From: Polynucleobacter sp. MG-5-Ahmo-C2
Lineage (GTDB): Bacteria > Pseudomonadota > Gammaproteobacteria > Burkholderiales > Burkholderiaceae
Assembly: GCF_018687735.1 (NCBI RefSeq)
Contig: NZ_CP061304.1
Location: 310,001-374,000 of the forward strand
Length of the DNA stretch: 64,000 nucleotides
Reading direction: 5' to 3'
The notes beneath the pieces are model-generated. The model did no database searches. It saw only the letters and a program-made list of their open reading frames with translations, and was not told where the DNA came from. Positions 1-64,000 of the stretch are shown here, piece by piece. Every line of letters starts with the position of its first letter. Within the stretch, counting starts at the first letter, position 1. A program made the position numbers and the translations under genes.

Positions 1-1
1 G

Positions 2-436
2 CTAAATGCCTTGGCAAAGCGCAAGCCTGATTCTGAGAAATTCATCAGACCTCAAGTCGCTTTTGCGGACTTGATTTTTAGTCTTCGCCCAATTAACCCA
101 AGTGCTCTGAATAATGCCAATGAATCTAACCCACCACGTTTAAAACTGGTTGTCAAATCCCGTCATGGATTTAATGAGATTTCACTTAAAAGGGTGCTGA
201 TAGGCGTCTGTGGCCTGCATGTGGATATGAACACTAATGCCGATGTCTCTGAAGTGGAACTCAGTATTGAGGGCGAAACCTCTGCTCAGGACATTCAAAT
301 GGCTGCAAGGTTGATTTGCCCTCAAATCTTCGAGTTCTTGGATCTCCAGCCTCAATGGCAAAATGGGGTATTAGGTCTGATGCAGCTCATTACCATATCT
401 CATATCAACCAAGCGCTGACTAGAAGATTTATATGA
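2..436 (+). CDS. 3' part of an unrecognised protein (cut by window edge)
   Basis: The reading frame is open from the window's left edge to a TGA at 434-436. A TTG at 11 could be a start, but there is no ribosome binding site to support it and the frame continues upstream, so I treat the gene as 5'-truncated. The visible part, about 144 residues, is soluble and mixed alpha/beta in character, with no signal peptide, membrane segment or motif I recognise. Its stop overlaps the ATG of the next gene by 4 bp (ATGA), so the two are probably translationally coupled. No function is proposed. Confidence 0.6.
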   Translation, partial: LNALAKRKPDSEKFIRPQVAFADLIFSLRPINPSALNNANESNPPRLKLVVKSRHGFNEISLKRVLIGVCGLHVDMNTNADVSEVELSIEGETSAQDIQMAARLICPQIFEFLDLQPQWQNGVLGLMQLITISHINQALTRRFI

Positions 437-1200
437 TCCAAATTACCGACCAAAGTCGCTTTACGCGCTTACCTGATGCGGTGCTCTTTGATACCGATAA
501 CACCCTTTACCCCTATGATCCAGCACATGCTGCCGCTCAGCAGGCGGTTAAAGAAAAAGTGATGAGTACCTTCTCGATTAGCGCAAAGGATTTTGATGTC
601 GCCTTTAAAGAAGGGCGAAAACAAATTAAAACTCGCTTAGGTCATACCGCCTCATCGCATAGTCGTCTACTCTACTTACAGCGCATGTTAGAGATCATGG
701 GGCTGGGATCCCAAGTGCTGCTGGCCTTGGATTTTGAGCAAACCTACTGGCGCACCTTCTTGGCTAATGCCATCCTCTTTGATGATGTAAAGGAGGTGCT
801 AGACGACTTACGCCTACTTGGCATACCGACAGCAATCGTAACTGATCTGACAGCACAGATTCAGTTTCGTAAGGTGGTGTACTTTGGTCTAGATCATTAT
901 TTCAATTTCATTGTAACCAGTGAGGAGGCGGGCTTTGATAAGCCCCATGAGGCCCCCTTTCAAATCGCTTTAGAGAAAATGCAACCTAAGGGCGACTGTA
1001 TTTGGATGGTTGGTGATAATCCCATTAACGATATTCGGGGGGGCAAAGAAAAGATCAATGCCGTCACACTACAAAAGGTACATGAAGGGGTAGAAATAGG
1101 GGAAGGACCTAATACTCCTGATGCGAATTTTAAGGAATTTAAAGAATTGCGACAACTGCTTGCAAAGCTCGCTAGTAATAAATTAGCCTCATATGGATAA
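433..1200 (+). CDS. HAD-family pyrimidine 5'-nucleotidase-like phosphatase
   Basis: A 255-residue haloacid dehalogenase-superfamily phosphatase of the SDT1/pyrimidine 5'-nucleotidase type, expected to dephosphorylate pyrimidine nucleoside monophosphates in the cytoplasm. Visible motifs are motif I DTDNTLYPYD (nucleophile D20, acid D22), a motif II threonine in IVTDLTAQ, the motif III lysine in GFDKPHEAPF, and motif IV VGDNPINDIRGG. The length suits the family. It overlaps the gene before it by 4 bp and the aldolase after it by 8 bp, so the three look like one transcription unit. A run of seven G (1037-1043) encodes the RGG of motif IV. The substrate is inferred from the family. Confidence 0.85.
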   Translation: MIQITDQSRFTRLPDAVLFDTDNTLYPYDPAHAAAQQAVKEKVMSTFSISAKDFDVAFKEGRKQIKTRLGHTASSHSRLLYLQRMLEIMGLGSQVLLALDFEQTYWRTFLANAILFDDVKEVLDDLRLLGIPTAIVTDLTAQIQFRKVVYFGLDHYFNFIVTSEEAGFDKPHEAPFQIALEKMQPKGDCIWMVGDNPINDIRGGKEKINAVTLQKVHEGVEIGEGPNTPDANFKEFKELRQLLAKLASNKLASYG

Positions 1201-2227
1201 TAACCACAAAGCTATTAGTCAGTTTTGTGCCGATCTAGGTAAAGATCAATTACTAGTGCAAGGCGCCGGTGGAAATGTCTCCTGGAAAGAAAATGGAGTT
1301 CTTTGGGTAAAGGGGTCGGGCACATGGCTAGCTAATGCAGACAAGGAGAATATCTTTGTGCCGGTTGATTTATACCATCTGCAAAATGCCCTGTCTCAAG
1401 AAAACTTTGAAATTAAACCCCAAATATTAGGCGATCAGGAAAGGCAAAAACTCAGCCCTTCGATTGAAACTGTTTTGCATGCATTGATGCCGCAAAAAAT
1501 AGTAGTTCATCTACATGCCGTTGATGCACTCAGTTATTTAGTTGCGAAAGATTGTAAAAAATCACTGCAACAGCTCTTTATGTCCTCTGCCAATATGCAT
1601 CAAGTTATTAGCATCTTTGTTCCATATCGTAAGCCTGGCCCAGAATTAGCTCAAACTATTTATCAAACACTTCAAGCCAATACAGCTGCTAATGTTGTGC
1701 TTCTCAAAAATCATGGCATTGTGATTGGGGCAGAATCAATCGATGCAATTTATACGCTTCTTGAATCGATCAATACAATCTGTATCCCAAAACAGACACC
1801 ATCAAATACAAGTCACGCATTTCCCCACCATTTGAGCGTATCAGAGGAATATATCCCTTTTGCGGATGAGCAAGTGCAAGCACTAGCCCTTAATCCTGAT
1901 CTTTATAAGCGTTTGCACTCTGATTGGGTTTTATATCCGGACCATGCTGTATTTTTGGGTCCGAGAGCATTCACCTATGAATCTTGCCGGACTTTTGAGA
2001 GGCAGGAGAAAAATAATGCTAAAAAACCCGAACTAATCTTTATTCAAAATACAGGAGTTTTTATAAAACCAAGCTTTAATCAAGCTAAAACTGCGCAGTT
2101 ATTGTGTTATTACGATGTCATTAGCAGGATATTGCCATCAGCTCTATTAGATCCGCTTGATGAGAAATCCATCTACGCTCTACTCAATTGGGATGCTGAG
2201 AAACTGAGGCAAAAAATGGCTAAGTGA
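1193..2227 (+). CDS. class II aldolase/adducin-family protein
   Basis: A 344-residue protein whose N-terminal two-thirds is a class II (zinc-dependent) aldolase/adducin domain. The sequence shows the family glycine-rich start GAGGNVSWKE near residue 25, a metal-binding HLHAVD motif near residue 105, and a third histidine in LLKNHGIVIG near residue 173. These enzymes cleave or epimerise sugar phosphates such as fuculose- or ribulose-phosphate. The roughly 130 C-terminal residues after the domain are unassigned. The ATG at 1193 lies inside the end of the phosphatase gene. It stands just before the polysaccharide locus, so a role in sugar-phosphate supply is possible but unproven. Confidence 0.75.
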   Translation: MDNNHKAISQFCADLGKDQLLVQGAGGNVSWKENGVLWVKGSGTWLANADKENIFVPVDLYHLQNALSQENFEIKPQILGDQERQKLSPSIETVLHALMPQKIVVHLHAVDALSYLVAKDCKKSLQQLFMSSANMHQVISIFVPYRKPGPELAQTIYQTLQANTAANVVLLKNHGIVIGAESIDAIYTLLESINTICIPKQTPSNTSHAFPHHLSVSEEYIPFADEQVQALALNPDLYKRLHSDWVLYPDHAVFLGPRAFTYESCRTFERQEKNNAKKPELIFIQNTGVFIKPSFNQAKTAQLLCYYDVISRILPSALLDPLDEKSIYALLNWDAEKLRQKMAK

Positions 2228-2291
2228 CAAAAAAAGTTAACATTTCTCTTTTTTAATAAGAGTGTCTAATTGAAAAAATATCGTTGGGGCT

Positions 2292-4001
2292 ATGAAACAA
2301 ATTCAAGTTTCTAAAGAGCATAATTTAAATATTAAGTTAGTTTTGATGTCTGGATTTATTTCGGCAGGCTTAATTTTATTAAGCAATTTCCAAACTAGCG
2401 CAATAACTTGGCCATCAACGGATAATTTGCCGGCTGTATGCAGAATGCTCGATAGCGCGTGCCTCACTTCTGATTTCTTTACTAATGCTAGCTCAGTAAT
2501 AACCCCGCGTTTCCCATATACTTTTTTGCTATCTGGCGTTACGAGCTTGGTTCCGTTTGGCTTAGGAGGGGGGCTAGCAGTTATTAAGGGGGTTCTCCTC
2601 GCATTTTTGCCAGCACTGTGGTGCATGGTTTTAATTTATATCGCAATCTTTAGTCTACGGAATCCCAAATTTTATTGGCTAGATAATTATTTTAAGGTTC
2701 AACTAGGTGTTCTTGCCCTTATTATTCCGGCAATTATTTTTCTATTGCAAGGCTCATTAGGTTTAAAGCTAAGCGTTGCATGGTGGCCGCCCTTAAGTTT
2801 TGATGCAACACCGCAGAATTTTTCGTTGTTAATATGCTTATTTTCATCTTGGCTTTATAGCCTTAATAAAAGATTCTTATGCGGATTTTTGTTTTTTTGG
2901 GGGGGGATTATTCACCCTGCAGCCACAATTTTCTTCGCAATCTATTTTGGATTATTAATTTTTGATTGGATTAAATTAAGTCATAATATTGACTTATTGA
3001 CAAAAATCTTTATGCCTACATTGGTAGCCTCGTTATGTGCTACTTATTTCTTTGGTGGGGGTAATGTAAATATCGGCGCCTCTGACTTTGCTAAAATTTA
3101 CGCACTCGAAGCCCATTCTGGCCACTACATACCATCAAAATTTGGCTCCTTAAGCCCATATCCCTGGCAAAAATCATTTTCAATTATTTGCATCGGGTTG
3201 TTTATTTTGTCATGTGTACTATATAAGTTGAAGTCACATGCATGGAAAAATGCAATTACGGCTCTACTGGTCTATTCCGGCGCAATTTTTTGTCAGTACG
3301 CGTTTGTAGAAATCTATCCAATTAAAATAATTGCACAAATAGGGCCTTCAAGATTTTCAATGTTTGGCCCATGGCTTTTAGTATCCTTTCTATTGACAAC
3401 AATAGCCCTTCTTTACAGTCGTCTACCCAAAGCGACCGAGAGATATTTAGATTTACTTTCACAAAAAATAATAGCTATCCCTACATATATTTTTGGCGTT
3501 ATTTTAATTGGAATTATAATTTCAATTCTGCTGTATTCCACCTCAAAAAATTCCTATCAAATAATTTTTCCAGATAAAAGTGGGGTGGATTTAGGGAATT
3601 TCGCAGAAAATTACTCCAAGATGGATGATGTTTTTGCTTTACCATTTTTTGCTCCTCGGGTAGAGTTCCCTCTAATTACTAAACGAGCTATTTTTTTTGG
3701 AAATGGATTTCCTTTCTCTGAAAAATATTTTTCAGAATGGGATTATCGCAATGCAAATATTAATGGGCGCATTAAGGATATAGAAAATCTCCCCGGAGGT
3801 TGGATCGGAGATAAGTACTCTTTTTTTTATAATGGTTTAACGCCTAACGATTTTGTAAAAATGTCAAAAGTCCACAGATTAGATTGGGTTGTGTTGTACC
3901 CGGAGAACGTTAGCGGATTTCAAAATTGCAAGAAATCTTATGACAACTCAGGCTATCAGATTTATTCAATCGTTGATTTAGAAAAATGTATCAGCAATTA
4001 A
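2292..4001 (+). CDS. large polytopic membrane protein of the glycan locus
   Basis: A 569-residue integral membrane protein: roughly ten hydrophobic segments fill residues 15 to 420, and the last 150 residues are soluble and probably extracytoplasmic. The architecture resembles GT-C glycosyltransferases or O-antigen-ligase/polymerase-like proteins, but I see no diagnostic motif, so the function is open. The gene is strikingly AT-rich beside its upstream neighbour, which suggests lateral acquisition. It contains a T7G8 homopolymer run (2892-2906) at about residue 203. Its 3' end overlaps the following glycosyltransferase by 16 bp, which places both in one operon. Confidence 0.6.
   Translation: MKQIQVSKEHNLNIKLVLMSGFISAGLILLSNFQTSAITWPSTDNLPAVCRMLDSACLTSDFFTNASSVITPRFPYTFLLSGVTSLVPFGLGGGLAVIKGVLLAFLPALWCMVLIYIAIFSLRNPKFYWLDNYFKVQLGVLALIIPAIIFLLQGSLGLKLSVAWWPPLSFDATPQNFSLLICLFSSWLYSLNKRFLCGFLFFWGGIIHPAATIFFAIYFGLLIFDWIKLSHNIDLLTKIFMPTLVASLCATYFFGGGNVNIGASDFAKIYALEAHSGHYIPSKFGSLSPYPWQKSFSIICIGLFILSCVLYKLKSHAWKNAITALLVYSGAIFCQYAFVEIYPIKIIAQIGPSRFSMFGPWLLVSFLLTTIALLYSRLPKATERYLDLLSQKIIAIPTYIFGVILIGIIISILLYSTSKNSYQIIFPDKSGVDLGNFAENYSKMDDVFALPFFAPRVEFPLITKRAIFFGNGFPFSEKYFSEWDYRNANINGRIKDIENLPGGWIGDKYSFFYNGLTPNDFVKMSKVHRLDWVVLYPENVSGFQNCKKSYDNSGYQIYSIVDLEKCISN
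2892..2906. repeat. T7G8 homopolymer run inside a membrane-protein gene
   Basis: Seven T followed by eight G lie inside the coding sequence at 2292-4001. Slippage by one base would truncate the protein at about residue 203. At this base composition about one G/C run of eight is expected by chance in 64 kb, so the run alone is weak evidence for phase variation. Confidence 0.8.
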
Positions 4002-4756
4002 CTGACCCCACCCTTTCTATAGTTACTATTAACTATAATTCGGGCGGTGGCCTTGTAAAAACAGTCGATTCAATTTTAGAGTTTTTAGGTCAATTAAATA
4101 TTGAATTAATCCTAGTTGATGGATTATCTTCTGATGATAGTTTATCGAGATTGGGAAGCAAAAGAGATTTATTTTCCTTGGTTATATCGGAAAAAGATCT
4201 TGGTATTTATGATGCCATGAATAAGGGTATTAAATATGCTAAAGGAGATTGGATTTGGTTCTTAAATAGCGGCGATGTTGCGCTTGAATCATCAAAGGAA
4301 ATTTTACAATACCTAGTATCTGAAAAAGAAAAATATAATTTTTTGTATTGCAACTTTTCGACGGATTTAGGAAGGGTGGTGGATCAGAATTTAACTCTTA
4401 AACAGCTATTTAGAGGAATGATTAATCATCAAACAATTTTTTATAGAAGAGATTTGATCGATAGCTTTGATTTAAGTTTTGGCTTAGGTGCAGATTTTGC
4501 CCATTTATTGAGACTTTATTCAGAAATAAAGCATCAAAAAATCGATATTTCTGTTGTTAGGTATGATTTAAATGGAAAATCATCAGCATTTGATAGGTTT
4601 ACCAGAGTAAAAACTTGGTATCAGAGGTTTCGCGCCTTTAGAGATTCTAGTTTGCGCTTTGATTACAGAATATATGGGATGGTTTTTAGTCTTACTGTTT
4701 GCTTGGCGAAGGCTTTTTTTCCAAAATTTGGATCTAAAACAATTAAACTCAAATAA
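3986..4756 (+). CDS. family 2 glycosyltransferase
   Basis: A 256-residue GT-A glycosyltransferase of family 2. The N-terminus has the nucleotide-sugar binding strand LSIVTINYNSGGG, followed by ILVDGLSSDDS and the NKGIKYAKGDWIWFLNSGD block that occupies the DXD-like metal site (here NSGD). The C-terminus carries one hydrophobic stretch that may anchor it to the membrane. It probably transfers a sugar to a lipid-linked intermediate on the cytoplasmic face. Donor and acceptor cannot be read from the sequence. Low GC and a 16-bp overlap tie it to the preceding membrane protein. Confidence 0.85.
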   Translation: MYQQLTDPTLSIVTINYNSGGGLVKTVDSILEFLGQLNIELILVDGLSSDDSLSRLGSKRDLFSLVISEKDLGIYDAMNKGIKYAKGDWIWFLNSGDVALESSKEILQYLVSEKEKYNFLYCNFSTDLGRVVDQNLTLKQLFRGMINHQTIFYRRDLIDSFDLSFGLGADFAHLLRLYSEIKHQKIDISVVRYDLNGKSSAFDRFTRVKTWYQRFRAFRDSSLRFDYRIYGMVFSLTVCLAKAFFPKFGSKTIKLK

Positions 4757-4776
4757 ATAATTTTAAAGGTTATTGA

Positions 4777-5742
4777 ATGACTATATTCGCAGTTACTGGA
4801 TGCGCTGGGTTTATCGGTAGTAATCTGATTGATAGGTTATTAAAAAATGGCCATGATGTTATTGGCATAGATAATTTTTCCACTGGTCAAAACCGCTTTC
4901 TTGAGGAAGCTTCGTTGCGGTGTAACTTTAGATTAGTGAATTTAGATCTCTTGGATTTAGATGGTCTAAAACTTTCAATTAAGGGTTGTGAGTTTGTATT
5001 TCATCTTTCCGCTAATGCTGATGTTCGCTTTGGTACAGATCACCCGCGCAAGGACTTGGAGCAAAATACCATCGCCACTTATAATGTTCTTGAGGCTATG
5101 CGTTCAAATGGAATTAAGAAAATTGCTTTTTCTTCAACTGGTTCTGTATATGGTGAATCACCCGTAATACCTACGCCTGAAGATGGCCCATTTCCAATTC
5201 AAACATCTTTGTATGGCGCGTCCAAAGCTGCATGCGAGGGTTTAATCTCGGCATATTGCGAAGGGTTTGGATTCCAATCATGGATTTTTAGATTTGTATC
5301 TATTCTGGGTGAGCGTTACACTCACGGACATATTTTCGATTTTTATCAAAAACTAAAAAAAGACCCATCTTGTTTGGCGGTTTTGGGTAATGGGAAACAA
5401 CGAAAGTCATATCTTTATGTTCAGGACTGTATTGATGCCATTATGCTAGCCGTTGAAAAAGCTGATGAAAAGGTTAATATCTTTAATTTAGGTGTAGACG
5501 GCTATGTTGAGGTTAATGATTCCATTGGCTGGATTTGCCAAGAATTAGGCGTTAGCCCACGGCTTGATTATTCTGGCGGTGATCGTGGTTGGATAGGAGA
5601 TAACCCATTTATTTTCTTAGATACAAAAAAAATTCAAGCGCTAGGTTGGAGGCCAAAGTTCGATATTGAGCAGGGTGTAATACGGACTGTTCAATACCTA
5701 AAAAATAATGAATGGGTATTCGATACTAGGGGTGGGCAATGA
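4777..5742 (+). CDS. NAD-dependent nucleotide-sugar epimerase/dehydratase (extended SDR)
   Basis: A 321-residue extended SDR. It shows the Rossmann motif TGCAGFIGSN at residues 7-16, the acidic NAD-binding residue in GIDNFSTG, the SSTGSVYGE segment, and the catalytic YGASK tyrosine and lysine near residues 146-150. The family includes UDP-glucose 4-epimerase and UDP-hexose dehydratases, acting on nucleotide sugars in the cytoplasm. The length and C-terminal substrate domain fit a GalE/WbpP-like epimerase, but specificity cannot be fixed. It overlaps the following nucleotide-sugar dehydrogenase gene by 4 bp, so epimerase and dehydrogenase may act in sequence. Confidence 0.85.
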   Translation: MTIFAVTGCAGFIGSNLIDRLLKNGHDVIGIDNFSTGQNRFLEEASLRCNFRLVNLDLLDLDGLKLSIKGCEFVFHLSANADVRFGTDHPRKDLEQNTIATYNVLEAMRSNGIKKIAFSSTGSVYGESPVIPTPEDGPFPIQTSLYGASKAACEGLISAYCEGFGFQSWIFRFVSILGERYTHGHIFDFYQKLKKDPSCLAVLGNGKQRKSYLYVQDCIDAIMLAVEKADEKVNIFNLGVDGYVEVNDSIGWICQELGVSPRLDYSGGDRGWIGDNPFIFLDTKKIQALGWRPKFDIEQGVIRTVQYLKNNEWVFDTRGGQ

Positions 5743-7037
5743 GGGTATGCGTTCAGGGCCTTTGGCACTTAGGCTCAGTGACAGCAGCATGCCTGGCATC
5801 TCTTGGGCATGAGGTAGTAGGGCTTGATTCTGACCAAACAGTGATTTCTTCTTTAAATGAAGGCGAGGCTCCACTTTTTGAGCCTGATCTAAATCCCCTC
5901 CTCGCTGAAGGCATTCAGAGAGGTAGACTGCGATTTACGAGCGATATGGCAAACGCATGCAAGGACGCAGAGCTTCTGTGGGTGACGTTTGATACTCCAG
6001 TAGATGACGATGATGTAGCGGATATTAATTTTGTGTTAAATGAAGTTAAATCTGCAGTGATGCTTCTTTCGGACGGCGCCTTGGTATTGGTGTCTTCCCA
6101 GTTGCCAGTAGGTTCAATAGCTACCTTAGAAAACTTTTCCAAGGAGATCGTTCCTAATAAACGCATCTCATTTGCAAGTTGCCCCGAGAATCTAAGGCTT
6201 GGAAAGGCTCTAAATGTTTTTCTACATCCAGATAGAATTATCGTTGGCACTCGCACTACTGATGATCGAGTGGCCTTAGAGAAATTGTTATCACCAATTA
6301 CTGAAAAAATCGAGTGGATGTCCATTGAGTCTGCCGAAATGACTAAGCATGCGATTAATGCCTTCCTCGCTACATCAGTAACTTTTGCTAATGAAATTGC
6401 GGCTATTTGTGAGCTAGTTGGTGCAGATGCTAAGGAGGTTGAGCGAGGACTTAAATCAGAAAGTCGTATTGGACCTAAGGCCTATTTGTCACCTGGAGGA
6501 CCTTTTGCAGGAGGTACCTTAGCGCGAGATATTGAATTTCTGGGGAAAATCAGCCAAGAACGACAACTCTCAACACCTTTGCTATCTTCTGTTCGCCCGA
6601 GTAATGATGCTCATAAAAAATGGGTACAGCGCAAGTTGCTTGAATGTTTCCGAGATCTTAGCGATATTCGGGTCGCAATATGGGGGCTCACATACAAAGC
6701 TGGCACTGATACTTTGCGAAGATCTCTTAGTGTAGAGCTAGTGGATTGGTTGCTTGAGCATGGTGCTCAGATACAAGTTTATGACCCTGCTGTTAAAGAG
6801 TTGCCAATCAACTGGGCTAATCGAGTCATGAAATGCATGAGCGCCAACGAGAATCTAGATGACATCCAGGTCTTGGTAGTGGGAACGGAGTGGCCTGAAT
6901 TTAAAGATGAGGCACGCCGATTGACCAAGTTCGCAAAATCTAATTTATTGATAATTGATGCTAATCGCCATTTATTAGAAAGCCTTAGAGGGACGACTAT
7001 GTCATATTTATCTGTCGGCTCAAGACAAGCAAACTAA
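5739..7037 (+). CDS. UDP-glucose/GDP-mannose dehydrogenase-family protein
   Basis: A 432-residue nucleotide-sugar 6-dehydrogenase, which oxidises a sugar nucleotide such as UDP-glucose to the uronic acid with two NAD+. The N-terminal Rossmann fold has GLWHLG in place of the usual GxGYVG. The catalytic cysteine is C148 in FASCPENLRLGKAL, and the K-to-N helix motif EMTKHAINAFLA follows. The C-terminal UDP-binding domain contains WGLTYKAGTDTLRRS. The ATG overlaps the epimerase stop by 4 bp. The altered dinucleotide motif puts it in a less common subgroup, so the substrate could differ from UDP-glucose. Confidence 0.85.
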   Translation: MRVCVQGLWHLGSVTAACLASLGHEVVGLDSDQTVISSLNEGEAPLFEPDLNPLLAEGIQRGRLRFTSDMANACKDAELLWVTFDTPVDDDDVADINFVLNEVKSAVMLLSDGALVLVSSQLPVGSIATLENFSKEIVPNKRISFASCPENLRLGKALNVFLHPDRIIVGTRTTDDRVALEKLLSPITEKIEWMSIESAEMTKHAINAFLATSVTFANEIAAICELVGADAKEVERGLKSESRIGPKAYLSPGGPFAGGTLARDIEFLGKISQERQLSTPLLSSVRPSNDAHKKWVQRKLLECFRDLSDIRVAIWGLTYKAGTDTLRRSLSVELVDWLLEHGAQIQVYDPAVKELPINWANRVMKCMSANENLDDIQVLVVGTEWPEFKDEARRLTKFAKSNLLIIDANRHLLESLRGTTMSYLSVGSRQAN

Positions 7038-7052
7038 GAGTGGAATAAAAAA

Positions 7053-7919
7053 ATGTTAACGAATAAGGTAGCCGTTATTACTGGCGCTAATCAAGGTCTT
7101 GGTTTGGAAATTGCCAAGAAATATGCCGCTGCTGGAGCAAATTTAATGCTGTGCGCCCGCAATGGGGTTTTATTGGATAGCGCTCTAAAAGAAATAAAAC
7201 AACATATTGCTGATGGTCAAATTATTCTTGCACAGCAGGTAGATATTTCAAAAGAAAAAGAAGTAAGTGATGTAGTTGAGTCAACACTCAGGCAATTAGG
7301 AGCATGTCATATCCTGGTAAATAACGCAGGAATATATGGACCCAAGGGTAATGTTGAGGACGTAGATTGGGCTGAATGGATTAAAGCTATTGAGATCAAT
7401 GTGTGCGGATCTGTATTGATGTGCCGGGAATTAATGCCTCATTTTAAGAAACAGCGTTATGGGAAAGTTATTCAATTATCTGGTGGTGGCGCAACCAACC
7501 CTTTGCCAAAAATTAGTGCTTATGCAGTATCAAAAGCTGCGATAGTGCGATTTGCGGAAACCCTTGCTGAGGAGGTTAGGGGATTTGGCATTGATGTAAA
7601 TGCACTCGCTCCTGGTGCACTAAATACCCGCATGCTCGAGGAAGTTTTAAGGGCTGGCCCAGAAGCAGTCGGTAAAGACTTTTATGAGAGGTCCCTTAAG
7701 CAAAAAGAGTCGGGTGGTGCTTCAATAGACCGTGCGGCAGAGTTGGCGCTATTTTTAGCTTCTTCGCACAGTGATGGTATTACGGGAAAATTAATTAGCG
7801 CAGCTTGGGATAATTGGGAAGAGTGGCCAAACCATATATCTGAACTTAACAAGACTGATGCGTTCACTCTACGAAGAATTGTTGGCCGTGATCGCAAGAT
7901 TGATTGGGGCGACAAGTGA
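7053..7919 (+). CDS. classical short-chain dehydrogenase/reductase
   Basis: A 288-residue classical SDR with the cofactor motif TGANQGLG (residues 10-17), the NNAGIYG strand, the catalytic serine in QLSGGGA, and the SAYAVSKAA tyrosine-lysine pair. It is longer than the usual 250 residues, with about 35 extra C-terminal residues (ending DRKIDWGDK). Its stop overlaps the GTG of the Gfo/Idh/MocA gene by 4 bp. Position just before the heptose genes suggests it oxidises or reduces a sugar or nucleotide sugar of the same pathway, which is inference. An AGTGGA stretch before the ATG could serve as ribosome binding site. Confidence 0.85.
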   Translation: MLTNKVAVITGANQGLGLEIAKKYAAAGANLMLCARNGVLLDSALKEIKQHIADGQIILAQQVDISKEKEVSDVVESTLRQLGACHILVNNAGIYGPKGNVEDVDWAEWIKAIEINVCGSVLMCRELMPHFKKQRYGKVIQLSGGGATNPLPKISAYAVSKAAIVRFAETLAEEVRGFGIDVNALAPGALNTRMLEEVLRAGPEAVGKDFYERSLKQKESGGASIDRAAELALFLASSHSDGITGKLISAAWDNWEEWPNHISELNKTDAFTLRRIVGRDRKIDWGDK

Positions 7920-8926
7920 CTGAAAAAAATCGTGTATTTGGGGTGGGCATTATTGGGTGCGGGCTAATAGGTCAAAAAAGAGCTAATGCATTAGGATCTG
8001 GTGGCAAGTTAATTGCATGTGCTGATATTGCTATTGATAGGGCTACAGCTCTGGCCAATCGCTTTAACGCTAAATCATTTAACGATTGGCAAGATTTAAT
8101 TGCTATGAATGAGGTTGATATCGTGATCATCTCTACATTGCACGACTCTTTAGCAGAAATTACTTTGGCAGCAGTCAATTCTGGCAAAAACGTATTAGTG
8201 GAAAAGCCAGCCGCACGAACCAGTGCTGAGCTGGAACCGATTTTATGGGCATTGCAGGAAAGCAGTGTCAAGGTTCATGTAGGCTTTAATCACCGCTACC
8301 ATCGGGCAATAAGAAAATCCAAAGAGCTTGTTATTTCTGGTGTTTTAGGTGAGTTAATGTTTATACGTGCACGCTATGGACATGGCGCTCGTTTGGGCTA
8401 TGACAAAGAATGGCGTGCCGATCCTAAATTGTCGGGTGGAGGAGAGCTAATTGACCAAGGCCCGCATTTAATAGATCTCTCGCGTTGGTTTTTAGGTGAC
8501 TTTTCTGAAATTGATGGTTTTGCCCACACCTACTATTGGAATATGCCAGTTGATGACAATGGATTTGTATTGTTAAAGACGCCCAAAAAGCAAGTAGCTT
8601 TTTTACATGCTTCATGTACAGAATGGAAAAATCTTTTTTCCATGGAGATTTATGGCAAGGATGGAAAATTAGATATATCTGGATTGGGTGGTAGCTATGG
8701 GTTAGAGAAATTGACCTATTACAAAATGCTTCCCCAAATGGGCCCACCTGAGACCGTGTCGTGGGAGTACCCCATGGGTGATGATTCGTGGGCGGTTGAA
8801 ATGGCTGAATTTTATGAAGATATTCAGTTGGATCGCGCCCCTGCAGCTGGGCTAAATGATGCCTATCAAGCCCTAAAAATAATTGAAAAAATTTACAAGG
8901 ATTCTGGATATGATCATTGCGCGTAG
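7916..8926 (+). CDS. Gfo/Idh/MocA-family sugar oxidoreductase
   Basis: A two-domain NAD(P)-dependent oxidoreductase of about 336 residues. The N-terminal Rossmann motif is GIIGCGLIGQKRA, followed by the family signature VEKPAA and the GFNHRYHRA segment that starts the substrate domain. I prefer the GTG at 7916, which overlaps the preceding stop as GTGA, over the in-frame TTG at 7904. Members act on free or nucleotide-linked sugars, for example 3-oxidation or keto reduction. Its 3' end overlaps the heptose kinase start. The pairing with an SDR and heptose genes suggests a modified heptose or a second sugar, but the substrate is unknown. Confidence 0.85.
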   Translation: MTEKNRVFGVGIIGCGLIGQKRANALGSGGKLIACADIAIDRATALANRFNAKSFNDWQDLIAMNEVDIVIISTLHDSLAEITLAAVNSGKNVLVEKPAARTSAELEPILWALQESSVKVHVGFNHRYHRAIRKSKELVISGVLGELMFIRARYGHGARLGYDKEWRADPKLSGGGELIDQGPHLIDLSRWFLGDFSEIDGFAHTYYWNMPVDDNGFVLLKTPKKQVAFLHASCTEWKNLFSMEIYGKDGKLDISGLGGSYGLEKLTYYKMLPQMGPPETVSWEYPMGDDSWAVEMAEFYEDIQLDRAPAAGLNDAYQALKIIEKIYKDSGYDHCA

Positions 8927-9893
8927 CCCACTTCGCATTACCTTAGGAGGTGGTGGAACTGATCTGGCTTCCTATTATGAAGACCATGAAGGTTTTTTAA
9001 TTGCAGCAGCAATTGATAAGTATGTCTATGTAACGGTCATGCGGCCTTTTACGGAAGGTATTTATCTCAAATACAGTCAGCTAGAGCATGTAGAGAAAAC
9101 TGCAGATGTGCATCATCCGATTATTCGGGAGGCTTTGGACATTATGGGTTTTCGTACACCGCAAGTGGAAATCACCACACTTGCAGATATTCCCGCGGGA
9201 ACGGGTCTTGGTTCTTCGGGTAGCTTTACTACCGCCCTACTCAAAGCGCTTTATACCCATCGTAAACGCCATATTCACCAAGAAGAGCTGGCCGAGCTGG
9301 CATGTCACATTGAGATTGATCGCCTTGGCGAGCCCATTGGTAAGCAAGATCAGTATATTGCGGCAGTAGGGGGTCTAACTTGTTTTACTTTCCATAAGGA
9401 TGGAAAAGTCACTGCCACTCCTTTGAAGATTAGCATGGAGACCATGTTTGATCTTGAGGACAATTTACTTCTCTTTTTTACCGGTTTTTCAAGAAGTGCT
9501 AGTGGCATATTAAAAGATCAAAAAGTAAAGTCACAGCAAAATGATGCTGACATGATGGCTAATTTGCATTATGTAAAAGATTTGGGATATAGAAGTAAGG
9601 CGGCATTGGAAAAGGGGGATACCAAGTTATTTGGTGAACTCATGCATGAGCATTGGGAGCATAAAAAGCGTCGCTCAGGTGGCATGAGTAATCCCAAGAT
9701 TGATGAGTGGTATCAGCTGGCTATAGATAACGGTGCGATTGGTGGAAAATTAGTTGGTGCTGGTGGCGGTGGTTTTTTGATGTTTATGGCAAAAGACCGC
9801 AATCAATTACGTAAGACAATGACTGGTGCTGGATTAGAAGAAGTGCGCTTTAAATTTGATTTTGAAGGTGCCAAAGTGATGTTGTCCTCCTAA
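8910..9893 (+). CDS. hddA: D-glycero-D-manno-heptose 7-phosphate kinase
   Basis: A GHMP-superfamily kinase expected to phosphorylate D-glycero-alpha-D-manno-heptose 7-phosphate at C1. The ATG at 8910 gives the typical N-terminus MIIARSPLRITLGGGGTDL. An upstream TTG at 8883 is in frame but less likely. The ATP-binding loop is GTGLGSSGSFTTALL and the third GHMP motif is GAGGGGFLMF. About 327 residues, normal for HddA. It overlaps the oxidoreductase stop by 17 bp and shares one base with hddC. HddA rather than HldE implies the GDP-activated alpha-heptose route used for S-layer, capsule or O-chain heptose. Confidence 0.9.
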   Translation: MIIARSPLRITLGGGGTDLASYYEDHEGFLIAAAIDKYVYVTVMRPFTEGIYLKYSQLEHVEKTADVHHPIIREALDIMGFRTPQVEITTLADIPAGTGLGSSGSFTTALLKALYTHRKRHIHQEELAELACHIEIDRLGEPIGKQDQYIAAVGGLTCFTFHKDGKVTATPLKISMETMFDLEDNLLLFFTGFSRSASGILKDQKVKSQQNDADMMANLHYVKDLGYRSKAALEKGDTKLFGELMHEHWEHKKRRSGGMSNPKIDEWYQLAIDNGAIGGKLVGAGGGGFLMFMAKDRNQLRKTMTGAGLEEVRFKFDFEGAKVMLSS

Positions 9894-10606
9894 TGTTTCC
9901 GGTTGCAATATTGGCTGGTGGCTTGGCTACCCGCCTACGCCCCATAACCGAAGAAATCCCCAAGTCGCTCATTGAGGTTGCTGGGAAGCCATTTATTTGT
10001 CATCAACTGGAATATCTTCGTAAGCAGGGTATTAACTCGGTAGTTTTGTGTATTGGATATTTGGGTGAAATGATTGAAGAAATTGTTGGCAATGGCTCCC
10101 AATGGGATATGCATGTTACCTACTCGCTAGATGGTTCAGTCCTCTTGGGGACAGGAGGCGCACTTAGACAGGCCTTGCCGTTACTGGGGGAGCATTTTTT
10201 TATTCTATACGGCGACTCTTATCTACCCATTGATTTTTCGGATGTAGAAAAAACTTTTGTAGCTAGCGGAAAAAAGGGGTTAATGACTGTACTTAGGAAT
10301 CAGAATCAGTGGGATAAAAGCAACGTGGAGTTCGATGCTGGTCAAATTATTGAATATAACAAGACTGTAATTCGACCTCAAATGCATTATATCGATTATG
10401 GCTTGGGCATACTACAAAGTGCGGTACTACAAGCTTACCCTGCTAGACACTCATTTGATCTTTCAAAAGTTTATAATGATTTATCATTAGCCCGCGAGTT
10501 GGCTGGCTACGAAGTTTTTGAGAGATTTTATGAAATTGGGTCTCACCAAGGAATTGCGGATACCCAAGCCTATTTATTTGAAAAAACAGCAAAGGGCACT
10601 TTATGA
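9893..10606 (+). CDS. hddC: D-glycero-alpha-D-manno-heptose 1-phosphate guanylyltransferase
   Basis: A 237-residue sugar-nucleotidyltransferase. The signature LAGGLATRLRP followed by EIPKSLIEVAGKP is the nucleotide-binding P-loop of the RmlA/GMP-type family. LLGTGGAL and the FILYGDSYL metal-binding aspartate follow. In this context it is best read as HddC, which makes GDP-D-glycero-alpha-D-manno-heptose from the 1-phosphate and GTP. Without the neighbours it could be called a generic NTP transferase. Its start shares one base with the hddA stop (TAATG) and its stop overlaps gmhA by 4 bp. Confidence 0.88.
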   Translation: MFPVAILAGGLATRLRPITEEIPKSLIEVAGKPFICHQLEYLRKQGINSVVLCIGYLGEMIEEIVGNGSQWDMHVTYSLDGSVLLGTGGALRQALPLLGEHFFILYGDSYLPIDFSDVEKTFVASGKKGLMTVLRNQNQWDKSNVEFDAGQIIEYNKTVIRPQMHYIDYGLGILQSAVLQAYPARHSFDLSKVYNDLSLARELAGYEVFERFYEIGSHQGIADTQAYLFEKTAKGTL

Positions 10607-11202
10607 GTTACGCAAAACAACATTTGAATGAAGCGGTTGAGATCATCGAAAAGATGGATGTGGCCGCAATTGAAAAAATGGCAGATCTTTTAGCTCAAGT
10701 TAAAACAGATGGTGGCCGAATCTTTTTTTTAGGCGTGGGAGGTAGCGCGGGAAATTGTTCACATGCCGTAAATGATTTTCGGAAAATTGTTGGCATTGAA
10801 TCTTATGCCCCTACTGATAACGTATCAGAGTTGACTGCACGCACAAATGATGAGGGATGGGCTTCAATTTTTGTTGAATGGCTCAAAGTTAGCAAACTTA
10901 CTCCTAAAGATATGCTGTTCATTTTTTCTGTTGGCGGTGGCAATCTAGAAAAGAATATCAGCCCTAATTTAGTTGAAGCTTTGAAGTATGCCAAATCCGT
11001 AGGCTCGAAAGTAATCGGGGTGGTGGGTCGTGATGGGGGGTATACCGCACAAGTTGCCGATGCTTGCGTGATTGTTCCAACGGTGAATGCCGATAATGTG
11101 ACCCCACATTCAGAAGCCTTTCAGGCAGTGGTTTGGCACCTCTTGGTTTCACACCCTAAATTAAAAGCAAATCAAACTAAATGGGAATCTACGGCTAAAT
11201 AA
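10603..11202 (+). CDS. gmhA: sedoheptulose 7-phosphate isomerase
   Basis: A 199-residue SIS-domain protein matching GmhA in length and context. GmhA converts sedoheptulose 7-phosphate to D-glycero-D-manno-heptose 7-phosphate, the first committed step of heptose synthesis. The phosphate-binding serine segment is FLGVGGSAGNCSHAVNDF. A second SIS strand, LFIFSVGGGN, and a conserved late histidine in TPHSEAFQAVVWHLL are visible. The ATG overlaps the hddC stop as ATGA. The segment VGIESYAPTDNVSELTARTND is typical of the heptose clusters of S-layer and capsule producers. Confidence 0.88.
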   Translation: MSYAKQHLNEAVEIIEKMDVAAIEKMADLLAQVKTDGGRIFFLGVGGSAGNCSHAVNDFRKIVGIESYAPTDNVSELTARTNDEGWASIFVEWLKVSKLTPKDMLFIFSVGGGNLEKNISPNLVEALKYAKSVGSKVIGVVGRDGGYTAQVADACVIVPTVNADNVTPHSEAFQAVVWHLLVSHPKLKANQTKWESTAK

Positions 11203-11220
11203 GCTGGAGATATTAATTCA

Positions 11221-11748
11221 TTGAGGCGCGCAGTTTTTTTAGATCGGGATGGGGTAATTAATCGGGTAATTGTGCGCGATGCTAAGCCCTATCCTCCAGC
11301 CTCTTTAGTAGAGCTAGAAATATTGCCAGGGGTTCACGAGGCCCTCCAAAAACTGCATGATGCAAATTATTTATTGGTAGTAGTGACCAATCAACCCGAT
11401 GTAGCGAGGGGTACCGCTAAGAGGGAAGATATTGAGGAAATGAATGCCTTTTTATCGTCTCAATTGCCAATAGATGACTTTAAGACCTGCTATCACGATA
11501 GCGGTGATAAATGTAGCTGCAGGAAACCATTGCCCGGTGCATTGCTTGAGGCAGCCCAAGAACACAATATCGATCTGTCCAAAAGCTTTATGGTTGGTGA
11601 TCGTTGGCGCGATGTTGAGGCAGGAGCATCTGCTGGGTGCAAAACGTTTTTTATCAATTACCGTTATGCGGAACAAAAGCCAGATGCGCCTGATTTTATT
11701 GTGTCATCGTTATTGGAAGCAAAAAAAATTATCCTTGGAGAGTTTTAA
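11221..11748 (+). CDS. gmhB: D-glycero-D-manno-heptose 1,7-bisphosphate 7-phosphatase
   Basis: A 175-residue HAD phosphatase of the GmhB/histidinol-phosphatase group, removing the C7 phosphate of heptose 1,7-bisphosphate. Motif I is FLDRDGVINR and motif IV is MVGDRWRDVEAG. The GmhB-specific zinc loop is present as CYHDSGDKCSCRKP, with C-x-H and C-x-C ligands. The start is a TTG at 11221 with a GGAGA ribosome binding site eleven bases upstream. The next ATG in frame would remove the HAD motif. The gene ends one base before the transaldolase ATG, so the two are translated together. Confidence 0.9.
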   Translation: MRRAVFLDRDGVINRVIVRDAKPYPPASLVELEILPGVHEALQKLHDANYLLVVVTNQPDVARGTAKREDIEEMNAFLSSQLPIDDFKTCYHDSGDKCSCRKPLPGALLEAAQEHNIDLSKSFMVGDRWRDVEAGASAGCKTFFINYRYAEQKPDAPDFIVSSLLEAKKIILGEF

Positions 11749-12465
11749 ATGAAAAAAGTAGAAGAGTTAAAAGTAAAGATTTTTGCTGATGGAGCTGATA
11801 AAGCGGGGATGCTTGAGATGTACGAAAAGCCTTTTGTGAAAGGGTTAACCACCAATCCCACATTAATGAAGAAGGCGGGTATTACAGATTACCGAGCATT
11901 TTGTAAAGATATTCTCACGTCAATTAATGACAAGCCACTCTCGTTTGAGGTGTTCTCTGATGATTTTACAGAAATGGAGCATCAAGCATTAGAGATAGCC
12001 AGTTGGGGCGATAACGTGTATGTAAAAATCCCCATTACCAACACTAAGCAAGAAACTTGTTACGCGCTGGTAGAAAAACTTGCAAATCAAAAGGTTAAAT
12101 TGAATGTGACTGCACTGATGACTCTTGATCAGGTGCGCAATGTGGTGGCTGCTCTTGATCCAAATATCCCCAGTTATGTTTCAGTCTTTGCTGGACGTAT
12201 AGCCGATACTGGTTATGACCCAGTACCCCTTATGACCAATGCTGTGGAAATATTGAAAGTCGCTCCTGCAGCTGAGTTAATTTGGGCGAGTCCGCGTGAG
12301 TTATTAAACATATTTCAAGCGGATGACATCGGTTGTCATGTTATTACGGTTACCAATGATATTCTCAAGAAATTGTCTCTTATTGGTTACGACTTAAATG
12401 AGTACTCGCTGGATACTGTCAAAATGTTTTATGCGGATGCGGTAGCCGCTGGCTTTAAGCTTTAA
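11749..12465 (+). CDS. transaldolase-family protein (TalC/F6P-aldolase-like)
   Basis: A 238-residue single-barrel aldolase of the transaldolase/fructose-6-phosphate aldolase family. The N-terminal strand carries the family signature GLTTNPTLMKKAG. The Schiff-base lysine is K93 in NVYVKIPIT, and KLNVTALMT and YVSVFAGRIADTG follow. The size suits TalC-type enzymes. It abuts gmhB directly with no gap. Transaldolases make or use sedoheptulose 7-phosphate, the GmhA substrate, so a dedicated role in feeding the heptose pathway is a reasonable inference. It could instead be an aldolase acting on the heptose itself. Confidence 0.85.
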   Translation: MKKVEELKVKIFADGADKAGMLEMYEKPFVKGLTTNPTLMKKAGITDYRAFCKDILTSINDKPLSFEVFSDDFTEMEHQALEIASWGDNVYVKIPITNTKQETCYALVEKLANQKVKLNVTALMTLDQVRNVVAALDPNIPSYVSVFAGRIADTGYDPVPLMTNAVEILKVAPAAELIWASPRELLNIFQADDIGCHVITVTNDILKKLSLIGYDLNEYSLDTVKMFYADAVAAGFKL

Positions 12466-12481
12466 TTAAAGTCTGATTTAA

Positions 12482-13453
12482 ATGCCCTTTTTATTAAGTG
12501 TAATTATTACTTCATTTAATGAAGGGGCTAACCTTGATAGACTTTTCCAAGACCTTTCAAATCAAGATTTTGATAATAATGCCTATGAAATACTATTTCT
12601 TGAGGCAGGAAACGATTCCAAAGAACGTGCGATAGAGAAACTTAGTTATTCTTCTATTCTTTTAAAGTATTGGCATATTCCGGAATTATCCAGAACTGCT
12701 TCTTTAAATTTTTTAGTTAAAAAGTCGACTGGAGATTTAATTGTTCGGCTTGACGCTAGAACTCATATTGATCCAGATTACCTAAGCAAGATTTACGCTC
12801 TTTCGCTCCGGGAAAATGTTGCTAATGTTGGGGGTGTTCAGGTTCCGATTGGCGAATCTGAAGATCAAAAAAAGATTGCGTTAATAATGGCACACCCCCT
12901 TGGATTGGGTGGCGGGAAGTTTCGAAATACAAGCTATAGAGGTAAAGTTGATTCAATTTACTTGGGGGCCTTTAGTCGAAAATATATGCCACAACAGCCT
13001 TGGTTCGACGAAAGGCTAGCAAAGATTAGCGAAGATTCAGACTTAAATTTTCGAATTCGGCAAATGGGTGGTGAGATTATTCTTGATTCAAGCATTATTG
13101 CTTGGCACTATCCCCGAGAAAGTCTAAATAAATTTTTTAGACTTTGTTTTAATTATGGCGTTGGCCGCGCTTTATTTCTTATTAAGCACCGGCAATTTTC
13201 TGCGCCACGGCAGCTAGTGCTTCCCTTTGCTTTTTTAATTGCATTGTCATTATTGGGATTAGGCGTAATTTACCCGTTCCTGTATTCAGTATTGTTTATT
13301 GGCATCCTTTCTTACCTAGCCCTTATTCTTTTTGTTTCCTTCAGAGCCCGAAATAGAAGTTTTAAAGATGTATTTTTCCTTACCTCAGGCTTTGTGGGGT
13401 GCCATTTTTTCTGGACGATTGGATTGTTTTACGGATTGATAGCTTATAGATGA
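12482..13453 (+). CDS. family 2 glycosyltransferase, ExoA-like
   Basis: A 323-residue GT2 enzyme with N-terminal SVIITSFNEGANLDRL, a DARTHI metal site (LIVRLDARTHIDPDYL), and an acceptor-domain segment with ISEDSDLNFRIRQMGG. The last 80 residues form two or three hydrophobic helices that would anchor it in the inner membrane. This layout resembles succinoglycan ExoA and similar enzymes that extend a polyprenyl-linked oligosaccharide. It follows the transaldolase gene by 16 bp and is more AT-rich than the heptose genes. A heptosyl transfer would be a logical but unproven role. Confidence 0.85.
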   Translation: MPFLLSVIITSFNEGANLDRLFQDLSNQDFDNNAYEILFLEAGNDSKERAIEKLSYSSILLKYWHIPELSRTASLNFLVKKSTGDLIVRLDARTHIDPDYLSKIYALSLRENVANVGGVQVPIGESEDQKKIALIMAHPLGLGGGKFRNTSYRGKVDSIYLGAFSRKYMPQQPWFDERLAKISEDSDLNFRIRQMGGEIILDSSIIAWHYPRESLNKFFRLCFNYGVGRALFLIKHRQFSAPRQLVLPFAFLIALSLLGLGVIYPFLYSVLFIGILSYLALILFVSFRARNRSFKDVFFLTSGFVGCHFFWTIGLFYGLIAYR

Positions 13454-13493
13454 TTTTTTGTCCACATTAAATACGAATAGCAGTAAACATAAT

Positions 13494-14483
13494 ATGAAGA
13501 TAAATATAATCGGTGGCAGTGGCTTTATTGGTACACGACTAGCGACGATTTTTAACAAAAAAAATGTAGCTTTCAGTATTGTAGATAAAGTAATAGGAGC
13601 ATCTTTTCCTGCATTGACCCATAACGTAGATATCCGATCATTGGAAGATTTAAGGGCATCAATTGATCTTAATGCAGTAGTGATAAATTTGGCAGCAGAA
13701 CATCGCGATGACGTAAGTCCTCCGAGCTTATATGATGAGGTTAATATCGAAGGCGCACAAAATATCTGTGAAATTGCTAATAAGATGGCGGTTAATAGAA
13801 TTATTTTTACTAGCTCAGTAGCGGTTTATGGTTTTGCCCCCTTGGGAACTAATGAGTCTGGTGTAATTGCCCCTTTTAATGACTATGGCCGCACCAAGTG
13901 GGAGGCAGAACAAGTCTATAAACAATGGCAGGCTGAAGATCCTCAAAATCGGACCCTAGTCATTGTTCGTCCAACCGTGGTTTTCGGAGAGAGAAATAGG
14001 GGTAATGTCTTTAACTTACTCAGACAAATTGCTTCCGGTAAATTTGTCATGGTCGGTGATGGCCTAAACCGAAAGTCAATGGCTTACGTTGAGAATGTTG
14101 CAGCATTCTTGGAGTATTCATTGGACTTCAAACCAGGCGTACACATCTACAACTATATTGATAAGCCTGATTTCACAATGAATACGCTTGTTGCCCATGT
14201 CAATAAGTTATTGGGCAGGTCTTCTGAGATTAAATTTAGACTACCATTCTCTTTTGGTCTTTTAATTGGATCCAGTTTTGACTTGGTAGCAAAAATTACT
14301 GGTAAAAAATTTCCTATCAGCGCAATTAGAGTTAAAAAGTTTTGCGCTAACTCAGTTTATGAGTCGGCAATCGAGTTAACGGGCTTCATCCCGCCGGTTC
14401 CATTAATGGATGCGATTGAAAAGACGGTTCGATTTGAGTTTATTGAAGACCATAAAAATGAACAGGTTTTCTATTCTGAATAG
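13494..14483 (+). CDS. NAD-dependent epimerase/dehydratase family protein
   Basis: An extended SDR of about 329 residues starting at the ATG 13494 (KINIIGGSGFIGTRLA). An in-frame TTG at 13458 would add 12 residues and is less likely. It shows ITSSVAVYGFAP and the catalytic YGRTKWEAE motif, then RPTVVFGERNRGNV. It belongs to the WcaG-like epimerase/4-ketoreductase group. It sits at the end of the + strand glycan operon, just before the recombinase island. It may act on a nucleotide sugar or on a lipid-linked sugar such as polyprenyl-PP-GlcNAc. The substrate is unknown. Confidence 0.85.
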   Translation: MKINIIGGSGFIGTRLATIFNKKNVAFSIVDKVIGASFPALTHNVDIRSLEDLRASIDLNAVVINLAAEHRDDVSPPSLYDEVNIEGAQNICEIANKMAVNRIIFTSSVAVYGFAPLGTNESGVIAPFNDYGRTKWEAEQVYKQWQAEDPQNRTLVIVRPTVVFGERNRGNVFNLLRQIASGKFVMVGDGLNRKSMAYVENVAAFLEYSLDFKPGVHIYNYIDKPDFTMNTLVAHVNKLLGRSSEIKFRLPFSFGLLIGSSFDLVAKITGKKFPISAIRVKKFCANSVYESAIELTGFIPPVPLMDAIEKTVRFEFIEDHKNEQVFYSE

Positions 14484-14526
14484 TGGTTTTATGTATTAGT
14501 TCTATTCAATTTTTATGCAGACAGGC

Positions 14527-15546
14527 TTATGCTATGGGATTTCCATTCTCCACGTATCTCATAACTGTATCAGTCTTTGACCATCTTCCGCGCTGCATGA
14601 TGATTGGTATGCTTGCTCCAGAATTGAGTAAATCTTGAGCTGCGCCTACTCGCATTGAGTGGCCGCTGATACCCTCAATTGCCGATTCATCTAATCTAGC
14701 TTTTCTTGCAATTCTCTTATAGATTCGATTAATCTGACCAGCTCCAATATTGGCACTGAAATCTAGCGCTCGGTTTAGTCCGCAAAATAACATTTCCTGC
14801 TCTTTTGGAAGTTCTTTCATCCATTCAATCAATGCTAGGTAAGCCCTTTGACTTAGATATAACCATCTTCCCATGGAGTCTTGATCAGTCTTACTTTTTC
14901 TCAGAAGAATAGATGAGGTCTCAATACCATTCTTTATGTTGATTTTGACATCCTTGACTTGTAGCGAGACTAATTCACTACGTCTACATAAGGTGTCATA
15001 GGCCACTAGTAATAAGGCGCGATCTCGAACCCCTCTAATAGAATCATCGGTAGCTAGTAAGAGCTTATCTAAGGTTTTTGCATTGATGCTGCAGGCCTGG
15101 CTGGAGGAGCGCCCTAACTTGCGATGCATTCTGCGCATCTCTAAAGTAACATCAGGATCTTTGGTGGGATCATCAAATCGGTTAAGTCTGTGAATGGCAG
15201 ATAGGCCGCATAATGCTCTGCGAATACTCGCTGAAGATCTGCTACTGCCAGTTAATTGGCAAATATATTGCACGACTAAATTGGGCTCCGCAGGTAAGGC
15301 GCTGGCATTTCTATCGCTGCAAAAATGAATAAAATCATTAAAGTCAGCGCGATAAGCTCGAATAGTAGAAGGTGCATAGGCGCCCTCAATTTTTGAGATA
15401 GTCTTTTGAAGGATTTTAGTCGCTCGATTTAAGTCCGAGAGCGGGTTCGCTTCATACCTACTCTGATTGACCTTGCATACTAGTTTCAACCTTCTTTTAG
15501 CTAGACTTTTAGGCGCGCATTGTGCAAAATCTTGATTAATAAGCAT
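14527..15546 (-). CDS. tyrosine recombinase / phage-type integrase
   Basis: A 339-residue site-specific recombinase. The N-terminal core-binding domain (SAM-like, around STIRAYRADFNDFIHFC) is followed by the catalytic domain. The active-site set is complete: arginine in YDTLCRRSELVSL (about residue 187), lysine in LLRKSKTDQ, HSMR near residue 294, the tryptophan of RGRWSKTD, and the nucleophile in VMRYVENG near residue 328. It should therefore be active. It is transcribed toward the polysaccharide operon and diverges from an XRE regulator, an integrase-repressor layout common in small mobile elements. No flanking att repeats could be found by eye. Confidence 0.92.
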   Translation of the reverse strand: MLINQDFAQCAPKSLAKRRLKLVCKVNQSRYEANPLSDLNRATKILQKTISKIEGAYAPSTIRAYRADFNDFIHFCSDRNASALPAEPNLVVQYICQLTGSSRSSASIRRALCGLSAIHRLNRFDDPTKDPDVTLEMRRMHRKLGRSSSQACSINAKTLDKLLLATDDSIRGVRDRALLLVAYDTLCRRSELVSLQVKDVKINIKNGIETSSILLRKSKTDQDSMGRWLYLSQRAYLALIEWMKELPKEQEMLFCGLNRALDFSANIGAGQINRIYKRIARKARLDESAIEGISGHSMRVGAAQDLLNSGASIPIIMQRGRWSKTDTVMRYVENGNPIA

Positions 15547-15617
15547 TTTTTATCCTTTATAAACAATAATAAGTTCTTTTAATAGAACATATTATCCTAT
15601 TATAGTAAGAAATTATT
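15547..15617. promoter_or_regulatory. divergent promoter/operator region between integrase and XRE regulator
   Basis: This 71-bp AT-rich gap serves two divergent genes. It contains the inverted repeat GTTCT-TTTAAT-AGAAC (15572-15587) and several TATTAT/TATAGT-like hexamers. A dimeric XRE repressor could bind the repeat and control both directions. On the minus strand, AGGATA lies before the integrase ATG. Confidence 0.5.
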
Positions 15618-15860
15618 GTGATTACAAGTGGGCAAATTAAAGCTGCAAGGGCACTTCTTAGTTTGACGGCCACAAAATTGGCTCAGTTAGCAGGAGTTGC
15701 TTACACCACAATAGTCCGCTTAGAGTCTTCAAGCGGGGTTCCTTCTGGTCAGGTTAAGACCTTAGATGCGGTACAAAAGGTCCTTGAAAAAGCCGGTATT
15801 GAATTCATCGGCACTCCTGATGATCGCCCTGGAGTCCGACTCAAAAAACCTTCGCTATGA
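15618..15860 (+). CDS. XRE-family helix-turn-helix transcriptional regulator
   Basis: An 80-residue single-domain regulator starting with GTG. The helix-turn-helix covers roughly residues 14-40 (LTATKLAQLAGVAYTTIVRL), then comes a short tail ending in the IEFIGTPDDRPGVRL segment common in small HTH regulators of mobile and toxin-antitoxin loci. It diverges from the integrase and overlaps the next gene by 4 bp (ATGA). It probably represses its own operon and perhaps the recombinase. The operator may be the AGAAC inverted repeat in the 71-bp intergenic region. Confidence 0.88.
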   Translation: MITSGQIKAARALLSLTATKLAQLAGVAYTTIVRLESSSGVPSGQVKTLDAVQKVLEKAGIEFIGTPDDRPGVRLKKPSL

Positions 15861-16306
15861 AATCCCCCACAGCACAAACGTATACGCAGTTAAGTAAGGT
15901 AGTTGCTGGTGCTAGGTTTCCTCAAAATACGGCTAAGATTCAGACCATTTTGTTAGCTGCATTTCAGCAAATTGAAGAAAATCTAAAGCACCCCTATTTT
16001 TTGCATAAAGGTTCACGCCCCACACGCAATGGTTTCGGTACGGATTTACCAAAAGGTCAGCGCGACGAAACTATGCTGCGCAATCTGTTAATCGCTGAGC
16101 TATTTCGTTCTTGGCAATTGGCTTTTAATGAGGCCCCAGTGATTAACAACAAAGATTATCCTGCCACTAAGTTTGTGGTGTTTGCCGAGCAGATTTTCGC
16201 TTTACTGGGCATAGGCAAAATTGAAGATCACCTCGAAGAGTTCCAATCCTTTCGGGCCAAAAACCTTGCGCATTTTGATGTAAATGAGGACCCAGTAAAA
16301 AAGTAA
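15857..16306 (+). CDS. unknown partner of the XRE regulator
   Basis: A 149-residue soluble protein, largely helical, with no motif I recognise. Features are a conserved-looking middle (HKGSRPTRNGFGTDLPKGQR) and a helix-rich C-terminus. Its ATG overlaps the regulator stop by 4 bp, so the two are co-expressed. An HTH gene coupled to a small gene of this size beside a recombinase is the arrangement of many toxin-antitoxin or mobile-element accessory pairs, but nothing in this protein identifies a toxin fold. Function unknown. Confidence 0.65.
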   Translation: MKSPTAQTYTQLSKVVAGARFPQNTAKIQTILLAAFQQIEENLKHPYFLHKGSRPTRNGFGTDLPKGQRDETMLRNLLIAELFRSWQLAFNEAPVINNKDYPATKFVVFAEQIFALLGIGKIEDHLEEFQSFRAKNLAHFDVNEDPVKK

Positions 16307-16376
16307 CAGGCTATTTCAAAATAATTGCAAAACATGCTCCATGCCGGGGGGTATAGCGCTCTATATAGGCTCGATT

Positions 16377-16415
16377 ATCTAATCTCCGATTAACTTCCTA
16401 AATAGGAGATTAGAT
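16377..16415 (+). promoter_or_regulatory. perfect 11-bp inverted repeat enclosing the Shine-Dalgarno
   Basis: ATCTAATCTCC (16377-16387) pairs perfectly with GGAGATTAGAT (16405-16415), separated by 17 bases and ending exactly at the ATG of the next gene. The right arm contains the ribosome binding site (AGGAG at 16404-16408). As RNA it could hide the site and block translation. As DNA it could be an operator. Confidence 0.7.
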
Positions 16416-17345
16416 ATGAGCGATCATATTAAAGGTCAATCCACAGGACCTAAAACAGTGGATGGTAAAGCAGTATCTTCTCAAAATGCACGCAAGGATT
16501 CGATCTTTGTCCAAGGCTATTTGCCTTGGGAAAATATCGATGAAAAGCAGCAGCAATTTGGGGCAATGACTAAGCAGTGGGGCGCAAAAGATCCTAGTCG
16601 TCAGATGTTATTGCGAACTATTGAGCAATGTCACCTGAGCATCGAGCGCATGATGTACATTGAGCGTAAAAAAATCGAAGGTCTCATGCAATCGACTACG
16701 ATCGCTTATGAGTTTTGTGAGCGCACTGGACTTTCTGAAAAAATTGCCCATGCACTACCTGATTGGTTTTTTCTAGAGGACGGTGAGTCTGAAAAACAGC
16801 GTGCAGTAAAAGTCGCTCGTATTTACGATGAGACGGCTGATTTTAAAGCGCGCTTTTCTGATCAGTTGGCTGCCAGGGTAAAAGACGCCTATCCGGCATT
16901 ATTTGGGTATGTCATGCAAGGCCAAAAGGAGGGTGCTTCATTTTTGATGGCTCTGGGACAGCGCTATAAATGTTCAGCGGTAACGCTGAACCTGGGCGCC
17001 CTGATGAATGAGCTCAAAGAAAACTGGGAGTTTCATTTTATTTGGGCCCAGGAGCCAGCACGCTATCAGACGATTATTGATGGGCTACGGGCCGAGCAAA
17101 TGGAGCAAGCGATTGATCTGGATAAGTCGCAGCGCTATGCGACCAACCTGCAAAATCGCATGCTCAAAGGGCTTTCTGCACTAGCTGCGCTTGATCAACA
17201 TGAGCTACTGATGAAAAATCAACAGCAGAGAGTAGCCCAGTTAGAAAACGCTGCTAATTCTGTATTGGAAATGGCGCCAAAGGAATCTACGACTAAAAAG
17301 CCGGATTCTGGGCACAAGTCAATGGAGGTAAAGAGAGCTGAGTAG
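16416..17345 (+). CDS. uncharacterised protein with N-terminal GPKT/GK motif
   Basis: A 309-residue soluble, mostly helical protein. The N-terminus STGPKTVDGKAVSSQNARKD matches a short motif (GPKTPEGKARSSxNAxKH) that I know from many uncharacterised proteobacterial proteins, often without neighbours in common. The remainder has long helices with coiled-coil character (residues about 225-285) and a lysine-rich tail. No enzyme motif is visible. It lies downstream of the recombinase/XRE genes, preceded by a hairpin that covers its ribosome binding site and followed by a terminator. It may be part of the same insert. Function unknown. Confidence 0.7.
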   Translation: MSDHIKGQSTGPKTVDGKAVSSQNARKDSIFVQGYLPWENIDEKQQQFGAMTKQWGAKDPSRQMLLRTIEQCHLSIERMMYIERKKIEGLMQSTTIAYEFCERTGLSEKIAHALPDWFFLEDGESEKQRAVKVARIYDETADFKARFSDQLAARVKDAYPALFGYVMQGQKEGASFLMALGQRYKCSAVTLNLGALMNELKENWEFHFIWAQEPARYQTIIDGLRAEQMEQAIDLDKSQRYATNLQNRMLKGLSALAALDQHELLMKNQQQRVAQLENAANSVLEMAPKESTTKKPDSGHKSMEVKRAE

Positions 17346-17368
17346 CAGTTAGTAGTCAATAAGTCAGG

Positions 17369-17406
17369 ATGGGTGTTTGGCAAAGCATAACTAAACACCC
17401 ATTTTG
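17369..17406 (+). terminator. intrinsic terminator
   Basis: ATGGGTGTTT (17369-17378) pairs with AAACACCCAT (17393-17402), a 10-bp stem with a 14-base loop followed by TTT. It ends the + strand gene at 16416-17345 and separates it from the convergent minus-strand glycosyltransferase. Confidence 0.75.
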
Positions 17407-17481
17407 CAAAACGAACTGTCTTGATTTTTGATATTTAGAGGAGGGATAGGATTGCTAATGCCATATATCAATCCTGGCGCT

Positions 17482-18552
17482 CTAAAAATGCATCCAACTT
17501 GGCGTCTTAAATCGTACAATTCTTGCGTAGAGCCAAACATAGGAAATGATAAATATCAGGCATGCCGCCATTAAAATGGGGGTTGATTGCCACCACAACA
17601 CTGCTGGCGTAATTGACAGTCCTGCTAGTATCCATAAGTAAGGAGCTGTTCTAGCATTCGCAGATAATTGACTATCAAAATGTTTAGCCTGTAATAAGCG
17701 CCTATAAATTAAAGTGTGAAAATGAATTCCATCGGGCGCCCCAGGATCTTTATTCTGATGAACTTTTCTTCTATAGACAGTGAAGAGAGTCTCCATAATA
17801 GGGTATCCATTCACTAAAAGGGCAAACCACGGAGATATTTCTGCGTGTTTATAGCATACCAAGATGCTGAGGGTTGCCACCCAAAAACCAATCAGGTAGG
17901 CTCCACCATCTCCCAAGAAGATTAATCCTTGGGGGTAGTTCCAGATAAAAAATCCTAATATGGCGCCTGCCATCACTAGACTCAAAAAAATGATTGTAGT
18001 GTCACCCAGGATGTAGCCAAGATACCCTATCGCTAATAGAGTAATGATGCCTACCATGCTTGAAAGTCCATTAAAACCATCGATGATGTTGTAAGCATTT
18101 GCAAGGCCCGTAATAGCGAAAATCGTCAGTGCAATGCCAAAAAAAGGAACGGCAAATAAAACATCAATCAAAGGAATGTCTAAAGATGTAATTTGTAGGT
18201 CCATTAGATAAATAGCGCACGCCGCAGAAAGGGCTGTGAATAAAAGACGCTGTTTTACGCTAATTTTCTTAGTGAGATCTTCGGTCAATCCAATGGCAAA
18301 GGTGGGGATGGCGCAAAATAAGAGAGCGAGTTCTAAACTTTGCAGACCAAGATCAAATGCCTTGATCAAGATTGCCAAAAAAAGACCAGCAGCAATACTA
18401 ATGCCGCCAATTCTGGGGACTGCTACTTTATGAACTTTCTGGGGTCCTGATAAATCAAAGTCCGCAGACAATTCCTGATGTAGGTGCTTAAAACGAATAA
18501 TTAATAGCGTAGTAAAAAAAGAAGTGAGAAAGGCGGCTATTAATCCAGACAT
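17482..18552 (-). CDS. polyprenyl-phosphate sugar-1-phosphate transferase (WecA/MraY family)
   Basis: A 356-residue integral membrane enzyme with about ten helices, of the glycosyltransferase family 4 group. It transfers GlcNAc-1-phosphate or a similar sugar phosphate to undecaprenyl phosphate, starting glycan assembly on the inner membrane. Diagnostic segments are KVAVPRIGGISI, NAYNIIDGFNGLSSMVG, the metal-binding FLGDGGAYLIGF, and a cytoplasmic DGIHFHTLIYRR histidine motif near the C-terminus. It is the likely initiating transferase for the surrounding locus. The donor sugar cannot be told. It diverges from the fused methyltransferase gene across a C9 tract. Confidence 0.88.
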   Translation of the reverse strand: MSGLIAAFLTSFFTTLLIIRFKHLHQELSADFDLSGPQKVHKVAVPRIGGISIAAGLFLAILIKAFDLGLQSLELALLFCAIPTFAIGLTEDLTKKISVKQRLLFTALSAACAIYLMDLQITSLDIPLIDVLFAVPFFGIALTIFAITGLANAYNIIDGFNGLSSMVGIITLLAIGYLGYILGDTTIIFLSLVMAGAILGFFIWNYPQGLIFLGDGGAYLIGFWVATLSILVCYKHAEISPWFALLVNGYPIMETLFTVYRRKVHQNKDPGAPDGIHFHTLIYRRLLQAKHFDSQLSANARTAPYLWILAGLSITPAVLWWQSTPILMAACLIFIISYVWLYARIVRFKTPSWMHF

Positions 18553-18592
18553 TACTTTATTATAGATTTAATTACTATTTGTTAATCGATTT

Positions 18593-18601
18593 CCCCCCCC
18601 C
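18593..18601. repeat. C9 homopolymer tract between divergent glycan genes
   Basis: Nine consecutive C lie 41 bp from the WecA-like start and 117 bp before the preferred ATG (18719) of the fusion gene, or 3 bp before its alternative GTG at 18605. Such tracts change length by slippage and can alter promoter spacing or reading frame. No direct evidence of switching is available here. Confidence 0.85.
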
Positions 18602-18718
18602 ACAGTGTTCAAAAGACCACAGATTATTGGCTCCAGGGCTGAGTTTTTGGCTAAAAAGACTTGTTTGCCCAACACCATAACTAAGTTATGTGGCGTCATT
18701 AGTGCAATAATTCTCTCC

Positions 18719-20155
18719 ATGGCCCTAAATACTCACCATCAAGAATTCCTCCAATATCAGCAAACCCGCCGGGGATTTTGGCAGCGGATTCATTCCTCCA
18801 TTTCTCGCTCTTGGGGTTTTTATTATCAGGACCAGTTATCGGATATTTATCAGCATCTAGTTCCAGTTGGATCTCGAGTTCTGGATCTTGGTTGTGCCAA
18901 TGGTCGTTTATTGGCCTCACTGAACCCCTCTTTTGGGGTGGGCGTAGATTTTAGTGAATCAGTTTTAGCCTCAGCACCAAGAAAACACCCCCAGCTCACA
19001 CTATTAGAAATGGATGCTCATGATTTGTCTTTGGGTGAGGAAACATTTGATTTCATCATCCTGTCCGACTTAGTTAATGACCTTTGGGATGTGCAAACTG
19101 TGCTTGAGCAATTGCGCCCTTACTGCCACCCAGAAACACGCATCATCTTTAATTTCTTTAGCCATCTATGGAGCTTGCCTTTGCGCTTTGCACGTTGGCT
19201 TGGATTGGCAACACCCAATCTCCCTCAGAATTGGCTCACACGCCATGACATGAAAAATCTCCTGGAGATTTCAGGATTTGAGCCTTTGCGAGAATGGCGT
19301 GAAATTATTGCCCCCTTACCGATTCCCTTAATCTCCAATTTCTGTAATCGCTACCTTGCTCGTATTTGGCCATTTGAGTTACTTGCTATTACTAACTTTG
19401 TTATGGCACGGCCAGTAGGATTAGCATTAAAAAAGAACCCTACAGTTTCTGTCATTGTGGCAGCGCGTAATGAATCAGGCCATATTGAAGAGTTGATGGA
19501 GCGCATACCCGAGATGGGTGGTGGTACCGAGATTATCTTCGTAGAGGGTAACTCCACTGACGATACCTATGACAAGATTGCTCTAGAGATTTCTAAGAAC
19601 CCAAATCGCAATTGCAAACTCCTCAAGCAAGACGGTAAAGGTAAAGGTAATGCAGTACGAAATGGTTTTGATTTAGCGGGTGGCGATATCTTGATGATTC
19701 TAGATGCCGATATCACAGTACCTCCAGAAGACTTGACCCGCTTTTATCATGTGATTGCCAATGGCTCAGCGGAGTTTGTCAATGGTGTGCGTTTGGTTTA
19801 TCCGATGCAAGAAGACGCCATGCGCTTTTTAAATCTGATTGGTAATAAGTTTTTCTCCTGGGCTTTTAGTTGGTTATTAGGTCAACCCATCCGGGATACC
19901 TTATGCGGTACTAAAGTACTTTGGAATAACGATTACAAGCGGATTGCTCACAATCGCTCTTACTTTGGTGACTTTGACCCCTTTGGCGACTTTGATCTGC
20001 TCTTCGGTGCTGCTCGCTTAAATCTCAAAATCATGGAAGTGCCCATTCGTTACCGTGCACGTCGTTATGGCGAAACTAATATTTCGCGTTGGTCACACGG
20101 CTGGTTGTTACTTAAAATGGTAGTTTTTGCAGCTCGCAGAATTAAATTTACCTAA
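18719..20155 (+). CDS. methyltransferase-glycosyltransferase family 2 fusion
   Basis: A two-domain protein of about 478 residues from ATG 18719. The frame is open back to a GTG at 18605, but that extension looks unlike protein of this family. The N-terminal half is a class I SAM-dependent methyltransferase, with motif I VLDLGCANGRLL and FDFIILSDLVND. The C-terminal half is a GT2 domain resembling dolichol/polyprenyl-phosphate sugar synthases: TVSVIVAARNESG, FVEGNSTDDT, GKGKGNAVRNGF, LILDADI-type metal site (ILMILDADITVPP) and the RYRARRYGETNISRW C-terminal motif. The two activities may build a methylated or lipid-linked sugar. It converges with the next gene and overlaps it by 4 bp. Confidence 0.85.
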   Translation: MALNTHHQEFLQYQQTRRGFWQRIHSSISRSWGFYYQDQLSDIYQHLVPVGSRVLDLGCANGRLLASLNPSFGVGVDFSESVLASAPRKHPQLTLLEMDAHDLSLGEETFDFIILSDLVNDLWDVQTVLEQLRPYCHPETRIIFNFFSHLWSLPLRFARWLGLATPNLPQNWLTRHDMKNLLEISGFEPLREWREIIAPLPIPLISNFCNRYLARIWPFELLAITNFVMARPVGLALKKNPTVSVIVAARNESGHIEELMERIPEMGGGTEIIFVEGNSTDDTYDKIALEISKNPNRNCKLLKQDGKGKGNAVRNGFDLAGGDILMILDADITVPPEDLTRFYHVIANGSAEFVNGVRLVYPMQEDAMRFLNLIGNKFFSWAFSWLLGQPIRDTLCGTKVLWNNDYKRIAHNRSYFGDFDPFGDFDLLFGAARLNLKIMEVPIRYRARRYGETNISRWSHGWLLLKMVVFAARRIKFT

Positions 20156-21669
20156 ATTGGATTGCCCTTACATTCAGCAGTAATTTTCTGGGCATCAATC
20201 TTCTCTAAATAGATTTGGGGTGAAGAGCAAAACGGCTGCCCTCCCTTACGCATGAGTAGGTTGACATAGCGGGTATGTGGCACTAGGTTCACTAGCAGAA
20301 TCAAGAAAATTAATCCGCCTACAGCCCTCATCTTTGCTTTAGATTCTTCTAGCTTGAGGATCAACGTTAAGGCAAAACCTAAAAGAAAGAACTCTGATAG
20401 TAAAAGATAGTGAGGCGCATCGATATAGCGAGTGCGATTAATGAGAGAGACGGCATAAAAAGCGAAAAAGCTATAAGCGCCAAATAGAATATCTTTCTTG
20501 CTGAGTATCTTACGCAAGATATGCATCAATACAAGACAGAACAACACCAGAATTAGTGGTGAAGATACCCTATTCAACAGGCTCAGTAGCGGCTCTAAGA
20601 GTGAGCTGGCAATCTTGTTGAGAACATATAGGGAATTGCTATCCATGGCGATCTTTTCAGCATTGGGATCGGGAGCTAGCCAGCGCGTCATACTAATCGG
20701 ATCTTCTATATTGGAGAAGATCGAAACATTTTGGTTAAGCTTAAAACTAAAGTAACTCAGCACCTCGAAGGCAATTAGGTAAAAAACATTAAAGAAGGCG
20801 GTCGCTTTGTATGCATTTATCCCTGCCCTATTTGAGCAGGCAAAAGTCAGTGCAAAGAAAAAGCCAATGAGCCCTAGATTGATTGGTAAGCTCAACCCAG
20901 ATGAAATTACGCTATAAAAGATCCCTAATGCAATGAAGGAAAGCGCACTAGCAAATTTGAGCCAGTTACCGGCATTAGCCTCATTTCTGTCTTGGTCGCT
21001 GGGAATGAAGTAGAAGGCCCAGGTGAAGTAAAACGGCGCCAGCACGAGGACTTGGGCTTTATTGAGGGCACCACAGAACAGCATGAGCAGGCATAGCAAG
21101 AGACTAAAAAGATGTTTGCCTTGGCCGTTATTGAAATATTGGATGTAGCAATATACAGATCCCAGCAGAAATAGAAAGGCAATGGGTTCTGTTCTGGTGA
21201 GGGTGAAGTGAAAGAAGACACCATTGCTCACAAAAACCAAGATGGCAATCCAAAAGGAGAGCGCGCGCTCTCGAGTTATTTTTTGGGCAATATAATAGGC
21301 GGCAAAGACGTAGGCTACAGAAGTAATTAAGGCAGCATGCCGCGTTGTGATGATGAGGTCTTTGATGCTCGCTAGCATCGAGGGTGAGTTATTCAGATCT
21401 GCTACGCTTTGAAGTTGATAGATCCCCAGGAAGTTGGTGATAGCGATGAGATAAGAGATCAGATGAATCGAGAAGAAGCCGGGATGATCTAGGTATTCTT
21501 GATTGGATCCAGAATGCACCAATAGTCCGTTGTAGGAGAGTGTGAGCTCCTGGTCTACCCAGTGTGGCCAATTACGGTCAAAACCCGTGACATAAAACAG
21601 CAATATTAATAAGGCGCTCAGCGCAAAATAGGGCCACAGGCAAGATAGAGTTTTAGAAGTCTGATTCAT
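20152..21669 (-). CDS. polytopic membrane protein, GT-C glycosyltransferase-like
   Basis: A membrane protein of about 505 residues from the ATG at 21669 (MNQTSKTLSCLWPYF). The frame also offers an ATG at 21738, but that would overlap the divergent gene start. Around eleven hydrophobic segments are visible, and an early extracytoplasmic loop contains D and E residues (TGFDRNWPHWVDQELT), as in GT-C enzymes that use polyprenyl-linked donors. A short soluble tail ends the protein. It sits among glycan genes, so a role in transferring or flipping a lipid-linked sugar is plausible. I do not recognise a specific family. Confidence 0.65.
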   Translation of the reverse strand: MNQTSKTLSCLWPYFALSALLILLFYVTGFDRNWPHWVDQELTLSYNGLLVHSGSNQEYLDHPGFFSIHLISYLIAITNFLGIYQLQSVADLNNSPSMLASIKDLIITTRHAALITSVAYVFAAYYIAQKITRERALSFWIAILVFVSNGVFFHFTLTRTEPIAFLFLLGSVYCYIQYFNNGQGKHLFSLLLCLLMLFCGALNKAQVLVLAPFYFTWAFYFIPSDQDRNEANAGNWLKFASALSFIALGIFYSVISSGLSLPINLGLIGFFFALTFACSNRAGINAYKATAFFNVFYLIAFEVLSYFSFKLNQNVSIFSNIEDPISMTRWLAPDPNAEKIAMDSNSLYVLNKIASSLLEPLLSLLNRVSSPLILVLFCLVLMHILRKILSKKDILFGAYSFFAFYAVSLINRTRYIDAPHYLLLSEFFLLGFALTLILKLEESKAKMRAVGGLIFLILLVNLVPHTRYVNLLMRKGGQPFCSSPQIYLEKIDAQKITAECKGNPI

Positions 21670-21687
21670 CGGTATATTTTGGCTTAA

Positions 21688-23841
21688 ATGAGATTCTCTA
21701 GTACCATTTATCCTCATTATCACCTTTTGTTTTGCCACTCTTCATTTACCTTGCCAATTACTCCCGCCCCTAATCATCAAGCCCCACATCCGCTTCAATA
21801 TCGGAAAGATATCGATGGCTTGCGCGCCTTAGCAGTTTTATTGGTAGTGATTTATCACGCCTTTCCCAATTGGGCGCATGGTGGGTTTATCGGGGTAGAT
21901 ATCTTTTTTGTAATTTCAGGATATTTAATCACCTCAATTATTTTGGATGGTCTTACTGATGGCTCATTTAGTTTGATCAATTTTTATGCCAAAAGAATTA
22001 TCAGGATATTTCCAGCATTAATTTTGGTTTTAGTGCTCTCGATTGGGTTAGGTTGGCTGATTCTATATCCTGCAGAACTGCAATTGTTGGGCAAGCATAT
22101 TCTTTCTGCCATTGGATTCTTCTCAAATTTCACTTATTTATCAGAAGCCGGTTACTTTGATAGTCGCGCAGTAGAAAAGCCCCTGCTACATCTTTGGTCG
22201 CTGGCAATTGAAGAGCAGTTTTACGTTGTATGGCCCATTCTTTTGTGGCTAGCCCATAAATTCAAGCTACCTATGCTGAAGCTTATTGGGCTTCTGATTC
22301 TGTGCTCTTTTGCGTGGAATATTTACCTGGCGCATGTAAATAAATCTGCAGCGTTTTACCTCCCCCTCGGTCGGTTTTGGGAGCTCTTAATTGGTGGGCT
22401 ATTGGCATATGCACTTTTTCCCCATCGCATGCAGGGGGGCAAGAGTCAAATCGATCAAAGAGATCAGGGGGTAGCTCAAAACACTTCATCTCTGAGTTCA
22501 TCTTTGAAGAGGTTTGAAAAGTCTGTGCATGAGCACCTCATCTCCAAGCAGATATATTCTTTTTTAGGCCTGACACTTTTAGTGGTGGGGGTCATTGTTA
22601 TTTATCCACGCAGCTTATTTCCCGGCTGGCTTGCATTGATACCAGTGATTGGGGCGGCGCTCATTATTTTGGCCGGCGAAAGGGCGCTGATCAATCGCTA
22701 CCTCCTGTCTAATCGTCTGATGGTGGGTATCGGTTTGATTAGTTATCCTTTGTATCTATGGCACTGGATACTTCTATCCTATGCGCAGATTTGGGGCCCC
22801 ATATTTATTGAGCAAAGACTCTTCATCGTTGCCCTATCCTTTGTAAGCGCCTGGCTTACTTTTAAGGTGATAGAGAAACCTTTACGAAATCGACAGTCCA
22901 TTCGTCAAAAAGCGGGTATCTTACTCTTGCTCATGAGCGGTATTTTGCTTGCAGGATTTTTGTTAAATGGAAATGGATTTCCCAAGCGAATCGTTCATTC
23001 TTTAGCTCAGTTTGAAGCCTCTGCACAAGATGGTGGTGATCAGGGTTTTGTGAGTAAAGGGTGCGGTCTATCAGACCTCTCCTTGCAAAACTATTTTTAT
23101 GCCTGCCTACAAGATCAGCGTGAACCTGCAAAATTTGCTCTGGTAGGTGATAGCAAAGCAATGGCTCTTTTTCCTGGCGTGGTACGCACCTCATCTGCTG
23201 GGGGTAGATGGCTGGCTATTTATGGACCTGGCGGTGATCAGGCTATTCAACCATATCTCTCTAACAGTCGCACAGACGTTAAGCCAGCAAAAGCACCACT
23301 TACTGATCAAGCGGTTACTCAGATTGCACAAAACTCGAATATCAAAGCCGTAGCAATTGTCTTTTCTAGCAAAGGGGTAATGACTACTGATATTGATAGT
23401 CTGTACAAAGGACAACATCAAGCCCAAGCTATTGCTGGCTTGGAAGCAATTACTGCAAAATTCATTGCAAGCAATCAGCGGGTAGTGTTGGTAGTAGATA
23501 ACCCTAGCCTGGCATTGCCGCAAGACTGCTTTCATCGCAAGCTTGGCATCTCCTGGTTTGATGAATTTAGTAAAATTGATAGCCGTTGCTCGATGACCCT
23601 TGAAAATCACCAAAAAATGACGGGTAAATATCTGGAGGTCTTAAGCACGATCGCCCAAAAACACCCAGGCCAAGTTCAAGTATTTGACACAAGCCCCATT
23701 CTTTGTGATGTCAAAAATAATATTTGCTCTTATCAAAAAGAAGGTCGCAAGATGTACTCCTATACTGATCACATCTCTGACTATGCTGCCGGTAGTATCG
23801 GGATAAGTTTGAACCAACAGCTTTTGGGTAGCTCCAGATAA
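21688..23841 (+). CDS. acyltransferase 3 (OafA-like) with C-terminal SGNH domain
   Basis: A 717-residue membrane O-acyltransferase. After a poorly conserved 35-residue N-terminus the family start YRKDIDGLRALAVLLVVIYH is clear, followed by GGFIGVDIFFVISGYL and LLHLWSLAIEEQFYVVWP. About ten membrane helices precede a periplasmic SGNH hydrolase-like domain with the serine motif VGDSKAMALFP and a late D/H pair in YTDHISDYAAG. Such proteins acetylate O-antigen or other surface sugars. The start at 21688 has no clear ribosome binding site, so the N-terminus is uncertain. It is divergent from the GT-C-like gene. Confidence 0.88.
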   Translation: MRFSSTIYPHYHLLFCHSSFTLPITPAPNHQAPHPLQYRKDIDGLRALAVLLVVIYHAFPNWAHGGFIGVDIFFVISGYLITSIILDGLTDGSFSLINFYAKRIIRIFPALILVLVLSIGLGWLILYPAELQLLGKHILSAIGFFSNFTYLSEAGYFDSRAVEKPLLHLWSLAIEEQFYVVWPILLWLAHKFKLPMLKLIGLLILCSFAWNIYLAHVNKSAAFYLPLGRFWELLIGGLLAYALFPHRMQGGKSQIDQRDQGVAQNTSSLSSSLKRFEKSVHEHLISKQIYSFLGLTLLVVGVIVIYPRSLFPGWLALIPVIGAALIILAGERALINRYLLSNRLMVGIGLISYPLYLWHWILLSYAQIWGPIFIEQRLFIVALSFVSAWLTFKVIEKPLRNRQSIRQKAGILLLLMSGILLAGFLLNGNGFPKRIVHSLAQFEASAQDGGDQGFVSKGCGLSDLSLQNYFYACLQDQREPAKFALVGDSKAMALFPGVVRTSSAGGRWLAIYGPGGDQAIQPYLSNSRTDVKPAKAPLTDQAVTQIAQNSNIKAVAIVFSSKGVMTTDIDSLYKGQHQAQAIAGLEAITAKFIASNQRVVLVVDNPSLALPQDCFHRKLGISWFDEFSKIDSRCSMTLENHQKMTGKYLEVLSTIAQKHPGQVQVFDTSPILCDVKNNICSYQKEGRKMYSYTDHISDYAAGSIGISLNQQLLGSSR

Positions 23842-23874
23842 GTACGCCAAGTCGAATAAGGATAAAAGATTCGC

Positions 23875-24774
23875 ATGAGAATTGTTTTAGCAAGCCAATT
23901 TAAGAACGAGGCATTGAGAGCCGTTGAATGGCTTGAGTACTATAAAGCTCGCGGCATTACCGATTTCATACTGTGTGATGATCACTCAAGCGATCATTCG
24001 GTTGAGCTGATTAATAGTATTGACGGGATTCATGTAAAGCATTTCTCTTCACTATCTATCCCAACACGCTTTTCTGGATCTTCCGATACGGAGCTCTATA
24101 AGTGGGACTTAGAGCATCCGCAAAATCAGCACACCAACTTTCGTCGGATGTTTGCTTATGCTTGCGAGCACTATGGCCCAGATACTGCAATTGGTTTTTT
24201 AGATATGGATGAATTTATTTTTACAAACTCTGATCTACCGCTAGTTCAAGTGATTGGTGAAAAAATTCAACATTACGCAGTCATCTCTATTTGCAGTTTT
24301 GAAGTAGATTCCAGAACCTTTGAGGTGACTGGTAATAGTCTATTGGCTCAATCAACGCTTTCAATGTCAGTTGAAAGCCGCATACACTCAACTCGGCGCA
24401 CCTCTGTTAAATCAATGATCAACCTAGGGCATCCGCTTAGCAGGTATGCTTTTACAGAGCCCATTGAAGAAATTGGCGCCGGAATTCATACGGCGGGATT
24501 ACCGCTGAGCTCAAGAAAAACATTGAGTGGAATGTGGCGTAAACGCTTTAAGAATTACTTCCGAGCCCTATTGAAGCCCAGTGCAAAAAGATGGTATGCC
24601 CTGGAGGAGGTATGGGTACCCAAAAACCCGCATGATACATTTTCACTGAGTTCACTGTGGCTAAGAGTGGATCCATATAGCCTCTCCTATTTGCATTACC
24701 GCACCCCCAGCTATGATATGGCTATCAATGGGCCCTTATTTGATTGTGATTATGATTTGGAAAAAATGCCATAA
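23875..24774 (+). CDS. glycosyltransferase, GT92/GT2-like
   Basis: A 299-residue glycosyltransferase-like protein. The N-terminus VLASQFKNEALRAVEWLEYY and FILCDDHSSDHSVELI match the GT92/Glyco_tranf_2_4 type. The metal-binding motif appears as GFLDMDEFIF near residue 119, after NFRRMFAYACEHYG. There is no membrane segment. It follows the acyltransferase by 33 bp and probably belongs to the same surface-glycan unit. Donor and acceptor are unknown. Confidence 0.8.
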   Translation: MRIVLASQFKNEALRAVEWLEYYKARGITDFILCDDHSSDHSVELINSIDGIHVKHFSSLSIPTRFSGSSDTELYKWDLEHPQNQHTNFRRMFAYACEHYGPDTAIGFLDMDEFIFTNSDLPLVQVIGEKIQHYAVISICSFEVDSRTFEVTGNSLLAQSTLSMSVESRIHSTRRTSVKSMINLGHPLSRYAFTEPIEEIGAGIHTAGLPLSSRKTLSGMWRKRFKNYFRALLKPSAKRWYALEEVWVPKNPHDTFSLSSLWLRVDPYSLSYLHYRTPSYDMAINGPLFDCDYDLEKMP

Positions 24775-24846
24775 GTTGTCGCATTTTGGATATTGAATTC
24801 CCCTTCGAGGTAAACTGATTATTAAATTTATATCTAATCAATATTT

Positions 24847-25665
24847 ATGAAATATTATCGTATCTACCCAGTACTATTGGCCATTTATTTCGGCTTATTC
24901 TCTTCGCATCTTCAGGCACAAGGGGCTTTAGCTATCCCATTAAATATTCAATTTGAATACGACCTTAAGATTACAGCCGATCCAGCGAAGAGGGCTGCTT
25001 TTTTGAAGCAATCCGGTGAAGCCCCTAGTCCCTATGAGCAAGTATTCAGTCTGGTAAAAGGATCAATGCAGGTAGCAACAGTAGTTGATAAGGTCGATAT
25101 TCGTAAAGACCAATATCACATTAACTCCACCGGTACTTTAGGCTCCGTTCTTTCTACAGTGCTAGCGGATCAAAAGCTATTAAGAGATTCAGTCGGCACA
25201 GTTACTAAAGATGGATTTGTGACCAACACTTATCAAGAGAAGCGCGGTAATACCGAATTGCTGATTGCCAAAGTAGAAAAGAACCTTGTAAACTTTTATA
25301 AAGTTTCTTCACGTACTCCACCGCTCGGTAATGCCCCTTTTACTGGGCGCTTATACGACATGCTAACTGTAGGCTATCAATTTATTGGCCGTGATCTTCC
25401 GGCCAAATCCATAGTCTTGCCGGTAACGGATGGAAGGTCCTTGAAGACTTACACCTTAGTACGTGGCGAGCCTTGGGATTTTCCTTTTGAGAATGGCAAG
25501 GTCAAGGCTATTCGGTATTACAAGACCACCTCTAAAGATGACACTGCCACTTTTGAAGTTTGGTTCTCAGAGAAAGAGCATGTGCCATTGCGCTCAGTAA
25601 TTGGCTTGAATGCCCAATATGGCGCAACCATTCAAGTTGATTTGAAAAAAATTCCTGCAATGTAA
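24847..25665 (+). CDS. DUF3108 domain-containing exported protein
   Basis: A 272-residue protein with an N-terminal signal peptide (hydrophobic YPVLLAIYFGLFSSHLQA, likely cut after residue 25). The mature part is beta-rich and consistent with DUF3108, a periplasmic family of unknown function, with features such as FEYDLKIT, GTLGSVLSTVL and VWFSEKEHVPLRSVIGL. It is separated by 72 bp from the glycosyltransferase and by 21 bp from the next small gene. No enzymatic role can be stated. Confidence 0.75.
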   Translation: MKYYRIYPVLLAIYFGLFSSHLQAQGALAIPLNIQFEYDLKITADPAKRAAFLKQSGEAPSPYEQVFSLVKGSMQVATVVDKVDIRKDQYHINSTGTLGSVLSTVLADQKLLRDSVGTVTKDGFVTNTYQEKRGNTELLIAKVEKNLVNFYKVSSRTPPLGNAPFTGRLYDMLTVGYQFIGRDLPAKSIVLPVTDGRSLKTYTLVRGEPWDFPFENGKVKAIRYYKTTSKDDTATFEVWFSEKEHVPLRSVIGLNAQYGATIQVDLKKIPAM

Positions 25666-25686
25666 ATACCTATTAAAAAATATTAC

Positions 25687-25923
25687 ATGAGCCGCCATTC
25701 ATTAATTGCCATTATTGCTATCACTCTAATTGGATTTATCTTATTTAAGGGTGCGGCAAGTTTTTTATGTGAGCCAGCAAAAAGTAATCCAGTGGTTAAT
25801 GTGATCTCTAATGTCATTCCAGTACCAGAGCCTATTAAAGGAGCTGCTCAGCCTGACCCATTTTCATGGGAGCCGGTCATGCAGCGTATGGCCCATTTTT
25901 TCTCCAAAGCCTGTCCAAAATAA
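25687..25923 (+). CDS. small single-pass membrane or exported protein
   Basis: A 78-residue protein with a hydrophobic N-terminus (LIAIIAITLIGFILFKGAASFL) that could be a membrane anchor or an uncleaved signal, then a short proline-rich region and a C-terminal FSKACPK. I recognise no family. It follows the DUF3108 gene by 21 bp on the same strand and converges with the antiporter gene. Confidence 0.55.
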   Translation: MSRHSLIAIIAITLIGFILFKGAASFLCEPAKSNPVVNVISNVIPVPEPIKGAAQPDPFSWEPVMQRMAHFFSKACPK

Positions 25924-25957
25924 TTTCCTCCCCTAAGGGGTTAATGATGTGGTGAGA

Positions 25958-26986
25958 CTAGGGTACAAGGCTTAAAAATAAGTACTCAAAGAAGATAATC
26001 AAGTGCACCACCCCTTGTAATAGAGTGGTTCTGCCAATGGCTAATGTTAGGGCCCCAATAAAGAATGACAGATACATCAAGGTCATGTTGAGACTGCTAA
26101 TACCTAGGCTGAGCGGCAAATCAAAGAAGATGGCTATTGCAGCAATTGCTGGAATAGAAAGTCCAATGCTCGCTAAAGCAGAGCCTAAGGCTAAGTTCAA
26201 ACTGCTTTGCAGGCGATTGGCTTTGGCTGCTCTGACTGCCGCAAATCCCTCTGGTAAAAGTACTAGCAGGGCAATCGCAATGCCCACAATGGTTTTAGGT
26301 GCGCCGGCCGCTTTTACTCCCGCCTCAATCGCTGGGCTGAGTAGTTCGGCAAGACCAACAACTACGATTAGCGAGAGTATCAGCAGGATTGCACTGACCG
26401 CAGTTTTGAGATTGCTGGGTTTGAGAGCGTGAAAATTAATATCTGTTTTTTTATCAGCAGCTTTTGGCAGGTAGTAATCCCGATGGGTTACAGTTTGAAA
26501 GAATAAAAAAGCAATGTATAGCGCAAAAGAGGCGATTCCAGCAAAAGCGAGCTGACTCTTGGTAAAGTCTGGCCCGGGTGTGCTCACCGTGACAATGGGC
26601 ATGATCAAAATAAAGGTTGCTAAAGCAGTTAGCACTGCCAAGGCAGAATTAGTCCCTTCATTGCGAAAGCTCATCTCATGATGATGTAGGCCGCCAATAA
26701 AAATACACAGGCCAATCACGCCATTGATCACAATCATTACTGTGGCAAATACAGCGTCACGAGCAATGAATTCCGATCCATCATGTCCCGAGAGCATCAT
26801 GGAGATAATTAAGGAAACCTCAATGATGGTGACGCTAATAGCAAGCACCAATGCCCCATAGGGCTCTCCTGTTTTATGGGCTATTACTTCGGCATGATGA
26901 ACAGCTGAAAGTACTCCACCAATTAGCAGAACAGCCATCAGTGCAATAAACCAAGTTTGACTGGCTAGGGAGTGAAGGAGTTCCAT
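25958..26986 (-). CDS. chaA: ChaA-like calcium/cation:proton antiporter
   Basis: A 342-residue inner-membrane antiporter of the CAX superfamily with about eleven helices in two homologous halves. The acidic ion-coordinating motifs are visible: AISVTIIEVSLIISMM in the first half and LLVLLPEGFAAVRAAKANRLQSS in the second. ChaA-type proteins exchange Ca2+ or Na+/K+ for protons. The start has a GAAGGAG ribosome binding site on the minus strand. It diverges from cbiX and nothing in the context adds to its role. Confidence 0.88.
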   Translation of the reverse strand: MELLHSLASQTWFIALMAVLLIGGVLSAVHHAEVIAHKTGEPYGALVLAISVTIIEVSLIISMMLSGHDGSEFIARDAVFATVMIVINGVIGLCIFIGGLHHHEMSFRNEGTNSALAVLTALATFILIMPIVTVSTPGPDFTKSQLAFAGIASFALYIAFLFFQTVTHRDYYLPKAADKKTDINFHALKPSNLKTAVSAILLILSLIVVVGLAELLSPAIEAGVKAAGAPKTIVGIAIALLVLLPEGFAAVRAAKANRLQSSLNLALGSALASIGLSIPAIAAIAIFFDLPLSLGISSLNMTLMYLSFFIGALTLAIGRTTLLQGVVHLIIFFEYLFLSLVP

Positions 26987-27103
26987 GGATGGGTCTTATT
27001 GGATTGATGAAAATCCACTCAATTGAATTTAAGGTTAAGCTTACAAGTAATAAAAAACAGAGTAATTGATCATGAGAGTTCGATATTGGAGTGTAAGGTA
27101 TTT

Positions 27104-27466
27104 ATGAAGGCAATCATTCTTTTTGGCCATGGGGCCCGTGATAATCGGTGGCGCGAGCCCTTTGATCGGTTGGCAGAGCTTTGGCGTGTCCAGCATGCAG
27201 ATCTACCAGTGGAGTTGGCTTTTTTAGAAATGATGCAGCCTAGCTTAGAAGAAGCAGTTACTTCCCTTGGCGCTTTGGGAGCTACTTACATCACCATAGT
27301 GCCGGTCTTTTTTGGCCAAGGTGGCCATTTAAGGAATGATTTCCCCGTATTACTAAATGCCTGCCAGAAAAAGTTTCCGCAAATTGCTTTAAGCGCGACG
27401 CCGGCCGTTGGAGAGGATCCCGCCGTCTTGCAAGCGATTGTGGATTTCGGAGCTAGGGCTCTCTAA
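27104..27466 (+). CDS. cbiX: CbiX-like sirohydrochlorin chelatase
   Basis: A short CbiX/SirB-type chelatase, about 120 residues from ATG 27104, whose N-terminus KAIILFGHGARDNRW carries the metal-binding histidine. A second region, ITIVPVFFGQGGHLRNDFP, has the other catalytic histidine. The frame opens at 27023 but the extra 27 residues are not family-like. It would insert iron into sirohydrochlorin to make siroheme for the nearby sulfite reductase. Its 3' end overlaps the convergent cobA by 78 bp, so antisense effects between the two transcripts are possible. Confidence 0.85.
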   Translation: MKAIILFGHGARDNRWREPFDRLAELWRVQHADLPVELAFLEMMQPSLEEAVTSLGALGATYITIVPVFFGQGGHLRNDFPVLLNACQKKFPQIALSATPAVGEDPAVLQAIVDFGARAL

Positions 27467-28234
27467 GTTTTGTTTTGCATGCTTGTCTGAAGTTTGGCCT
27501 GTAGTTCTGAGGGCCTCGCCAACCATAATGAGTGCTGGCGAAAAACTGTCAAACCAATGATCCGCTTTACCTAAAGCCAGTTCACCTAAAGTGCTTGACC
27601 ATTGACGCTCACGCTCTGTACTCACGGCTTCTAAAATGTGTACTGGCGTATTTTCTGCTTGATTGGAGCTTTTTTCAATTAACTGCTGCGCAATCTTGGC
27701 AGCATCTTTACGGCCCATGTAATACACCAAGGTATCGGCACTAGGGTTCTGGATTGGCTGCATGTGATTGTCGTGTGCTCCTTGGGCGAGCGTGACAAAA
27801 GCAACACTACGCGAGATACCGCGCAGGGTTAAAGATTGCTGTAGGCTTGCTGCGCCAGCTAATGCAGCGGTAATGCCCGGTACGACTTCTACTTCAATCC
27901 CCATTTTCTTGAGTGCTTGGATTTCTTCATCGGCTCTGCCAAAAAGCATGGGGTCGCCACCCTTGAGGCGCACAACAATTTTGTACTGTTTGGCAGCGTC
28001 AACTAATCGTTTATTAATAAAGTGCTGGGCAGAAGAAAGCTTGCCACAGCGCTTACCTACAGGCACCTGAATAGCCTGTGGACAAAGGGATAGCATCCCG
28101 GGTTCCACTAGCGCATCATGAAAAACCACATCAGCCTTTTCTAGGAGCTTGGCTCCACGGACGGTAATGAGATCGGCGGCCCCAGGACCAGCGCCAACCA
28201 GATAAACTTTGCCGTATGAAGAGTTGTTTTTCAT
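27389..28234 (-). CDS. cobA: uroporphyrinogen-III C-methyltransferase
   Basis: A 281-residue SUMT (CobA/CysG C-terminal type) that methylates uroporphyrinogen III twice to precorrin-2. Signatures are VYLVGAGPGAADLITVRG at the N-terminus, VVRLKGGDPMLFGR, and VVPGITAALAGAASL, plus TLVYYMGRKDAAKIA. The dehydrogenase module of CysG is absent, so precorrin-2 oxidation must be encoded elsewhere. The gene is downstream of sulfite reductase and DUF934 on the same strand (27-bp gap), so siroheme supply and use are probably co-transcribed. Confidence 0.92.
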   Translation of the reverse strand: MKNNSSYGKVYLVGAGPGAADLITVRGAKLLEKADVVFHDALVEPGMLSLCPQAIQVPVGKRCGKLSSAQHFINKRLVDAAKQYKIVVRLKGGDPMLFGRADEEIQALKKMGIEVEVVPGITAALAGAASLQQSLTLRGISRSVAFVTLAQGAHDNHMQPIQNPSADTLVYYMGRKDAAKIAQQLIEKSSNQAENTPVHILEAVSTERERQWSSTLGELALGKADHWFDSFSPALIMVGEALRTTGQTSDKHAKQNLESPSSEIHNRLQDGGILSNGRRRA

Positions 28235-28261
28235 GACTTTTATTTTGTGCTTAGCTTATTT

Positions 28262-28852
28262 TTAGCTTATGGCTAGCAAAGATCTCTTGCCGCGCCAGCT
28301 GTTCTGCGTAGTTACAGTAAAAAGATCAAATTGCTTTAAGGCAACATCGAGGTTTTGATCATGACGCAATGCAAAGCTATCAAACCCTACCCGTGCGCCT
28401 TGTAAGAGTTGATCAATCAAAACATCACCAATCATGCGAATCTCTTTATCCCAGCCTAAGCGATCGCGTAAAAGAGCTGCTGTACTGAAGCTTCTACCAT
28501 CCCTAAAGAGTGGAAAGTAGGCGGCTACAAGTGGCCAGTATTGTTTGCCCGATTCAATCAGTTCTGCGTGCTGAAGGATGTCATCATCCGCAGCAAACCA
28601 CACACCTATTTGACCTTTTTTGGCTTTGGTCAAAACGTCAGACCCTTCATGACGCGAATCAAGTTGACTACGCCACCAAGTAAATGGCACAAGTACTTTG
28701 CTATTTGCATACTCTGCAGGAAGACCGCTTTCATCTTGCACATCCCAAACTTGCCATTCATTAGGAGCAAGAAATGGTTTTCCCTCTCTTGGAAATAACA
28801 GCACTTGAGCATGAGACTGGATTAGTTTTGTTGGGTTGGAATTACTCATCAC
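28262..28852 (-). CDS. DUF934 family protein (sulfite reduction partner)
   Basis: A 196-residue cytoplasmic protein consistent with DUF934, which is found beside one-component sulfite reductases in betaproteobacteria. Visible features are VLVPFTWWRSQL, GVWFAADDD, FPLFRDGRSFSTAALLRDRL and the conserved MIGDVLIDQL. Its start overlaps the sulfite reductase stop by 4 bp. The biochemical role is not established to my knowledge. Context argues for electron delivery to, or assembly of, the reductase. Confidence 0.85.
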   Translation of the reverse strand: MMSNSNPTKLIQSHAQVLLFPREGKPFLAPNEWQVWDVQDESGLPAEYANSKVLVPFTWWRSQLDSRHEGSDVLTKAKKGQIGVWFAADDDILQHAELIESGKQYWPLVAAYFPLFRDGRSFSTAALLRDRLGWDKEIRMIGDVLIDQLLQGARVGFDSFALRHDQNLDVALKQFDLFTVTTQNSWRGKRSLLAIS

Positions 28853-30567
28853 GCATCCTCCCCAACGGTTTTATCTGCCTCCCCTTTTTTCTTGGCATTC
28901 TGATACGCAGCTTCTTTAAACGGGATTACTCCAAGACGGCCATAGGCATCAATAAAGGACTCATCTTCATTGCGGTGCGCGACGTAGGTATTAATGATGT
29001 TGGTGATAACGTCTGGGATTTCATCAGCATAAAAAGAAGGGCCAATCACCTTACCAATGGCGGCATCATTGCCTTGTTCGCCGCCCAAGGTGATTTGATA
29101 CCACTCTTCACCGTCTTTATCGACACCGAGCACACCAATATTGCCTACGTGATGGTGGCCGCATGAATTAATACAGCCTGAAATATTCAAGCTGATATCG
29201 CCCAAATCAAATAAGTAATCCAAATCATCAAACCGTTCCTGAATCGCTTTAGCAATGGGTAAAGATTTGGCATTGGCTAGTGAGCAAAAGTCACCGCCAG
29301 GGCAGGCGATGATGTCAGTGAGCAAACCCACATTTGGCAGCGCCACTTTTTGTTTCTTCGCCTCTTGCCAGAGGGCGTATAACTTGGCTTGTTCAACATC
29401 AGCCAGCACTAAGTTTTGCTCATGAGTGACGCGTAATTCACCAAAAGAGTATTGATCAGCCAGATCAGCAATGGCAAGCATCTGCGCAGTGGTCGCGTCA
29501 CCTGGGGCAACAGTGCCATGGGGCTTGAGCGATAAAATCACGCTAGCATAGCCAGGTACTTGATGGGGTTTGACATTGCGCTCTAACCATCTTGCAAAGG
29601 CTGTTTTATCTGCTTCACTTGCAATGTTGATCACTTGCTCATTGGTGAGGGCGGTCAAGCTCTTATACGCAGGCTTAGTAAAGTGTTTGGCAACGCGATC
29701 CCATTCCGCTTGGGTGAAATTGTCATCACCATTTTTGATGTGCAACCACTCACCTTCAACCTGGCGCGCAAATTCTTCAGGGCCTAAAGCCTTCACTAAA
29801 ATCTTGATACGGGCTTTGTAGAGATTGTCTCTGCGGCCAAAGCGGTTGTAGACGCGAAGTAGGGCAGTAAGATAGCTTGGCAATAACTGCCACGGCAAAT
29901 CAGTCTGAATCAGAGACCCCAAAATCGGGGTGCGGCCCATGCCACCGCCGGCATAGATATCAGCCGTGAGCTCACCATTATTAACAGCTTTGTTTTTCTT
30001 CAGTTCAATGCCTACGTCATGACATAGCAATACTGTGCGGTCTTCTTTGGCGCCATTGACGGCAAACTTAAATTTGCGTGGAAGATGTGCAAACTCTGGA
30101 TGAAGAGTAGACCATTGACGGAGTAATTCACAAACAGGGCGAGGATCGACGTATTCATCACCGGCAACCCCAGCAAAAGCATCACTTGTAATATTACGAA
30201 TACAGTTGCCTGAGGTCTGAATGGCATGCATTTCAACTTTGGCGAGCTCGGCCAAAATATCGGGAGTGTCTTCTAAGGTGACCCAGTTGTATTGAATATT
30301 TTGACGGGTAGTGAAGTGGCCATAACCGCGGTCATATTTTTCGGCAATGAGTGCCATGGTGCGCAGTTGCTTGGAATTAAATAAGCCATAAGGGATGGCA
30401 ACCCGCAGCATATAAGCATGGCGCTGGTGGTAAAGCCCATTTTGCAGACGGAGGGGGCGAAACTCTTCTTCGGCTAAGGTGCCATTGAGACGTCGGGCAA
30501 CTTGGTCCCTAAATTGGGCAACCCGTTGATCTACCAGGGTTTGGTCAATATGGTCATATTTATACAT
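28849..30567 (-). CDS. cysI: sulfite reductase hemoprotein (siroheme/[4Fe-4S])
   Basis: A 572-residue nitrite/sulfite reductase, reducing sulfite to sulfide with six electrons in sulfate assimilation. Both ferredoxin-like half-repeats are present (GHFTTRQNIQYNW and ELRVTHEQNLVLADVE). The coupled siroheme-[4Fe-4S] ligands are CPGGDFC near residue 420 and CINSCGHH near residue 462. No CysJ flavoprotein is nearby, so it probably takes electrons from ferredoxin or via the DUF934 partner. cysH/D/N are not adjacent. The unusually palindrome-rich 181-bp region upstream likely holds its promoter. Confidence 0.92.
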   Translation of the reverse strand: MYKYDHIDQTLVDQRVAQFRDQVARRLNGTLAEEEFRPLRLQNGLYHQRHAYMLRVAIPYGLFNSKQLRTMALIAEKYDRGYGHFTTRQNIQYNWVTLEDTPDILAELAKVEMHAIQTSGNCIRNITSDAFAGVAGDEYVDPRPVCELLRQWSTLHPEFAHLPRKFKFAVNGAKEDRTVLLCHDVGIELKKNKAVNNGELTADIYAGGGMGRTPILGSLIQTDLPWQLLPSYLTALLRVYNRFGRRDNLYKARIKILVKALGPEEFARQVEGEWLHIKNGDDNFTQAEWDRVAKHFTKPAYKSLTALTNEQVINIASEADKTAFARWLERNVKPHQVPGYASVILSLKPHGTVAPGDATTAQMLAIADLADQYSFGELRVTHEQNLVLADVEQAKLYALWQEAKKQKVALPNVGLLTDIIACPGGDFCSLANAKSLPIAKAIQERFDDLDYLFDLGDISLNISGCINSCGHHHVGNIGVLGVDKDGEEWYQITLGGEQGNDAAIGKVIGPSFYADEIPDVITNIINTYVAHRNEDESFIDAYGRLGVIPFKEAAYQNAKKKGEADKTVGEDA

Positions 30568-30748
30568 AACGGACGATTGTCATGGATTTTCAATATTGCT
30601 ACAAATACTCAAAAGTCTGCGCTATATAACTATATTGATATATAGATGCAATTTATACCCTGGATCTTCTGTTAAGTTTTTAGATCAAGATCTATAGGAC
30701 ATCGACCATATTTTGCGCTACCTCAAAGAAAAGTAACCGCTTACCTCT
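30568..30748 (-). promoter_or_regulatory. upstream region of sulfite reductase with palindromes
   Basis: The 181 bp before the cysI-like gene hold TAGATC-AA-GATCTA (30681-30694), a perfect 14-bp palindrome, and CTATATA (30622-30628) inverted to TATATAG (30639-30645). A regulator of sulfur genes, such as a CysB-type protein, could bind here. I cannot identify a CysB site with confidence. Confidence 0.4.
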
Positions 30749-31120
30749 TTAAAGCCCAAATTCCCGATAGTGCCTATACAGATTGGCAATTGAGGCAAAG
30801 CCCAGGGCAACAATCAGAATAGCAAAGACGTAATCGATCGTCAGATAAGTAAAGACCCCCAATTGAATGAGGATTGCTGCCCCAACAAAGCTAGCAATCG
30901 AACCAAAGGCAACTAACTTAAAGTTCGGAATAAACGCCCCCAAGGTGATCGCAATAAACACGATATAGAGATCAGAGACGAGTTGATCCGCTGTCACAAA
31001 AACCGTGTTTGTAAATTCTGGTTTGATCAATTTCCCCAAAACAGCAAACAGCAAAATGGCTGCGAGAATTGCAAAGTTCAGCTTTGCTTTATCTAAGATG
31101 GCTTTGAGTTGATCGTTCAT
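30749..31120 (-). CDS. small polytopic membrane protein
   Basis: A 123-residue protein with about four hydrophobic helices (starting at LNFAILAAILLFAVLGKLI and ending near AILIVALGFASIANLY) and short polar ends. No family is recognised. It lies 30 bp after another small membrane protein on the same strand, so the two are probably co-expressed. There is no direct link to the sulfur genes further downstream. Confidence 0.6.
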   Translation of the reverse strand: MNDQLKAILDKAKLNFAILAAILLFAVLGKLIKPEFTNTVFVTADQLVSDLYIVFIAITLGAFIPNFKLVAFGSIASFVGAAILIQLGVFTYLTIDYVFAILIVALGFASIANLYRHYREFGL

Positions 31121-31150
31121 GCTGCTCGATAGTTTCTTACAATGCGTTTT

Positions 31151-31378
31151 TTATGAAGCCGCACTGCCGTTGAATACGAGACTCATACCAATCCATAGCA
31201 GTACAAATGCAACTAAGATCGTTGAGCCAATTTTCTTGAGAAAGTATTCAAGGGTATCCATATAGGCTTCATCTCCCCTGCCAAAGTATTGGTCAAAGCG
31301 TTTCCAGACAAGTCGACCCACAACAACGGGTAGGAGTATGGCAACAATGCCAAGAATGACGGTAAGCGTGTTATCCAT
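31151..31378 (-). CDS. small membrane protein with two helices
   Basis: A 75-residue protein from ATG 31378 (MDNTLTVILGIVAILLP). A longer frame to 31408 exists but the first ten residues are polar and unlikely. Two hydrophobic helices flank a charged loop with VWKRFDQYFGRGDEAY. It is unrecognised. It pairs with the 123-residue membrane protein downstream and diverges from the HdeD-like gene. Confidence 0.55.
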   Translation of the reverse strand: MDNTLTVILGIVAILLPVVVGRLVWKRFDQYFGRGDEAYMDTLEYFLKKIGSTILVAFVLLWIGMSLVFNGSAAS

Positions 31379-31435
31379 GAGGGGTGTCTTTCTAAATTCA
31401 ATACCCAATGCTATTGGTGTATTTGCTCATTTGTG

Positions 31436-31459
31436 AAGGGTAAAGAATACCCTTTTTTC
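31436..31459 (+). terminator. terminator-like hairpin with no gene before it
   Basis: AAGGGTA-AAGAA-TACCCTT followed by a run of T reads as a good intrinsic terminator on the + strand, yet no + strand gene ends here: the gene on its left is on the minus strand. It may end a short or antisense transcript, or act in the leader of the next gene. Confidence 0.6.
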
Positions 31460-31587
31460 TAGTAATCCCTATTGGCAGTTTCTATGAAGGCTGATTTGTC
31501 TGTTGAAACCCGGATTCGGCCATTGATAGGGGGTTTATTGATACAGTAGAGGCTTCTAAGCAAATTCACCCTCTAGAGAGCCCCAAT

Positions 31588-32166
31588 ATGACTGAACTCG
31601 ATGCCGCACAAATCAATGAAATTCGTAGCAAGGTATTGGGGGCTGCAGCTAAAGTTCCTGGCGCCCTCATTGGTTTGGGTATTTTATTGATCATACTGGG
31701 GATGATTGGCATTGCAGGCCAGACACTATTTTCTTTTGTCTCAGTGAATGTACTCGGTATTTTTCTATTTGCTGGTGGTGTACTCCAAGGAGTTCATGCA
31801 TTTCAATCGAGCGGCTGGAAAAGCCTTGCCGTTCAGATTGTTTTTGCTATTTTGTACATAGCAGCAGCACTTTATGTTTGGGCATTCCCTATTCCAGCGC
31901 TTGAGGCAATTACTTTATGGCTCGCAGCAATCTTTTTTGTCACTGGTGTATTGCGTTTAATTTCTGCATTCCAGCATCGTCATTTCAGTGAGTGGATTTG
32001 GATGGTACTTTCTTCTGCGCTCTCCATTTTAATGGGCGCCCTCATCCTGAATGGCTATCCAGAGTCTAGTTTGTGGTTACCAGGTTTATTGATTGCGATT
32101 GAACTGCTCTTACAAGGTTGGTCTTTGCTCTTCTTGGGTTTAGCAGCACGTTCGCTAACTAAGTAA
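31588..32166 (+). CDS. HdeD-family (DUF308) membrane protein
   Basis: A 192-residue membrane protein with six hydrophobic helices in pairs, matching the HdeD/DUF308 family. E. coli HdeD is linked to acid resistance at high cell density, but the general function is unclear. The family features seen are ALIGLGILLIILGMIGIAG, FLFAGGVLQGVHAFQS and the repeated FVTGVLRLISAFQHR. An orphan hairpin and a 128-bp region lie upstream. The following 58-residue gene begins 37 bp after its stop. Confidence 0.85.
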   Translation: MTELDAAQINEIRSKVLGAAAKVPGALIGLGILLIILGMIGIAGQTLFSFVSVNVLGIFLFAGGVLQGVHAFQSSGWKSLAVQIVFAILYIAAALYVWAFPIPALEAITLWLAAIFFVTGVLRLISAFQHRHFSEWIWMVLSSALSILMGALILNGYPESSLWLPGLLIAIELLLQGWSLLFLGLAARSLTK

Positions 32167-32203
32167 ACAGCCGCATAGGCACTCAGCGCGGAGAGCTCTT
32201 CTG

Positions 32204-32380
32204 ATGACAATGAAAAAAACCGACCTGTACAAAAACTTAGCCTTGGCTACTGCGCAACGGATGAAAAATGCTACCAAAACCCCAAAGTTAACGGCAGCTG
32301 ATAAGGCTAAATCTAAAAAAGAGTTGGCAGAGGCAAACCCTTTATTGGCTTCTTTAATGGGTAAGAAAAAAGCGAAGTAG
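32204..32380 (+). CDS. 58-residue lysine-rich protein, coupled to the next gene
   Basis: A short frame from ATG 32204 to TAG 32378-32380 encoding 58 residues, of which about fifteen are lysine. It begins MTMKKTDLYKNLALATAQRM and ends MGKKKAK. Support comes from a possible ribosome binding site (GGAGAG at 32190-32195) and from a 1-bp overlap with the GTG start of the acyltransferase (TAGTG), typical of translational coupling. No membrane segment is present, and the high charge suggests nucleic-acid or ribosome binding. I recognise no family. Confidence 0.6.
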   Translation: MTMKKTDLYKNLALATAQRMKNATKTPKLTAADKAKSKKELAEANPLLASLMGKKKAK

Positions 32381-33456
32381 TGCAGTCAAAAAACCATTTT
32401 CTTCTTGTCGATTTCTTAAAAACCTTTGCTGCTGTAGCGATCATTCTGCATCATCTATCAAATTATGGTCAGATTGCTGAGGATGCTCGGCAACTTCTAC
32501 CAGGCATCATGGATTTCTTGTTTGAGTATGGTCGCTACGCTGTGCAAATCTTTTTGGTGATGGGTGGATATTTAGCCGCTCAATCTTTGACTCGCTCTGA
32601 AAAACTAAAAAACTCCAGAGATGTCCTAAAGATAATTATTAACCGCTACTTAAGACTTTTTGCTCCCTATGTCGTTGCGCTACTAGTAACCATTGCATGC
32701 GCTTGGGTAGCACGCTTTTGGATCCAAGATGAATTTGTGGGTGAATCAGAAACACTGAGTCAGTTCTTGGCGCATCTGTTTTTCTTCCAGGGCTTTTTGG
32801 GCTTGGATGCGATTTCTGCAGGAGTTTGGTACGTTGCTATTGATTGGCAGTTGTACGCTATCTTGGCTTTATTGCTCGGCATGTTTCCAGGCTTTAGATC
32901 CTTAGTCTGGATATTGACGATATTGTCTGTGGCATCTTTGCTGTATTTCAATCGACTGACTGCTTACGAAAATTATTTTATTTATTTTATTGGCGCATAT
33001 GGCCTGGGCGCACTTGCCCAGCTTTGTAAAAATTACCCAGATCAATTGGTAAATCGTATTGCCGTGATATGTATCGTACTAGCCGGCCTAGCCATCGCTG
33101 TTGCTAGCTTTCATCAATTCTGGCCACGCAATCTCTTGGCTTATGTAGTTGCTGTCACACTCATCTTTTTTGGCGATTTGGCATATAAAGATCAGGTACG
33201 GGTGCACAAACATATCCAGCCACATAAACTTGTCAATGCCATTTTATGGAGCAGTAGAAGATCTTATTGCGCCTTCTTATTGCATTTTTCTTGCATCTTG
33301 TTGGCTAACAGTCTTTATGTTGGCTGGGGTATGAGTCACTTGCATGATGGCGCTCTGGCGCTAGCACTTATGTTGATGGCCTTTGTTGCGAGTTGGGGCG
33401 CTGCCAACTACCTGTATCGCTGGGTTGAAGTGCCCTCTAGAAGAATAAAGCTTTAA
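32380..33456 (+). CDS. acyltransferase 3-family membrane protein
   Basis: A 358-residue membrane O-acyltransferase with ten or so helices and no SGNH domain. The N-terminal motif FLKTFAAVAIILHHLSNYG contains the catalytic-type histidine, and RYAVQIFLVMGGYLAAQSL and AGVWYVAIDWQLYAILALL correspond to the conserved blocks of the family. The substrate may be a surface sugar or lipid. The GTG start shares one base with the stop of the 58-residue gene. It converges with darP, overlapping it by 4 bp at the stops. Confidence 0.82.
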   Translation: MQSKNHFLLVDFLKTFAAVAIILHHLSNYGQIAEDARQLLPGIMDFLFEYGRYAVQIFLVMGGYLAAQSLTRSEKLKNSRDVLKIIINRYLRLFAPYVVALLVTIACAWVARFWIQDEFVGESETLSQFLAHLFFFQGFLGLDAISAGVWYVAIDWQLYAILALLLGMFPGFRSLVWILTILSVASLLYFNRLTAYENYFIYFIGAYGLGALAQLCKNYPDQLVNRIAVICIVLAGLAIAVASFHQFWPRNLLAYVVAVTLIFFGDLAYKDQVRVHKHIQPHKLVNAILWSSRRSYCAFLLHFSCILLANSLYVGWGMSHLHDGALALALMLMAFVASWGAANYLYRWVEVPSRRIKL

Positions 33457-33980
33457 AGCCCCATATCCTTTAACACACGGAAGATCTCGCGATAAGCCTT
33501 CGGTGGTTTATTTTGCTCTTTCTCTCTACGCGCATTGCGAATGAGGGTGCGCATATTCTGAATATCCATATCAGGATATTGTTCAATCATCTTGGTGAAG
33601 GCCTCATCATTGTTCACTAGCCTATCGCGATAACTTTCTAAAAAATGCAGCTTAGCTGTTTCAGCTTTGCTTACCCCCTGAATGGCATCTAAACGCTTTT
33701 GAATGGCATCAAGTTCTTCTTCATCTAAAAAGCGCATGAGTTTGCCAAGATATTGTTTATGGCGCCGAATTGCTTCAAAACTTTTGATCTTGTTGGTTTC
33801 TGCAATCGCTACTTTGATGGCTTCATCTAGAGGGATGGTTTTGAGGGCATCGCTGCTCAACGCTGCTAAGACTTCTGCCAATTTCTGGCGTTCTGTCATT
33901 TGGCGCTTAAGCTCAGACTTGCTGGGGCCTTCATCAACCTCGACTAGCTTAGGAGTGCGATTCTTCTCATTAATGTGCAT
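33453..33980 (-). CDS. darP: ribosome biogenesis factor YjgA/DarP
   Basis: A 175-residue charged helical protein of the DUF615/YjgA family, which associates with pre-50S ribosomal particles in E. coli and helps late 50S assembly. Recognisable segments are GPSKSELKRQMTERQKL at the N-terminus, AIRRHKQYLGKLMR and ALRRNARREK-type tail (RTLIRNARREKEQNKPPKAY). The length fits the family. It stands alone between convergent and divergent neighbours. Confidence 0.9.
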   Translation of the reverse strand: MHINEKNRTPKLVEVDEGPSKSELKRQMTERQKLAEVLAALSSDALKTIPLDEAIKVAIAETNKIKSFEAIRRHKQYLGKLMRFLDEEELDAIQKRLDAIQGVSKAETAKLHFLESYRDRLVNNDEAFTKMIEQYPDMDIQNMRTLIRNARREKEQNKPPKAYREIFRVLKDMGL

Positions 33981-34057
33981 GTCCTCATTTTAGACGGGTA
34001 TTAGGCTATTCTGAGTAGATGCCGATTTTCTAGCTTTAGTAAATAATAGACAATCAG

Positions 34058-35713
34058 GTGAATACCGCCTTATCTGAAGCAAAAAACATGACACAAGCAA
34101 ACACCTACGACTACATCATTATTGGGGCAGGCAGCGCCGGTTGTATGTTGGCCAAGCGTTTGACAGAAAATCCTGCAAAAAAGGTGTTGCTAATCGAGGC
34201 TGGTAAGAGTGATCACTACATCTGGATTCACATTCCGGTGGGTTACCTGTACTGCATTGATAACCCTAGGGCGGATTGGCGTTTTAAGACTGTTGCAGAA
34301 AAAGGCCTGAATGGCCGTTCTTTGCTTTATCCGCGCGGCCGTGTTTTGGGTGGCTGTTCTTCGATTAACGGCATGATCTATATGCGTGGTCAAGCGGGAG
34401 ATTATGAGTCCTGGGTGCAGGCAACTGGTGACGATGCATGGTCTTGGGAAAATGCCCTAGCTCGCTACAAAAAGTTTGAGGATTATCACGGGCCCGCCAA
34501 TGAATGGCATGGCAAAGGCGGTGAGTGGACTGTCTCTCGGCAACGCTTACGCTGGCCCATCATGGATAAGTTTAGAGAGGCTGCTGTGCAGGCAGGGATT
34601 CCGGCATCAGATGACTTTAATCGTGGCGATAACTTTGGCGTAGGCTACTTTGATGTCAGTCAGCGTGCCGGTTGGAGATTAAATACTTCTAAGGCATTTT
34701 TAAGAGATGCAGTCAAGCGCAGTAATCTCACGGTGATTACTGAGGCAGTAGTGACAAAACTCAATATTGATCCTGCGACCAAAAATTGCTACGGGGTGGA
34801 GTATTTAAAAGACGGCCTTGCTAATGAAGCTTTATGTGCACATGATCAAGGCGGCGAAGTTTTACTTTGTGCCGGCGCTATTGGTAGCGTACAAATTTTG
34901 GAGCGATCTGGTATTGGTGCTGCCGCCCATCTCAATCGATTAGGTATTCCCGTGATGGCTGACTTACCTGGCGTTGGTGAGAATCTCCAAGACCACCTAC
35001 AGTTACGGATGGTCTATAAAGTAAATGGTATTAAGACTCTAAATACTAAAGCGAATTCTTGGTTTGGCAAGATGATGATTGGCCTCGAGTATCTCTTTAA
35101 GCGCTCCGGCCCTATGTCCATGGCGCCTTCTCAGTTGGGGGCATTTGCTTATAGCTCACCAGAGCAGAAAAGTGCGAATGTGGAATATCACGTGCAACCG
35201 CTCTCATTAGAAAAGTTTGGCGAAGACTTGCATGCTTTTAATGCCTTCACTGCAAGTGTTTGTAATCTCCGCCCAACATCGCGTGGCAGCATCCATATCC
35301 ATTCTATCGATCCTGAAGCGCCACCAGTTATTCATCCAAATTATTTGTCGACCGCGCAAGATCGCAAGATTGCCATCGAGTCATTAAAACTAACGCGCCA
35401 GATTGTGCAAAGCCCAGCGCTTGCGCCGTATTCCCCCGAGGAATATAAACCGGGCGCGCAGTATCAAACTGAGGAAGACTTAGTGAAAGCTGCAGGCGAT
35501 ATTGGTACAACCATCTTTCATCCGGTGGGTACCTGCAAGATGGGGCGTGCTGATGATCCAATGGCAGTGCTAGATTCACAATTACGGGTGAGAGGTATTC
35601 ATTATTTGCGCGTAGTGGATGCTTCAGCTATGCCCGCGATCACCTCAGGCAATACTGCCGCGCCTACGATGATGATTGCAGAGCGCGTTGCGGAGTTAAT
35701 CACTAGTGCATAG
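34058..35713 (+). CDS. GMC-family FAD-dependent oxidoreductase (choline dehydrogenase-like)
   Basis: A glucose-methanol-choline oxidoreductase of about 540-551 residues. The FAD-binding motif is DYIIIGAGSAGCMLAKRL, followed by GMC signature 1 (PRGRVLGGCSSINGMIYMRG) and signature 2 (GAIGSVQILERSGIG). The catalytic histidine lies in FHPVGTCKMG, and the C-terminal NTAAPTMMIAERVA closes the FAD site. The true start may be ATG 34088 rather than GTG 34058. It oxidises an alcohol, and the substrate is unknown. Its stop overlaps the EamA transporter start by 8 bp, which suggests linked substrate handling. Confidence 0.9.
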   Translation: MNTALSEAKNMTQANTYDYIIIGAGSAGCMLAKRLTENPAKKVLLIEAGKSDHYIWIHIPVGYLYCIDNPRADWRFKTVAEKGLNGRSLLYPRGRVLGGCSSINGMIYMRGQAGDYESWVQATGDDAWSWENALARYKKFEDYHGPANEWHGKGGEWTVSRQRLRWPIMDKFREAAVQAGIPASDDFNRGDNFGVGYFDVSQRAGWRLNTSKAFLRDAVKRSNLTVITEAVVTKLNIDPATKNCYGVEYLKDGLANEALCAHDQGGEVLLCAGAIGSVQILERSGIGAAAHLNRLGIPVMADLPGVGENLQDHLQLRMVYKVNGIKTLNTKANSWFGKMMIGLEYLFKRSGPMSMAPSQLGAFAYSSPEQKSANVEYHVQPLSLEKFGEDLHAFNAFTASVCNLRPTSRGSIHIHSIDPEAPPVIHPNYLSTAQDRKIAIESLKLTRQIVQSPALAPYSPEEYKPGAQYQTEEDLVKAAGDIGTTIFHPVGTCKMGRADDPMAVLDSQLRVRGIHYLRVVDASAMPAITSGNTAAPTMMIAERVAELITSA

Positions 35714-36620
35714 TCCCCACAAAAGCAATCAACTGCCTGCAAGTCATCTTCTGCTAGCCTTAGCGATTGTGGCGGTGTGGGGCACCAACTTTGTGGTGAT
35801 CAAGCTTTGTTTGGCTTCGTTTCCACCATTTTTATTTGCAGCACTTCGTTACACCTTTGCATTTTTACCTTTGGTATTTTTCATCCCAAGACCTAAAGTC
35901 CCCTGGAGCAATCTTTGCACCTATGGTGTAGCAATTGGAGTTGGGCAATTCGGTATTTTGTATTTCGCTATTGATGGCCGCATCTCTCCGGGTTTGGCTT
36001 CCTTAGTCATTCAGACGCAAGTTTTCTTCACAATTGGCTTTGCAATGTTCTTTGCTAAAGAGCGCTTAAGACTTTACCAAGTGGTTGCGGTTTCAGTAGC
36101 GATGACTGGTCTAGCAATCATTGCGCTCCATACCGATGCAAACACCTCATTTTTGGGGTTGGCTTTAGTAGTCTTTGCAGGTCTGTCATGGGGTGTGGCG
36201 AATACTGTTAGCCGGCGCGCTGGCTCAATCAATATGTTGTCATACGTTGTTTGGGCAAGTGTATTTTCACTTCCACCCCTCTTTCTAATTTCTTGGATTT
36301 TTGAGGGCGGCTGGGAGCATATCAGCGCTTCTCTTAGTTCCGCCCCTCTCGGTGCGTGGGCAGGAGTGCTTTGGCAATCTTGGGGCAATACACTATTTGG
36401 TTATGCCGCCTGGGCCTGGTTGCTATCTAAGCATCCCGCTGCGGCTGTAGCGCCTGCACCATTATTAGTCCCAATCTTTGGCATGGGGGCCTCGGCTTAT
36501 TTCTTGAGTGAGTCTTTACCTTTGTGGAAAATTCTGGCAGCAGGCCTCGTGATTGCTGGTCTAATCGTCAACCTATTCTGGCCAAGTCTAGAAAAGTGGC
36601 TCAGAAAGGGAAGCGGATAA
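35706..36620 (+). CDS. EamA/DMT-family transporter
   Basis: A 304-residue drug/metabolite transporter with ten helices in two EamA repeats. Typical sequences are AIVAVWGTNFVVIKLCLASF at the start of repeat one and GLSWGVANTVSRRAG at the start of repeat two. Related proteins such as YedA or EamA export amino acids and metabolites. The GTG start overlaps the GMC oxidoreductase end. The C-terminus is basic, as expected for the cytoplasm. Confidence 0.88.
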   Translation: MHSPHKSNQLPASHLLLALAIVAVWGTNFVVIKLCLASFPPFLFAALRYTFAFLPLVFFIPRPKVPWSNLCTYGVAIGVGQFGILYFAIDGRISPGLASLVIQTQVFFTIGFAMFFAKERLRLYQVVAVSVAMTGLAIIALHTDANTSFLGLALVVFAGLSWGVANTVSRRAGSINMLSYVVWASVFSLPPLFLISWIFEGGWEHISASLSSAPLGAWAGVLWQSWGNTLFGYAAWAWLLSKHPAAAVAPAPLLVPIFGMGASAYFLSESLPLWKILAAGLVIAGLIVNLFWPSLEKWLRKGSG

Positions 36621-36705
36621 GCATTTTTTAGTCTCACAAGCTAGCCTAGGGGCTAATGTAAACCCTAAGGAGAGCGTGTTTTTTGCTACTGCAATCATAG
36701 TAAGA

Positions 36706-36735
36706 TTACGCTTCGTTATCTGTAGTGCCTATAAA
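36706..36735 (+). promoter_or_regulatory. candidate sigma70 promoter of the branched-chain amino-acid transporter
   Basis: TTACGC (36706-36711) and TATAAA (36730-36735) with an 18-bp spacer lie about 40 bp before the substrate-binding-protein gene. This is a sequence match only. Confidence 0.4.
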
Positions 36736-36776
36736 AAGTATTTATTTCATTAGTAATTTTTAGTCATGGAGACTTT

Positions 36777-37961
36777 ATGAATATTCGTCGTCATATTTTT
36801 GCAGTAGCTGCCGCTGCAATGCTTACAACCGGTGCTTACGCTGCCGATATTAAAGTGGGCGTTATTGGCCCATTCACAGGTGGCTCATCCTCAATGGGTG
36901 TCAGCATGCGTGATGGCGTTCGTCTTGCTGCAAAAGAAATTAATGCTGCTGGCGGTGTTAATGGCAATAAGCTCGTATTGATTGAGCGTGATGATGAAGC
37001 TAAAAACGAGCGCGGCGTACAAATTGCGCAAGAATTTATTAATAATGAGAAAGTCGTTGCTACTCTCGGTTACATCAACACTGGTGTTGCATTGGCTTCA
37101 CAGCGTTTCTATCAAGAAGCTAAGATTCCAGTCATTAATAACGTTGCTACCGGTTCATTGATTACTCATCAATTCCCAAATGCAGCAGAAAACTATGTTT
37201 TCCGTACCGCTGCTGCTGACAATATTCAAGCCCCGATGATTGCTAAAGAGGCAGTTGAAAAACGTGGTTTGAAAAAAGTGGCTATTTTGGCTGACTCAAC
37301 AAACTACGGTCAATTGGGTCGCGAAGACTTGGAAAAGGCTCTGAAGTCTTATGGCGTAACCCCTGTAGCGGTTGAGAAGTTCAATCTCGGCGACGTTGAT
37401 ATGACTTCACAATTACTTAAAGCAAAGAATGCTGGTGCTGAAGTAATTTTGACTTATGCCATCGGACCAGAGTTGGCGCAGATTGCTAACGGCATGGGTA
37501 AATTGGGTTGGAAGAAGCCAATGATCGGTAGCTGGACATTGTCTATGGCTAGCTTTATTGATACCGCCGGTAAGAACGGTGATGGCGCAACAATGCCTGA
37601 AACTTATATTCAATCTCCATCTACAACTGCTAAGCGCAAGGCTTTCCAAGAAGCTTACCTAAAAGAGTTCAAGCCAAAAAATAACAATATCGCTTCTCCG
37701 GTTTCTGCTGCCCAAGGCTACGATTCTGTGTACCTATTGGCTGCGGCGCTCAAGCAAGCAAATAGCACTGATGGCCCAAAGATTTTGGCTGCATTGCAAG
37801 ACCTCAAAACTCCAGTAGATGGCGTTGTAATGACTTATAACAAGCCATACACAGCAACTGACCATGAGGCAGTTAAAGCAAAAGACGTTGTCATGGGTGT
37901 GGTTGAGGGTGGCCGTGTTCAGTTCTTGAATGCTGAGGATGCAACTCCGAAGAAGAAGTAA
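36777..37961 (+). CDS. livK: branched-chain amino-acid-type ABC transporter substrate-binding protein
   Basis: A 394-residue periplasmic binding protein of the leucine-binding family. The N-terminal signal peptide (RRHIFAVAAAAMLTTGAYA, cleaved after AYA) is followed by IKVGVIGPFTGGSSSMG, NKLVLIERDDEAKNE and VATLGYINTGVALASQ. It captures the ligand for the LivH/LivM-LivG/LivF complex encoded downstream. Substrate could be a branched-chain amino acid, an amide or urea, so the symbol is only a family label. A GGAG site precedes the ATG. A hairpin after the gene probably sets its transcript above that of the membrane components. Confidence 0.9.
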   Translation: MNIRRHIFAVAAAAMLTTGAYAADIKVGVIGPFTGGSSSMGVSMRDGVRLAAKEINAAGGVNGNKLVLIERDDEAKNERGVQIAQEFINNEKVVATLGYINTGVALASQRFYQEAKIPVINNVATGSLITHQFPNAAENYVFRTAAADNIQAPMIAKEAVEKRGLKKVAILADSTNYGQLGREDLEKALKSYGVTPVAVEKFNLGDVDMTSQLLKAKNAGAEVILTYAIGPELAQIANGMGKLGWKKPMIGSWTLSMASFIDTAGKNGDGATMPETYIQSPSTTAKRKAFQEAYLKEFKPKNNNIASPVSAAQGYDSVYLLAAALKQANSTDGPKILAALQDLKTPVDGVVMTYNKPYTATDHEAVKAKDVVMGVVEGGRVQFLNAEDATPKKK

Positions 37962-38019
37962 TTTACCTCAATGGTGGGCGGGCTCTAGAATTATCCCGCA
38001 CTGCAACATTGGTATCCCC

Positions 38020-38047
38020 AAAACGCCGCCCCCAAAGCGGCGTTTTG
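38020..38047 (+). terminator. terminator/attenuator between livK and livH
   Basis: AAAACGCCGC (38020-38029) pairs with GCGGCGTTTT (38037-38046), a 10-bp GC-rich stem flanked by A and T. It lies in the 141-bp gap inside the transport operon, where partial termination usually favours the binding protein over the permease genes. Confidence 0.8.
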
Positions 38048-38102
38048 CTTACAATGGCGGATTCGTCAATTAAACAGTTTTAAGTATATTTAGGTCAACA
38101 CA

Positions 38103-38981
38103 ATGGAAATGCTTGCACAAATCCTCTCGAGCGGTATAGCAGTGGGGATGATCTATGCTGTTATCGCCTTTGGATTTCAGCTTACTTTTGCCACTTCTGG
38201 CACTCTAAACTTTGGTCAGGGCGAGGCCCTCATGTTAGGCGCTCTCGTCGGATTGACCTGCGTAGATACCTTTGGTATGAACTACTGGATGATGATTCCA
38301 GTGGTCTGTATTTTTGGCATGATCCAAGGTAGCTTCGTTGAGCTCATCGGTGTGCGACCAGCAATCAAAATCAAATCTGAGTTTGGTTGGATTATGTCCA
38401 CTATCGCTCTTGGAATTATTTTTAAGAACGTTGCCGAAAATATCTGGGGTCGTGATGCATTACCATTCCCATCCCCTTTGCCGATGGAGCCAATGAGCTT
38501 CTTAGGTGCCAATATTCTGCCAATGGAAATCTTGGTGGTCGTTGGCGCACTTGTCATGATGTTGTTAGTGGAGTTCTTTAACCGTAAAACTATTTACGGT
38601 AAAGCAGTTGTAGCGACTGCAAACGATCGCGACGCGGCTGGCTTAATGGGCATCAATACCAGCGTAGTCATTACCTTCTCTTATGCTTTGTCATCATTGA
38701 CTGCTGCATTTGCTGGTGTATTGATTGCGCCTCTCACATTAACTGGCGCAACGATGGGCGGCGCTTTAGGCTTGAAGGCTTTCGCGGTGGCCATTATTGG
38801 CGGCTTATCGAGCGGTCTCGGAATTATTGTTGGCGGCTTGATCCTTGGCATCGTAGAAACAGCAACGGGTTTCTATATCTCTACAGGATATAAAGATGTC
38901 CCCGGTCTGATCTTGTTATTGCTGGTATTGGCATACAAGCCATCTGGTCTCTTCGGCAAATCTGCAATTAAGAAAGTTTAA
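38103..38981 (+). CDS. livH: LivH-type ABC transporter permease
   Basis: A 292-residue inner-membrane permease with about eight helices. Hallmarks are LSSGIAVGMIYAVIAFGFQL, LNFGQGEALMLGALVGL and the cytoplasmic coupling loop NDRDAAGLMGINTSVVI. It forms the translocation pore with LivM. The gene shares one base with the next start, so the permeases are translated together. Confidence 0.92.
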   Translation: MEMLAQILSSGIAVGMIYAVIAFGFQLTFATSGTLNFGQGEALMLGALVGLTCVDTFGMNYWMMIPVVCIFGMIQGSFVELIGVRPAIKIKSEFGWIMSTIALGIIFKNVAENIWGRDALPFPSPLPMEPMSFLGANILPMEILVVVGALVMMLLVEFFNRKTIYGKAVVATANDRDAAGLMGINTSVVITFSYALSSLTAAFAGVLIAPLTLTGATMGGALGLKAFAVAIIGGLSSGLGIIVGGLILGIVETATGFYISTGYKDVPGLILLLLVLAYKPSGLFGKSAIKKV

Positions 38982-40912
38982 TGATGAAATTGAAGTCTCT
39001 ATTACCTCTATTAATTGCAATCCTAGGGTTATTTTGTTTACCCCTATTTATTCATAACCCTTATTACATTCACTTAGCTGAAACAATTCTGATCTACACC
39101 ATCTTGTTGTTTGGTTTGGATATCGTAGTTGGCTATGTAGGACAGGTATCTTTGGGTCATGCTGCTTTATTTGGTATTGGCTCTTACACCGCAGGTATTT
39201 TATTTTTCCACCTCGGCTTGCCAATTTGGGTAACGATTCCAGCTGCTATTGTGGTGACAGCAATTTTCGGCGGCATTTTGGCCTTGCCGGCTTTAAAAGT
39301 GATCGGACCATATTTGGCGATGGTGACCTTGGCGTTTGGAACCATTGCACAGATTCTGATTAATGAAATGACTTGGTTAACTGAAGGCCCATTGGGAATT
39401 AAGTTAACTCGCCCAGAACTCATGGGTGTGCCAATGACTAAGGCTGAGTATTTCTGGTTAGTTTCTGCAATAACTATCCTTGCCCTGATTGTTGTAGACC
39501 GCTTTGTTAAATCCCAAATGGGTCGTGCTTTTGAGGCTTTGCGTGATAGCCCGGTGGCTTGTGACTGTATGGGTGTTTCTGTGTATCGCTTTAAGGTGAT
39601 CGCATTTGTCATTAGTGCAGGCTTTGCTGGTTTAGCTGGTGCCTTATACGCTTATTCAGAGCAATACATTTCACCAAACACGTATAACAACGAATTAGCG
39701 GTTCTATTTTTGCTCGGCATCATTATGGGTGGACGCAAGTCGCGCTTGGGTGCTGTGATTGGTGCAGCAATTATTGTGTTGTTGCCAAAACTATTGGACG
39801 ATATTCATTTATTCCGTATCGTAGCTTCATTGATTGCCATCGTAGTGGTGGTGGGTGCAGGCTTGGCTTTGTCCAAGCAAGTAACTACTCCAAAACGTGT
39901 AGCTATTCCTGTTGCTGGTGTAGTGGGCTTAGCGGCCTTCTCATTCTGGCTTGATAGTATTTCTGACTGGCGCTTGAGTATTTTTGGCTTCATGATTTTG
40001 CTAGTGGTGTACTACTTGCAAAACGGTATCGTTGGATTTGCTAAGAGCTTTTATCAATCGATAGCTGGCAAAGCAAAAACCACTCGCGGTGAAGAAGCTG
40101 AAGTAGTGGATGACTCGATTAGCTTTATTAGCACTGTTGCCAACCAAAATGCTGGTACTGAGCTGTTGAAAGTTGACTCTGTATTGATGCAGTTTGGTGG
40201 CTTAAAAGCGTTGAACAATGTTGATCTGAGCATCAAGCGTGGCACCATTCATGGCTTGATTGGTCCTAATGGTTCCGGTAAGAGCACCATGATGAACGTG
40301 TTAACCGGTATTTATGTGCCTACCGCTGGTAATGTTTTATATGCTGGTGAGAGCGTAGTTGGCAAGACTTCATCCGACATTGCCTTGTCAGGCATTGCGC
40401 GAACATTCCAAAACGTGCAACTCTTTGGTGAGATGACTGCCATCCAGAATATTTTGGTTGGTTTGCATCACACCTTTAAATCCAATATGGTTGAGATTGC
40501 CTTGCATCTGCCACGCTACAAAAAGGAAGAGGCTGAGGCACATGCTCGTGCATTGGCGCTTCTCAAATTTGTTGGCTTGGATGACTTAGCAAATGAAGAG
40601 GCGCGTAACTTGCCATACGGTAAGCAGCGTCTCCTGGAAATCGCCCGTGCCTTGGCGCTGGACCCTGAGTTGCTGTTGTTGGATGAGCCGGCAGCGGGTT
40701 TAACAGCTCCTGATATTAAAGAACTCTTGCGCATTATTCGTAAGATCCGCGATAGTGGCATTACCTTCATTCTCATTGAGCATCACATGGACGTGGTGAT
40801 GTCAGTTTGCGATACCGTCTCTGTATTGGACTTTGGTCAGAAGATTGCAGAAGGTAAGCCGGCTGAAGTTCAGGCAGACGAGAAGGTGATTCATGCCTAC
40901 TTGGGTACTTAA
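38981..40912 (+). CDS. LivM permease fused to LivG ATPase
   Basis: A 643-residue fusion. Residues 1-360 are a LivM-type permease (GLDIVVGYVGQVSLGHAALF, RDSPVACDCMGVSVYRFKV, extra helices to about 350). Residues about 395-643 are a LivG-type ATPase with Walker A GPNGSGKST near residue 428, LARTFQNVQLF-like Q-loop region (IARTFQNVQLFGEM), signature NLPYGKQRLLEIARAL and Walker B LLLLDEPAAGL. Permease and one ATPase in a single chain is known in some proteobacteria and fixes their stoichiometry. There is no stop, frameshift or start between the domains. Confidence 0.92.
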   Translation: MMKLKSLLPLLIAILGLFCLPLFIHNPYYIHLAETILIYTILLFGLDIVVGYVGQVSLGHAALFGIGSYTAGILFFHLGLPIWVTIPAAIVVTAIFGGILALPALKVIGPYLAMVTLAFGTIAQILINEMTWLTEGPLGIKLTRPELMGVPMTKAEYFWLVSAITILALIVVDRFVKSQMGRAFEALRDSPVACDCMGVSVYRFKVIAFVISAGFAGLAGALYAYSEQYISPNTYNNELAVLFLLGIIMGGRKSRLGAVIGAAIIVLLPKLLDDIHLFRIVASLIAIVVVVGAGLALSKQVTTPKRVAIPVAGVVGLAAFSFWLDSISDWRLSIFGFMILLVVYYLQNGIVGFAKSFYQSIAGKAKTTRGEEAEVVDDSISFISTVANQNAGTELLKVDSVLMQFGGLKALNNVDLSIKRGTIHGLIGPNGSGKSTMMNVLTGIYVPTAGNVLYAGESVVGKTSSDIALSGIARTFQNVQLFGEMTAIQNILVGLHHTFKSNMVEIALHLPRYKKEEAEAHARALALLKFVGLDDLANEEARNLPYGKQRLLEIARALALDPELLLLDEPAAGLTAPDIKELLRIIRKIRDSGITFILIEHHMDVVMSVCDTVSVLDFGQKIAEGKPAEVQADEKVIHAYLGT

Positions 40913-40942
40913 TCACTAGAACATATTGAATCGGTAAATACC

Positions 40943-41671
40943 ATGTTATCTATTAAAAATCTTGAAGCCGGTTACGGCAAAGTTAAAGTCCTTCATGGCA
41001 TCAATATTGATGTTCCTAAAGGGCAAGTGATCACCTTGATTGGCTCTAACGGTGCAGGTAAAACGACCACGATGCGCGCTATCACTGGCATGATTAAGCC
41101 AACTGCTGGTGAAGTGACGCTTGGTGGTGAAAAAATTGATGGCTACGATTCTCATAAGATCGCCCGCCTTGGCTTGGCCCACAGCCCCGAAGGTCGTCGC
41201 GTTTTTACGACTATGTCTGTGACTGACAATTTATTGCTTGGCGCATTCCCTCGTTTTACGGGTAGCCGCCCTAAGGGCGATATCAAGAGCGATCTTGAAA
41301 AGTCTTTAGAAATGTTCCCGCGCCTTAAAGAGCGCCGCAATCAATTAGCGGGTACTTTATCTGGTGGCGAACAGCAAATGTTGGCAATGGCTCGTGCAGT
41401 GATGTTAAATCCAGAAATCATTCTTTTAGATGAGCCATCAATGGGCTTGGCGCCGATCTTGGTTGAAGAAGTCTTTAAGATTATTTCCAATCTCAAGTCA
41501 CAGGGCGTCACGATGTTATTGGTGGAGCAGTTCGCAGCCGCAGCTTTGAATGTCGCTGACTATGGCTACGTGCTTGAGAACGGCAAGATTGCTACTCATG
41601 GACCAGCTGCAAAACTTAAAGATGATCCAGCCGTGAAGGCTGCTTACTTGGGCGGTGCTGGTGGGCACTAA
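40943..41671 (+). CDS. livF: LivF-type ABC transporter ATPase
   Basis: A 242-residue cytoplasmic ATPase, the second nucleotide-binding subunit of the transporter. It has Walker A GSNGAGKTT, the family phrase HSPEGRRVFTTMSVTDNLLLG, signature LSGGEQQMLAMARAVM, and Walker B IILLDEPSMGLAP. It follows the fusion gene by 30 bp and ends the operon at a strong bidirectional terminator. Confidence 0.93.
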   Translation: MLSIKNLEAGYGKVKVLHGINIDVPKGQVITLIGSNGAGKTTTMRAITGMIKPTAGEVTLGGEKIDGYDSHKIARLGLAHSPEGRRVFTTMSVTDNLLLGAFPRFTGSRPKGDIKSDLEKSLEMFPRLKERRNQLAGTLSGGEQQMLAMARAVMLNPEIILLDEPSMGLAPILVEEVFKIISNLKSQGVTMLLVEQFAAAALNVADYGYVLENGKIATHGPAAKLKDDPAVKAAYLGGAGGH

Positions 41672-41692
41672 CTATCAAGCTTGCCGCAAAAG

Positions 41693-41721
41693 AAAAAGCC
41701 CTTAGCAGTAAGGGCTTTTTT
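41693..41721. terminator. bidirectional terminator between livF and the TauE-like gene
   Basis: A 12-bp stem (41693-41704 with 41709-41720, GCAG loop) centred on GCCCTTA/TAAGGGC with A and T runs on either side. It works for both converging transcripts and overlaps the stop of the TauE-like gene. Confidence 0.88.
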
Positions 41722-42539
41722 CATATGGTGCTCAGACCTTTGATAATCAGGCCAATAGCGACGACAAATACGAGTACAGAGAAAATCTGCTGCAATCTGG
41801 GCCCACTGAGCTTCTTGCCAAACTCCCTACCAATAAGCAGGCCAACTAAGGCTCCCAGAGAGTAAGGTGCAGCAACCAATACATTCATATTGCCTGAGGC
41901 AATTGAGAATAGGGCGCTCCCACTAGCAATTATTGCAAGTACTCCTAGAGAAGTTGCCACGATCGACTGTGCGGATAGATCGGTATAGCGCTTTAGAAAG
42001 GGCACAATCACAAAGCCACCACCAACCCCTAGAAGCCCAGATAAAAAGCCTGCTAAGCCCCCTGAAAACATCAATGCTCTTGCGCAGGGGATATTCCAGT
42101 CTAACTTGCCTTTATCTGGATTGATGAGGCAAGGCGGCGGCTTTCTTTCGACTGACGGCATTCCAAGGATTTCTCTTCCGGCTCGAATAAACAGAGTGAT
42201 TGAGACATAAAACAGAGTGCAGCTAAAGAGAATTAATAACGGTGCATTGGGGATTCGTTGAGCTAGCCAGAGTCCAACGGGTGAAAGTAACAAACCAAAA
42301 ATTGCCATAAAGCCAGATGCTTTGTAGCGCAGAATTTTATTCTTTAAGCCTAAGATAGCTCCGACTGAAGAGGCGATTGCAATCGCCAAGAGTGAAATAG
42401 GTGCTGCCTCGGCCACACTAAAGTGCATCACAAAAATTAACAGGGGGACAGATAGAATTCCGCCACCGGCACCAGTTAAGCCCATGAGGATTCCAACAAG
42501 AATCCCCAAGGAGGGGCTGATTAATATTGAGTAGTCCAT
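41721..42539 (-). CDS. TauE/SafE-family sulfite/anion exporter
   Basis: A 272-residue membrane protein with about eight helices, matching the TauE/SafE (DUF81) family. The two repeats begin GILVGILMGLTGAGGGILSVPLL and GFLSGLLGVGGGFVIVPFLK. Family members export sulfite, sulfoacetate or other organosulfur anions. It is 54 bp after the small haem-type membrane protein of the flavinylation operon on the same strand, so it may be its last gene, but the gap leaves that open. Confidence 0.87.
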   Translation of the reverse strand: MDYSILISPSLGILVGILMGLTGAGGGILSVPLLIFVMHFSVAEAAPISLLAIAIASSVGAILGLKNKILRYKASGFMAIFGLLLSPVGLWLAQRIPNAPLLILFSCTLFYVSITLFIRAGREILGMPSVERKPPPCLINPDKGKLDWNIPCARALMFSGGLAGFLSGLLGVGGGFVIVPFLKRYTDLSAQSIVATSLGVLAIIASGSALFSIASGNMNVLVAAPYSLGALVGLLIGREFGKKLSGPRLQQIFSVLVFVVAIGLIIKGLSTI

Positions 42540-42593
42540 GGAGCCATTTTATGGGGCAAGTACCGAATTCAGTCAGTGTACCCCTCGGCTAGC

Positions 42594-43013
42594 TCATGGG
42601 CTCGAATATTGTATTTTTCTTAGTCCGTGTAATAAAAAGATTGCAAAGAATATCAGTCCAACCATCCAATGAGTGCTCACAACACGATCTCGAATTTCTT
42701 CTGGACCGTAATACAGTAGGACTCCTGAAATTAATAAGATCGCTAGAAAGCTCAGTTGGCTAAACCCGCTAATCCATTTCTTTTTGGATTTAATACCTGC
42801 TTTTAAATGAAAGGGTAGTACTGACCCTAGGGCTAAAGTGGCCAAGATTGCTGCAACTCCGTGAGCAGCCAAAATAGAATGAGTTCCCAAGGTTGTTCGT
42901 TGAATATGAAACTCATGGCCAAGCAGATACAAGCTCCCGCTAATGGAGCAAGCAAGCATGCCGCTAAGTACAAATAATCTTTGCCAGCTAGGCATTTTTC
43001 CCAAACGGCTCAT
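42594..43013 (-). CDS. small haem-type membrane protein (DUF4405-like)
   Basis: A four-helix membrane protein of about 139 residues from ATG 43013, which overlaps the apbE stop as ATGA. An in-frame start at 43055 would lie inside apbE. Histidines sit in or next to helices (LLGHEFHIQRTTLGTHSILAAH, STHWMVGLIFFAIFLLHGL), the pattern of membrane b-type cytochromes. It resembles the DUF4405 proteins that occur with FMN-binding proteins and ApbE. Expected role: pass electrons from the quinone pool or cytoplasm to the periplasmic flavoprotein. Haem binding is inferred. Confidence 0.6.
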   Translation of the reverse strand: MSRLGKMPSWQRLFVLSGMLACSISGSLYLLGHEFHIQRTTLGTHSILAAHGVAAILATLALGSVLPFHLKAGIKSKKKWISGFSQLSFLAILLISGVLLYYGPEEIRDRVVSTHWMVGLIFFAIFLLHGLRKIQYSSP

Positions 43014-43831
43014 GCAGCAATCCGAATGGCTTGTGCTGAGAAGTGGCGAAAGCATGGGTGATCATGCCTGCCTGAGAGCGCAAGTACCTTAGTAAGAGCA
43101 TCTGCGTAGACGCATTCATGGGCCAGAATGGAATAAGAGTCCGGGACATTCACATGCGCTTCAGAGGCATCTTGCGCCAAAGGATTAATGATGTGACTGA
43201 GATGCTGATCTCTATTGGCAAAGTACAAGCCACTTGTCGCGATAGCCCCGTTTTGTAATGAGCCGATATCAATTAATTGTCTGGGTTTATTTGGATTCCG
43301 AATTTGGACTGATCGGGGGTTATCGCCAAATACTCGAAGATCGCCTCCCGCATTTACGCAGCCAGATTGGACTCCGCTGACCATTAAGCTTTCCACCGCT
43401 TTATCCACCGCGAAGCCTTTAGCAATTCCGCCAAGGTCTAAGCAGATGGGTTTAGTGGAGGTGATGACCTGTGGCTCTATAAATTGGATGTCTTGAATGC
43501 CACCAAACTCATATTGAGATAGGTCAATATGAATGGGTAATAATCCAGCAGCCACTAGTCGATTGCCAATGCCGCAATTAAATAAACCATTCGATTGCTC
43601 ATAAACATTGATGGCAATTTGGAGGATTTGCGCAGTCCAGGGATGAACTTCCATAGCCACTAGATGCGCCCATCGATTCATTTGAGTGAGCTCACTTAAA
43701 GGGTTGTGAAAGCTCATTAGATTCTGAACCTGTTTTACTGTACTAAATGCACTACCTATCGCCTGTTCATCATCTTGATCAATTGAGATTTCAATAAATG
43801 TTCCCAGAAGAGCTTTGCAGCGCGTCGTCAT
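43010..43831 (-). CDS. apbE: FAD:protein FMN transferase
   Basis: A 273-residue ApbE. Such enzymes use FAD and Mg2+ to attach FMN covalently to a serine or threonine of an exported target. Signature motifs are LDLGGIAKGFAVDKAVE, GCVNAGGDLRVFG, and the later HIINPLA with HECVYADALTKVL, covering FAD and metal binding. There is no obvious signal peptide or lipobox at the N-terminus (TTRCKALLGTFIEISI), so it may act in the cytoplasm or use a non-classical route, unlike many ApbE proteins. It overlaps the FMN-binding gene by 4 bp and the haem-type gene by 4 bp. Confidence 0.9.
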   Translation of the reverse strand: MTTRCKALLGTFIEISIDQDDEQAIGSAFSTVKQVQNLMSFHNPLSELTQMNRWAHLVAMEVHPWTAQILQIAINVYEQSNGLFNCGIGNRLVAAGLLPIHIDLSQYEFGGIQDIQFIEPQVITSTKPICLDLGGIAKGFAVDKAVESLMVSGVQSGCVNAGGDLRVFGDNPRSVQIRNPNKPRQLIDIGSLQNGAIATSGLYFANRDQHLSHIINPLAQDASEAHVNVPDSYSILAHECVYADALTKVLALSGRHDHPCFRHFSAQAIRIAA

Positions 43832-44361
43832 TTTGTTTTAAGTGCTAAATCATGTAAGACTGCCACTCTCTTCACGCCATCAGTAATGTGCTTGCAAGAA
43901 AGTGTGGCGCCACCAATGTTCTGAATATCTTGATTCAGTTTGATGGGGTCCTTTGCAGTCTTGCCAACAAACTGTTTACGCCACTGCGCTTCTTCTACTT
44001 CATAGCCATAAGACTCGACATATTCCAAAATCTCAATACCTAAAATGCTGCCATTGGGTGCAATCCCGACAGCATAGGTAATCATTTCGTGTTTGCCGAC
44101 TACCTCATCGATGACAAGCCAGCCGCCATCGGTAGTCTTCCAGATGCGGTCTCCTTGAAAAGGGTGACGAATGCTAGATGCCGCCCGCATTTTTTCTTGT
44201 AAATCGTCAGTAATGATGATGGGTGCTCTTGTGAGCTGCTTATTAGGAAAGAGAATTTTCTGTGCTTGCTCGGTAGTGGCATATATTTTTGCGTGAGCAA
44301 TGATGGGTGAACTCACCATTGCCAGCCCAACAATCGCAAAGGGATTAGGTTTCCAGTTCAT
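43828..44361 (-). CDS. periplasmic FMN-binding protein, covalently flavinylated
   Basis: A 177-residue FMN_bind-domain protein. An N-terminal hydrophobic segment (PFAIVGLAMVSSPIIAHA) is a signal peptide likely cut after AHA. Near the C-terminus, GGATLSCKH matches the S/T-G-A-T-x-S/T flavinylation site. The acceptor serine is near residue 155, the substrate of the adjacent ApbE. It should be a periplasmic one-electron carrier similar to the RnfG/NqrC domains. Its gene overlaps apbE by 4 bp and lies 15 bp after the DUF6662-like gene. Confidence 0.87.
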   Translation of the reverse strand: MNWKPNPFAIVGLAMVSSPIIAHAKIYATTEQAQKILFPNKQLTRAPIIITDDLQEKMRAASSIRHPFQGDRIWKTTDGGWLVIDEVVGKHEMITYAVGIAPNGSILGIEILEYVESYGYEVEEAQWRKQFVGKTAKDPIKLNQDIQNIGGATLSCKHITDGVKRVAVLHDLALKTK

Positions 44362-44376
44362 TTAATTTCTTGCTCC

Positions 44377-45297
44377 TTAGTTCAGTGGAAAGCCAACTTT
44401 GACAATGAATTCATTGATGGTATGACTATCCCAAACACGAGCGTTCGAACATTCAGCTTCACCGCCACCCATGCAGTTGCCACCTGCTAATTGATAGCGC
44501 CAGGCCCCAGTTACCCACCAGTCCTTAGCGGCATAGTGCATGTTGGGACCAACAAAGGTGGCGCGTTGTACTTGGTTGCGTAGATTTAATTCTGAATAAT
44601 CGTTGTGAAAGCGAGCCTCTACTCCTGCAGACCATTTTGGAGCAAAGCGATAACTAGCGCCCACTAAAAAATCGAGCATAGACTCAGGGACATTGCCATT
44701 CTCAATAAATTTCAAGCGTTCATTTGCCACTACGACGTTGCCAGCAAGCACTAAGCGATCGTCAATGAAATTGGATTGCAATAAAAGCCTTGCTTCAAGC
44801 TCATCTTTATTTCTGCCCCAGGTAGGTTCGAGATAGAAACCAACTCCAACAGGAGATGTCACTGGATTGGTGAGTCGATAAATGGCTTCGAGTGAGCCAC
44901 CTTCAATGCCGCTCTTTCGGTATGGGGTGGCAGGATCATGCGAGGAGGGTACCGCATAGCCACCGGTACAAGTGGGCTCTTCTCCGCATGCCTCAGGGTT
45001 GGTGTAGTTCTGATTGGCATTGGTGTAATAAGAATTGATATAGCCCGCAATTTGCAAATCATTCGTAAGGCCATATTCCAATTCGGATCTAGCAGTCCAT
45101 GCTTCATATGTGCCCGCTGCCTGCTGTTGATTTAACTGCAGGCGTTGTTCAAATTCCAACTTGCCTTTAGGTTGAAGATCAAGCGTATAGATCCAACCAA
45201 ACACTCCTTCGCCTGCATGGGCAAAAGAGAAATGAAGGGCGGTTGCAAGAATAAAACTAAAGGCGATCAGTCTTTTGATGGTCAATTTCATAGTCAT
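44377..45297 (-). CDS. DUF6662-like predicted outer-membrane protein, first gene of Fur-regulated operon
   Basis: A 306-residue exported protein. The signal peptide (LIAFSFILATALHFSFAHA) is followed by a beta-rich mature part starting GEGVFGWIYTLDLQPKGKLE, with repeated amphipathic strands and ending FIVKVGFPLN, suggesting an outer-membrane beta-barrel. The sequence fits my memory of DUF6662, a family of unknown function. Two iron-box-like sites lie 28-73 bp upstream over a good promoter. The gene starts a tightly packed operon with an FMN-binding protein, ApbE and a haem-type protein, so a part in iron reduction or uptake is inferred. Confidence 0.72.
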   Translation of the reverse strand: MTMKLTIKRLIAFSFILATALHFSFAHAGEGVFGWIYTLDLQPKGKLEFEQRLQLNQQQAAGTYEAWTARSELEYGLTNDLQIAGYINSYYTNANQNYTNPEACGEEPTCTGGYAVPSSHDPATPYRKSGIEGGSLEAIYRLTNPVTSPVGVGFYLEPTWGRNKDELEARLLLQSNFIDDRLVLAGNVVVANERLKFIENGNVPESMLDFLVGASYRFAPKWSAGVEARFHNDYSELNLRNQVQRATFVGPNMHYAAKDWWVTGAWRYQLAGGNCMGGGEAECSNARVWDSHTINEFIVKVGFPLN

Positions 45298-45324
45298 ATC
45301 AGGTTGGTGGTTAAAAAAATATAA

Positions 45325-45370
45325 ATAAGAATGGTTCTCAATATAGCATCAAATGAGAATCATTCTCAAA
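45325..45370 (-). promoter_or_regulatory. promoter with two Fur-box-like operators
   Basis: TGAGAATCATTCTCA (45354-45368) is a near-perfect Fur-box core, and AAGAATGGTTCTCA (45327-45340) is a second, weaker copy. On the minus strand a promoter lies between them: -35 TTGAGA (45369-45364), 18-bp spacer, -10 TATATT (45345-45340, preceded by TGC). Fur with iron would cover both elements and shut off the DUF6662-FMN_bind-apbE-haem operon. The + strand gene at 45446 is further away. Confidence 0.8.
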
Positions 45371-45445
45371 TAGAAAAATGACCACTTTCTAATAAATGGT
45401 GGAATTTATGAGGCTTTTCGTTTTTGCTTGTAAGATTTCTCTCAC

Positions 45446-45676
45446 ATGAATGCAGAAGCCCTCGAAAAACTGGTCTTAATAAAAATGCCCTTTGGTAAAC
45501 ATGCTGGGCGTGCATTGGCAGACCTGCCAGGAAATTACTTGGCTTGGTTTGCGCGCGAGGGATTTCCTAAGGGAGAGCTGGGCCAGTTGCTAGAGTTGAT
45601 GCACACGCTTGACCACAATGGATTACGTGGACTTTTGGCGCCCATCCAAAGAGCGCATGGTCAAGAAGAGCGCTAA
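45446..45676 (+). CDS. DUF3820 family protein
   Basis: A 76-residue protein matching DUF3820, which includes a putative quorum-sensing-regulated virulence factor and is often fused to exonucleases. The conserved pattern is visible: IKMPFGKHAGRALADLPGNY, then LAWFAREGFPKGELGQLLEL. It lies opposite the Fur-regulated operon, with its ATG 76 bp from the Fur sites, and converges with the nuclease gene, leaving only two bases between the stops. Confidence 0.85.
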   Translation: MNAEALEKLVLIKMPFGKHAGRALADLPGNYLAWFAREGFPKGELGQLLELMHTLDHNGLRGLLAPIQRAHGQEER

Positions 45677-45678
45677 CT

Positions 45679-46701
45679 TTATTTTGTGCGAACGATTGCA
45701 ATAACCCGATTGCGCTCATAAGTCACTATTGCAGTATTCGGAGGACTACTTTGAATAAGAGTGGGAATGAATGAGGTCTGAGTTTCAAGCTGACCTCCAA
45801 TTTTCTTGGCTAGATCACTATTTTGGTCATACTGAATCTGAATGCTGGCTACCCGACCTTCTTTGATGTTTTGAATAAGTTGATCAAGCTTAGTCTGAGA
45901 GTAATGATCAAAAAATATGGGATACCAGCCACCGATGATCCTGCCGTCCTTGGGCTCTGAGGATGTTGCTTTAGGGGTGGTGGCCATAGCATTCAGCGGC
46001 AAATGAAAATCAATGCCAGTTTTTTTAACCAAGTCTTGGTAAGAGATTGGCGGAGTCATATTGGCTTCATTGGTATTTTCAATCCAATAGGCCCATGCCA
46101 AATTTTTACTGGGGTCATAAACCAATTTAAATAGATGGGTAGGAATAGTGACTCGGCTGCTGCCAATACTGCCGCTATTACCAGTGGATCCAGTAAACAC
46201 ATAAACCTCACCAGCAGCTCTTTTGACATAGAGCCTTGTCGGCTCCTCTACATTCTTAGCCCAAATACCCTGATTATTTTGTCTCGCCTGGGGCATCATG
46301 TTTGCCAATGAAAAGGACTGGGCCATTGACCTTTCATTACTCATATCCCCGGCTGGGGCGTTGTGGCCTCGGTCATACCCACTTCCGCGGTAGTCTGAGA
46401 GTAGGGCCCGCTCTGCAAATGGCAGCCTCGCTTCCTCATAAAACCGATTGCTTCTTTTGGGGTGAGGGGTCGATAGGCGTTCTCGACTGAGCTTCTCGAC
46501 TGTATAGATAGGCTTCTTCTCTATAGGCGAGTAGTAGATGGCATAGCTATCGAAGCACAAATCTCGTCCTGTTTGTTGGGTGCTGGGGGCTTGCTGCTGC
46601 GGGAAAAGGTCTTGGCATTCCTCGAATATGGCGAAGGCGCTAATGGGGTTGAGTAGGCATAGGCTTAATGCCAGGACAAGAATCTGACGAAGAATGTTCA
46701 T
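45679..46701 (-). CDS. exported DNA/RNA non-specific endonuclease
   Basis: A 340-residue nuclease of the NUC1/Serratia-type beta-beta-alpha-metal family. The N-terminal signal peptide is LVLALSLCLLNPISAFA. The catalytic DRGH motif occurs as GYDRGHNAPAGDM, followed by the metal-binding asparagine region SLANMMPQARQNNQGIWAKN. It probably degrades extracellular nucleic acids in the periplasm or outside the cell. The 60-odd residues after the nuclease domain (GGQLETQTSFIPTLI onward) are unassigned. Confidence 0.88.
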   Translation of the reverse strand: MNILRQILVLALSLCLLNPISAFAIFEECQDLFPQQQAPSTQQTGRDLCFDSYAIYYSPIEKKPIYTVEKLSRERLSTPHPKRSNRFYEEARLPFAERALLSDYRGSGYDRGHNAPAGDMSNERSMAQSFSLANMMPQARQNNQGIWAKNVEEPTRLYVKRAAGEVYVFTGSTGNSGSIGSSRVTIPTHLFKLVYDPSKNLAWAYWIENTNEANMTPPISYQDLVKKTGIDFHLPLNAMATTPKATSSEPKDGRIIGGWYPIFFDHYSQTKLDQLIQNIKEGRVASIQIQYDQNSDLAKKIGGQLETQTSFIPTLIQSSPPNTAIVTYERNRVIAIVRTK

Positions 46702-47207
46702 AGGATCTTAGTGTAGGGGGAGGCGTAAGCCATTGCCCATTTTTTAATCCAAACTAGCTGCAGAGCGAATCAGAAATTCAGCTCACCAAGTGGCTTGCTT
46801 GAAAGTCAACGCTTCATTTCACCCGAAAATACTTTAAAAATAATGCCTTGCAGCAATTATGGAAGTGCTACTACCGGTAGAAATTTGGGTTACACAAAAC
46901 ACTAGATGTATGGTTTTTGAGGTAATTTTTTTCGATGAAATCGTAAAAAAGTCTGATTTTGACCATTTTTTTACAGTATGAAATTAGTATTTCCTAACTT
47001 GTATAACTGATTGATTTAAATGAATAAATTATCAATAACAGAAGACGCATGTGAGAGATCCGGTATTTCGAGACTGGAAAGTTATGGAAATGACTTTCTT
47101 TATGCTTGACTTGATATAAGAACCTTCTTAGGATTACCCATGTTTTATAAATATTGCAGTGCAACAAAAATCTGTGATGCAGATTTTCGGGGTGCGCAAA
47201 AAATTAG
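46702..47207. other. 506-bp intergenic region without a clear gene
   Basis: This AT-rich stretch separates the divergent nuclease and lytic transglycosylase genes. It holds a perfect palindrome CTACCGGTAG (46872-46881) and the inverted repeat GAAAGT/ACTTTC (47080-47099). A promoter candidate for the + strand gene is annotated separately. A 29-codon frame at 47020-47109 has no support beyond its start and stop. I see no other gene or RNA in it. Confidence 0.5.
47106..47134 (+). promoter_or_regulatory. candidate promoter of the lytic transglycosylase gene
   Basis: TTGACT (47106-47111) and TAGGAT (47129-47134) with a 17-bp spacer, 73 bp upstream of the ATG. The -35 is close to consensus and the -10 is mediocre. 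Sequence match only. Confidence 0.4.
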
Positions 47208-48194
47208 ATGAATAAATGGATTACCTACAATTTAGATGATACGCAAGATCGGCAACCAGCGATTCTGGCTGCAAAAGATTTGCTGTCACAGGCGATGGCT
47301 CCAGTCTACCGAGTCATCAATGGCGTGCTCGTGATGGCTGTATTTGTGGTTGTCAGCCTTTGGCTTTCGGGTAACGGTACGAATGCTGGTGCCTTTGACT
47401 TGGCCCGCATCTTAGTGCCGGACGAGGCTCGTAATATGGTTTGGAGTAATGGCTTTGGCATGCTGGAGCAATATAAGGCTTCAAATGACAGTGCTGCCCA
47501 GACAGCCGATTCAGAAATTGCTGCGGTGATCTACAACAAATCCAACCCGATCTCAACGGGCTTGGGCGGTCCCAAGCAGCAGACAGTTGCATTGCTGATG
47601 CCTTCTGTAGCGCAGGTGCAAGTGAAGTCGATTTCTCATTTGGCTGATCGCATCCCAACATCGAAGATTGACCCGCAAGCGCTTGATAGCAATTTAATGG
47701 GCTCGATTCAAAATCAACGTGCCGTTGCTGATTTCTTCGAGAAGAAATACAAGCTAGATCGCGCTAAGATCGAAGAATACGTCTCAAACACAATTTTGGT
47801 TGCAAAAGAAGTCAAGATTGATCCAGTGCTTTTATTGGCCGTGATTTCAGTTGAATCAAACTTCAATCCAACTACCCGGAGTGAGGCTGGTGCTGAAGGC
47901 TTGATGCAGGTAATGACTTCAGTGCATAAAGATAAATACGCGTTGTATGGCGGTACCACACAGGCTGTTAAGCCTGAAGTAAATATTCGCGTCGGTGCTT
48001 ATATATTGAAGTATCTCATCGCCACCGCTGGTTCATTGCGCAACGGCTTGAAGTTTTACGTGGGTGCTGCTAATGCAGAAGATGATGGTGGTTATACGGA
48101 TAAGGTGATGGCTGAAAGAAATCGCCTCATCAGCCTTTGTCAAACCCGCTCTACTAATCGCTTGACGCTAAATGGCAAGGATTTGCGTTCTTAA
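47208..48194 (+). CDS. membrane-anchored lytic transglycosylase (SLT domain)
   Basis: A 328-residue protein with one N-terminal membrane helix (residues about 37-55, VINGVLVMAVFVVVSLWLSG), a 140-residue linker, and a C-terminal SLT/lysozyme-like domain. The catalytic glutamate is in VISVESNFNPTTRSEAGAEGLMQVM-type sequence near residue 216, followed by NIRVGAYILKYLI. It cleaves peptidoglycan glycan strands in the periplasm. A tandem stem-loop terminates the gene. The function of the long linker is not evident. Confidence 0.88.
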   Translation: MNKWITYNLDDTQDRQPAILAAKDLLSQAMAPVYRVINGVLVMAVFVVVSLWLSGNGTNAGAFDLARILVPDEARNMVWSNGFGMLEQYKASNDSAAQTADSEIAAVIYNKSNPISTGLGGPKQQTVALLMPSVAQVQVKSISHLADRIPTSKIDPQALDSNLMGSIQNQRAVADFFEKKYKLDRAKIEEYVSNTILVAKEVKIDPVLLLAVISVESNFNPTTRSEAGAEGLMQVMTSVHKDKYALYGGTTQAVKPEVNIRVGAYILKYLIATAGSLRNGLKFYVGAANAEDDGGYTDKVMAERNRLISLCQTRSTNRLTLNGKDLRS

Positions 48195-48223
48195 TTGAGT
48201 AGCGCCTGGATCATAGAAGAAAT

Positions 48224-48248
48224 AAAGGCCACCCTAGGGTGGCCTTTT
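48224..48248 (+). terminator. strong intrinsic terminator
   Basis: AAAGGCCACC (48224-48233) pairs with GGTGGCCTTT (48238-48247) around a CTAG core, followed by T. It terminates the lytic transglycosylase gene and can act for the convergent FKBP gene. Confidence 0.9.
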
Positions 48249-48280
48249 GCATCCTGCCTAGTGAATAGGTCTGCTGGGGA

Positions 48281-48628
48281 TTAATTGACCCCATGCAGTT
48301 CTACCTCGAATACCAGGGTTGCATTGGGTGGAATAACGCCGCCTGCACCACGAGGACCGTAGCCCATATCAGAGGGAATAATAAGAGTGCGTTTGCCACC
48401 GATTTTCATGCCCGCAACGCCTTCATCCCAGCCCTTAATCACGTGGCCAGCACCCAATGGGAAGCTGAACAATTGGCCGCGATCTAATGAGCTATCAAAC
48501 TTCTGACCTTTATGGTCAGCCGCTTTTTCGTCATATAGCCAGCCGGTGTAATGCACGTCAACGTGATTACCAGCCACCGCTTCTTTGCCGTCGCCTACGA
48601 CGGTATCGATTTTTTTGAGTTCACTCAT
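48281..48628 (-). CDS. FKBP-type peptidyl-prolyl isomerase
   Basis: A 115-residue single FKBP domain catalysing proline isomerisation during folding, cytoplasmic since no signal peptide is present. Active-site segments are [40 protein letters not shown] cut here to its family core, and [18 protein letters not shown]. The domain is the minimal FKBP12 size. A GGAAA ribosome site precedes the start on the minus strand. Confidence 0.93.
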
Positions 48629-48715
48629 GATGTTTTCCTATTTCACGAAAATTGATTGGCTAGTATATTCTGAGCCTTACAGATTCTGATGGTGAGCCTA
48701 ATTTGGCTCGATGAC

Positions 48716-49732
48716 ATGATAAATTACTGGCCCAATTCCGCATACAACACCCTTTTAGTTAGCCCAGACCGACAGCTATTGGTCACAGACGACTTTTTGC
48801 GTACATATTTGCAAAGGCCTGAGCTCAGCTTGGTGCCAGAGTCCTGTGCGATTGAACAATCCTTGCATCAGCGTTTGCTTGAAAACCCCCGTGCCGAAAT
48901 CGCTGAACCTGAAATTGCTGCCATGACGGATGAGGATATTCAGGAAAACTACCGAGTTTGGCTGCGCTACCGAAAGCGCCTATTGGCTGCAAGCTCTTTA
49001 GAAAGTTTTTATATGAGCCTGTTTAAGGGTGAGGGCGTTGATGTGCCACCCTTATTTGTTGCCCAACTAGCGCAGATCTTTGTGAGACACCTATTGGGAG
49101 ATCAGCCTCATCCCTTAGAGGCGCGAATGGGTGAGTTGTTCTTTAGAACTCAGAAGATTACCGTGCTTGAAGATGCGGTTGTGATGGGGGCGGATGAAGA
49201 AGTCGTTGTTCGCAATGCCCAAGCCGGCGATACCGGAAACATCATGGATTTGCTCAAGGGTAAATCGATGACGATGAGGTCAGCTGACTTAGATGTCTTG
49301 TATGAAGAAAATGCTGCCGAGTACTGGGCGCGAAATGAGGACTTTGATTTCGCGGTACAACTGAACTTTGGGCATGAGCCTATCAACCACTTTTGCCGTG
49401 TCTTAGAGAAATGGATAGAGCATTTCTTGGGCGCAAGGGTGCGTATTACCCCCATGCAACAAATTAGTGATCCCAAGTGGTCTTGGCATGTTGGCTTGGA
49501 TGCAGCAGCGACAGAGGTGTTGAATAAGCTTTATAACAAGGAATCCGTTGAGGCTGATGAGTTAGAAAAGGTGATTTGCCTATTCCGTCTAGACTTTATG
49601 GATGAGGCAGCAGTAGCTAAAGCTCAGACTGGTAAGCCGGTCTACATGGCAATTGCCATGAATGCACAGCAAGAGCTAAAGCTAAAACCCCAAAATCTCT
49701 TGTTTAATTTACCACTCGCAAAAGCCTCTTAA
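48716..49732 (+). CDS. DUF6352 family protein
   Basis: A protein of about 338 residues from ATG 48716 (MINYWPNSAYNTLLVSPD), which is the usual DUF6352 start. The frame opens at 48689. It is cytoplasmic with no membrane segment. It has a well-conserved RQLLVTDDFLRTYLQRPEL and a central EVVVRNAQAGDTGNIMDLL. DUF6352 is typical of Burkholderiales and its function is unknown. It stands alone in front of the icd leader, and no operon is evident. Confidence 0.8.
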   Translation: MINYWPNSAYNTLLVSPDRQLLVTDDFLRTYLQRPELSLVPESCAIEQSLHQRLLENPRAEIAEPEIAAMTDEDIQENYRVWLRYRKRLLAASSLESFYMSLFKGEGVDVPPLFVAQLAQIFVRHLLGDQPHPLEARMGELFFRTQKITVLEDAVVMGADEEVVVRNAQAGDTGNIMDLLKGKSMTMRSADLDVLYEENAAEYWARNEDFDFAVQLNFGHEPINHFCRVLEKWIEHFLGARVRITPMQQISDPKWSWHVGLDAAATEVLNKLYNKESVEADELEKVICLFRLDFMDEAAVAKAQTGKPVYMAIAMNAQQELKLKPQNLLFNLPLAKAS

Positions 49733-49884
49733 GCTTTATATATAGATGTGCTGATTCATCGGCAGTGGGATCTAACAAATAATCGGCTGAGGGTACTTGG
49801 TGGATTCCCTTAAATTGGGCATCCTCAAGGCCTTTAGATCACAAATGTGCCAATTTTGCCAAGCCCAATGATTTAAAATGAAAG

Positions 49885-49970
49885 ACTCTCTGCATTGGCA
49901 ATGGGTGCGCTAAAAGCGGCTTGCAAAATGCAGCTGTGAGACCGGCGGGTTAAAACCTGACCCTGTAAAT
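49885..49970 (+). ncRNA. structured leader RNA upstream of icd (candidate riboswitch/ncRNA motif)
   Basis: Between the DUF6352 gene and icd lies a compact, self-complementary leader. CTGCAT (49890-49895) pairs with ATGCAG (49928-49933). Inside, GCAA (49898-49901) pairs with TTGC (49921-49924), and CGCT-AAA-AGCG (49908-49918) is a terminal hairpin. The next stretch, GGGTTAAAACC and then GACCC, can form a second hairpin or pair GGGT (49903-49906) with ACCC (49960-49963) as a pseudoknot. The Shine-Dalgarno GAGGAAA follows. A candidate RNA called icd-II has been reported upstream of such genes. Identity is unverified. Confidence 0.55.
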
Positions 49971-49993
49971 TTTTCAATATTGAGGAAACGTTA

Positions 49994-52228
49994 ATGGCTT
50001 CAGAGAAATCAAAGATTATTTACACGCTGACAGATGAAGCGCCATTCTTGGCGACTTGTGCATTTCTGCCGATCATTCGTACTTTTACAGCGCCTGCTGG
50101 TGTAGAGATCGTGACTAGTGACATTTCTGTTGCTGCCCGTATTTTGGCTGAGTTTTCTGATTGCCTAACAGCTGAGCAAAAAGTACCTGATAACTTAGCC
50201 GAGCTTGGCAAGATGACTTTGATGCCTGATACCAATATTATTAAGTTGCCTAATATCAGCGCTTCTGTACCTCAGTTGCTGGCAGCAATTAAAGAATTGC
50301 AGGCTAAGGGTTACAAAATCCCTCATTTTCCAGATGATCCTAAGAATGATGAAGAAAAAGCGATTCGTGCACGCTACTCCAAATGTTTGGGTAGTGCAGT
50401 AAACCCGGTCTTGCGCGAAGGTAACTCAGATCGTCGCGCACCCAATGCGGTGAAACAGTTTGCTCGTAAACATCCTCACTCTATGGGTGAATGGAGTCAG
50501 GCTTCCCGGACCCACGTATCGCATATGCATGGTGGCGACTTCTATGCCGGTGAAAAGTCAATGACGATGACTAAAGCCTGTGATGTGAAGATGGATTTAG
50601 TGACCCAAAGTGGCAAGACAATTGTTCTTAAGCCAAAAGTCTCTTTGTTGGCTGGCGAGATTATCGACAGCATGTACATGAGCAAAAAAGCGCTTTGCGA
50701 ATTCTACGAAAAAGAAATTGAAGATGCTTACAAGACTGGCATGATGTTGTCCTTGCATGTGAAGGCAACCATGATGAAGATCTCTCATCCGATCGTCTTT
50801 GGGCATGCTGTGAAGATTTTCTATAAAGATGCTTTTGCTAAGCATGCCAAGTTGTTTGAAGAGTTGGGTGTGAATGCCAATAACGGGATGAGTAGTCTCT
50901 ACGATAAGATCAAGACTTTGCCTGAATCTAAGCGCGAAGAAATCATTCAGGATTTACATGCCTGCCATGAGCACCGCCCTGCATTGGCAATGGTGGACTC
51001 TGCCAAAGGTATCACTAACTTACATTCCCCAAGTGATGTGATCGTGGATGCTTCTATGCCTGCCATGATTCGCGTTGGCGGCAAGATGTGGGGTGCTGAT
51101 GGCCGTTTGCATGACACTAAAGCAGTGATTCCAGAAAGTACCTTTGCCCGGATCTATCAAGAAATCATTAATTTCTGTAAGACGCACGGTAACTTTGATC
51201 CAACCACAATGGGTACAGTACCTAACGTCGGCTTGATGGCGCAACAGGCCGAAGAGTATGGCTCACATGACAAGACTTTTGAGATTCCAGAAGCTGGCGT
51301 AGCCCGGATTGTTGCTGACGACGGCACTGTATTGCTCGAGCAGAATGTGGAAGAGGGTGACATTTGGCGTATGTGCCAAGCGAAAGATGCCCCAATTCGG
51401 GATTGGGTGAAATTGGCGGTAAACCGTGCCCGCCTCTCTAATACGCCAGCAGTATTTTGGCTAGATGAGTACCGCCCACACGAAGCCGAGTTGATTAAGA
51501 AGGTCAATACCTACCTCAAAGACTATGATCTCAAAGGTGTAGATATTCAGATCATGTCCCAGACTCGTGCAATGCGTTACACCTTAGAGCGTGTGATTCG
51601 TGGCAAAGATACCATCTCTGTAACGGGCAATATTTTGCGTGATTACCTCACCGACTTGTTCCCTATTATGGAATTGGGTACCAGCGCGAAGATGTTGTCT
51701 ATTGTGCCCTTGATGGCAGGTGGCGGCCTCTTTGAAACGGGCGCTGGTGGTTCTGCTCCTAAGCACGTACAACAGTTAGTTGAAGAGAATCACTTGCGCT
51801 GGGATTCACTGGGTGAGTTCTTGGCTTTAGCAGTCTCACTAGAAGACATTAGCGATAAGACAAAGAATTCTAAGGTGAAGATTTTGGCTCGCACTCTGGA
51901 TGAGGCAACGGGTAAATTGTTGGATAACAATAAGTCACCATCTCCGCGTACCGGCGAGTTGGATAATCGCGGCAGCCAGTTTTATTTGGCGATGTATTGG
52001 GCGGAAGCTTTAGCAGCTCAGACTGAAGATAAAGAGCTGCAAGCGTATTTCGCGCCTTTGGCCTCTGCCTTGCAGGAAAATGAGCAGAAGATTGTGAATG
52101 AGTTCAAAGCAGTTCAAGGCAAGCCAGCCGATATTGGTGGTTACTTTATGGCTGACCAGGAGAAGTGTGAGGCAGTGATGCGCCCTAGCGCTACTTTCAA
52201 TGCAACCCTGAAAGCGGCTCATGCTTAA
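49994..52228 (+). CDS. icd: NADP-dependent isocitrate dehydrogenase, monomeric type
   Basis: A 744-residue monomeric isocitrate dehydrogenase, converting isocitrate to 2-oxoglutarate and NADPH in the TCA cycle. Length and sequence are typical of the IDH-II type: [36 protein letters not shown] loop, [19 protein letters not shown], and [13 protein letters not shown] [17 protein letters not shown] long structured leader precedes it, and the start has a clear GAGGAAA site. It is terminated by a strong hairpin and is transcribed alone. Confidence 0.95.
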
Positions 52229-52261
52229 TGGCTAAATCAGCATTGATGAGGTTAGATAATA

Positions 52262-52290
52262 AAAAGGCAAACCTTTGGGTTTGCCTTTTG
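52262..52290 (+). terminator. strong intrinsic terminator of icd
   Basis: AAAAGGCAAACC (52262-52273) pairs with GGTTTGCCTTTT (52278-52289), a 12-bp stem with a 4-base loop (TTTG) and T-rich end. Confidence 0.92.
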
Positions 52291-52372
52291 CTTGTGGGTG
52301 CCAATAAAGAGCGGCAAGCAATAAATTCTCATCAGTAGCAAAATAAGATAATTACATTGATTGGGGTACGCC

Positions 52373-53335
52373 ATGCGGTTTATCGATCAGACTATCTTTC
52401 CTAGCGATATTACCCCTCAAGCTGTTTTTGAAAATCGGCGCAATCTGATAAAGGCTGCAGCCGCAGGTAGTTTCGGAATGGCATTGGCTCCTTGGTTTTC
52501 AAGAGAGGCATTGGCGGCTAACCCAGAAAAGCTGAGTGCATTGCTCAATCAGGCTTATGCATCCAAGGATGACCTCACGCCCTATAAGTACGTCACCAGC
52601 TATAACAACTTTTATGAGTTTGGCACCGATAAGGCTGATCCAGCTGAGTATGCGAATACTTTGCAAACTCGCCCATGGACTATTGCCATTGAAGGCTTGG
52701 TTAAAAGGCCAATGAGTTTGGATATTGATGCTTTGTTAAAGCTTGCAGCAATGGAAGAGCGTATTTATCGTATGCGTTGTGTTGAGGGTTGGTCGATGGT
52801 GATTCCATGGGATGGCTACTCCTTATCCAAGCTCATTAATAAAGTAGAGCCATTAGGTTCTGCAAAGTATGTGGAATTTATCTCTCTGGCTGATCGTATA
52901 CAGATGCCAGGAGTGAAAAGCAATATTATCGATTGGCCCTATCGCGAAGGCCTGAGAATGGATGAGGCCATGAATCCATTAACGCTACTGACTTTTGGTT
53001 TATATGGCGAAGTGTTACCCAAGCAGAATGGGGCGCCGGTACGCATCGTAGTTCCTTGGAAGTATGGATTTAAAAGTGCCAAGTCGATTGTGAAGATTCG
53101 GTTTACAGAAGAAATGCCCAAGACGAGCTGGAGTCAGTTTGATGCCCGCGAGTACGGCTTCTATTCCAATGTGAATCCCCTGGTAGATCATCCACGCTGG
53201 AGTCAGTCAACTGAGCGTCGCATTGGTGATGCAAAAGGTGTGTTTGCACCCAAAATAAAGACCCAGATGTTTAATGGCTATAGCGAGCAAGTTGCCAGTA
53301 TGTATGCTGGTATGGATTTGAAGAAGTACTATTAG
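52373..53335 (+). CDS. msrP: protein-methionine-sulfoxide reductase, molybdopterin subunit
   Basis: A 320-residue periplasmic molybdoenzyme (MsrP/YedY) from ATG 52373; a TTG at 52361 is in frame. The Tat signal carries the twin-arginine stretch [20 protein letters not shown]. The Mo-ligating cysteine is in [13 protein letters not shown]. It reduces methionine sulfoxides in periplasmic proteins with electrons from MsrQ. Its partner msrQ is about 8 kb downstream (61361-61957) rather than in the same operon. The lipocalin gene starts two bases after its stop. Confidence 0.93.
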
Positions 53336-53337
53336 TC

Positions 53338-53895
53338 ATGATGAAAATACAAGTTGCTTTAGTGAGCCTGCTACTCGCGGTTTGCTTGCCTGCTGATGGT
53401 CAAAGTGATACCCCAGTAAGAACGATTGCCTCTTTAGATGTTCCAAAGTATTTAGGTACTTGGTATGAGATTGCGAAATTCCCAAACTGGTTTCAGAAAA
53501 AATGTATTGGCAATACTAAGGCGGTCTATTCACTGAGGTCCGACGGTAATTTAAAAGTTCTCAATAGCTGCAAAACTGCTGATGGCGATATTTCTGAGGC
53601 CGAGGGTGAAGCGCGACAAGTGGGCGGAAAAGATTCACCGAGGCTAGAGGTACGCTTTGCTCCAGCATGGCTTTCCTTTTTGCCAATGGTATGGGGAGAT
53701 TATTGGGTGATTGATCTAGACCCCCAGTACCAGCTAGCCATTGTCAGTGATCCTCGGCGGGAGTATCTCTGGATTCTTTCTAGAGTGCCGCAGTTAGATA
53801 AAAAAGTTTATGAAGATCTCTTGCAGAAATTGCAAATGCAGCAGTTTGATATTCGGAAGTTAGAAGTGACTGCGCAATCCAGCCCCAAGAATTAA
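53338..53895 (+). CDS. bacterial lipocalin
   Basis: A 185-residue lipocalin of the Blc type, an eight-strand barrel binding lipids or other hydrophobic ligands. The family motif is YLGTWYEIAKFPNWFQKKC, with DYWVIDLDPQYQLAIVSDP and WILSRVP further on. An N-terminal signal is present (VALVSLLLAVCLPADG). Its cysteine is not in a perfect lipobox (LAVC), so lipidation is uncertain. It is two bases from msrP and one base from the next gene, so all three are probably co-transcribed. Confidence 0.9.
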   Translation: MMKIQVALVSLLLAVCLPADGQSDTPVRTIASLDVPKYLGTWYEIAKFPNWFQKKCIGNTKAVYSLRSDGNLKVLNSCKTADGDISEAEGEARQVGGKDSPRLEVRFAPAWLSFLPMVWGDYWVIDLDPQYQLAIVSDPRREYLWILSRVPQLDKKVYEDLLQKLQMQQFDIRKLEVTAQSSPKN

Positions 53896-53896
53896 A

Positions 53897-54820
53897 GTGC
53901 CCATCCATTTATTGCCTCCAGGAATTGAAGTCTTTGAAAGGGGCTGGCTATCTGCAAATAATATTTTTCATTTTGGCGATGAGAATGTTTCCCTGGTTGA
54001 TAGTGGCTATTGCGCGCATGAAGGGCTTACTGTCGAGCTGGTGCGCAACGCCCTGGTGAAGCACTCACTGCCCGGTTTAAATACAGTCGTTAACACGCAT
54101 CTGCATTCAGATCACTGTGGCGGCAATGCTGCTCTAGTCAAAGCATTTGATTGTGAAATCCTCATTCCAGCTTCTGAAGATCAAGCAGTGATAGATTGGG
54201 ATGAAGATTTATTGAGCTATCAAAATCTGGGGCAAGAGTGCCCGCGTTTTGCGCATCACGGTTTGCTAGTTCCTGGGCAGGAAATTCTGTTGGGACGCTT
54301 TCTGTGGCAGGTCTTAGCAGCTCCTGGTCATGATCCTCATTCCGTGATGCTTTACCAAGCAGAGCATCGTCTTCTGATTTCAGCCGATGCACTTTGGGAA
54401 GAGGGATTTGGTGTTATTTTTCCAGAGCTTTGGGGTGAGCCTGGTTTTGAAGAGGTCGCACAGACCTTAGATTTGATTGAGAGTCTACCAGTGAGTCTGG
54501 TGATACCAGGGCATGGCAAGCCATTTACCGATGTGGCTGGATCTATTGCGATAGCGCGATCTAGATTAGATTACTTAGCCTCTGGTCCAGAGCGAAATGC
54601 CCGCCATGGCGCAAAAGTTCTATTGAAATACAAGCTCATCGAGTGGCGAGCAAAAGATATTGATTTGGTGGCTGATTGGATTGAGAATACGCCAGCACTA
54701 AGAAGCGCTGCGAAACAGCTTAATATGGATATGCCAGAGTTTCTGCAGTGGTTACCGAATGCTTTGGTCAAATCTGGTGCTGCTAAGTTAGAGGCGAACT
54801 CTTTAGTCGATGTTGCTTAA
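53897..54820 (+). CDS. MBL-fold metallo-hydrolase
   Basis: A 307-residue metallo-beta-lactamase-fold hydrolase, cytoplasmic, starting at GTG 53897 one base after the lipocalin stop. The zinc motif is NTHLHSDHCGG, followed by the third histidine in LAAPGHDPHSVM, DALWEEGFG, and VIPGHGKPFTD. A C-terminal domain of about 80 residues (VLLKYKLIEWRAKDIDLVAD) is typical of the GloB/RNase-Z-like hydrolases with a helical cap. The substrate is unknown. Confidence 0.87.
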   Translation: MPIHLLPPGIEVFERGWLSANNIFHFGDENVSLVDSGYCAHEGLTVELVRNALVKHSLPGLNTVVNTHLHSDHCGGNAALVKAFDCEILIPASEDQAVIDWDEDLLSYQNLGQECPRFAHHGLLVPGQEILLGRFLWQVLAAPGHDPHSVMLYQAEHRLLISADALWEEGFGVIFPELWGEPGFEEVAQTLDLIESLPVSLVIPGHGKPFTDVAGSIAIARSRLDYLASGPERNARHGAKVLLKYKLIEWRAKDIDLVADWIENTPALRSAAKQLNMDMPEFLQWLPNALVKSGAAKLEANSLVDVA

Positions 54821-54834
54821 TAGGGCTCTAAGCT

Positions 54835-55629
54835 CTAGAAGGTAAAAGAGAGTTTGCTGTAAACCGACCAATCATATTGTTGATAGGTTTGCACTACTTG
54901 TTTAGCTGCGCCTATGGCAAATAAGAAATGTGGATTGACGCGATGCGTCACCATAGCATCGATTGGTACAAACCAACCTCCGCCCGCTGTGTTGTAATTG
55001 ATGCTGTTCTCATCCCAAAACCGAATTTGAGTATTGGCGCTAAGATTGAATCCCAGTGTGGGGTAAAGCTCTAAGCGCCGTATTAAAGCCGGCGTTGTTG
55101 AGCCGGGAGCGGTTCTAGGACTAAAGCCATAGAGGTAACGCGTCAAAGGTGAGAAATCAGAAAATATATTTGTCTCCGTATAGCTGGGTCTAAACGAAGT
55201 GCTTAATTGCGGACCAGCAGCCCATTGACCTTGATTTTGTAGCGGCGCAATTACACGCCCACCTGCATTGCCAAACCAAGTCGGTAGGCCTCCCCAAACG
55301 GTGAGCATGGCGGTGTTGGGAGTGTAGGCTCCAGTTGATTGATTGGTCTGCTGTGGACCGTAGTTAGCAAGATACGATGTGTCTAGCCTGGCTGTTCCAT
55401 GCCAGTCACCAATATTGAGTGGGTTGTAGTAGCGCAGCTTGAGGGTGTCGCTATAGTTTTGCGAGCCCTGGTAGTCGTGATATCCCCAGAATTCTAGGAC
55501 ACGGTCTTTGGAGCGTTCTTGTGAGATATTTACAAGACCAAAGGGTAGGGCGCTGGACGTTTCATTGGCACAGACCCAGTATCCCTGGATGAGCAATAGA
55601 AAAAAAGTGAGTGTGCGCAAGAATGCCAT
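54835..55629 (-). CDS. predicted outer-membrane beta-barrel protein
   Basis: A 264-residue exported protein. A signal peptide (FLRTLTFFLLLIQGYWVCA) precedes a mature part of alternating hydrophobic strands with many tyrosines, and it ends in a C-terminal phenylalanine (KLSFTF), as outer-membrane barrels do. No family is recognised. The short gap to the upstream SDR is divergent, with no obvious shared regulator. Confidence 0.65.
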   Translation of the reverse strand: MAFLRTLTFFLLLIQGYWVCANETSSALPFGLVNISQERSKDRVLEFWGYHDYQGSQNYSDTLKLRYYNPLNIGDWHGTARLDTSYLANYGPQQTNQSTGAYTPNTAMLTVWGGLPTWFGNAGGRVIAPLQNQGQWAAGPQLSTSFRPSYTETNIFSDFSPLTRYLYGFSPRTAPGSTTPALIRRLELYPTLGFNLSANTQIRFWDENSINYNTAGGGWFVPIDAMVTHRVNPHFLFAIGAAKQVVQTYQQYDWSVYSKLSFTF

Positions 55630-55684
55630 ATAAGCATTAATATTACATGACTAATCCCATTTATTTGAAATTCGTAGAGGAAGT

Positions 55685-56455
55685 ATGGAACATACCGTTT
55701 TAGTAACTGGCGCTACTGCCGGATTTGGTGAAGCAACTGCGAGGCGCTTTTTAGCACATGGTCACAAGGTTATTGCTGTGGGTAGACGAGTGGAGCGCTT
55801 AGATGCCCTCAAGGCATCGCTACCTGCAGATCAACAGAAGAAGCTTCATACGATGGCAGTAGATGTATGTGATAGCGCCAAAGTGGATTCTCTGGCAGCA
55901 TCTTTGCCTGCAGAGTTCGCCAAGGTCACCGTTCTCGTGAATAACGCAGGGCTTGCATTAGGTCTTGAGCCGGCGCATAAAGCCTTCCTCGAAGACTGGG
56001 ATCGTATGATTGATACCAACATCAAAGGTTTGGTGCATATGAGTCGTGCTTTTTTACCTGGTATGGTGGATCGCAAAGTGGGGCATTTCATTAATCTGGG
56101 GTCTGTTGCTGCCAACTATCCTTACCCAGGTGGCAATGTGTATGGCGGTACTAAAGCATTTGTAAAACAATTTAGCTTAAATCTCAGGGCTGATTTATTT
56201 GGCACTCCAGTGCGTGTTACTTGTATTGAGCCGGGTATGTGTGCTGGCACAGAGTTTTCAAATGTGCGCTTTAAGGGTGATGACAATAAAGCTGAACAGG
56301 TTTACACCGGTGTCAAGGCATTAAGTGCAGATGATGTTGCTGAAGCCATTTACTGGTCAGCAAATTTGCCTAGTCACATGAACATCAATGTTCTAGAGGT
56401 GATGCCTGTACAGCAATGCTTTAATGCTTTCAACGTACACCGTGGAGAGTTCTAA
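55685..56455 (+). CDS. short-chain dehydrogenase (YdfG-like)
   Basis: A 256-residue classical SDR. Motifs are LVTGATAGFGEATARRFL, NNAGLAL, the serine in INLGSVAANYPYPG, and the YGGTKAF tyrosine and lysine. The YdfG-type family (3-hydroxy acid or serine/malonic-semialdehyde dehydrogenase) often has GNVYGGTK and ECIEPGMCAGTEFSNVRFKG-like ends, and CIEPGMCAGTEFSNVRFKGD is seen here. NADP is the likely cofactor. It converges with the DUF2889 gene. Confidence 0.88.
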   Translation: MEHTVLVTGATAGFGEATARRFLAHGHKVIAVGRRVERLDALKASLPADQQKKLHTMAVDVCDSAKVDSLAASLPAEFAKVTVLVNNAGLALGLEPAHKAFLEDWDRMIDTNIKGLVHMSRAFLPGMVDRKVGHFINLGSVAANYPYPGGNVYGGTKAFVKQFSLNLRADLFGTPVRVTCIEPGMCAGTEFSNVRFKGDDNKAEQVYTGVKALSADDVAEAIYWSANLPSHMNINVLEVMPVQQCFNAFNVHRGEF

Positions 56456-56457
56456 AC

Positions 56458-57033
56458 TTACTTTTTCCACTGATAAAACTTGGGATAGACGCGCATTACC
56501 ACTGGGCCGTCGAAATCCCAAGACTTACAAGCCCCCAAATATAAAGGCGGCTTGTTTTCATCGGGGTCAAACAGTGCACCCGGAATGGATTGATAGGCTG
56601 CAGTAGCAATATTGTTTAGTAGCTCGCGTAAGTGCGTGCAGCCTTTAATTCCGCCTAGGTGCATCTCAATCGTTTTACGCCAACCTTTGCCAATGCGCTC
56701 TCCAATTAATGCATCCATAGGCGGGATGACCAAAGTACATTCTGGGTGAGGATGACCGTCCATTACCACTTCAATCGCTTTGATGGTGAGGTGGTTGTCT
56801 AATGTAACTCGTACCCACATATCGTGAATTGCTTCTCCAGGCGACCAAGTTCTTGAGCCCGTCACAAAGGGATGGGACTTTGTGTCTTTCAAGTGACCCT
56901 CGATGTCCCATAGACCATCCTCTCTCGCATAGCCATAGAATGTGACTTCGCGTTGATGGAGTGGTGAGCGTGGTTTTGGGTCTGAAAGCATGGGAGTAGT
57001 GTGTGATCGGTGGGGATGCTCAATCATAATCAA
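56458..57033 (-). CDS. DUF2889 domain-containing protein
   Basis: A 191-residue cytoplasmic protein matching DUF2889, a proteobacterial family of unknown function. The characteristic segments are REVTFYGYAREDGLWDIEGH, HDMWVRVTLDNHLTIKAIEV and a C-terminal GCTHLRELLNNIATAAYQSI. Two histidines and a cysteine near that end may bind metal. No operon partner is seen. Confidence 0.82.
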   Translation of the reverse strand: MIMIEHPHRSHTTPMLSDPKPRSPLHQREVTFYGYAREDGLWDIEGHLKDTKSHPFVTGSRTWSPGEAIHDMWVRVTLDNHLTIKAIEVVMDGHPHPECTLVIPPMDALIGERIGKGWRKTIEMHLGGIKGCTHLRELLNNIATAAYQSIPGALFDPDENKPPLYLGACKSWDFDGPVVMRVYPKFYQWKK

Positions 57034-57094
57034 TTGAGGCTGAAGGCGGTGAGACTACTAAAATAAAGGCCCTCTATAGTATTCTGTACGGCAT

Positions 57095-57820
57095 ATGGCA
57101 AAACCCATCTCTTTAGAAAAAATCCTCTTTAGCCAAGGCTTCGGAACGCGTCGCTACTGTAGTGATCTGGTGTACGCCGAGCTAGTGAAAATCAATGGTG
57201 TTTTGGCTGAGGATCCCGAAGAGCGCATGACTACCGAAGGACTAGTTCTAAATGTCGAGGGTCAAGACTGGGAGTATCACGAAAAGGCTTATATTGCATT
57301 TAATAAGCCACCCAATTACGAGTGCTCCCATAAAACAACGCATCATCCTAGTATATATAGTTTGCTACCCTCCCCATTTGTGGAGCGTGGCTTGCAATGT
57401 GTCGGTCGCCTAGACTTTGATACTACCGGCCTCTTATTGATCTCGGATGATGGTCAGTTCATTCATAAAATGACTACGCCTAAAAAGAATATTGGTAAGG
57501 TCTATGAAATTACTACACCTGATCCCATTACATCGACTCAAATAGAGCACCTCTTAAAGGGCGTTGTCTTGGATGATGATCCAAAGCCTTGTTTTGCAAC
57601 CGCATGTAAGCAGCTTTCAGAAAATGTACTTGCCATGACCATCGTTGAGGGGCGTTATCACCAGGTTAAACGCATGATGGCTGCAGTGGGTAATCATGTT
57701 ACTAAACTACATCGAGTCGAAATCGGTGCCTATACAATGCCTGTAGATCTTGCAGATGGCGAATGGCTCTGGTTGTATCCGGATGACTTAAAAAAACTTT
57801 CGCAAAGCGTTCATTCTTAA
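57095..57820 (+). CDS. RsuA-family pseudouridine synthase
   Basis: A 241-residue pseudouridine synthase of the RsuA/RluB/E/F family. An N-terminal S4-type RNA-binding domain (KILFSQGFGTRRYCSDLV) leads into the catalytic domain with the aspartate in VGRLDFDTTGLLLIS, and EGRYHQVKRMMAAVGNHVTKL near the end. The substrate is probably 16S rRNA U516, as in E. coli RsuA, but 23S targets cannot be excluded. It is 14 bp from the pterin dehydratase gene, and the two may be co-transcribed. Confidence 0.9.
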   Translation: MAKPISLEKILFSQGFGTRRYCSDLVYAELVKINGVLAEDPEERMTTEGLVLNVEGQDWEYHEKAYIAFNKPPNYECSHKTTHHPSIYSLLPSPFVERGLQCVGRLDFDTTGLLLISDDGQFIHKMTTPKKNIGKVYEITTPDPITSTQIEHLLKGVVLDDDPKPCFATACKQLSENVLAMTIVEGRYHQVKRMMAAVGNHVTKLHRVEIGAYTMPVDLADGEWLWLYPDDLKKLSQSVHS

Positions 57821-57834
57821 ATGAAGCACACATT

Positions 57835-58128
57835 ATGAAACAGACTTTATTGCCCAGTGACTTTGACTTTCAGAAAAGCATCCCATTGTGGGTACTCGAT
57901 GAATCTAAAAATACTATCTATCGCGAATTTAGATTCATCGACTTCAAACAAGCATTTGCGTTTATGACCTTGTGCGCACAGTATGCCGATCAGATCGATC
58001 ATCACCCAGACTGGTCAAACTCCTGGAATACGGTAGCGGTAGCCTTGACTACCCATTCGAGCAAAGGGCTGACCGACTTGGATATTCAGATGGCTCAAGC
58101 CATGGATCAATTTGCACTACAAGTCTAA
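57835..58128 (+). CDS. phhB: 4a-hydroxytetrahydrobiopterin dehydratase
   Basis: A 97-residue pterin-4a-carbinolamine dehydratase (PhhB/PCD). The conserved F-KQAFAFMTL start and the catalytic stretch IDHHPDWSNSWNTVAVALTTH, with its H-H pair and later histidine, are present. It recycles the oxidised pterin produced by phenylalanine hydroxylase, though no hydroxylase is nearby. Only 15 bp separate its stop from the convergent small acidic gene. Confidence 0.92.
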   Translation: MKQTLLPSDFDFQKSIPLWVLDESKNTIYREFRFIDFKQAFAFMTLCAQYADQIDHHPDWSNSWNTVAVALTTHSSKGLTDLDIQMAQAMDQFALQV

Positions 58129-58143
58129 GTCAAGCGCTGCTAA

Positions 58144-58359
58144 TTAATGTTCGTCACCTTCGTGGTCTTCTTCGTTAATACTCATTAAGATTGTGGCGAG
58201 CAGGCCGTAAACTACTTCGGTGGAAATCATGCCATCTTCATCGAGTTCGTCAATTAAGTCATTCAAACAATCTTCCGTTGGCTCATTGAGCAAAGTCATT
58301 GCGCATTCGCAGCCATAGTCAAAATCTTCATCATTTTCAGTTTGAGCGTTGTCAGTCAT
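58144..58359 (-). CDS. small acidic protein with hairpin-covered start
   Basis: A 71-residue, strongly acidic protein (many D and E, two cysteines in the CECAM stretch) with no recognised family. The ribosome binding site AAGGA, just upstream of the ATG, is inside a perfect 9-bp inverted repeat (annotated separately). The protein could be a small regulator or partner, but nothing more can be said. The convergent pterin dehydratase gene stops 15 bp away. Confidence 0.6.
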   Translation of the reverse strand: MTDNAQTENDEDFDYGCECAMTLLNEPTEDCLNDLIDELDEDGMISTEVVYGLLATILMSINEEDHEGDEH

Positions 58360-58362
58360 AGT

Positions 58363-58387
58363 TATCCTTAATTGAGCTTTAAGGATA
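58363..58387 (-). promoter_or_regulatory. 9-bp inverted repeat covering a Shine-Dalgarno
   Basis: TATCCTTAA (58363-58371) is perfectly inverted to TTAAGGATA (58379-58387) with a 7-base loop. On the minus strand the proximal arm ends with the ribosome binding site AAGGA three bases before the ATG at 58359. A folded RNA would block translation. Confidence 0.65.
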
Positions 58388-58552
58388 GCAAATTCAGGTT
58401 AAATTCGGTGGTTTTTGGTGGATCCGGTGATGGCCCCCTGCTGAGCATGGCTCTTAAGGTGTTATAGCTTTTCATTTAGTGAAATTCTTGTGCGACTGCA
58501 GCAAGTAAATAATCATTTATAGTGATTTCAGAATGAAAAAATAGGAGGCAGC

Positions 58553-59050
58553 ATGCAGCTTAATGTGAATGGTCAAATTCATAATATTGATGTCGAACCC
58601 AATATGCCCTTGTTATGGGCGATTCGTGAAGCCGTTGGCCTGACTGGCACCAAGTACGGATGTGGTGTTGCCCAGTGTGGTGCCTGCACTGTCTACCTCA
58701 ATGGTGAGCCAGTGCGCTCCTGTTCAATACCGGTTTCTGCAGTTGACGCTGCCAAGATCACGACGATTGAAGCCCTTTCTAAAGACAATTCACACCCAGT
58801 TCAAAAAGCCTGGATTGCGCTAGACGTTCCACAGTGCGGCTATTGCCAATCTGGACAGGTGATGGCTGCCGCTGCTTTATTAAAAAGAATTCCGAAACCG
58901 AGCGATGCAGATATTGATAGTGCCATGGCTAATGTTTGTCGTTGTGGTACTTATCAAAAGATCCGCGATGGTATTCATGTTGCTTCTGGCCAGAAGAAAT
59001 TAGCAGATGTTTTGGCGCAATATGATGTTACCCCTGCAACGCGTAGTTAA
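58553..59050 (+). CDS. iorA: 2Fe-2S subunit of a molybdenum hydroxylase
   Basis: A 165-residue protein with two [2Fe-2S] cluster motifs: the plant-type [16 protein letters not shown] and the second CGYCQSGQ ... CRCGTY. It is the small subunit of the isoquinoline 1-oxidoreductase / CO-dehydrogenase-like family of molybdenum hydroxylases. An AGGAGG ribosome site precedes the ATG. The molybdopterin subunit follows 10 bp later. No cytochrome subunit is encoded nearby, so the electron acceptor is unknown. Confidence 0.92.
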
Positions 59051-59060
59051 GGAGATCAAG

Positions 59061-61289
59061 ATGACATCTCACAATAAAAATATTGCATTAGAAAACCTTG
59101 CGCGGCGGGATTTCATTATCAAAGGTACGCTTCTTGGCGGCGGATTGATGCTGGGAGTCGGCGCTATCCCGGATTTGGCTTATGCTGCCGGCGTTCAATA
59201 TGATCCAAACACGCCAACCATGTATGGTGATGCTGAAGTGAATGCGTGGGTCAGCATTACTCCTGATGAAACTGTTTACATCAGAGTTGCCCGTTCAGAA
59301 ATGGGGCAGGGTACTCGTACTGGTTTGGCCCAACTCGTGACCGAAGAGCTGGAGTGCAACTGGAAAAAAGTAAAAACGCAATCCGCCACACCTGGCCAGA
59401 GCCTAGCTCGCAAGCGCGTCTGGGGAGAGCATGGTACCGGTGGTAGTCGTGGTATCCGAATTTCAGAAGACTATGTGCGTCGTGGTGCGGCAGCGGCTCG
59501 CATTATGCTGCTCGAGGCTGCAGCGAAGCAATGGAATGTTCCAGTGGGTGAACTCAAAGTGGATAAGGGTGTCATTACCCATATTCCAACAGGGCGCAAA
59601 ACAACTTATGGCAAGGTTGCCCAATTAGCATCTACTTTGACTCCGCCGGATCCTAAATCGATTACTTTGCGTGATCCTAGGGAGTGGAAAGTGGCTGGAC
59701 AGCCCTATGCCCGTATCGATACTGTCAACAAAGTCAATGGCACAAAGGTATACGGTATTGATTTACAGTTACCCAATATGCTGTGTGCCTCGATTAAAGC
59801 TTGCCCCGTCTTTGGTGGCAAGTTAGTAAGTTATGACGAAGCCAAAATCAAAGGCATGCGTGGCGTGAAGGGGGTCGTTAAAATTGACGACAGTACACTT
59901 GCCGTAGTTGCAGACACCTGGTGGCGTGCCAATACAGCGCTCAATGCTTTGCCAATTGTTTGGGATGAGGGTAAGGGCGCCAATACTTCGCAGGCTGGCA
60001 TTGAAAAGATGCTGCGTGATGGCTTAGATGAACAAGGAGACTTTTGGCAGCGCAAGGAGGGTGATGCACCTGCGGCCATCAGTAGCGCCAGTAAAAAGGT
60101 AGAGGCAATTTATTACACTCCCTTTAGGGCGCATGTCACGATGGAGCCCATGAATGCCACTGTAAAAATTACGGGCAATCGTGCAGAGGCTTGGGTTCCA
60201 ACACAAAATGGTGAAGGATCGCATGCCGCCCTATCGGAAGCAACAGGTATACCGCTGGCTAATTGTGAAGTCTATAAACTAGATTCTGGATGCGGCTTGG
60301 GCCGTCGTGGCTCTACGCAAGATTTCACTACCTTTGCTGCTAAGGTAGCGCAACAATATCCAGGCATCCCAGTGAAAGCGGTTTGGAGTCGTGAAGAGGA
60401 CTTGACTCACGATTATTACCATCCGATTGCGATGGCGAAGATGACCGCTGGTTTGGATAATACTGGCAATCTGACAGGCATGCATGTCAAAGTATCCGGT
60501 CAGTCAATTAACGCCACTCTTGCGCCAGCTGCCATTAAGAACGGTAAAGATGAACGTCAGTTGCAGGGATTTTATGAGAAGGGTCCCGATGCACAGTTGG
60601 GTTATACCTTCCCAACTTTGCTAACAGAGTATGTGATGAAGAACACACATGTTCCTGTGGGCCCATGGCGTGGCGTGAATACCAATCAAAACGGTATCTT
60701 CATGGAATGCTTTATGGATGAGTGCGCTAAGGCTGCTGGTAAAGATCCGGTCCAATTTAGGCAAGCGCTGATGCAAAGCCATCCAAAACATTTAGGCGTA
60801 TTAAATGCAGCTGCCAAAAAAGCCAATTGGGATAAGCCTCTGCCTGCAGGCACTTATCGTGGTGTTGCGCAGTTCATGGGCTACGCTAGTTATTCTGCTT
60901 GCGTCGCCGAGGTCTCGGTAAAAAATAATGTTGTCAACATTAGCCGTCTCGTCTTTGCATTAAATTGCGGTCATGTTGTCAATCCTTATTTGACACGTGA
61001 ACAGATTGAAGGCTCTGTAGCTATGGCATTGGGCGCTATTTTTAATCCAGAGATCACTGTTGAGAATGGCCGCATCAAACAACAAAACCTCGATACCTAT
61101 CCATTACTGAAGCTAGCCTCAACCCCCAGAATCGAAAGTGTTCTTGTACCCAGCTATGACTTTTGGGGTGGTGTAGGTGAGCCAACCATCTGCGTCGTTG
61201 GTCCGGCGGTTGCAAATGCTATTTCTGCAGCAATTGGCAGGCCAGTTCGAAACTTCCCCCTTGGTAAAGAAGGCTTGAGCTTGGCCTAG
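59061..61289 (+). CDS. iorB: molybdopterin-binding subunit of a xanthine dehydrogenase-family enzyme
   Basis: A 742-residue molybdopterin subunit from ATG 59061 (GGAG site upstream). The N-terminus has a Tat-like twin-arginine ARRDFIIKGTLLGGG, so the enzyme is periplasmic. Conserved blocks are RSEMGQGTRTGLAQLVTEEL, the GLGRRGSTQDF cofactor loop, MEPMNATV, and the C-terminal GVGEPTICVVGPAVANAI with the catalytic glutamate in GVGEP. The closest known type is isoquinoline 1-oxidoreductase beta, and the substrate may be any N-heterocycle or aldehyde. Dedicated XdhC or MobA genes are not adjacent. Confidence 0.9.
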   Translation: MTSHNKNIALENLARRDFIIKGTLLGGGLMLGVGAIPDLAYAAGVQYDPNTPTMYGDAEVNAWVSITPDETVYIRVARSEMGQGTRTGLAQLVTEELECNWKKVKTQSATPGQSLARKRVWGEHGTGGSRGIRISEDYVRRGAAAARIMLLEAAAKQWNVPVGELKVDKGVITHIPTGRKTTYGKVAQLASTLTPPDPKSITLRDPREWKVAGQPYARIDTVNKVNGTKVYGIDLQLPNMLCASIKACPVFGGKLVSYDEAKIKGMRGVKGVVKIDDSTLAVVADTWWRANTALNALPIVWDEGKGANTSQAGIEKMLRDGLDEQGDFWQRKEGDAPAAISSASKKVEAIYYTPFRAHVTMEPMNATVKITGNRAEAWVPTQNGEGSHAALSEATGIPLANCEVYKLDSGCGLGRRGSTQDFTTFAAKVAQQYPGIPVKAVWSREEDLTHDYYHPIAMAKMTAGLDNTGNLTGMHVKVSGQSINATLAPAAIKNGKDERQLQGFYEKGPDAQLGYTFPTLLTEYVMKNTHVPVGPWRGVNTNQNGIFMECFMDECAKAAGKDPVQFRQALMQSHPKHLGVLNAAAKKANWDKPLPAGTYRGVAQFMGYASYSACVAEVSVKNNVVNISRLVFALNCGHVVNPYLTREQIEGSVAMALGAIFNPEITVENGRIKQQNLDTYPLLKLASTPRIESVLVPSYDFWGGVGEPTICVVGPAVANAISAAIGRPVRNFPLGKEGLSLA

Positions 61290-61360
61290 AGTAGTCGTGC
61301 TAGTGTAGTTTATGATGAAACGATCCATCCTTTAAATGGTGGGTCGTTTAATATGCGCTT

Positions 61361-61957
61361 ATGAGCTATCTCAAGAGCGTGCTATTTTTTATTTCTCTAT
61401 TGCCATTAGGGCGCTTGATATGGCTTGGCTTTTCTGATGATTTAGGCGCTAACCCAATTGAGTTTGCAACTCGCTCTACTGGTACCTGGGCGCTCATATT
61501 TTTATGCATCACTTTAGCAATGTCACCGCTGCGCATGCTCACTGGTTGGGTCACATGGATTAGGTGGCGTCGAATGTTTGGCCTCTTTTGCTTCTTCTAT
61601 GCCTGCATTCATTTCTCAATTTGGTTTTGGCTGGATCAAAATTTAGATTTTCAGGCAATGTGGGCTGATGTACTGAAGCGCCCCTTTATCACAATGGGCT
61701 TTACAAGCTTTGCATTGCTAATCCCTTTAGCTGTGTCATCCAATAACTGGGCTGTGCGTACCTTAGGGAGGCGCTGGAGCTTGCTTCACAAGTTGGTTTA
61801 TGTCATTGCCTGCACAGCAATCATTCATTATTGGTGGCATAAAGCGGGTAAGAATGACTTGCAGACTGTTTCTATCTACGGATCTGTAGTCTTGCTATTG
61901 CTGCTATGCCGCCTACCTTGGGTAAGGAGCCGTCTCTCCCATACAATGGCTCGATGA
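61361..61957 (+). CDS. msrQ: protein-methionine-sulfoxide reductase haem subunit
   Basis: A 198-residue haem-binding membrane protein of the YedZ/MsrQ family with about six helices. The haem-ligating histidines lie in ACIHFSIWFW and LLHKLVYVIACTAIIHYWWHK. It takes electrons from the quinone pool and delivers them to MsrP in the periplasm. MsrP is 8 kb upstream, not in the same operon, which is unusual. Its stop overlaps the following lipoprotein gene by 4 bp (ATGA). Confidence 0.9.
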   Translation: MSYLKSVLFFISLLPLGRLIWLGFSDDLGANPIEFATRSTGTWALIFLCITLAMSPLRMLTGWVTWIRWRRMFGLFCFFYACIHFSIWFWLDQNLDFQAMWADVLKRPFITMGFTSFALLIPLAVSSNNWAVRTLGRRWSLLHKLVYVIACTAIIHYWWHKAGKNDLQTVSIYGSVVLLLLLCRLPWVRSRLSHTMAR

Positions 61958-62274
61958 ATACCTACCTAAGCATTGCTCTCTGTCTTATATTGATGAGTTG
62001 CTCAGTAACACCTCAAACTCCGCCACCCAAGGGGTCGCAGACTTCTCCTGTCTATACACCAGAGCAATTAAGAGAATTTAATAATCAACCCGTCGCTCTC
62101 AGTGAAGGGCCTTTTGGGCCTGTGGCTACACCACCTCCCACAAAGAGTCTGACCAAAAAGCCGCCTGGAAACTCGAAGTATTTTAGTCAGCCAGAGGGTG
62201 AGGAAGAGGCTGAGGCTATTGAAACCCAATCGTCCGATCCCTATACGCCAAGCACCCCCGTTTATCGGTTCTAG
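61954..62274 (+). CDS. small lipoprotein
   Basis: A protein of about 106 residues from ATG 61954, overlapping the msrQ stop as ATGA. A lipoprotein signal (IALCLILMSCSVTPQ) has a lipobox ending at the cysteine LMSC, so it should be lipidated and anchored to a membrane. The mature part is proline-rich (TPQTPPPKGSQ) and disordered-looking. No function is known. The frame extends upstream to 61906, but the longer start would disrupt the signal. Confidence 0.7.
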   Translation: MNTYLSIALCLILMSCSVTPQTPPPKGSQTSPVYTPEQLREFNNQPVALSEGPFGPVATPPPTKSLTKKPPGNSKYFSQPEGEEEAEAIETQSSDPYTPSTPVYRF

Positions 62275-62324
62275 CCATAAGCAGCTGTTACCATTAAGGC
62301 TAATTTTTAGAAAGATCAAGCCCA

Positions 62325-63167
62325 ATGAATTCATTCACCTGTTTGTTTATATCAGTGCGAAGCCCTCTATTGGCAGCCGCATTTTTATCGCTCGCATTTA
62401 TTGGTAGCGTACATTCTCAACAAAGTGGCCTGCCGATCAATGCTGCCGCTTCTGTGAATGGAGCCATCATTACTAATGATATGGTGGAGCAGGGCATTCG
62501 GATGGCGACCTCACAAGGTCAGAAAGATAGTCCTGAGTTACGTCAAGCAGTTGTGCAGAAATACATTGAGGTATTACTTCTTTCGCAACGTGCTGAAAAA
62601 GATGGGTTAGCAAACTCTGAAAAAGCAAATACTCAACTCACATTGATCCGTCAAAATTATTTGGCAGATCTTGAGTTGTCTACTTTTATGGCGCAAAACC
62701 CAATTACTGACGCCGATGTTCAGGCTGAGTACAGCAGAGAAATTGCCTCACTTGGCCCACAAGGCATGCTGGTTGAGTACAAGGTGAGTGATATTGCGAT
62801 TGCTACTGAAGCAGATGCGCAAGCGGCACTTGGTCGCATTAAAAAAGGGGAGTCATTTGATAAAGTGGCTAAGAGTGTTTCTCTTGCGCCCAATAGAGTG
62901 CAGGGTGGTGCAGTTGGCTGGGTGCAAGCTGGGCAGGTTGCACCGCAGATCTCAGCGGTATTGGTAAATCTCGGTAAGGGTCAGGTATCTCAAGCCCCGA
63001 TTCAAATGCAACAAGGCTGGTATTTGGTAAAACTCGAGGATAAAAGAACTAGTAAGCCGCCCACATTTGAGCAAGCTAAAGCCTCGATTCGGAACGGCAT
63101 AGCACAAAGAAAGCAATTTGAGTTTTTATCTCAGATCGCCAAAGAATCGAAGATTGTGATTCAGTAA
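62325..63167 (+). CDS. periplasmic parvulin-type peptidyl-prolyl isomerase
   Basis: A 280-residue PpiC/SurA-like protein. The N-terminal signal (LLAAAFLSLAFIGSVHS) is followed by an N-terminal chaperone-like helical region and the rotamase domain, with the conserved KKGESFDKVAKSVSLAP, GGAVGWVQAGQ, and GWYLVKLEDKR. It probably assists folding of outer-membrane proteins. A bidirectional terminator follows. It is the last + strand gene before the folA-thyA pair. Confidence 0.88.
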   Translation: MNSFTCLFISVRSPLLAAAFLSLAFIGSVHSQQSGLPINAAASVNGAIITNDMVEQGIRMATSQGQKDSPELRQAVVQKYIEVLLLSQRAEKDGLANSEKANTQLTLIRQNYLADLELSTFMAQNPITDADVQAEYSREIASLGPQGMLVEYKVSDIAIATEADAQAALGRIKKGESFDKVAKSVSLAPNRVQGGAVGWVQAGQVAPQISAVLVNLGKGQVSQAPIQMQQGWYLVKLEDKRTSKPPTFEQAKASIRNGIAQRKQFEFLSQIAKESKIVIQ

Positions 63168-63185
63168 ATGATTTTGTAGCTATAA

Positions 63186-63211
63186 AAAAAGAGCTCCACG
63201 GAGCTCTTTTT
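63186..63211. terminator. bidirectional terminator between parvulin and folA
   Basis: GAGCTC (63191-63196) pairs with GAGCTC (63201-63206) around CACG, extended by A/T runs to an 11-bp stem. It ends both converging genes. Confidence 0.88.
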
Positions 63212-63229
63212 GATTCATCCAATTGATTC

Positions 63230-63721
63230 CTATTTGCGCTCAAGCGTCACAAAATTAAATGTAATATCGCCTTCCGCTCCTGCAGTACGCTCCACTTCCC
63301 GCCAAGAGTCTAGATCTGGAACCTCAAAGAAGGTATCGCCATCATTGATATCGATATCAATTTCAGTGATGAACAGACGATCCGCTTTAGCAAAGGCCTG
63401 TTTAAAAAGTTGCTCTCCACCAATCACAAATACACGTGGCGTATCGCTTAGGTGTTCGAGAGCTTCGTCTAATGAGCCTGCAAGCTCCGCCCCCTCAATT
63501 TGGAATTGTGGATTGCGGCTCACTACGATATTGCGACGGCCAGGTAGTGGGCGACCAATCGATTCCCAAGTCTTGCGCCCCATGATGACTGGGTGACCCA
63601 TGGTAACGCGCTTAAAGAATTGCAAATCAGCCGAGATCTTCCAGGGCATCTGGTTATCGCGACCGATGACATGATTGCGCGAGCGCGCAACAATCATGGA
63701 AATAGCAGGCTGTGTCATCAA
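63230..63721 (-). CDS. folA: dihydrofolate reductase
   Basis: A 163-residue dihydrofolate reductase, making tetrahydrofolate with NADPH. The signature is ISMIVARSRNHVIGRDNQMP, followed by the MPWKISADLQFFKRVT active site and PVIMGRKTWESIGRPLPGR with the NADPH-binding arginine. It lies 14 bp after thyA on the same strand, the classic thymidylate pair. The chromosomal target of trimethoprim. Confidence 0.95.
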   Translation of the reverse strand: MMTQPAISMIVARSRNHVIGRDNQMPWKISADLQFFKRVTMGHPVIMGRKTWESIGRPLPGRRNIVVSRNPQFQIEGAELAGSLDEALEHLSDTPRVFVIGGEQLFKQAFAKADRLFITEIDIDINDGDTFFEVPDLDSWREVERTAGAEGDITFNFVTLERK

Positions 63722-63735
63722 TTACCTTCTTGTTC

Positions 63736-64000
63736 TTAGATTGCTACTGGAGCTTTTATATGGGGATGCGATTCGTAACCCAGAATTTCAAAGTCTTCGA
63801 ACTCGTAATCAAAAATAGAATCTGGTTTACGCAGAATATTGAGTTTTGGCAATGGGAAGAAATCCCTCGATAACTGAAGCTCAACTTGCTCTAAGTGATT
63901 GCTATATAAATGGCAATCACCACCAGTCCAGATAAAGTCACCAACTTCTAAATTGCATTGTTGCGCCATCATGTGTGTGAGTAGGGCATAGCTAGCAATG
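63736..64000 (-). CDS. thyA: thymidylate synthase, C-terminal part (cut by window edge)
   Basis: The last 88 residues of thymidylate synthase are visible on the minus strand and the frame continues unbroken past the window end. The conserved [27 protein letters not shown] with the substrate-binding histidine and asparagine, and the C-terminal [10 protein letters not shown] are present. It methylates dUMP to dTMP using methylene-tetrahydrofolate, and folA recycles the product. The catalytic cysteine lies outside the window. Confidence 0.95.

What the first reader, a model, noticed from the sequence alone, without database searches (positions are those of the whole stretch)
42594..45370. Fur-box-controlled covalent-flavin electron-transfer operon
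Seen: four tightly coupled minus-strand genes (DUF6662-like barrel, FMN_bind protein with GGATLS flavinylation site, ApbE, histidine-rich four-helix membrane protein), with 15-bp or 4-bp junctions. Two Fur-box-like palindromes sit on the promoter -35/-10. Known: ApbE attaches FMN to FMN_bind proteins, and haem-type partners occur with them. Inference: an iron-limitation-induced system that moves electrons to the cell surface to reduce ferric iron, with the DUF6662-like barrel as the outer-membrane part. The link between such a barrel, flavinylation and Fur seems little described, and the putative TauE-like exporter may be its last gene.
Basis: partly seen in the sequence, partly recalled or inferred. 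Interest (0 to 1): 0.78.

Follow-up and report, generated by a model that had tools for sequence, protein, structure and literature searches.

The report
Iron-controlled covalent-flavin electron-transfer operon
A freshwater bacterium carries a four-gene set, apparently switched by the iron regulator Fur, that most likely carries electrons through covalently bound flavin to turn ferric iron into the ferrous form that the cell can import.

Summary
Four minus-strand genes (DUF6662-like barrel, FMN_bind protein, ApbE, small membrane cytochrome) are tightly coupled at 42594-45297, behind two Fur boxes on the promoter. In the genus at least one box lies upstream of the barrel in 76 of 77 tested places (80 matches in all), in several genomic contexts, and on both halves of an operon split in one genome. 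Two other high-scoring Fur sites of this genome precede feoAB (ferrous import) and a cytochrome b561; these are conserved too (30 of 30 and 26 of 30 loci). The barrel is predicted as a 12-strand outer-membrane barrel; the last protein as a four-helix cytochrome with four invariant histidines (74 of 74). Best reading: Fur-repressed periplasmic ferric reduction feeding FeoAB. Electron delivery to the cell surface is not supported. TauE is not part of the operon: in 15 of 17 loci opposite-strand genes separate it. Outside the genus the Fur box is mostly missing (3 of 21). Two surprises: ApbE lacks a recognisable secretion signal (25 of 25) although its substrate seems to have one, and 33 of 80 loci carry an extra ~59-residue ORF of no known family. 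New variant of known flavinylation-based electron transfer; no iron response, flavinylation or reductase activity is shown.

The parts
45352..45370 (-). Fur box 1 (TTTGAGAATGATTCTCATT), covers the -35 element
   Evidence: exact 15-bp core, none in shuffles; among the three places with 2 mismatches, the best in the genome; conserved
45324..45342 (-). Fur box 2 (ATTGAGAACCATTCTTATT), end of the -10 and start region; 28 bp from box 1
   Evidence: many relatives show a second box 27-30 bp away (not counted over all)
45340..45369 (-). sigma-70-type promoter TTGAGA-18-TATATT, TG before the -10
   Evidence: 10 of 12; consensus match only
44377..45297 (-). DUF6662-like 12-strand outer-membrane beta-barrel, 306 aa with signal sequence
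43828..44361 (-). FMN_bind protein, 177 aa, N-terminal signal-like sequence ending AHA/K
   Evidence: Pfam PF04205; RnfG/NqrC relatives, sub-threshold; the only FMN_bind found in the genome
43897..43914 (-). flavinylation motif GGATLS, presumed acceptor Thr153
   Evidence: GATLS in 26 of 26; acceptor position inferred from the published [S/T]GA[S/T] motif
43010..43831 (-). ApbE flavin transferase, 273 aa, without recognisable signal peptide
   Evidence: Pfam PF02424 141 bits; the only ApbE found in the genome; N-terminus starts at the domain
42594..43013 (-). four-helix membrane cytochrome, 139 aa; His51, 69, 115, 129 on helices 2 and 4
   Evidence: AlphaFold2 pLDDT 90.7; four His in 74 of 74; two-haem folds high in the structural list

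Best explanation
A Fur-repressed reductive iron-assimilation module. When iron is scarce Fur leaves its two boxes and the four genes are made together with FeoAB and a cytochrome b561. The small four-helix cytochrome carries electrons across the inner membrane, probably from quinol, through two stacked b haems (His69/His129 on the cytoplasmic side, His51/His115 on the periplasmic side). They pass to the exported FMN_bind protein, whose Thr153 carries FMN attached by ApbE. The flavin reduces ferric iron or ferric chelates in the periplasm. The 12-strand barrel is the outer-membrane channel that admits the substrate or an electron shuttle. Fe(II) then enters through FeoB. Shown by computation: gene order, conserved Fur boxes here and at feoAB and b561, domain identities, invariant residues, barrel and helix models. 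Inferred: actual Fur repression, haem binding, topology, haem pairing, electron donor, substrate, direction of flow, role of the barrel.
For: At least one Fur box (15 or more of 18) upstream of the barrel in 37 of 37 and 39 of 40 genus places; the one miss is the rear piece of a broken barrel gene whose front piece keeps its boxes. Controls: endonuclease gene upstream 0 of 22; mononucleotide-shuffled sequence 0.05 per 58. Boxes persist in several genomic contexts and on both halves of the split operon of G273. Same-type boxes before feoA (30 of 30) and cytochrome b561 (26 of 30); FeoA and FeoB confirmed by Pfam. Genomes with FMN_bind carry FeoA in 56 of 75, those without in 3 of 26. Barrel and FMN_bind occur together: of 101 genomes 74 have both, 25 neither, 2 a fragment of one. 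Outside the genus FMN_bind is encoded beside the barrel in 21 of 21 loci. Invariant GATLS (26 of 26) and four His (74 of 74). Ferritin-family gene near the barrel in 3 of 21 loci outside the genus (Pfam). P. asymbioticus raised feoA/feoB about 4-fold in cultures judged iron-limited, and only ferrous uptake was said to be known there (PMC6629928).
Against: No expression or activity data for the operon. PMC6629928 says that P. asymbioticus cannot use the Fe(III) of its medium (citing a strain comparison that I could not read); if that is true by experiment for a strain with the operon, it speaks against this reading. A P. asymbioticus record carries the barrel, but I did not check the strain of that study. 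19 of 75 operon-positive genus genomes gave no FeoA match. Four TonB-plug proteins exist in this genome, so other ferric routes are possible. Outside the genus only 3 of 21 loci score 15 or more for the box; 4 of 30 b561 loci lack it. ApbE without an export signal does not fit the usual periplasmic flavinylation. Two genomes keep a barrel alone at the home site beside a complete second operon. Genus genomes are related, so box counts and the co-occurrence are not independent, and feoA and b561 were picked because they had boxes in this genome.
Confidence: 0.58

Rival explanations
1. Extracellular electron transfer: electrons leave the cell through the barrel to reduce ferric iron or humic matter outside.
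For: Outer-membrane barrel in the operon; extracellular electron transfer is one of the known flavinylation-based systems (PMC8238504 passages).
Against: Twelve strands, like FapF and the COG4313 channel, too narrow for a folded flavoprotein (inference); no CXXCH motif in the four proteins; Fur control suits assimilation more than respiration.
Confidence: 0.1
2. Reduction of ferric siderophores or haem that TonB receptors bring in, with the barrel as exit or accessory channel.
For: Four TonB-plug proteins in the genome; a Fur-regulated PepSY operon for hydroxamate siderophores is known, hiuABC (PMC12424826 passages); a TonB receptor gene within the fetched stretch of two relatives outside the genus (L085, L086; Pfam).
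Against: Nothing found here ties this genome's four receptors to the operon. The other fetched stretches were not scanned with Pfam gene by gene, so absence of receptors there is not shown.
Confidence: 0.15
3. An iron-sparing substitute: a flavin electron carrier replaces an iron-containing periplasmic carrier when iron is short, without reducing iron.
For: Fur boxes; the flavodoxin/ferredoxin precedent is raised in PMC8238504 (passage).
Against: The operon itself encodes a predicted two-haem protein and shares its kind of box with feoAB.
Confidence: 0.08
4. Redox maintenance or oxidative defence in the envelope that happens to be Fur-controlled.
Confidence: 0.09

Closest known systems
Flavinylation-associated gene clusters with DUF4405-type cytochromes (Huang et al. 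2024, PMC10979944; passages read)
   Same: apbE, a flavinylated partner and a membrane protein with four conserved histidines
   Different: Predicted 4 rather than 6 helices, sub-threshold DUF4405 score, plus a DUF6662-like barrel and Fur boxes; ApbE without recognisable signal
Fur-regulated PepSY/DUF2271 system of Caulobacter, CCNA_03155-03159 (PMC11870441; passages read)
   Same: Fur target, predicted periplasmic ferric reduction, mutants impaired under chelation
   Different: PepSY and DUF2271/DUF4198 proteins instead of FMN_bind, four-helix cytochrome and barrel
P19-associated FMN-binding iron assimilation clusters (PMC8238504; passages read)
   Different: P19 and FTR1 transporter, mostly Gram-positive; neither is among the seven genes scanned at this locus
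COG4313 outer-membrane channel (PDB 4rl8) and FapF (5o65)
   Different: 8-13% identity; gene neighbourhoods not compared here
Cytochrome b561 / superoxide oxidase and other four-helix b cytochromes
   Same: Four-helix membrane bundle with conserved His; 24 of 74 members hit PF01292 weakly (E up to 0.1)
   Different: Shorter (139 aa) and linked to FMN_bind and ApbE

Membership tests
Flavinylation system (ApbE plus substrate) | ApbE domain over the curated cut-off | tested here: met
   141.4 bits, cut-off 25.6
Flavinylation system (ApbE plus substrate) | substrate domain with the [S/T]GA[S/T]-type site | tested here: met
   FMN_bind 43.4 bits; GATLS in 26 of 26; the residue before it is G in the window and S, T, A or G in relatives, so the first position of the published motif is loose here
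Flavinylation system (ApbE plus substrate) | ApbE exported or lipidated (usual case) | tested here: not met
   25 of 25 ApbE rows reach at most 1.41 on an N-terminal hydropathy window; FMN_bind rows have median 2.04, but 3 of 26 are also at or below 1.41, two of them with over-long starts. No signal-peptide predictor was available
Flavinylation system (ApbE plus substrate) | covalent FMN on the protein | not testable with these tools
   needs purified protein
DUF4405 cytochromes | Pfam PF14358 over its cut-off | tested here: not met
   window protein 16.3 bits, cut-off 26.7; 32 of 74 members match at E up to 0.1, best 8.3e-6
DUF4405 cytochromes | four conserved membrane histidines | tested here: met
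   74 of 74
DUF4405 cytochromes | six transmembrane helices | tested here: not met
   four long helices in the model
DUF4405 cytochromes | haem b binding | not testable with these tools
   needs purified protein
DUF6662 (PF20367) | score over the gathering cut-off | tested here: met
   50.9 bits, cut-off 27, but only residues 204-274 align
Outer-membrane beta-barrel | closed barrel with signal sequence | tested here: met
Fur regulon | Fur gene and Fur box on the promoter | tested here: met
Fur regulon | derepression by low iron | not testable with these tools
   needs expression data
MtrAB-type porin-cytochrome conduit | multihaem c-type cytochrome and a wide barrel (definition recalled) | tested here: not met
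   no CXXCH in the four proteins; 12-strand barrel. The rest of the genome was not searched for such proteins
PepSY-type ferric reductase | PepSY domain | tested here: not met
   no PepSY hit for the operon proteins at E up to 1

The most novel reading that the evidence does not exclude
A so far undescribed, TonB-independent type of iron uptake: a dedicated 12-strand outer-membrane channel lets ferric chelates into the periplasm, where a covalent-flavin protein fed by a minimal two-haem cytochrome reduces them for FeoAB. Its flavin is attached in the cytoplasm by a signal-less ApbE before or during export, which would be a new order of events for exported flavinylated proteins.
Probability: 0.22. 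Interest if true: 0.82.

Novelty: new variant of a known kind. Interest (0 to 1): 0.6.

Why it matters
Polynucleobacter can be very abundant in fresh water (start of the abstract of PMC7522526, seen in the listing), and P. asymbioticus was described as having only ferrous uptake systems known (PMC6629928). A Fur-controlled ferric reductase would fill that gap and can be tested directly. The work proposes functions for an uncharacterised barrel family and for a four-His cytochrome that reaches no Pfam cut-off in the window, and it raises a concrete question on flavoprotein biogenesis: how an ApbE without a recognisable export signal serves a protein that seems to be exported.

Tried and rejected
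TauE as a fifth gene: rejected as a conserved part. In 17 fetched loci holding both genes, 15 have two opposite-strand genes between CytB and TauE. They were grouped by sequence; Pfam was run on three pairs (L107, L110, L123) and gave metallo-beta-lactamase and ArsR-type domains each time. Only the window (54-bp gap) and G271 have CytB and TauE adjacent. Read-through in this genome is not excluded.

Surface electron conduit of MtrAB type: rejected for lack of a CXXCH protein in the operon and for the narrow barrel.

Weak barrel matches elsewhere in the phylum (up to 75 bits; 17 loci): tblastn found no FMN_bind near any, so they were left out as a different barrel; L239, also a weak row, is a piece of the strong G789 match, and two weak rows without a locus were not looked at. 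Of the 12 strong places (150 bits or more), 11 have FMN_bind and ApbE beside them; the exception is the lone home-site barrel of G307.

Fur sites at G000:674357 and 1269343 (3 mismatches each) were not followed. Literature: DUF6662 is in no held paper. In searches I saw no listed paper on this operon; several lists were cut (20 of 621, 20 of 48, 20 of 27, 12 of 152), and only openly licensed papers are held.

Full report
What is there. The window is part of a 1.82-Mb single-contig genome, by its named relatives a Polynucleobacter. On the minus strand lie a DUF6662-like barrel gene (44377-45297), an FMN_bind gene (43828-44361), apbE (43010-43831) and a short membrane-protein gene (42594-43013). 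The junctions are 15 bp and two 4-bp overlaps. Pfam supports the first three; DUF6662 covers only residues 204-274, and the fourth protein has only sub-threshold hits. One FMN_bind and one ApbE were found in this genome, so they are each other's only candidate partners of these families.

Regulation. A sigma-70-like promoter carries two Fur boxes. The core TGAGAATNATTCTCA is exact and absent from 100 shuffles. In the whole genome only six places come within 3 mismatches of the strict 19-mer, two of them here; the reversed control gave none. One Fur gene was found. I scored the region upstream of the barrel in relatives against an 18-position consensus that allows two bases at one position of each arm. 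Of 58 places tested, 40 score 15 or more: 37 of 37 in the genus and 3 of 21 outside it. Mononucleotide shuffles give 0.05 per 58. The region upstream of a neighbouring endonuclease gene gives 0 of 22, and that upstream of FMN_bind 2 of 58. A further 40 genus places gave 39; the miss is the rear piece of a disrupted barrel gene in G265 whose front piece keeps its boxes. Together that is 76 of 77, out of 80 barrel matches in the genus; the three not tested are G308 (too little upstream sequence), and the truncated or edge matches in G300 and G313. The first-reader refuter 'homologous clusters do not share the box' is therefore not met within the genus, but largely met outside it.

A natural test. 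In G273 the operon is split: the barrel sits alone at the home site with two boxes scoring 15 (L307), and FMN_bind-ApbE-CytB sit elsewhere with their own pair of boxes, 16 and 15, thirty bases apart (L125). Two other genomes (G307, G333) have a lone home-site barrel with a box and a complete second operon elsewhere with boxes.

The regulon. Of the other sites in this genome, one lies before feoA-feoB and one before a cytochrome b561 gene (Pfam). Taking the 30 best loci of each in the genus, the box scores 15 or more in 30 of 30 for feoA and 26 of 30 for b561; shuffles give 0 and 0.05 per 30. These two genes were chosen because of their boxes in this genome, so the real test is the other 29 (29 and 25). 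Among 101 genus genomes, 56 have both FMN_bind and FeoA, 19 only FMN_bind, 3 only FeoA and 23 neither (Fisher p 1.6e-8, not corrected for kinship). All 32 genomes with the b561 orthologue (E below 1e-50; weaker paralogues dropped) have FMN_bind.

Conservation of the set. Barrel and FMN_bind were each found in 75 of 101 genus genomes, 74 in common; the two mismatches, G303 and G313, are short fragments. In 60 fetched loci, 44 have all four genes in order on one strand and 11 have the first three with no cytochrome match at the cut-off used; in four of these (L085, L132, L135, L136) a cytochrome was aligned. The other five are L084 (FMN_bind and ApbE on the other strand from the barrel), L098 (no ApbE match), L102 and L104 (barrel alone) and L125 (no barrel). 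Among 21 loci outside the genus, all encode FMN_bind near the barrel. In the phylum search, 11 of 12 strong barrel places have FMN_bind and ApbE beside them. The set sits in different neighbourhoods, so it behaves as a unit. In three of 21 loci outside the genus a ferritin-family gene lies close by (L083, L092, L099; Pfam), in L083 with a Bfd-like gene.

Surprises. ApbE has no recognisable signal peptide: 25 of 25 aligned proteins stay at or below 1.41 on an N-terminal hydropathy window. FMN_bind proteins have a median of 2.04, with 3 of 26 at or below 1.41, and barrels a median of 2.04, with 3 of 44, so the measure does not separate perfectly. The ORFs run from the first start codon after a stop, so a longer reading with ATG, GTG or TTG is not possible. 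A review says that most ApbEs characterised are exported lipoproteins, with a cytosolic one known for a soluble fumarate reductase (PMC12052999, passages). Here the substrate looks exported; a twin arginine occurs in the first 35 residues of only 1 of 26, a row with an over-long start. Second, 33 of 80 fetched loci (79 of them of the genus) carry a conserved ORF of about 59 residues, between barrel and FMN_bind in 32 and before FMN_bind in L125, where the barrel is absent. Two members were scanned and have no Pfam hit over a cut-off. It is absent from this window.

How it probably works. Low iron removes Fur; the cytochrome takes electrons across the inner membrane, the covalent flavin passes them to ferric iron in the periplasm, FeoAB imports Fe(II), and the barrel admits the ferric chelate or a shuttle. 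In P. asymbioticus feoA and feoB rose about 4-fold in cultures judged iron-limited, and the authors state that only ferrous uptake is known there and that the Fe(III) of the medium cannot be used (PMC6629928, section 12 part 1). The first statement leaves room for this operon; the second, if true by experiment for a strain that has the operon, would speak against it. Whether the operon rose too is not in the text that I could read.

What is already known. Flavinylation tied to iron assimilation, DUF4405-type cytochromes beside apbE, and a Fur-regulated PepSY/DUF2271 operon needed under chelation are published (PMC8238504, PMC10979944, PMC11870441; passages read). The general idea is thus not new. 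The combination with a DUF6662-like barrel, the four-helix cytochrome, the signal-less ApbE and the feoAB-linked Fur boxes in this genus was not seen in the listings of the searches made.

Noticed in passing
L107:8394-8573 (minus strand) and 32 further loci: A conserved ORF of about 59 residues between barrel and FMN_bind (before FMN_bind in L125) in 33 of 80 fetched loci; two members have no Pfam hit over a cut-off; absent in the window.
   Followed up: partly
window 41721-42539: The TauE gene sits next to the operon here and in G271; in 15 of 17 loci a metallo-beta-lactamase-type and an ArsR-type gene on the other strand lie between (Pfam run on three pairs). They look like a sulfide-detoxification set (recalled resemblance).
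   Followed up: partly
G000:C1:674357-674375 (L145): A Fur-like site (3 mismatches) some 70-100 bp before a gene with a Transketolase_N domain (pyruvate dehydrogenase E1-like by recall); conservation not tested.
   Followed up: no
L284 and L308 (G265): The barrel gene is broken into two pieces about 22 kb apart, while FMN_bind and, at the front piece, the Fur boxes remain.
   Followed up: partly
window 45446-45676: A small gene (PF12843) divergent from the operon shares its intergenic region and so its Fur boxes; 21 of 21 places scored have a site at 15 or more upstream of it.
   Followed up: no
L083, L092, L099: A ferritin-family gene lies close to the DUF6662 operon in these relatives outside the genus, in L083 with a Bfd-like gene.
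   Followed up: partly
L102 (G333) and L104 (G307): A lone barrel with a Fur box at the home site although a complete second operon exists, suggesting a separable role for the barrel.
   Followed up: no
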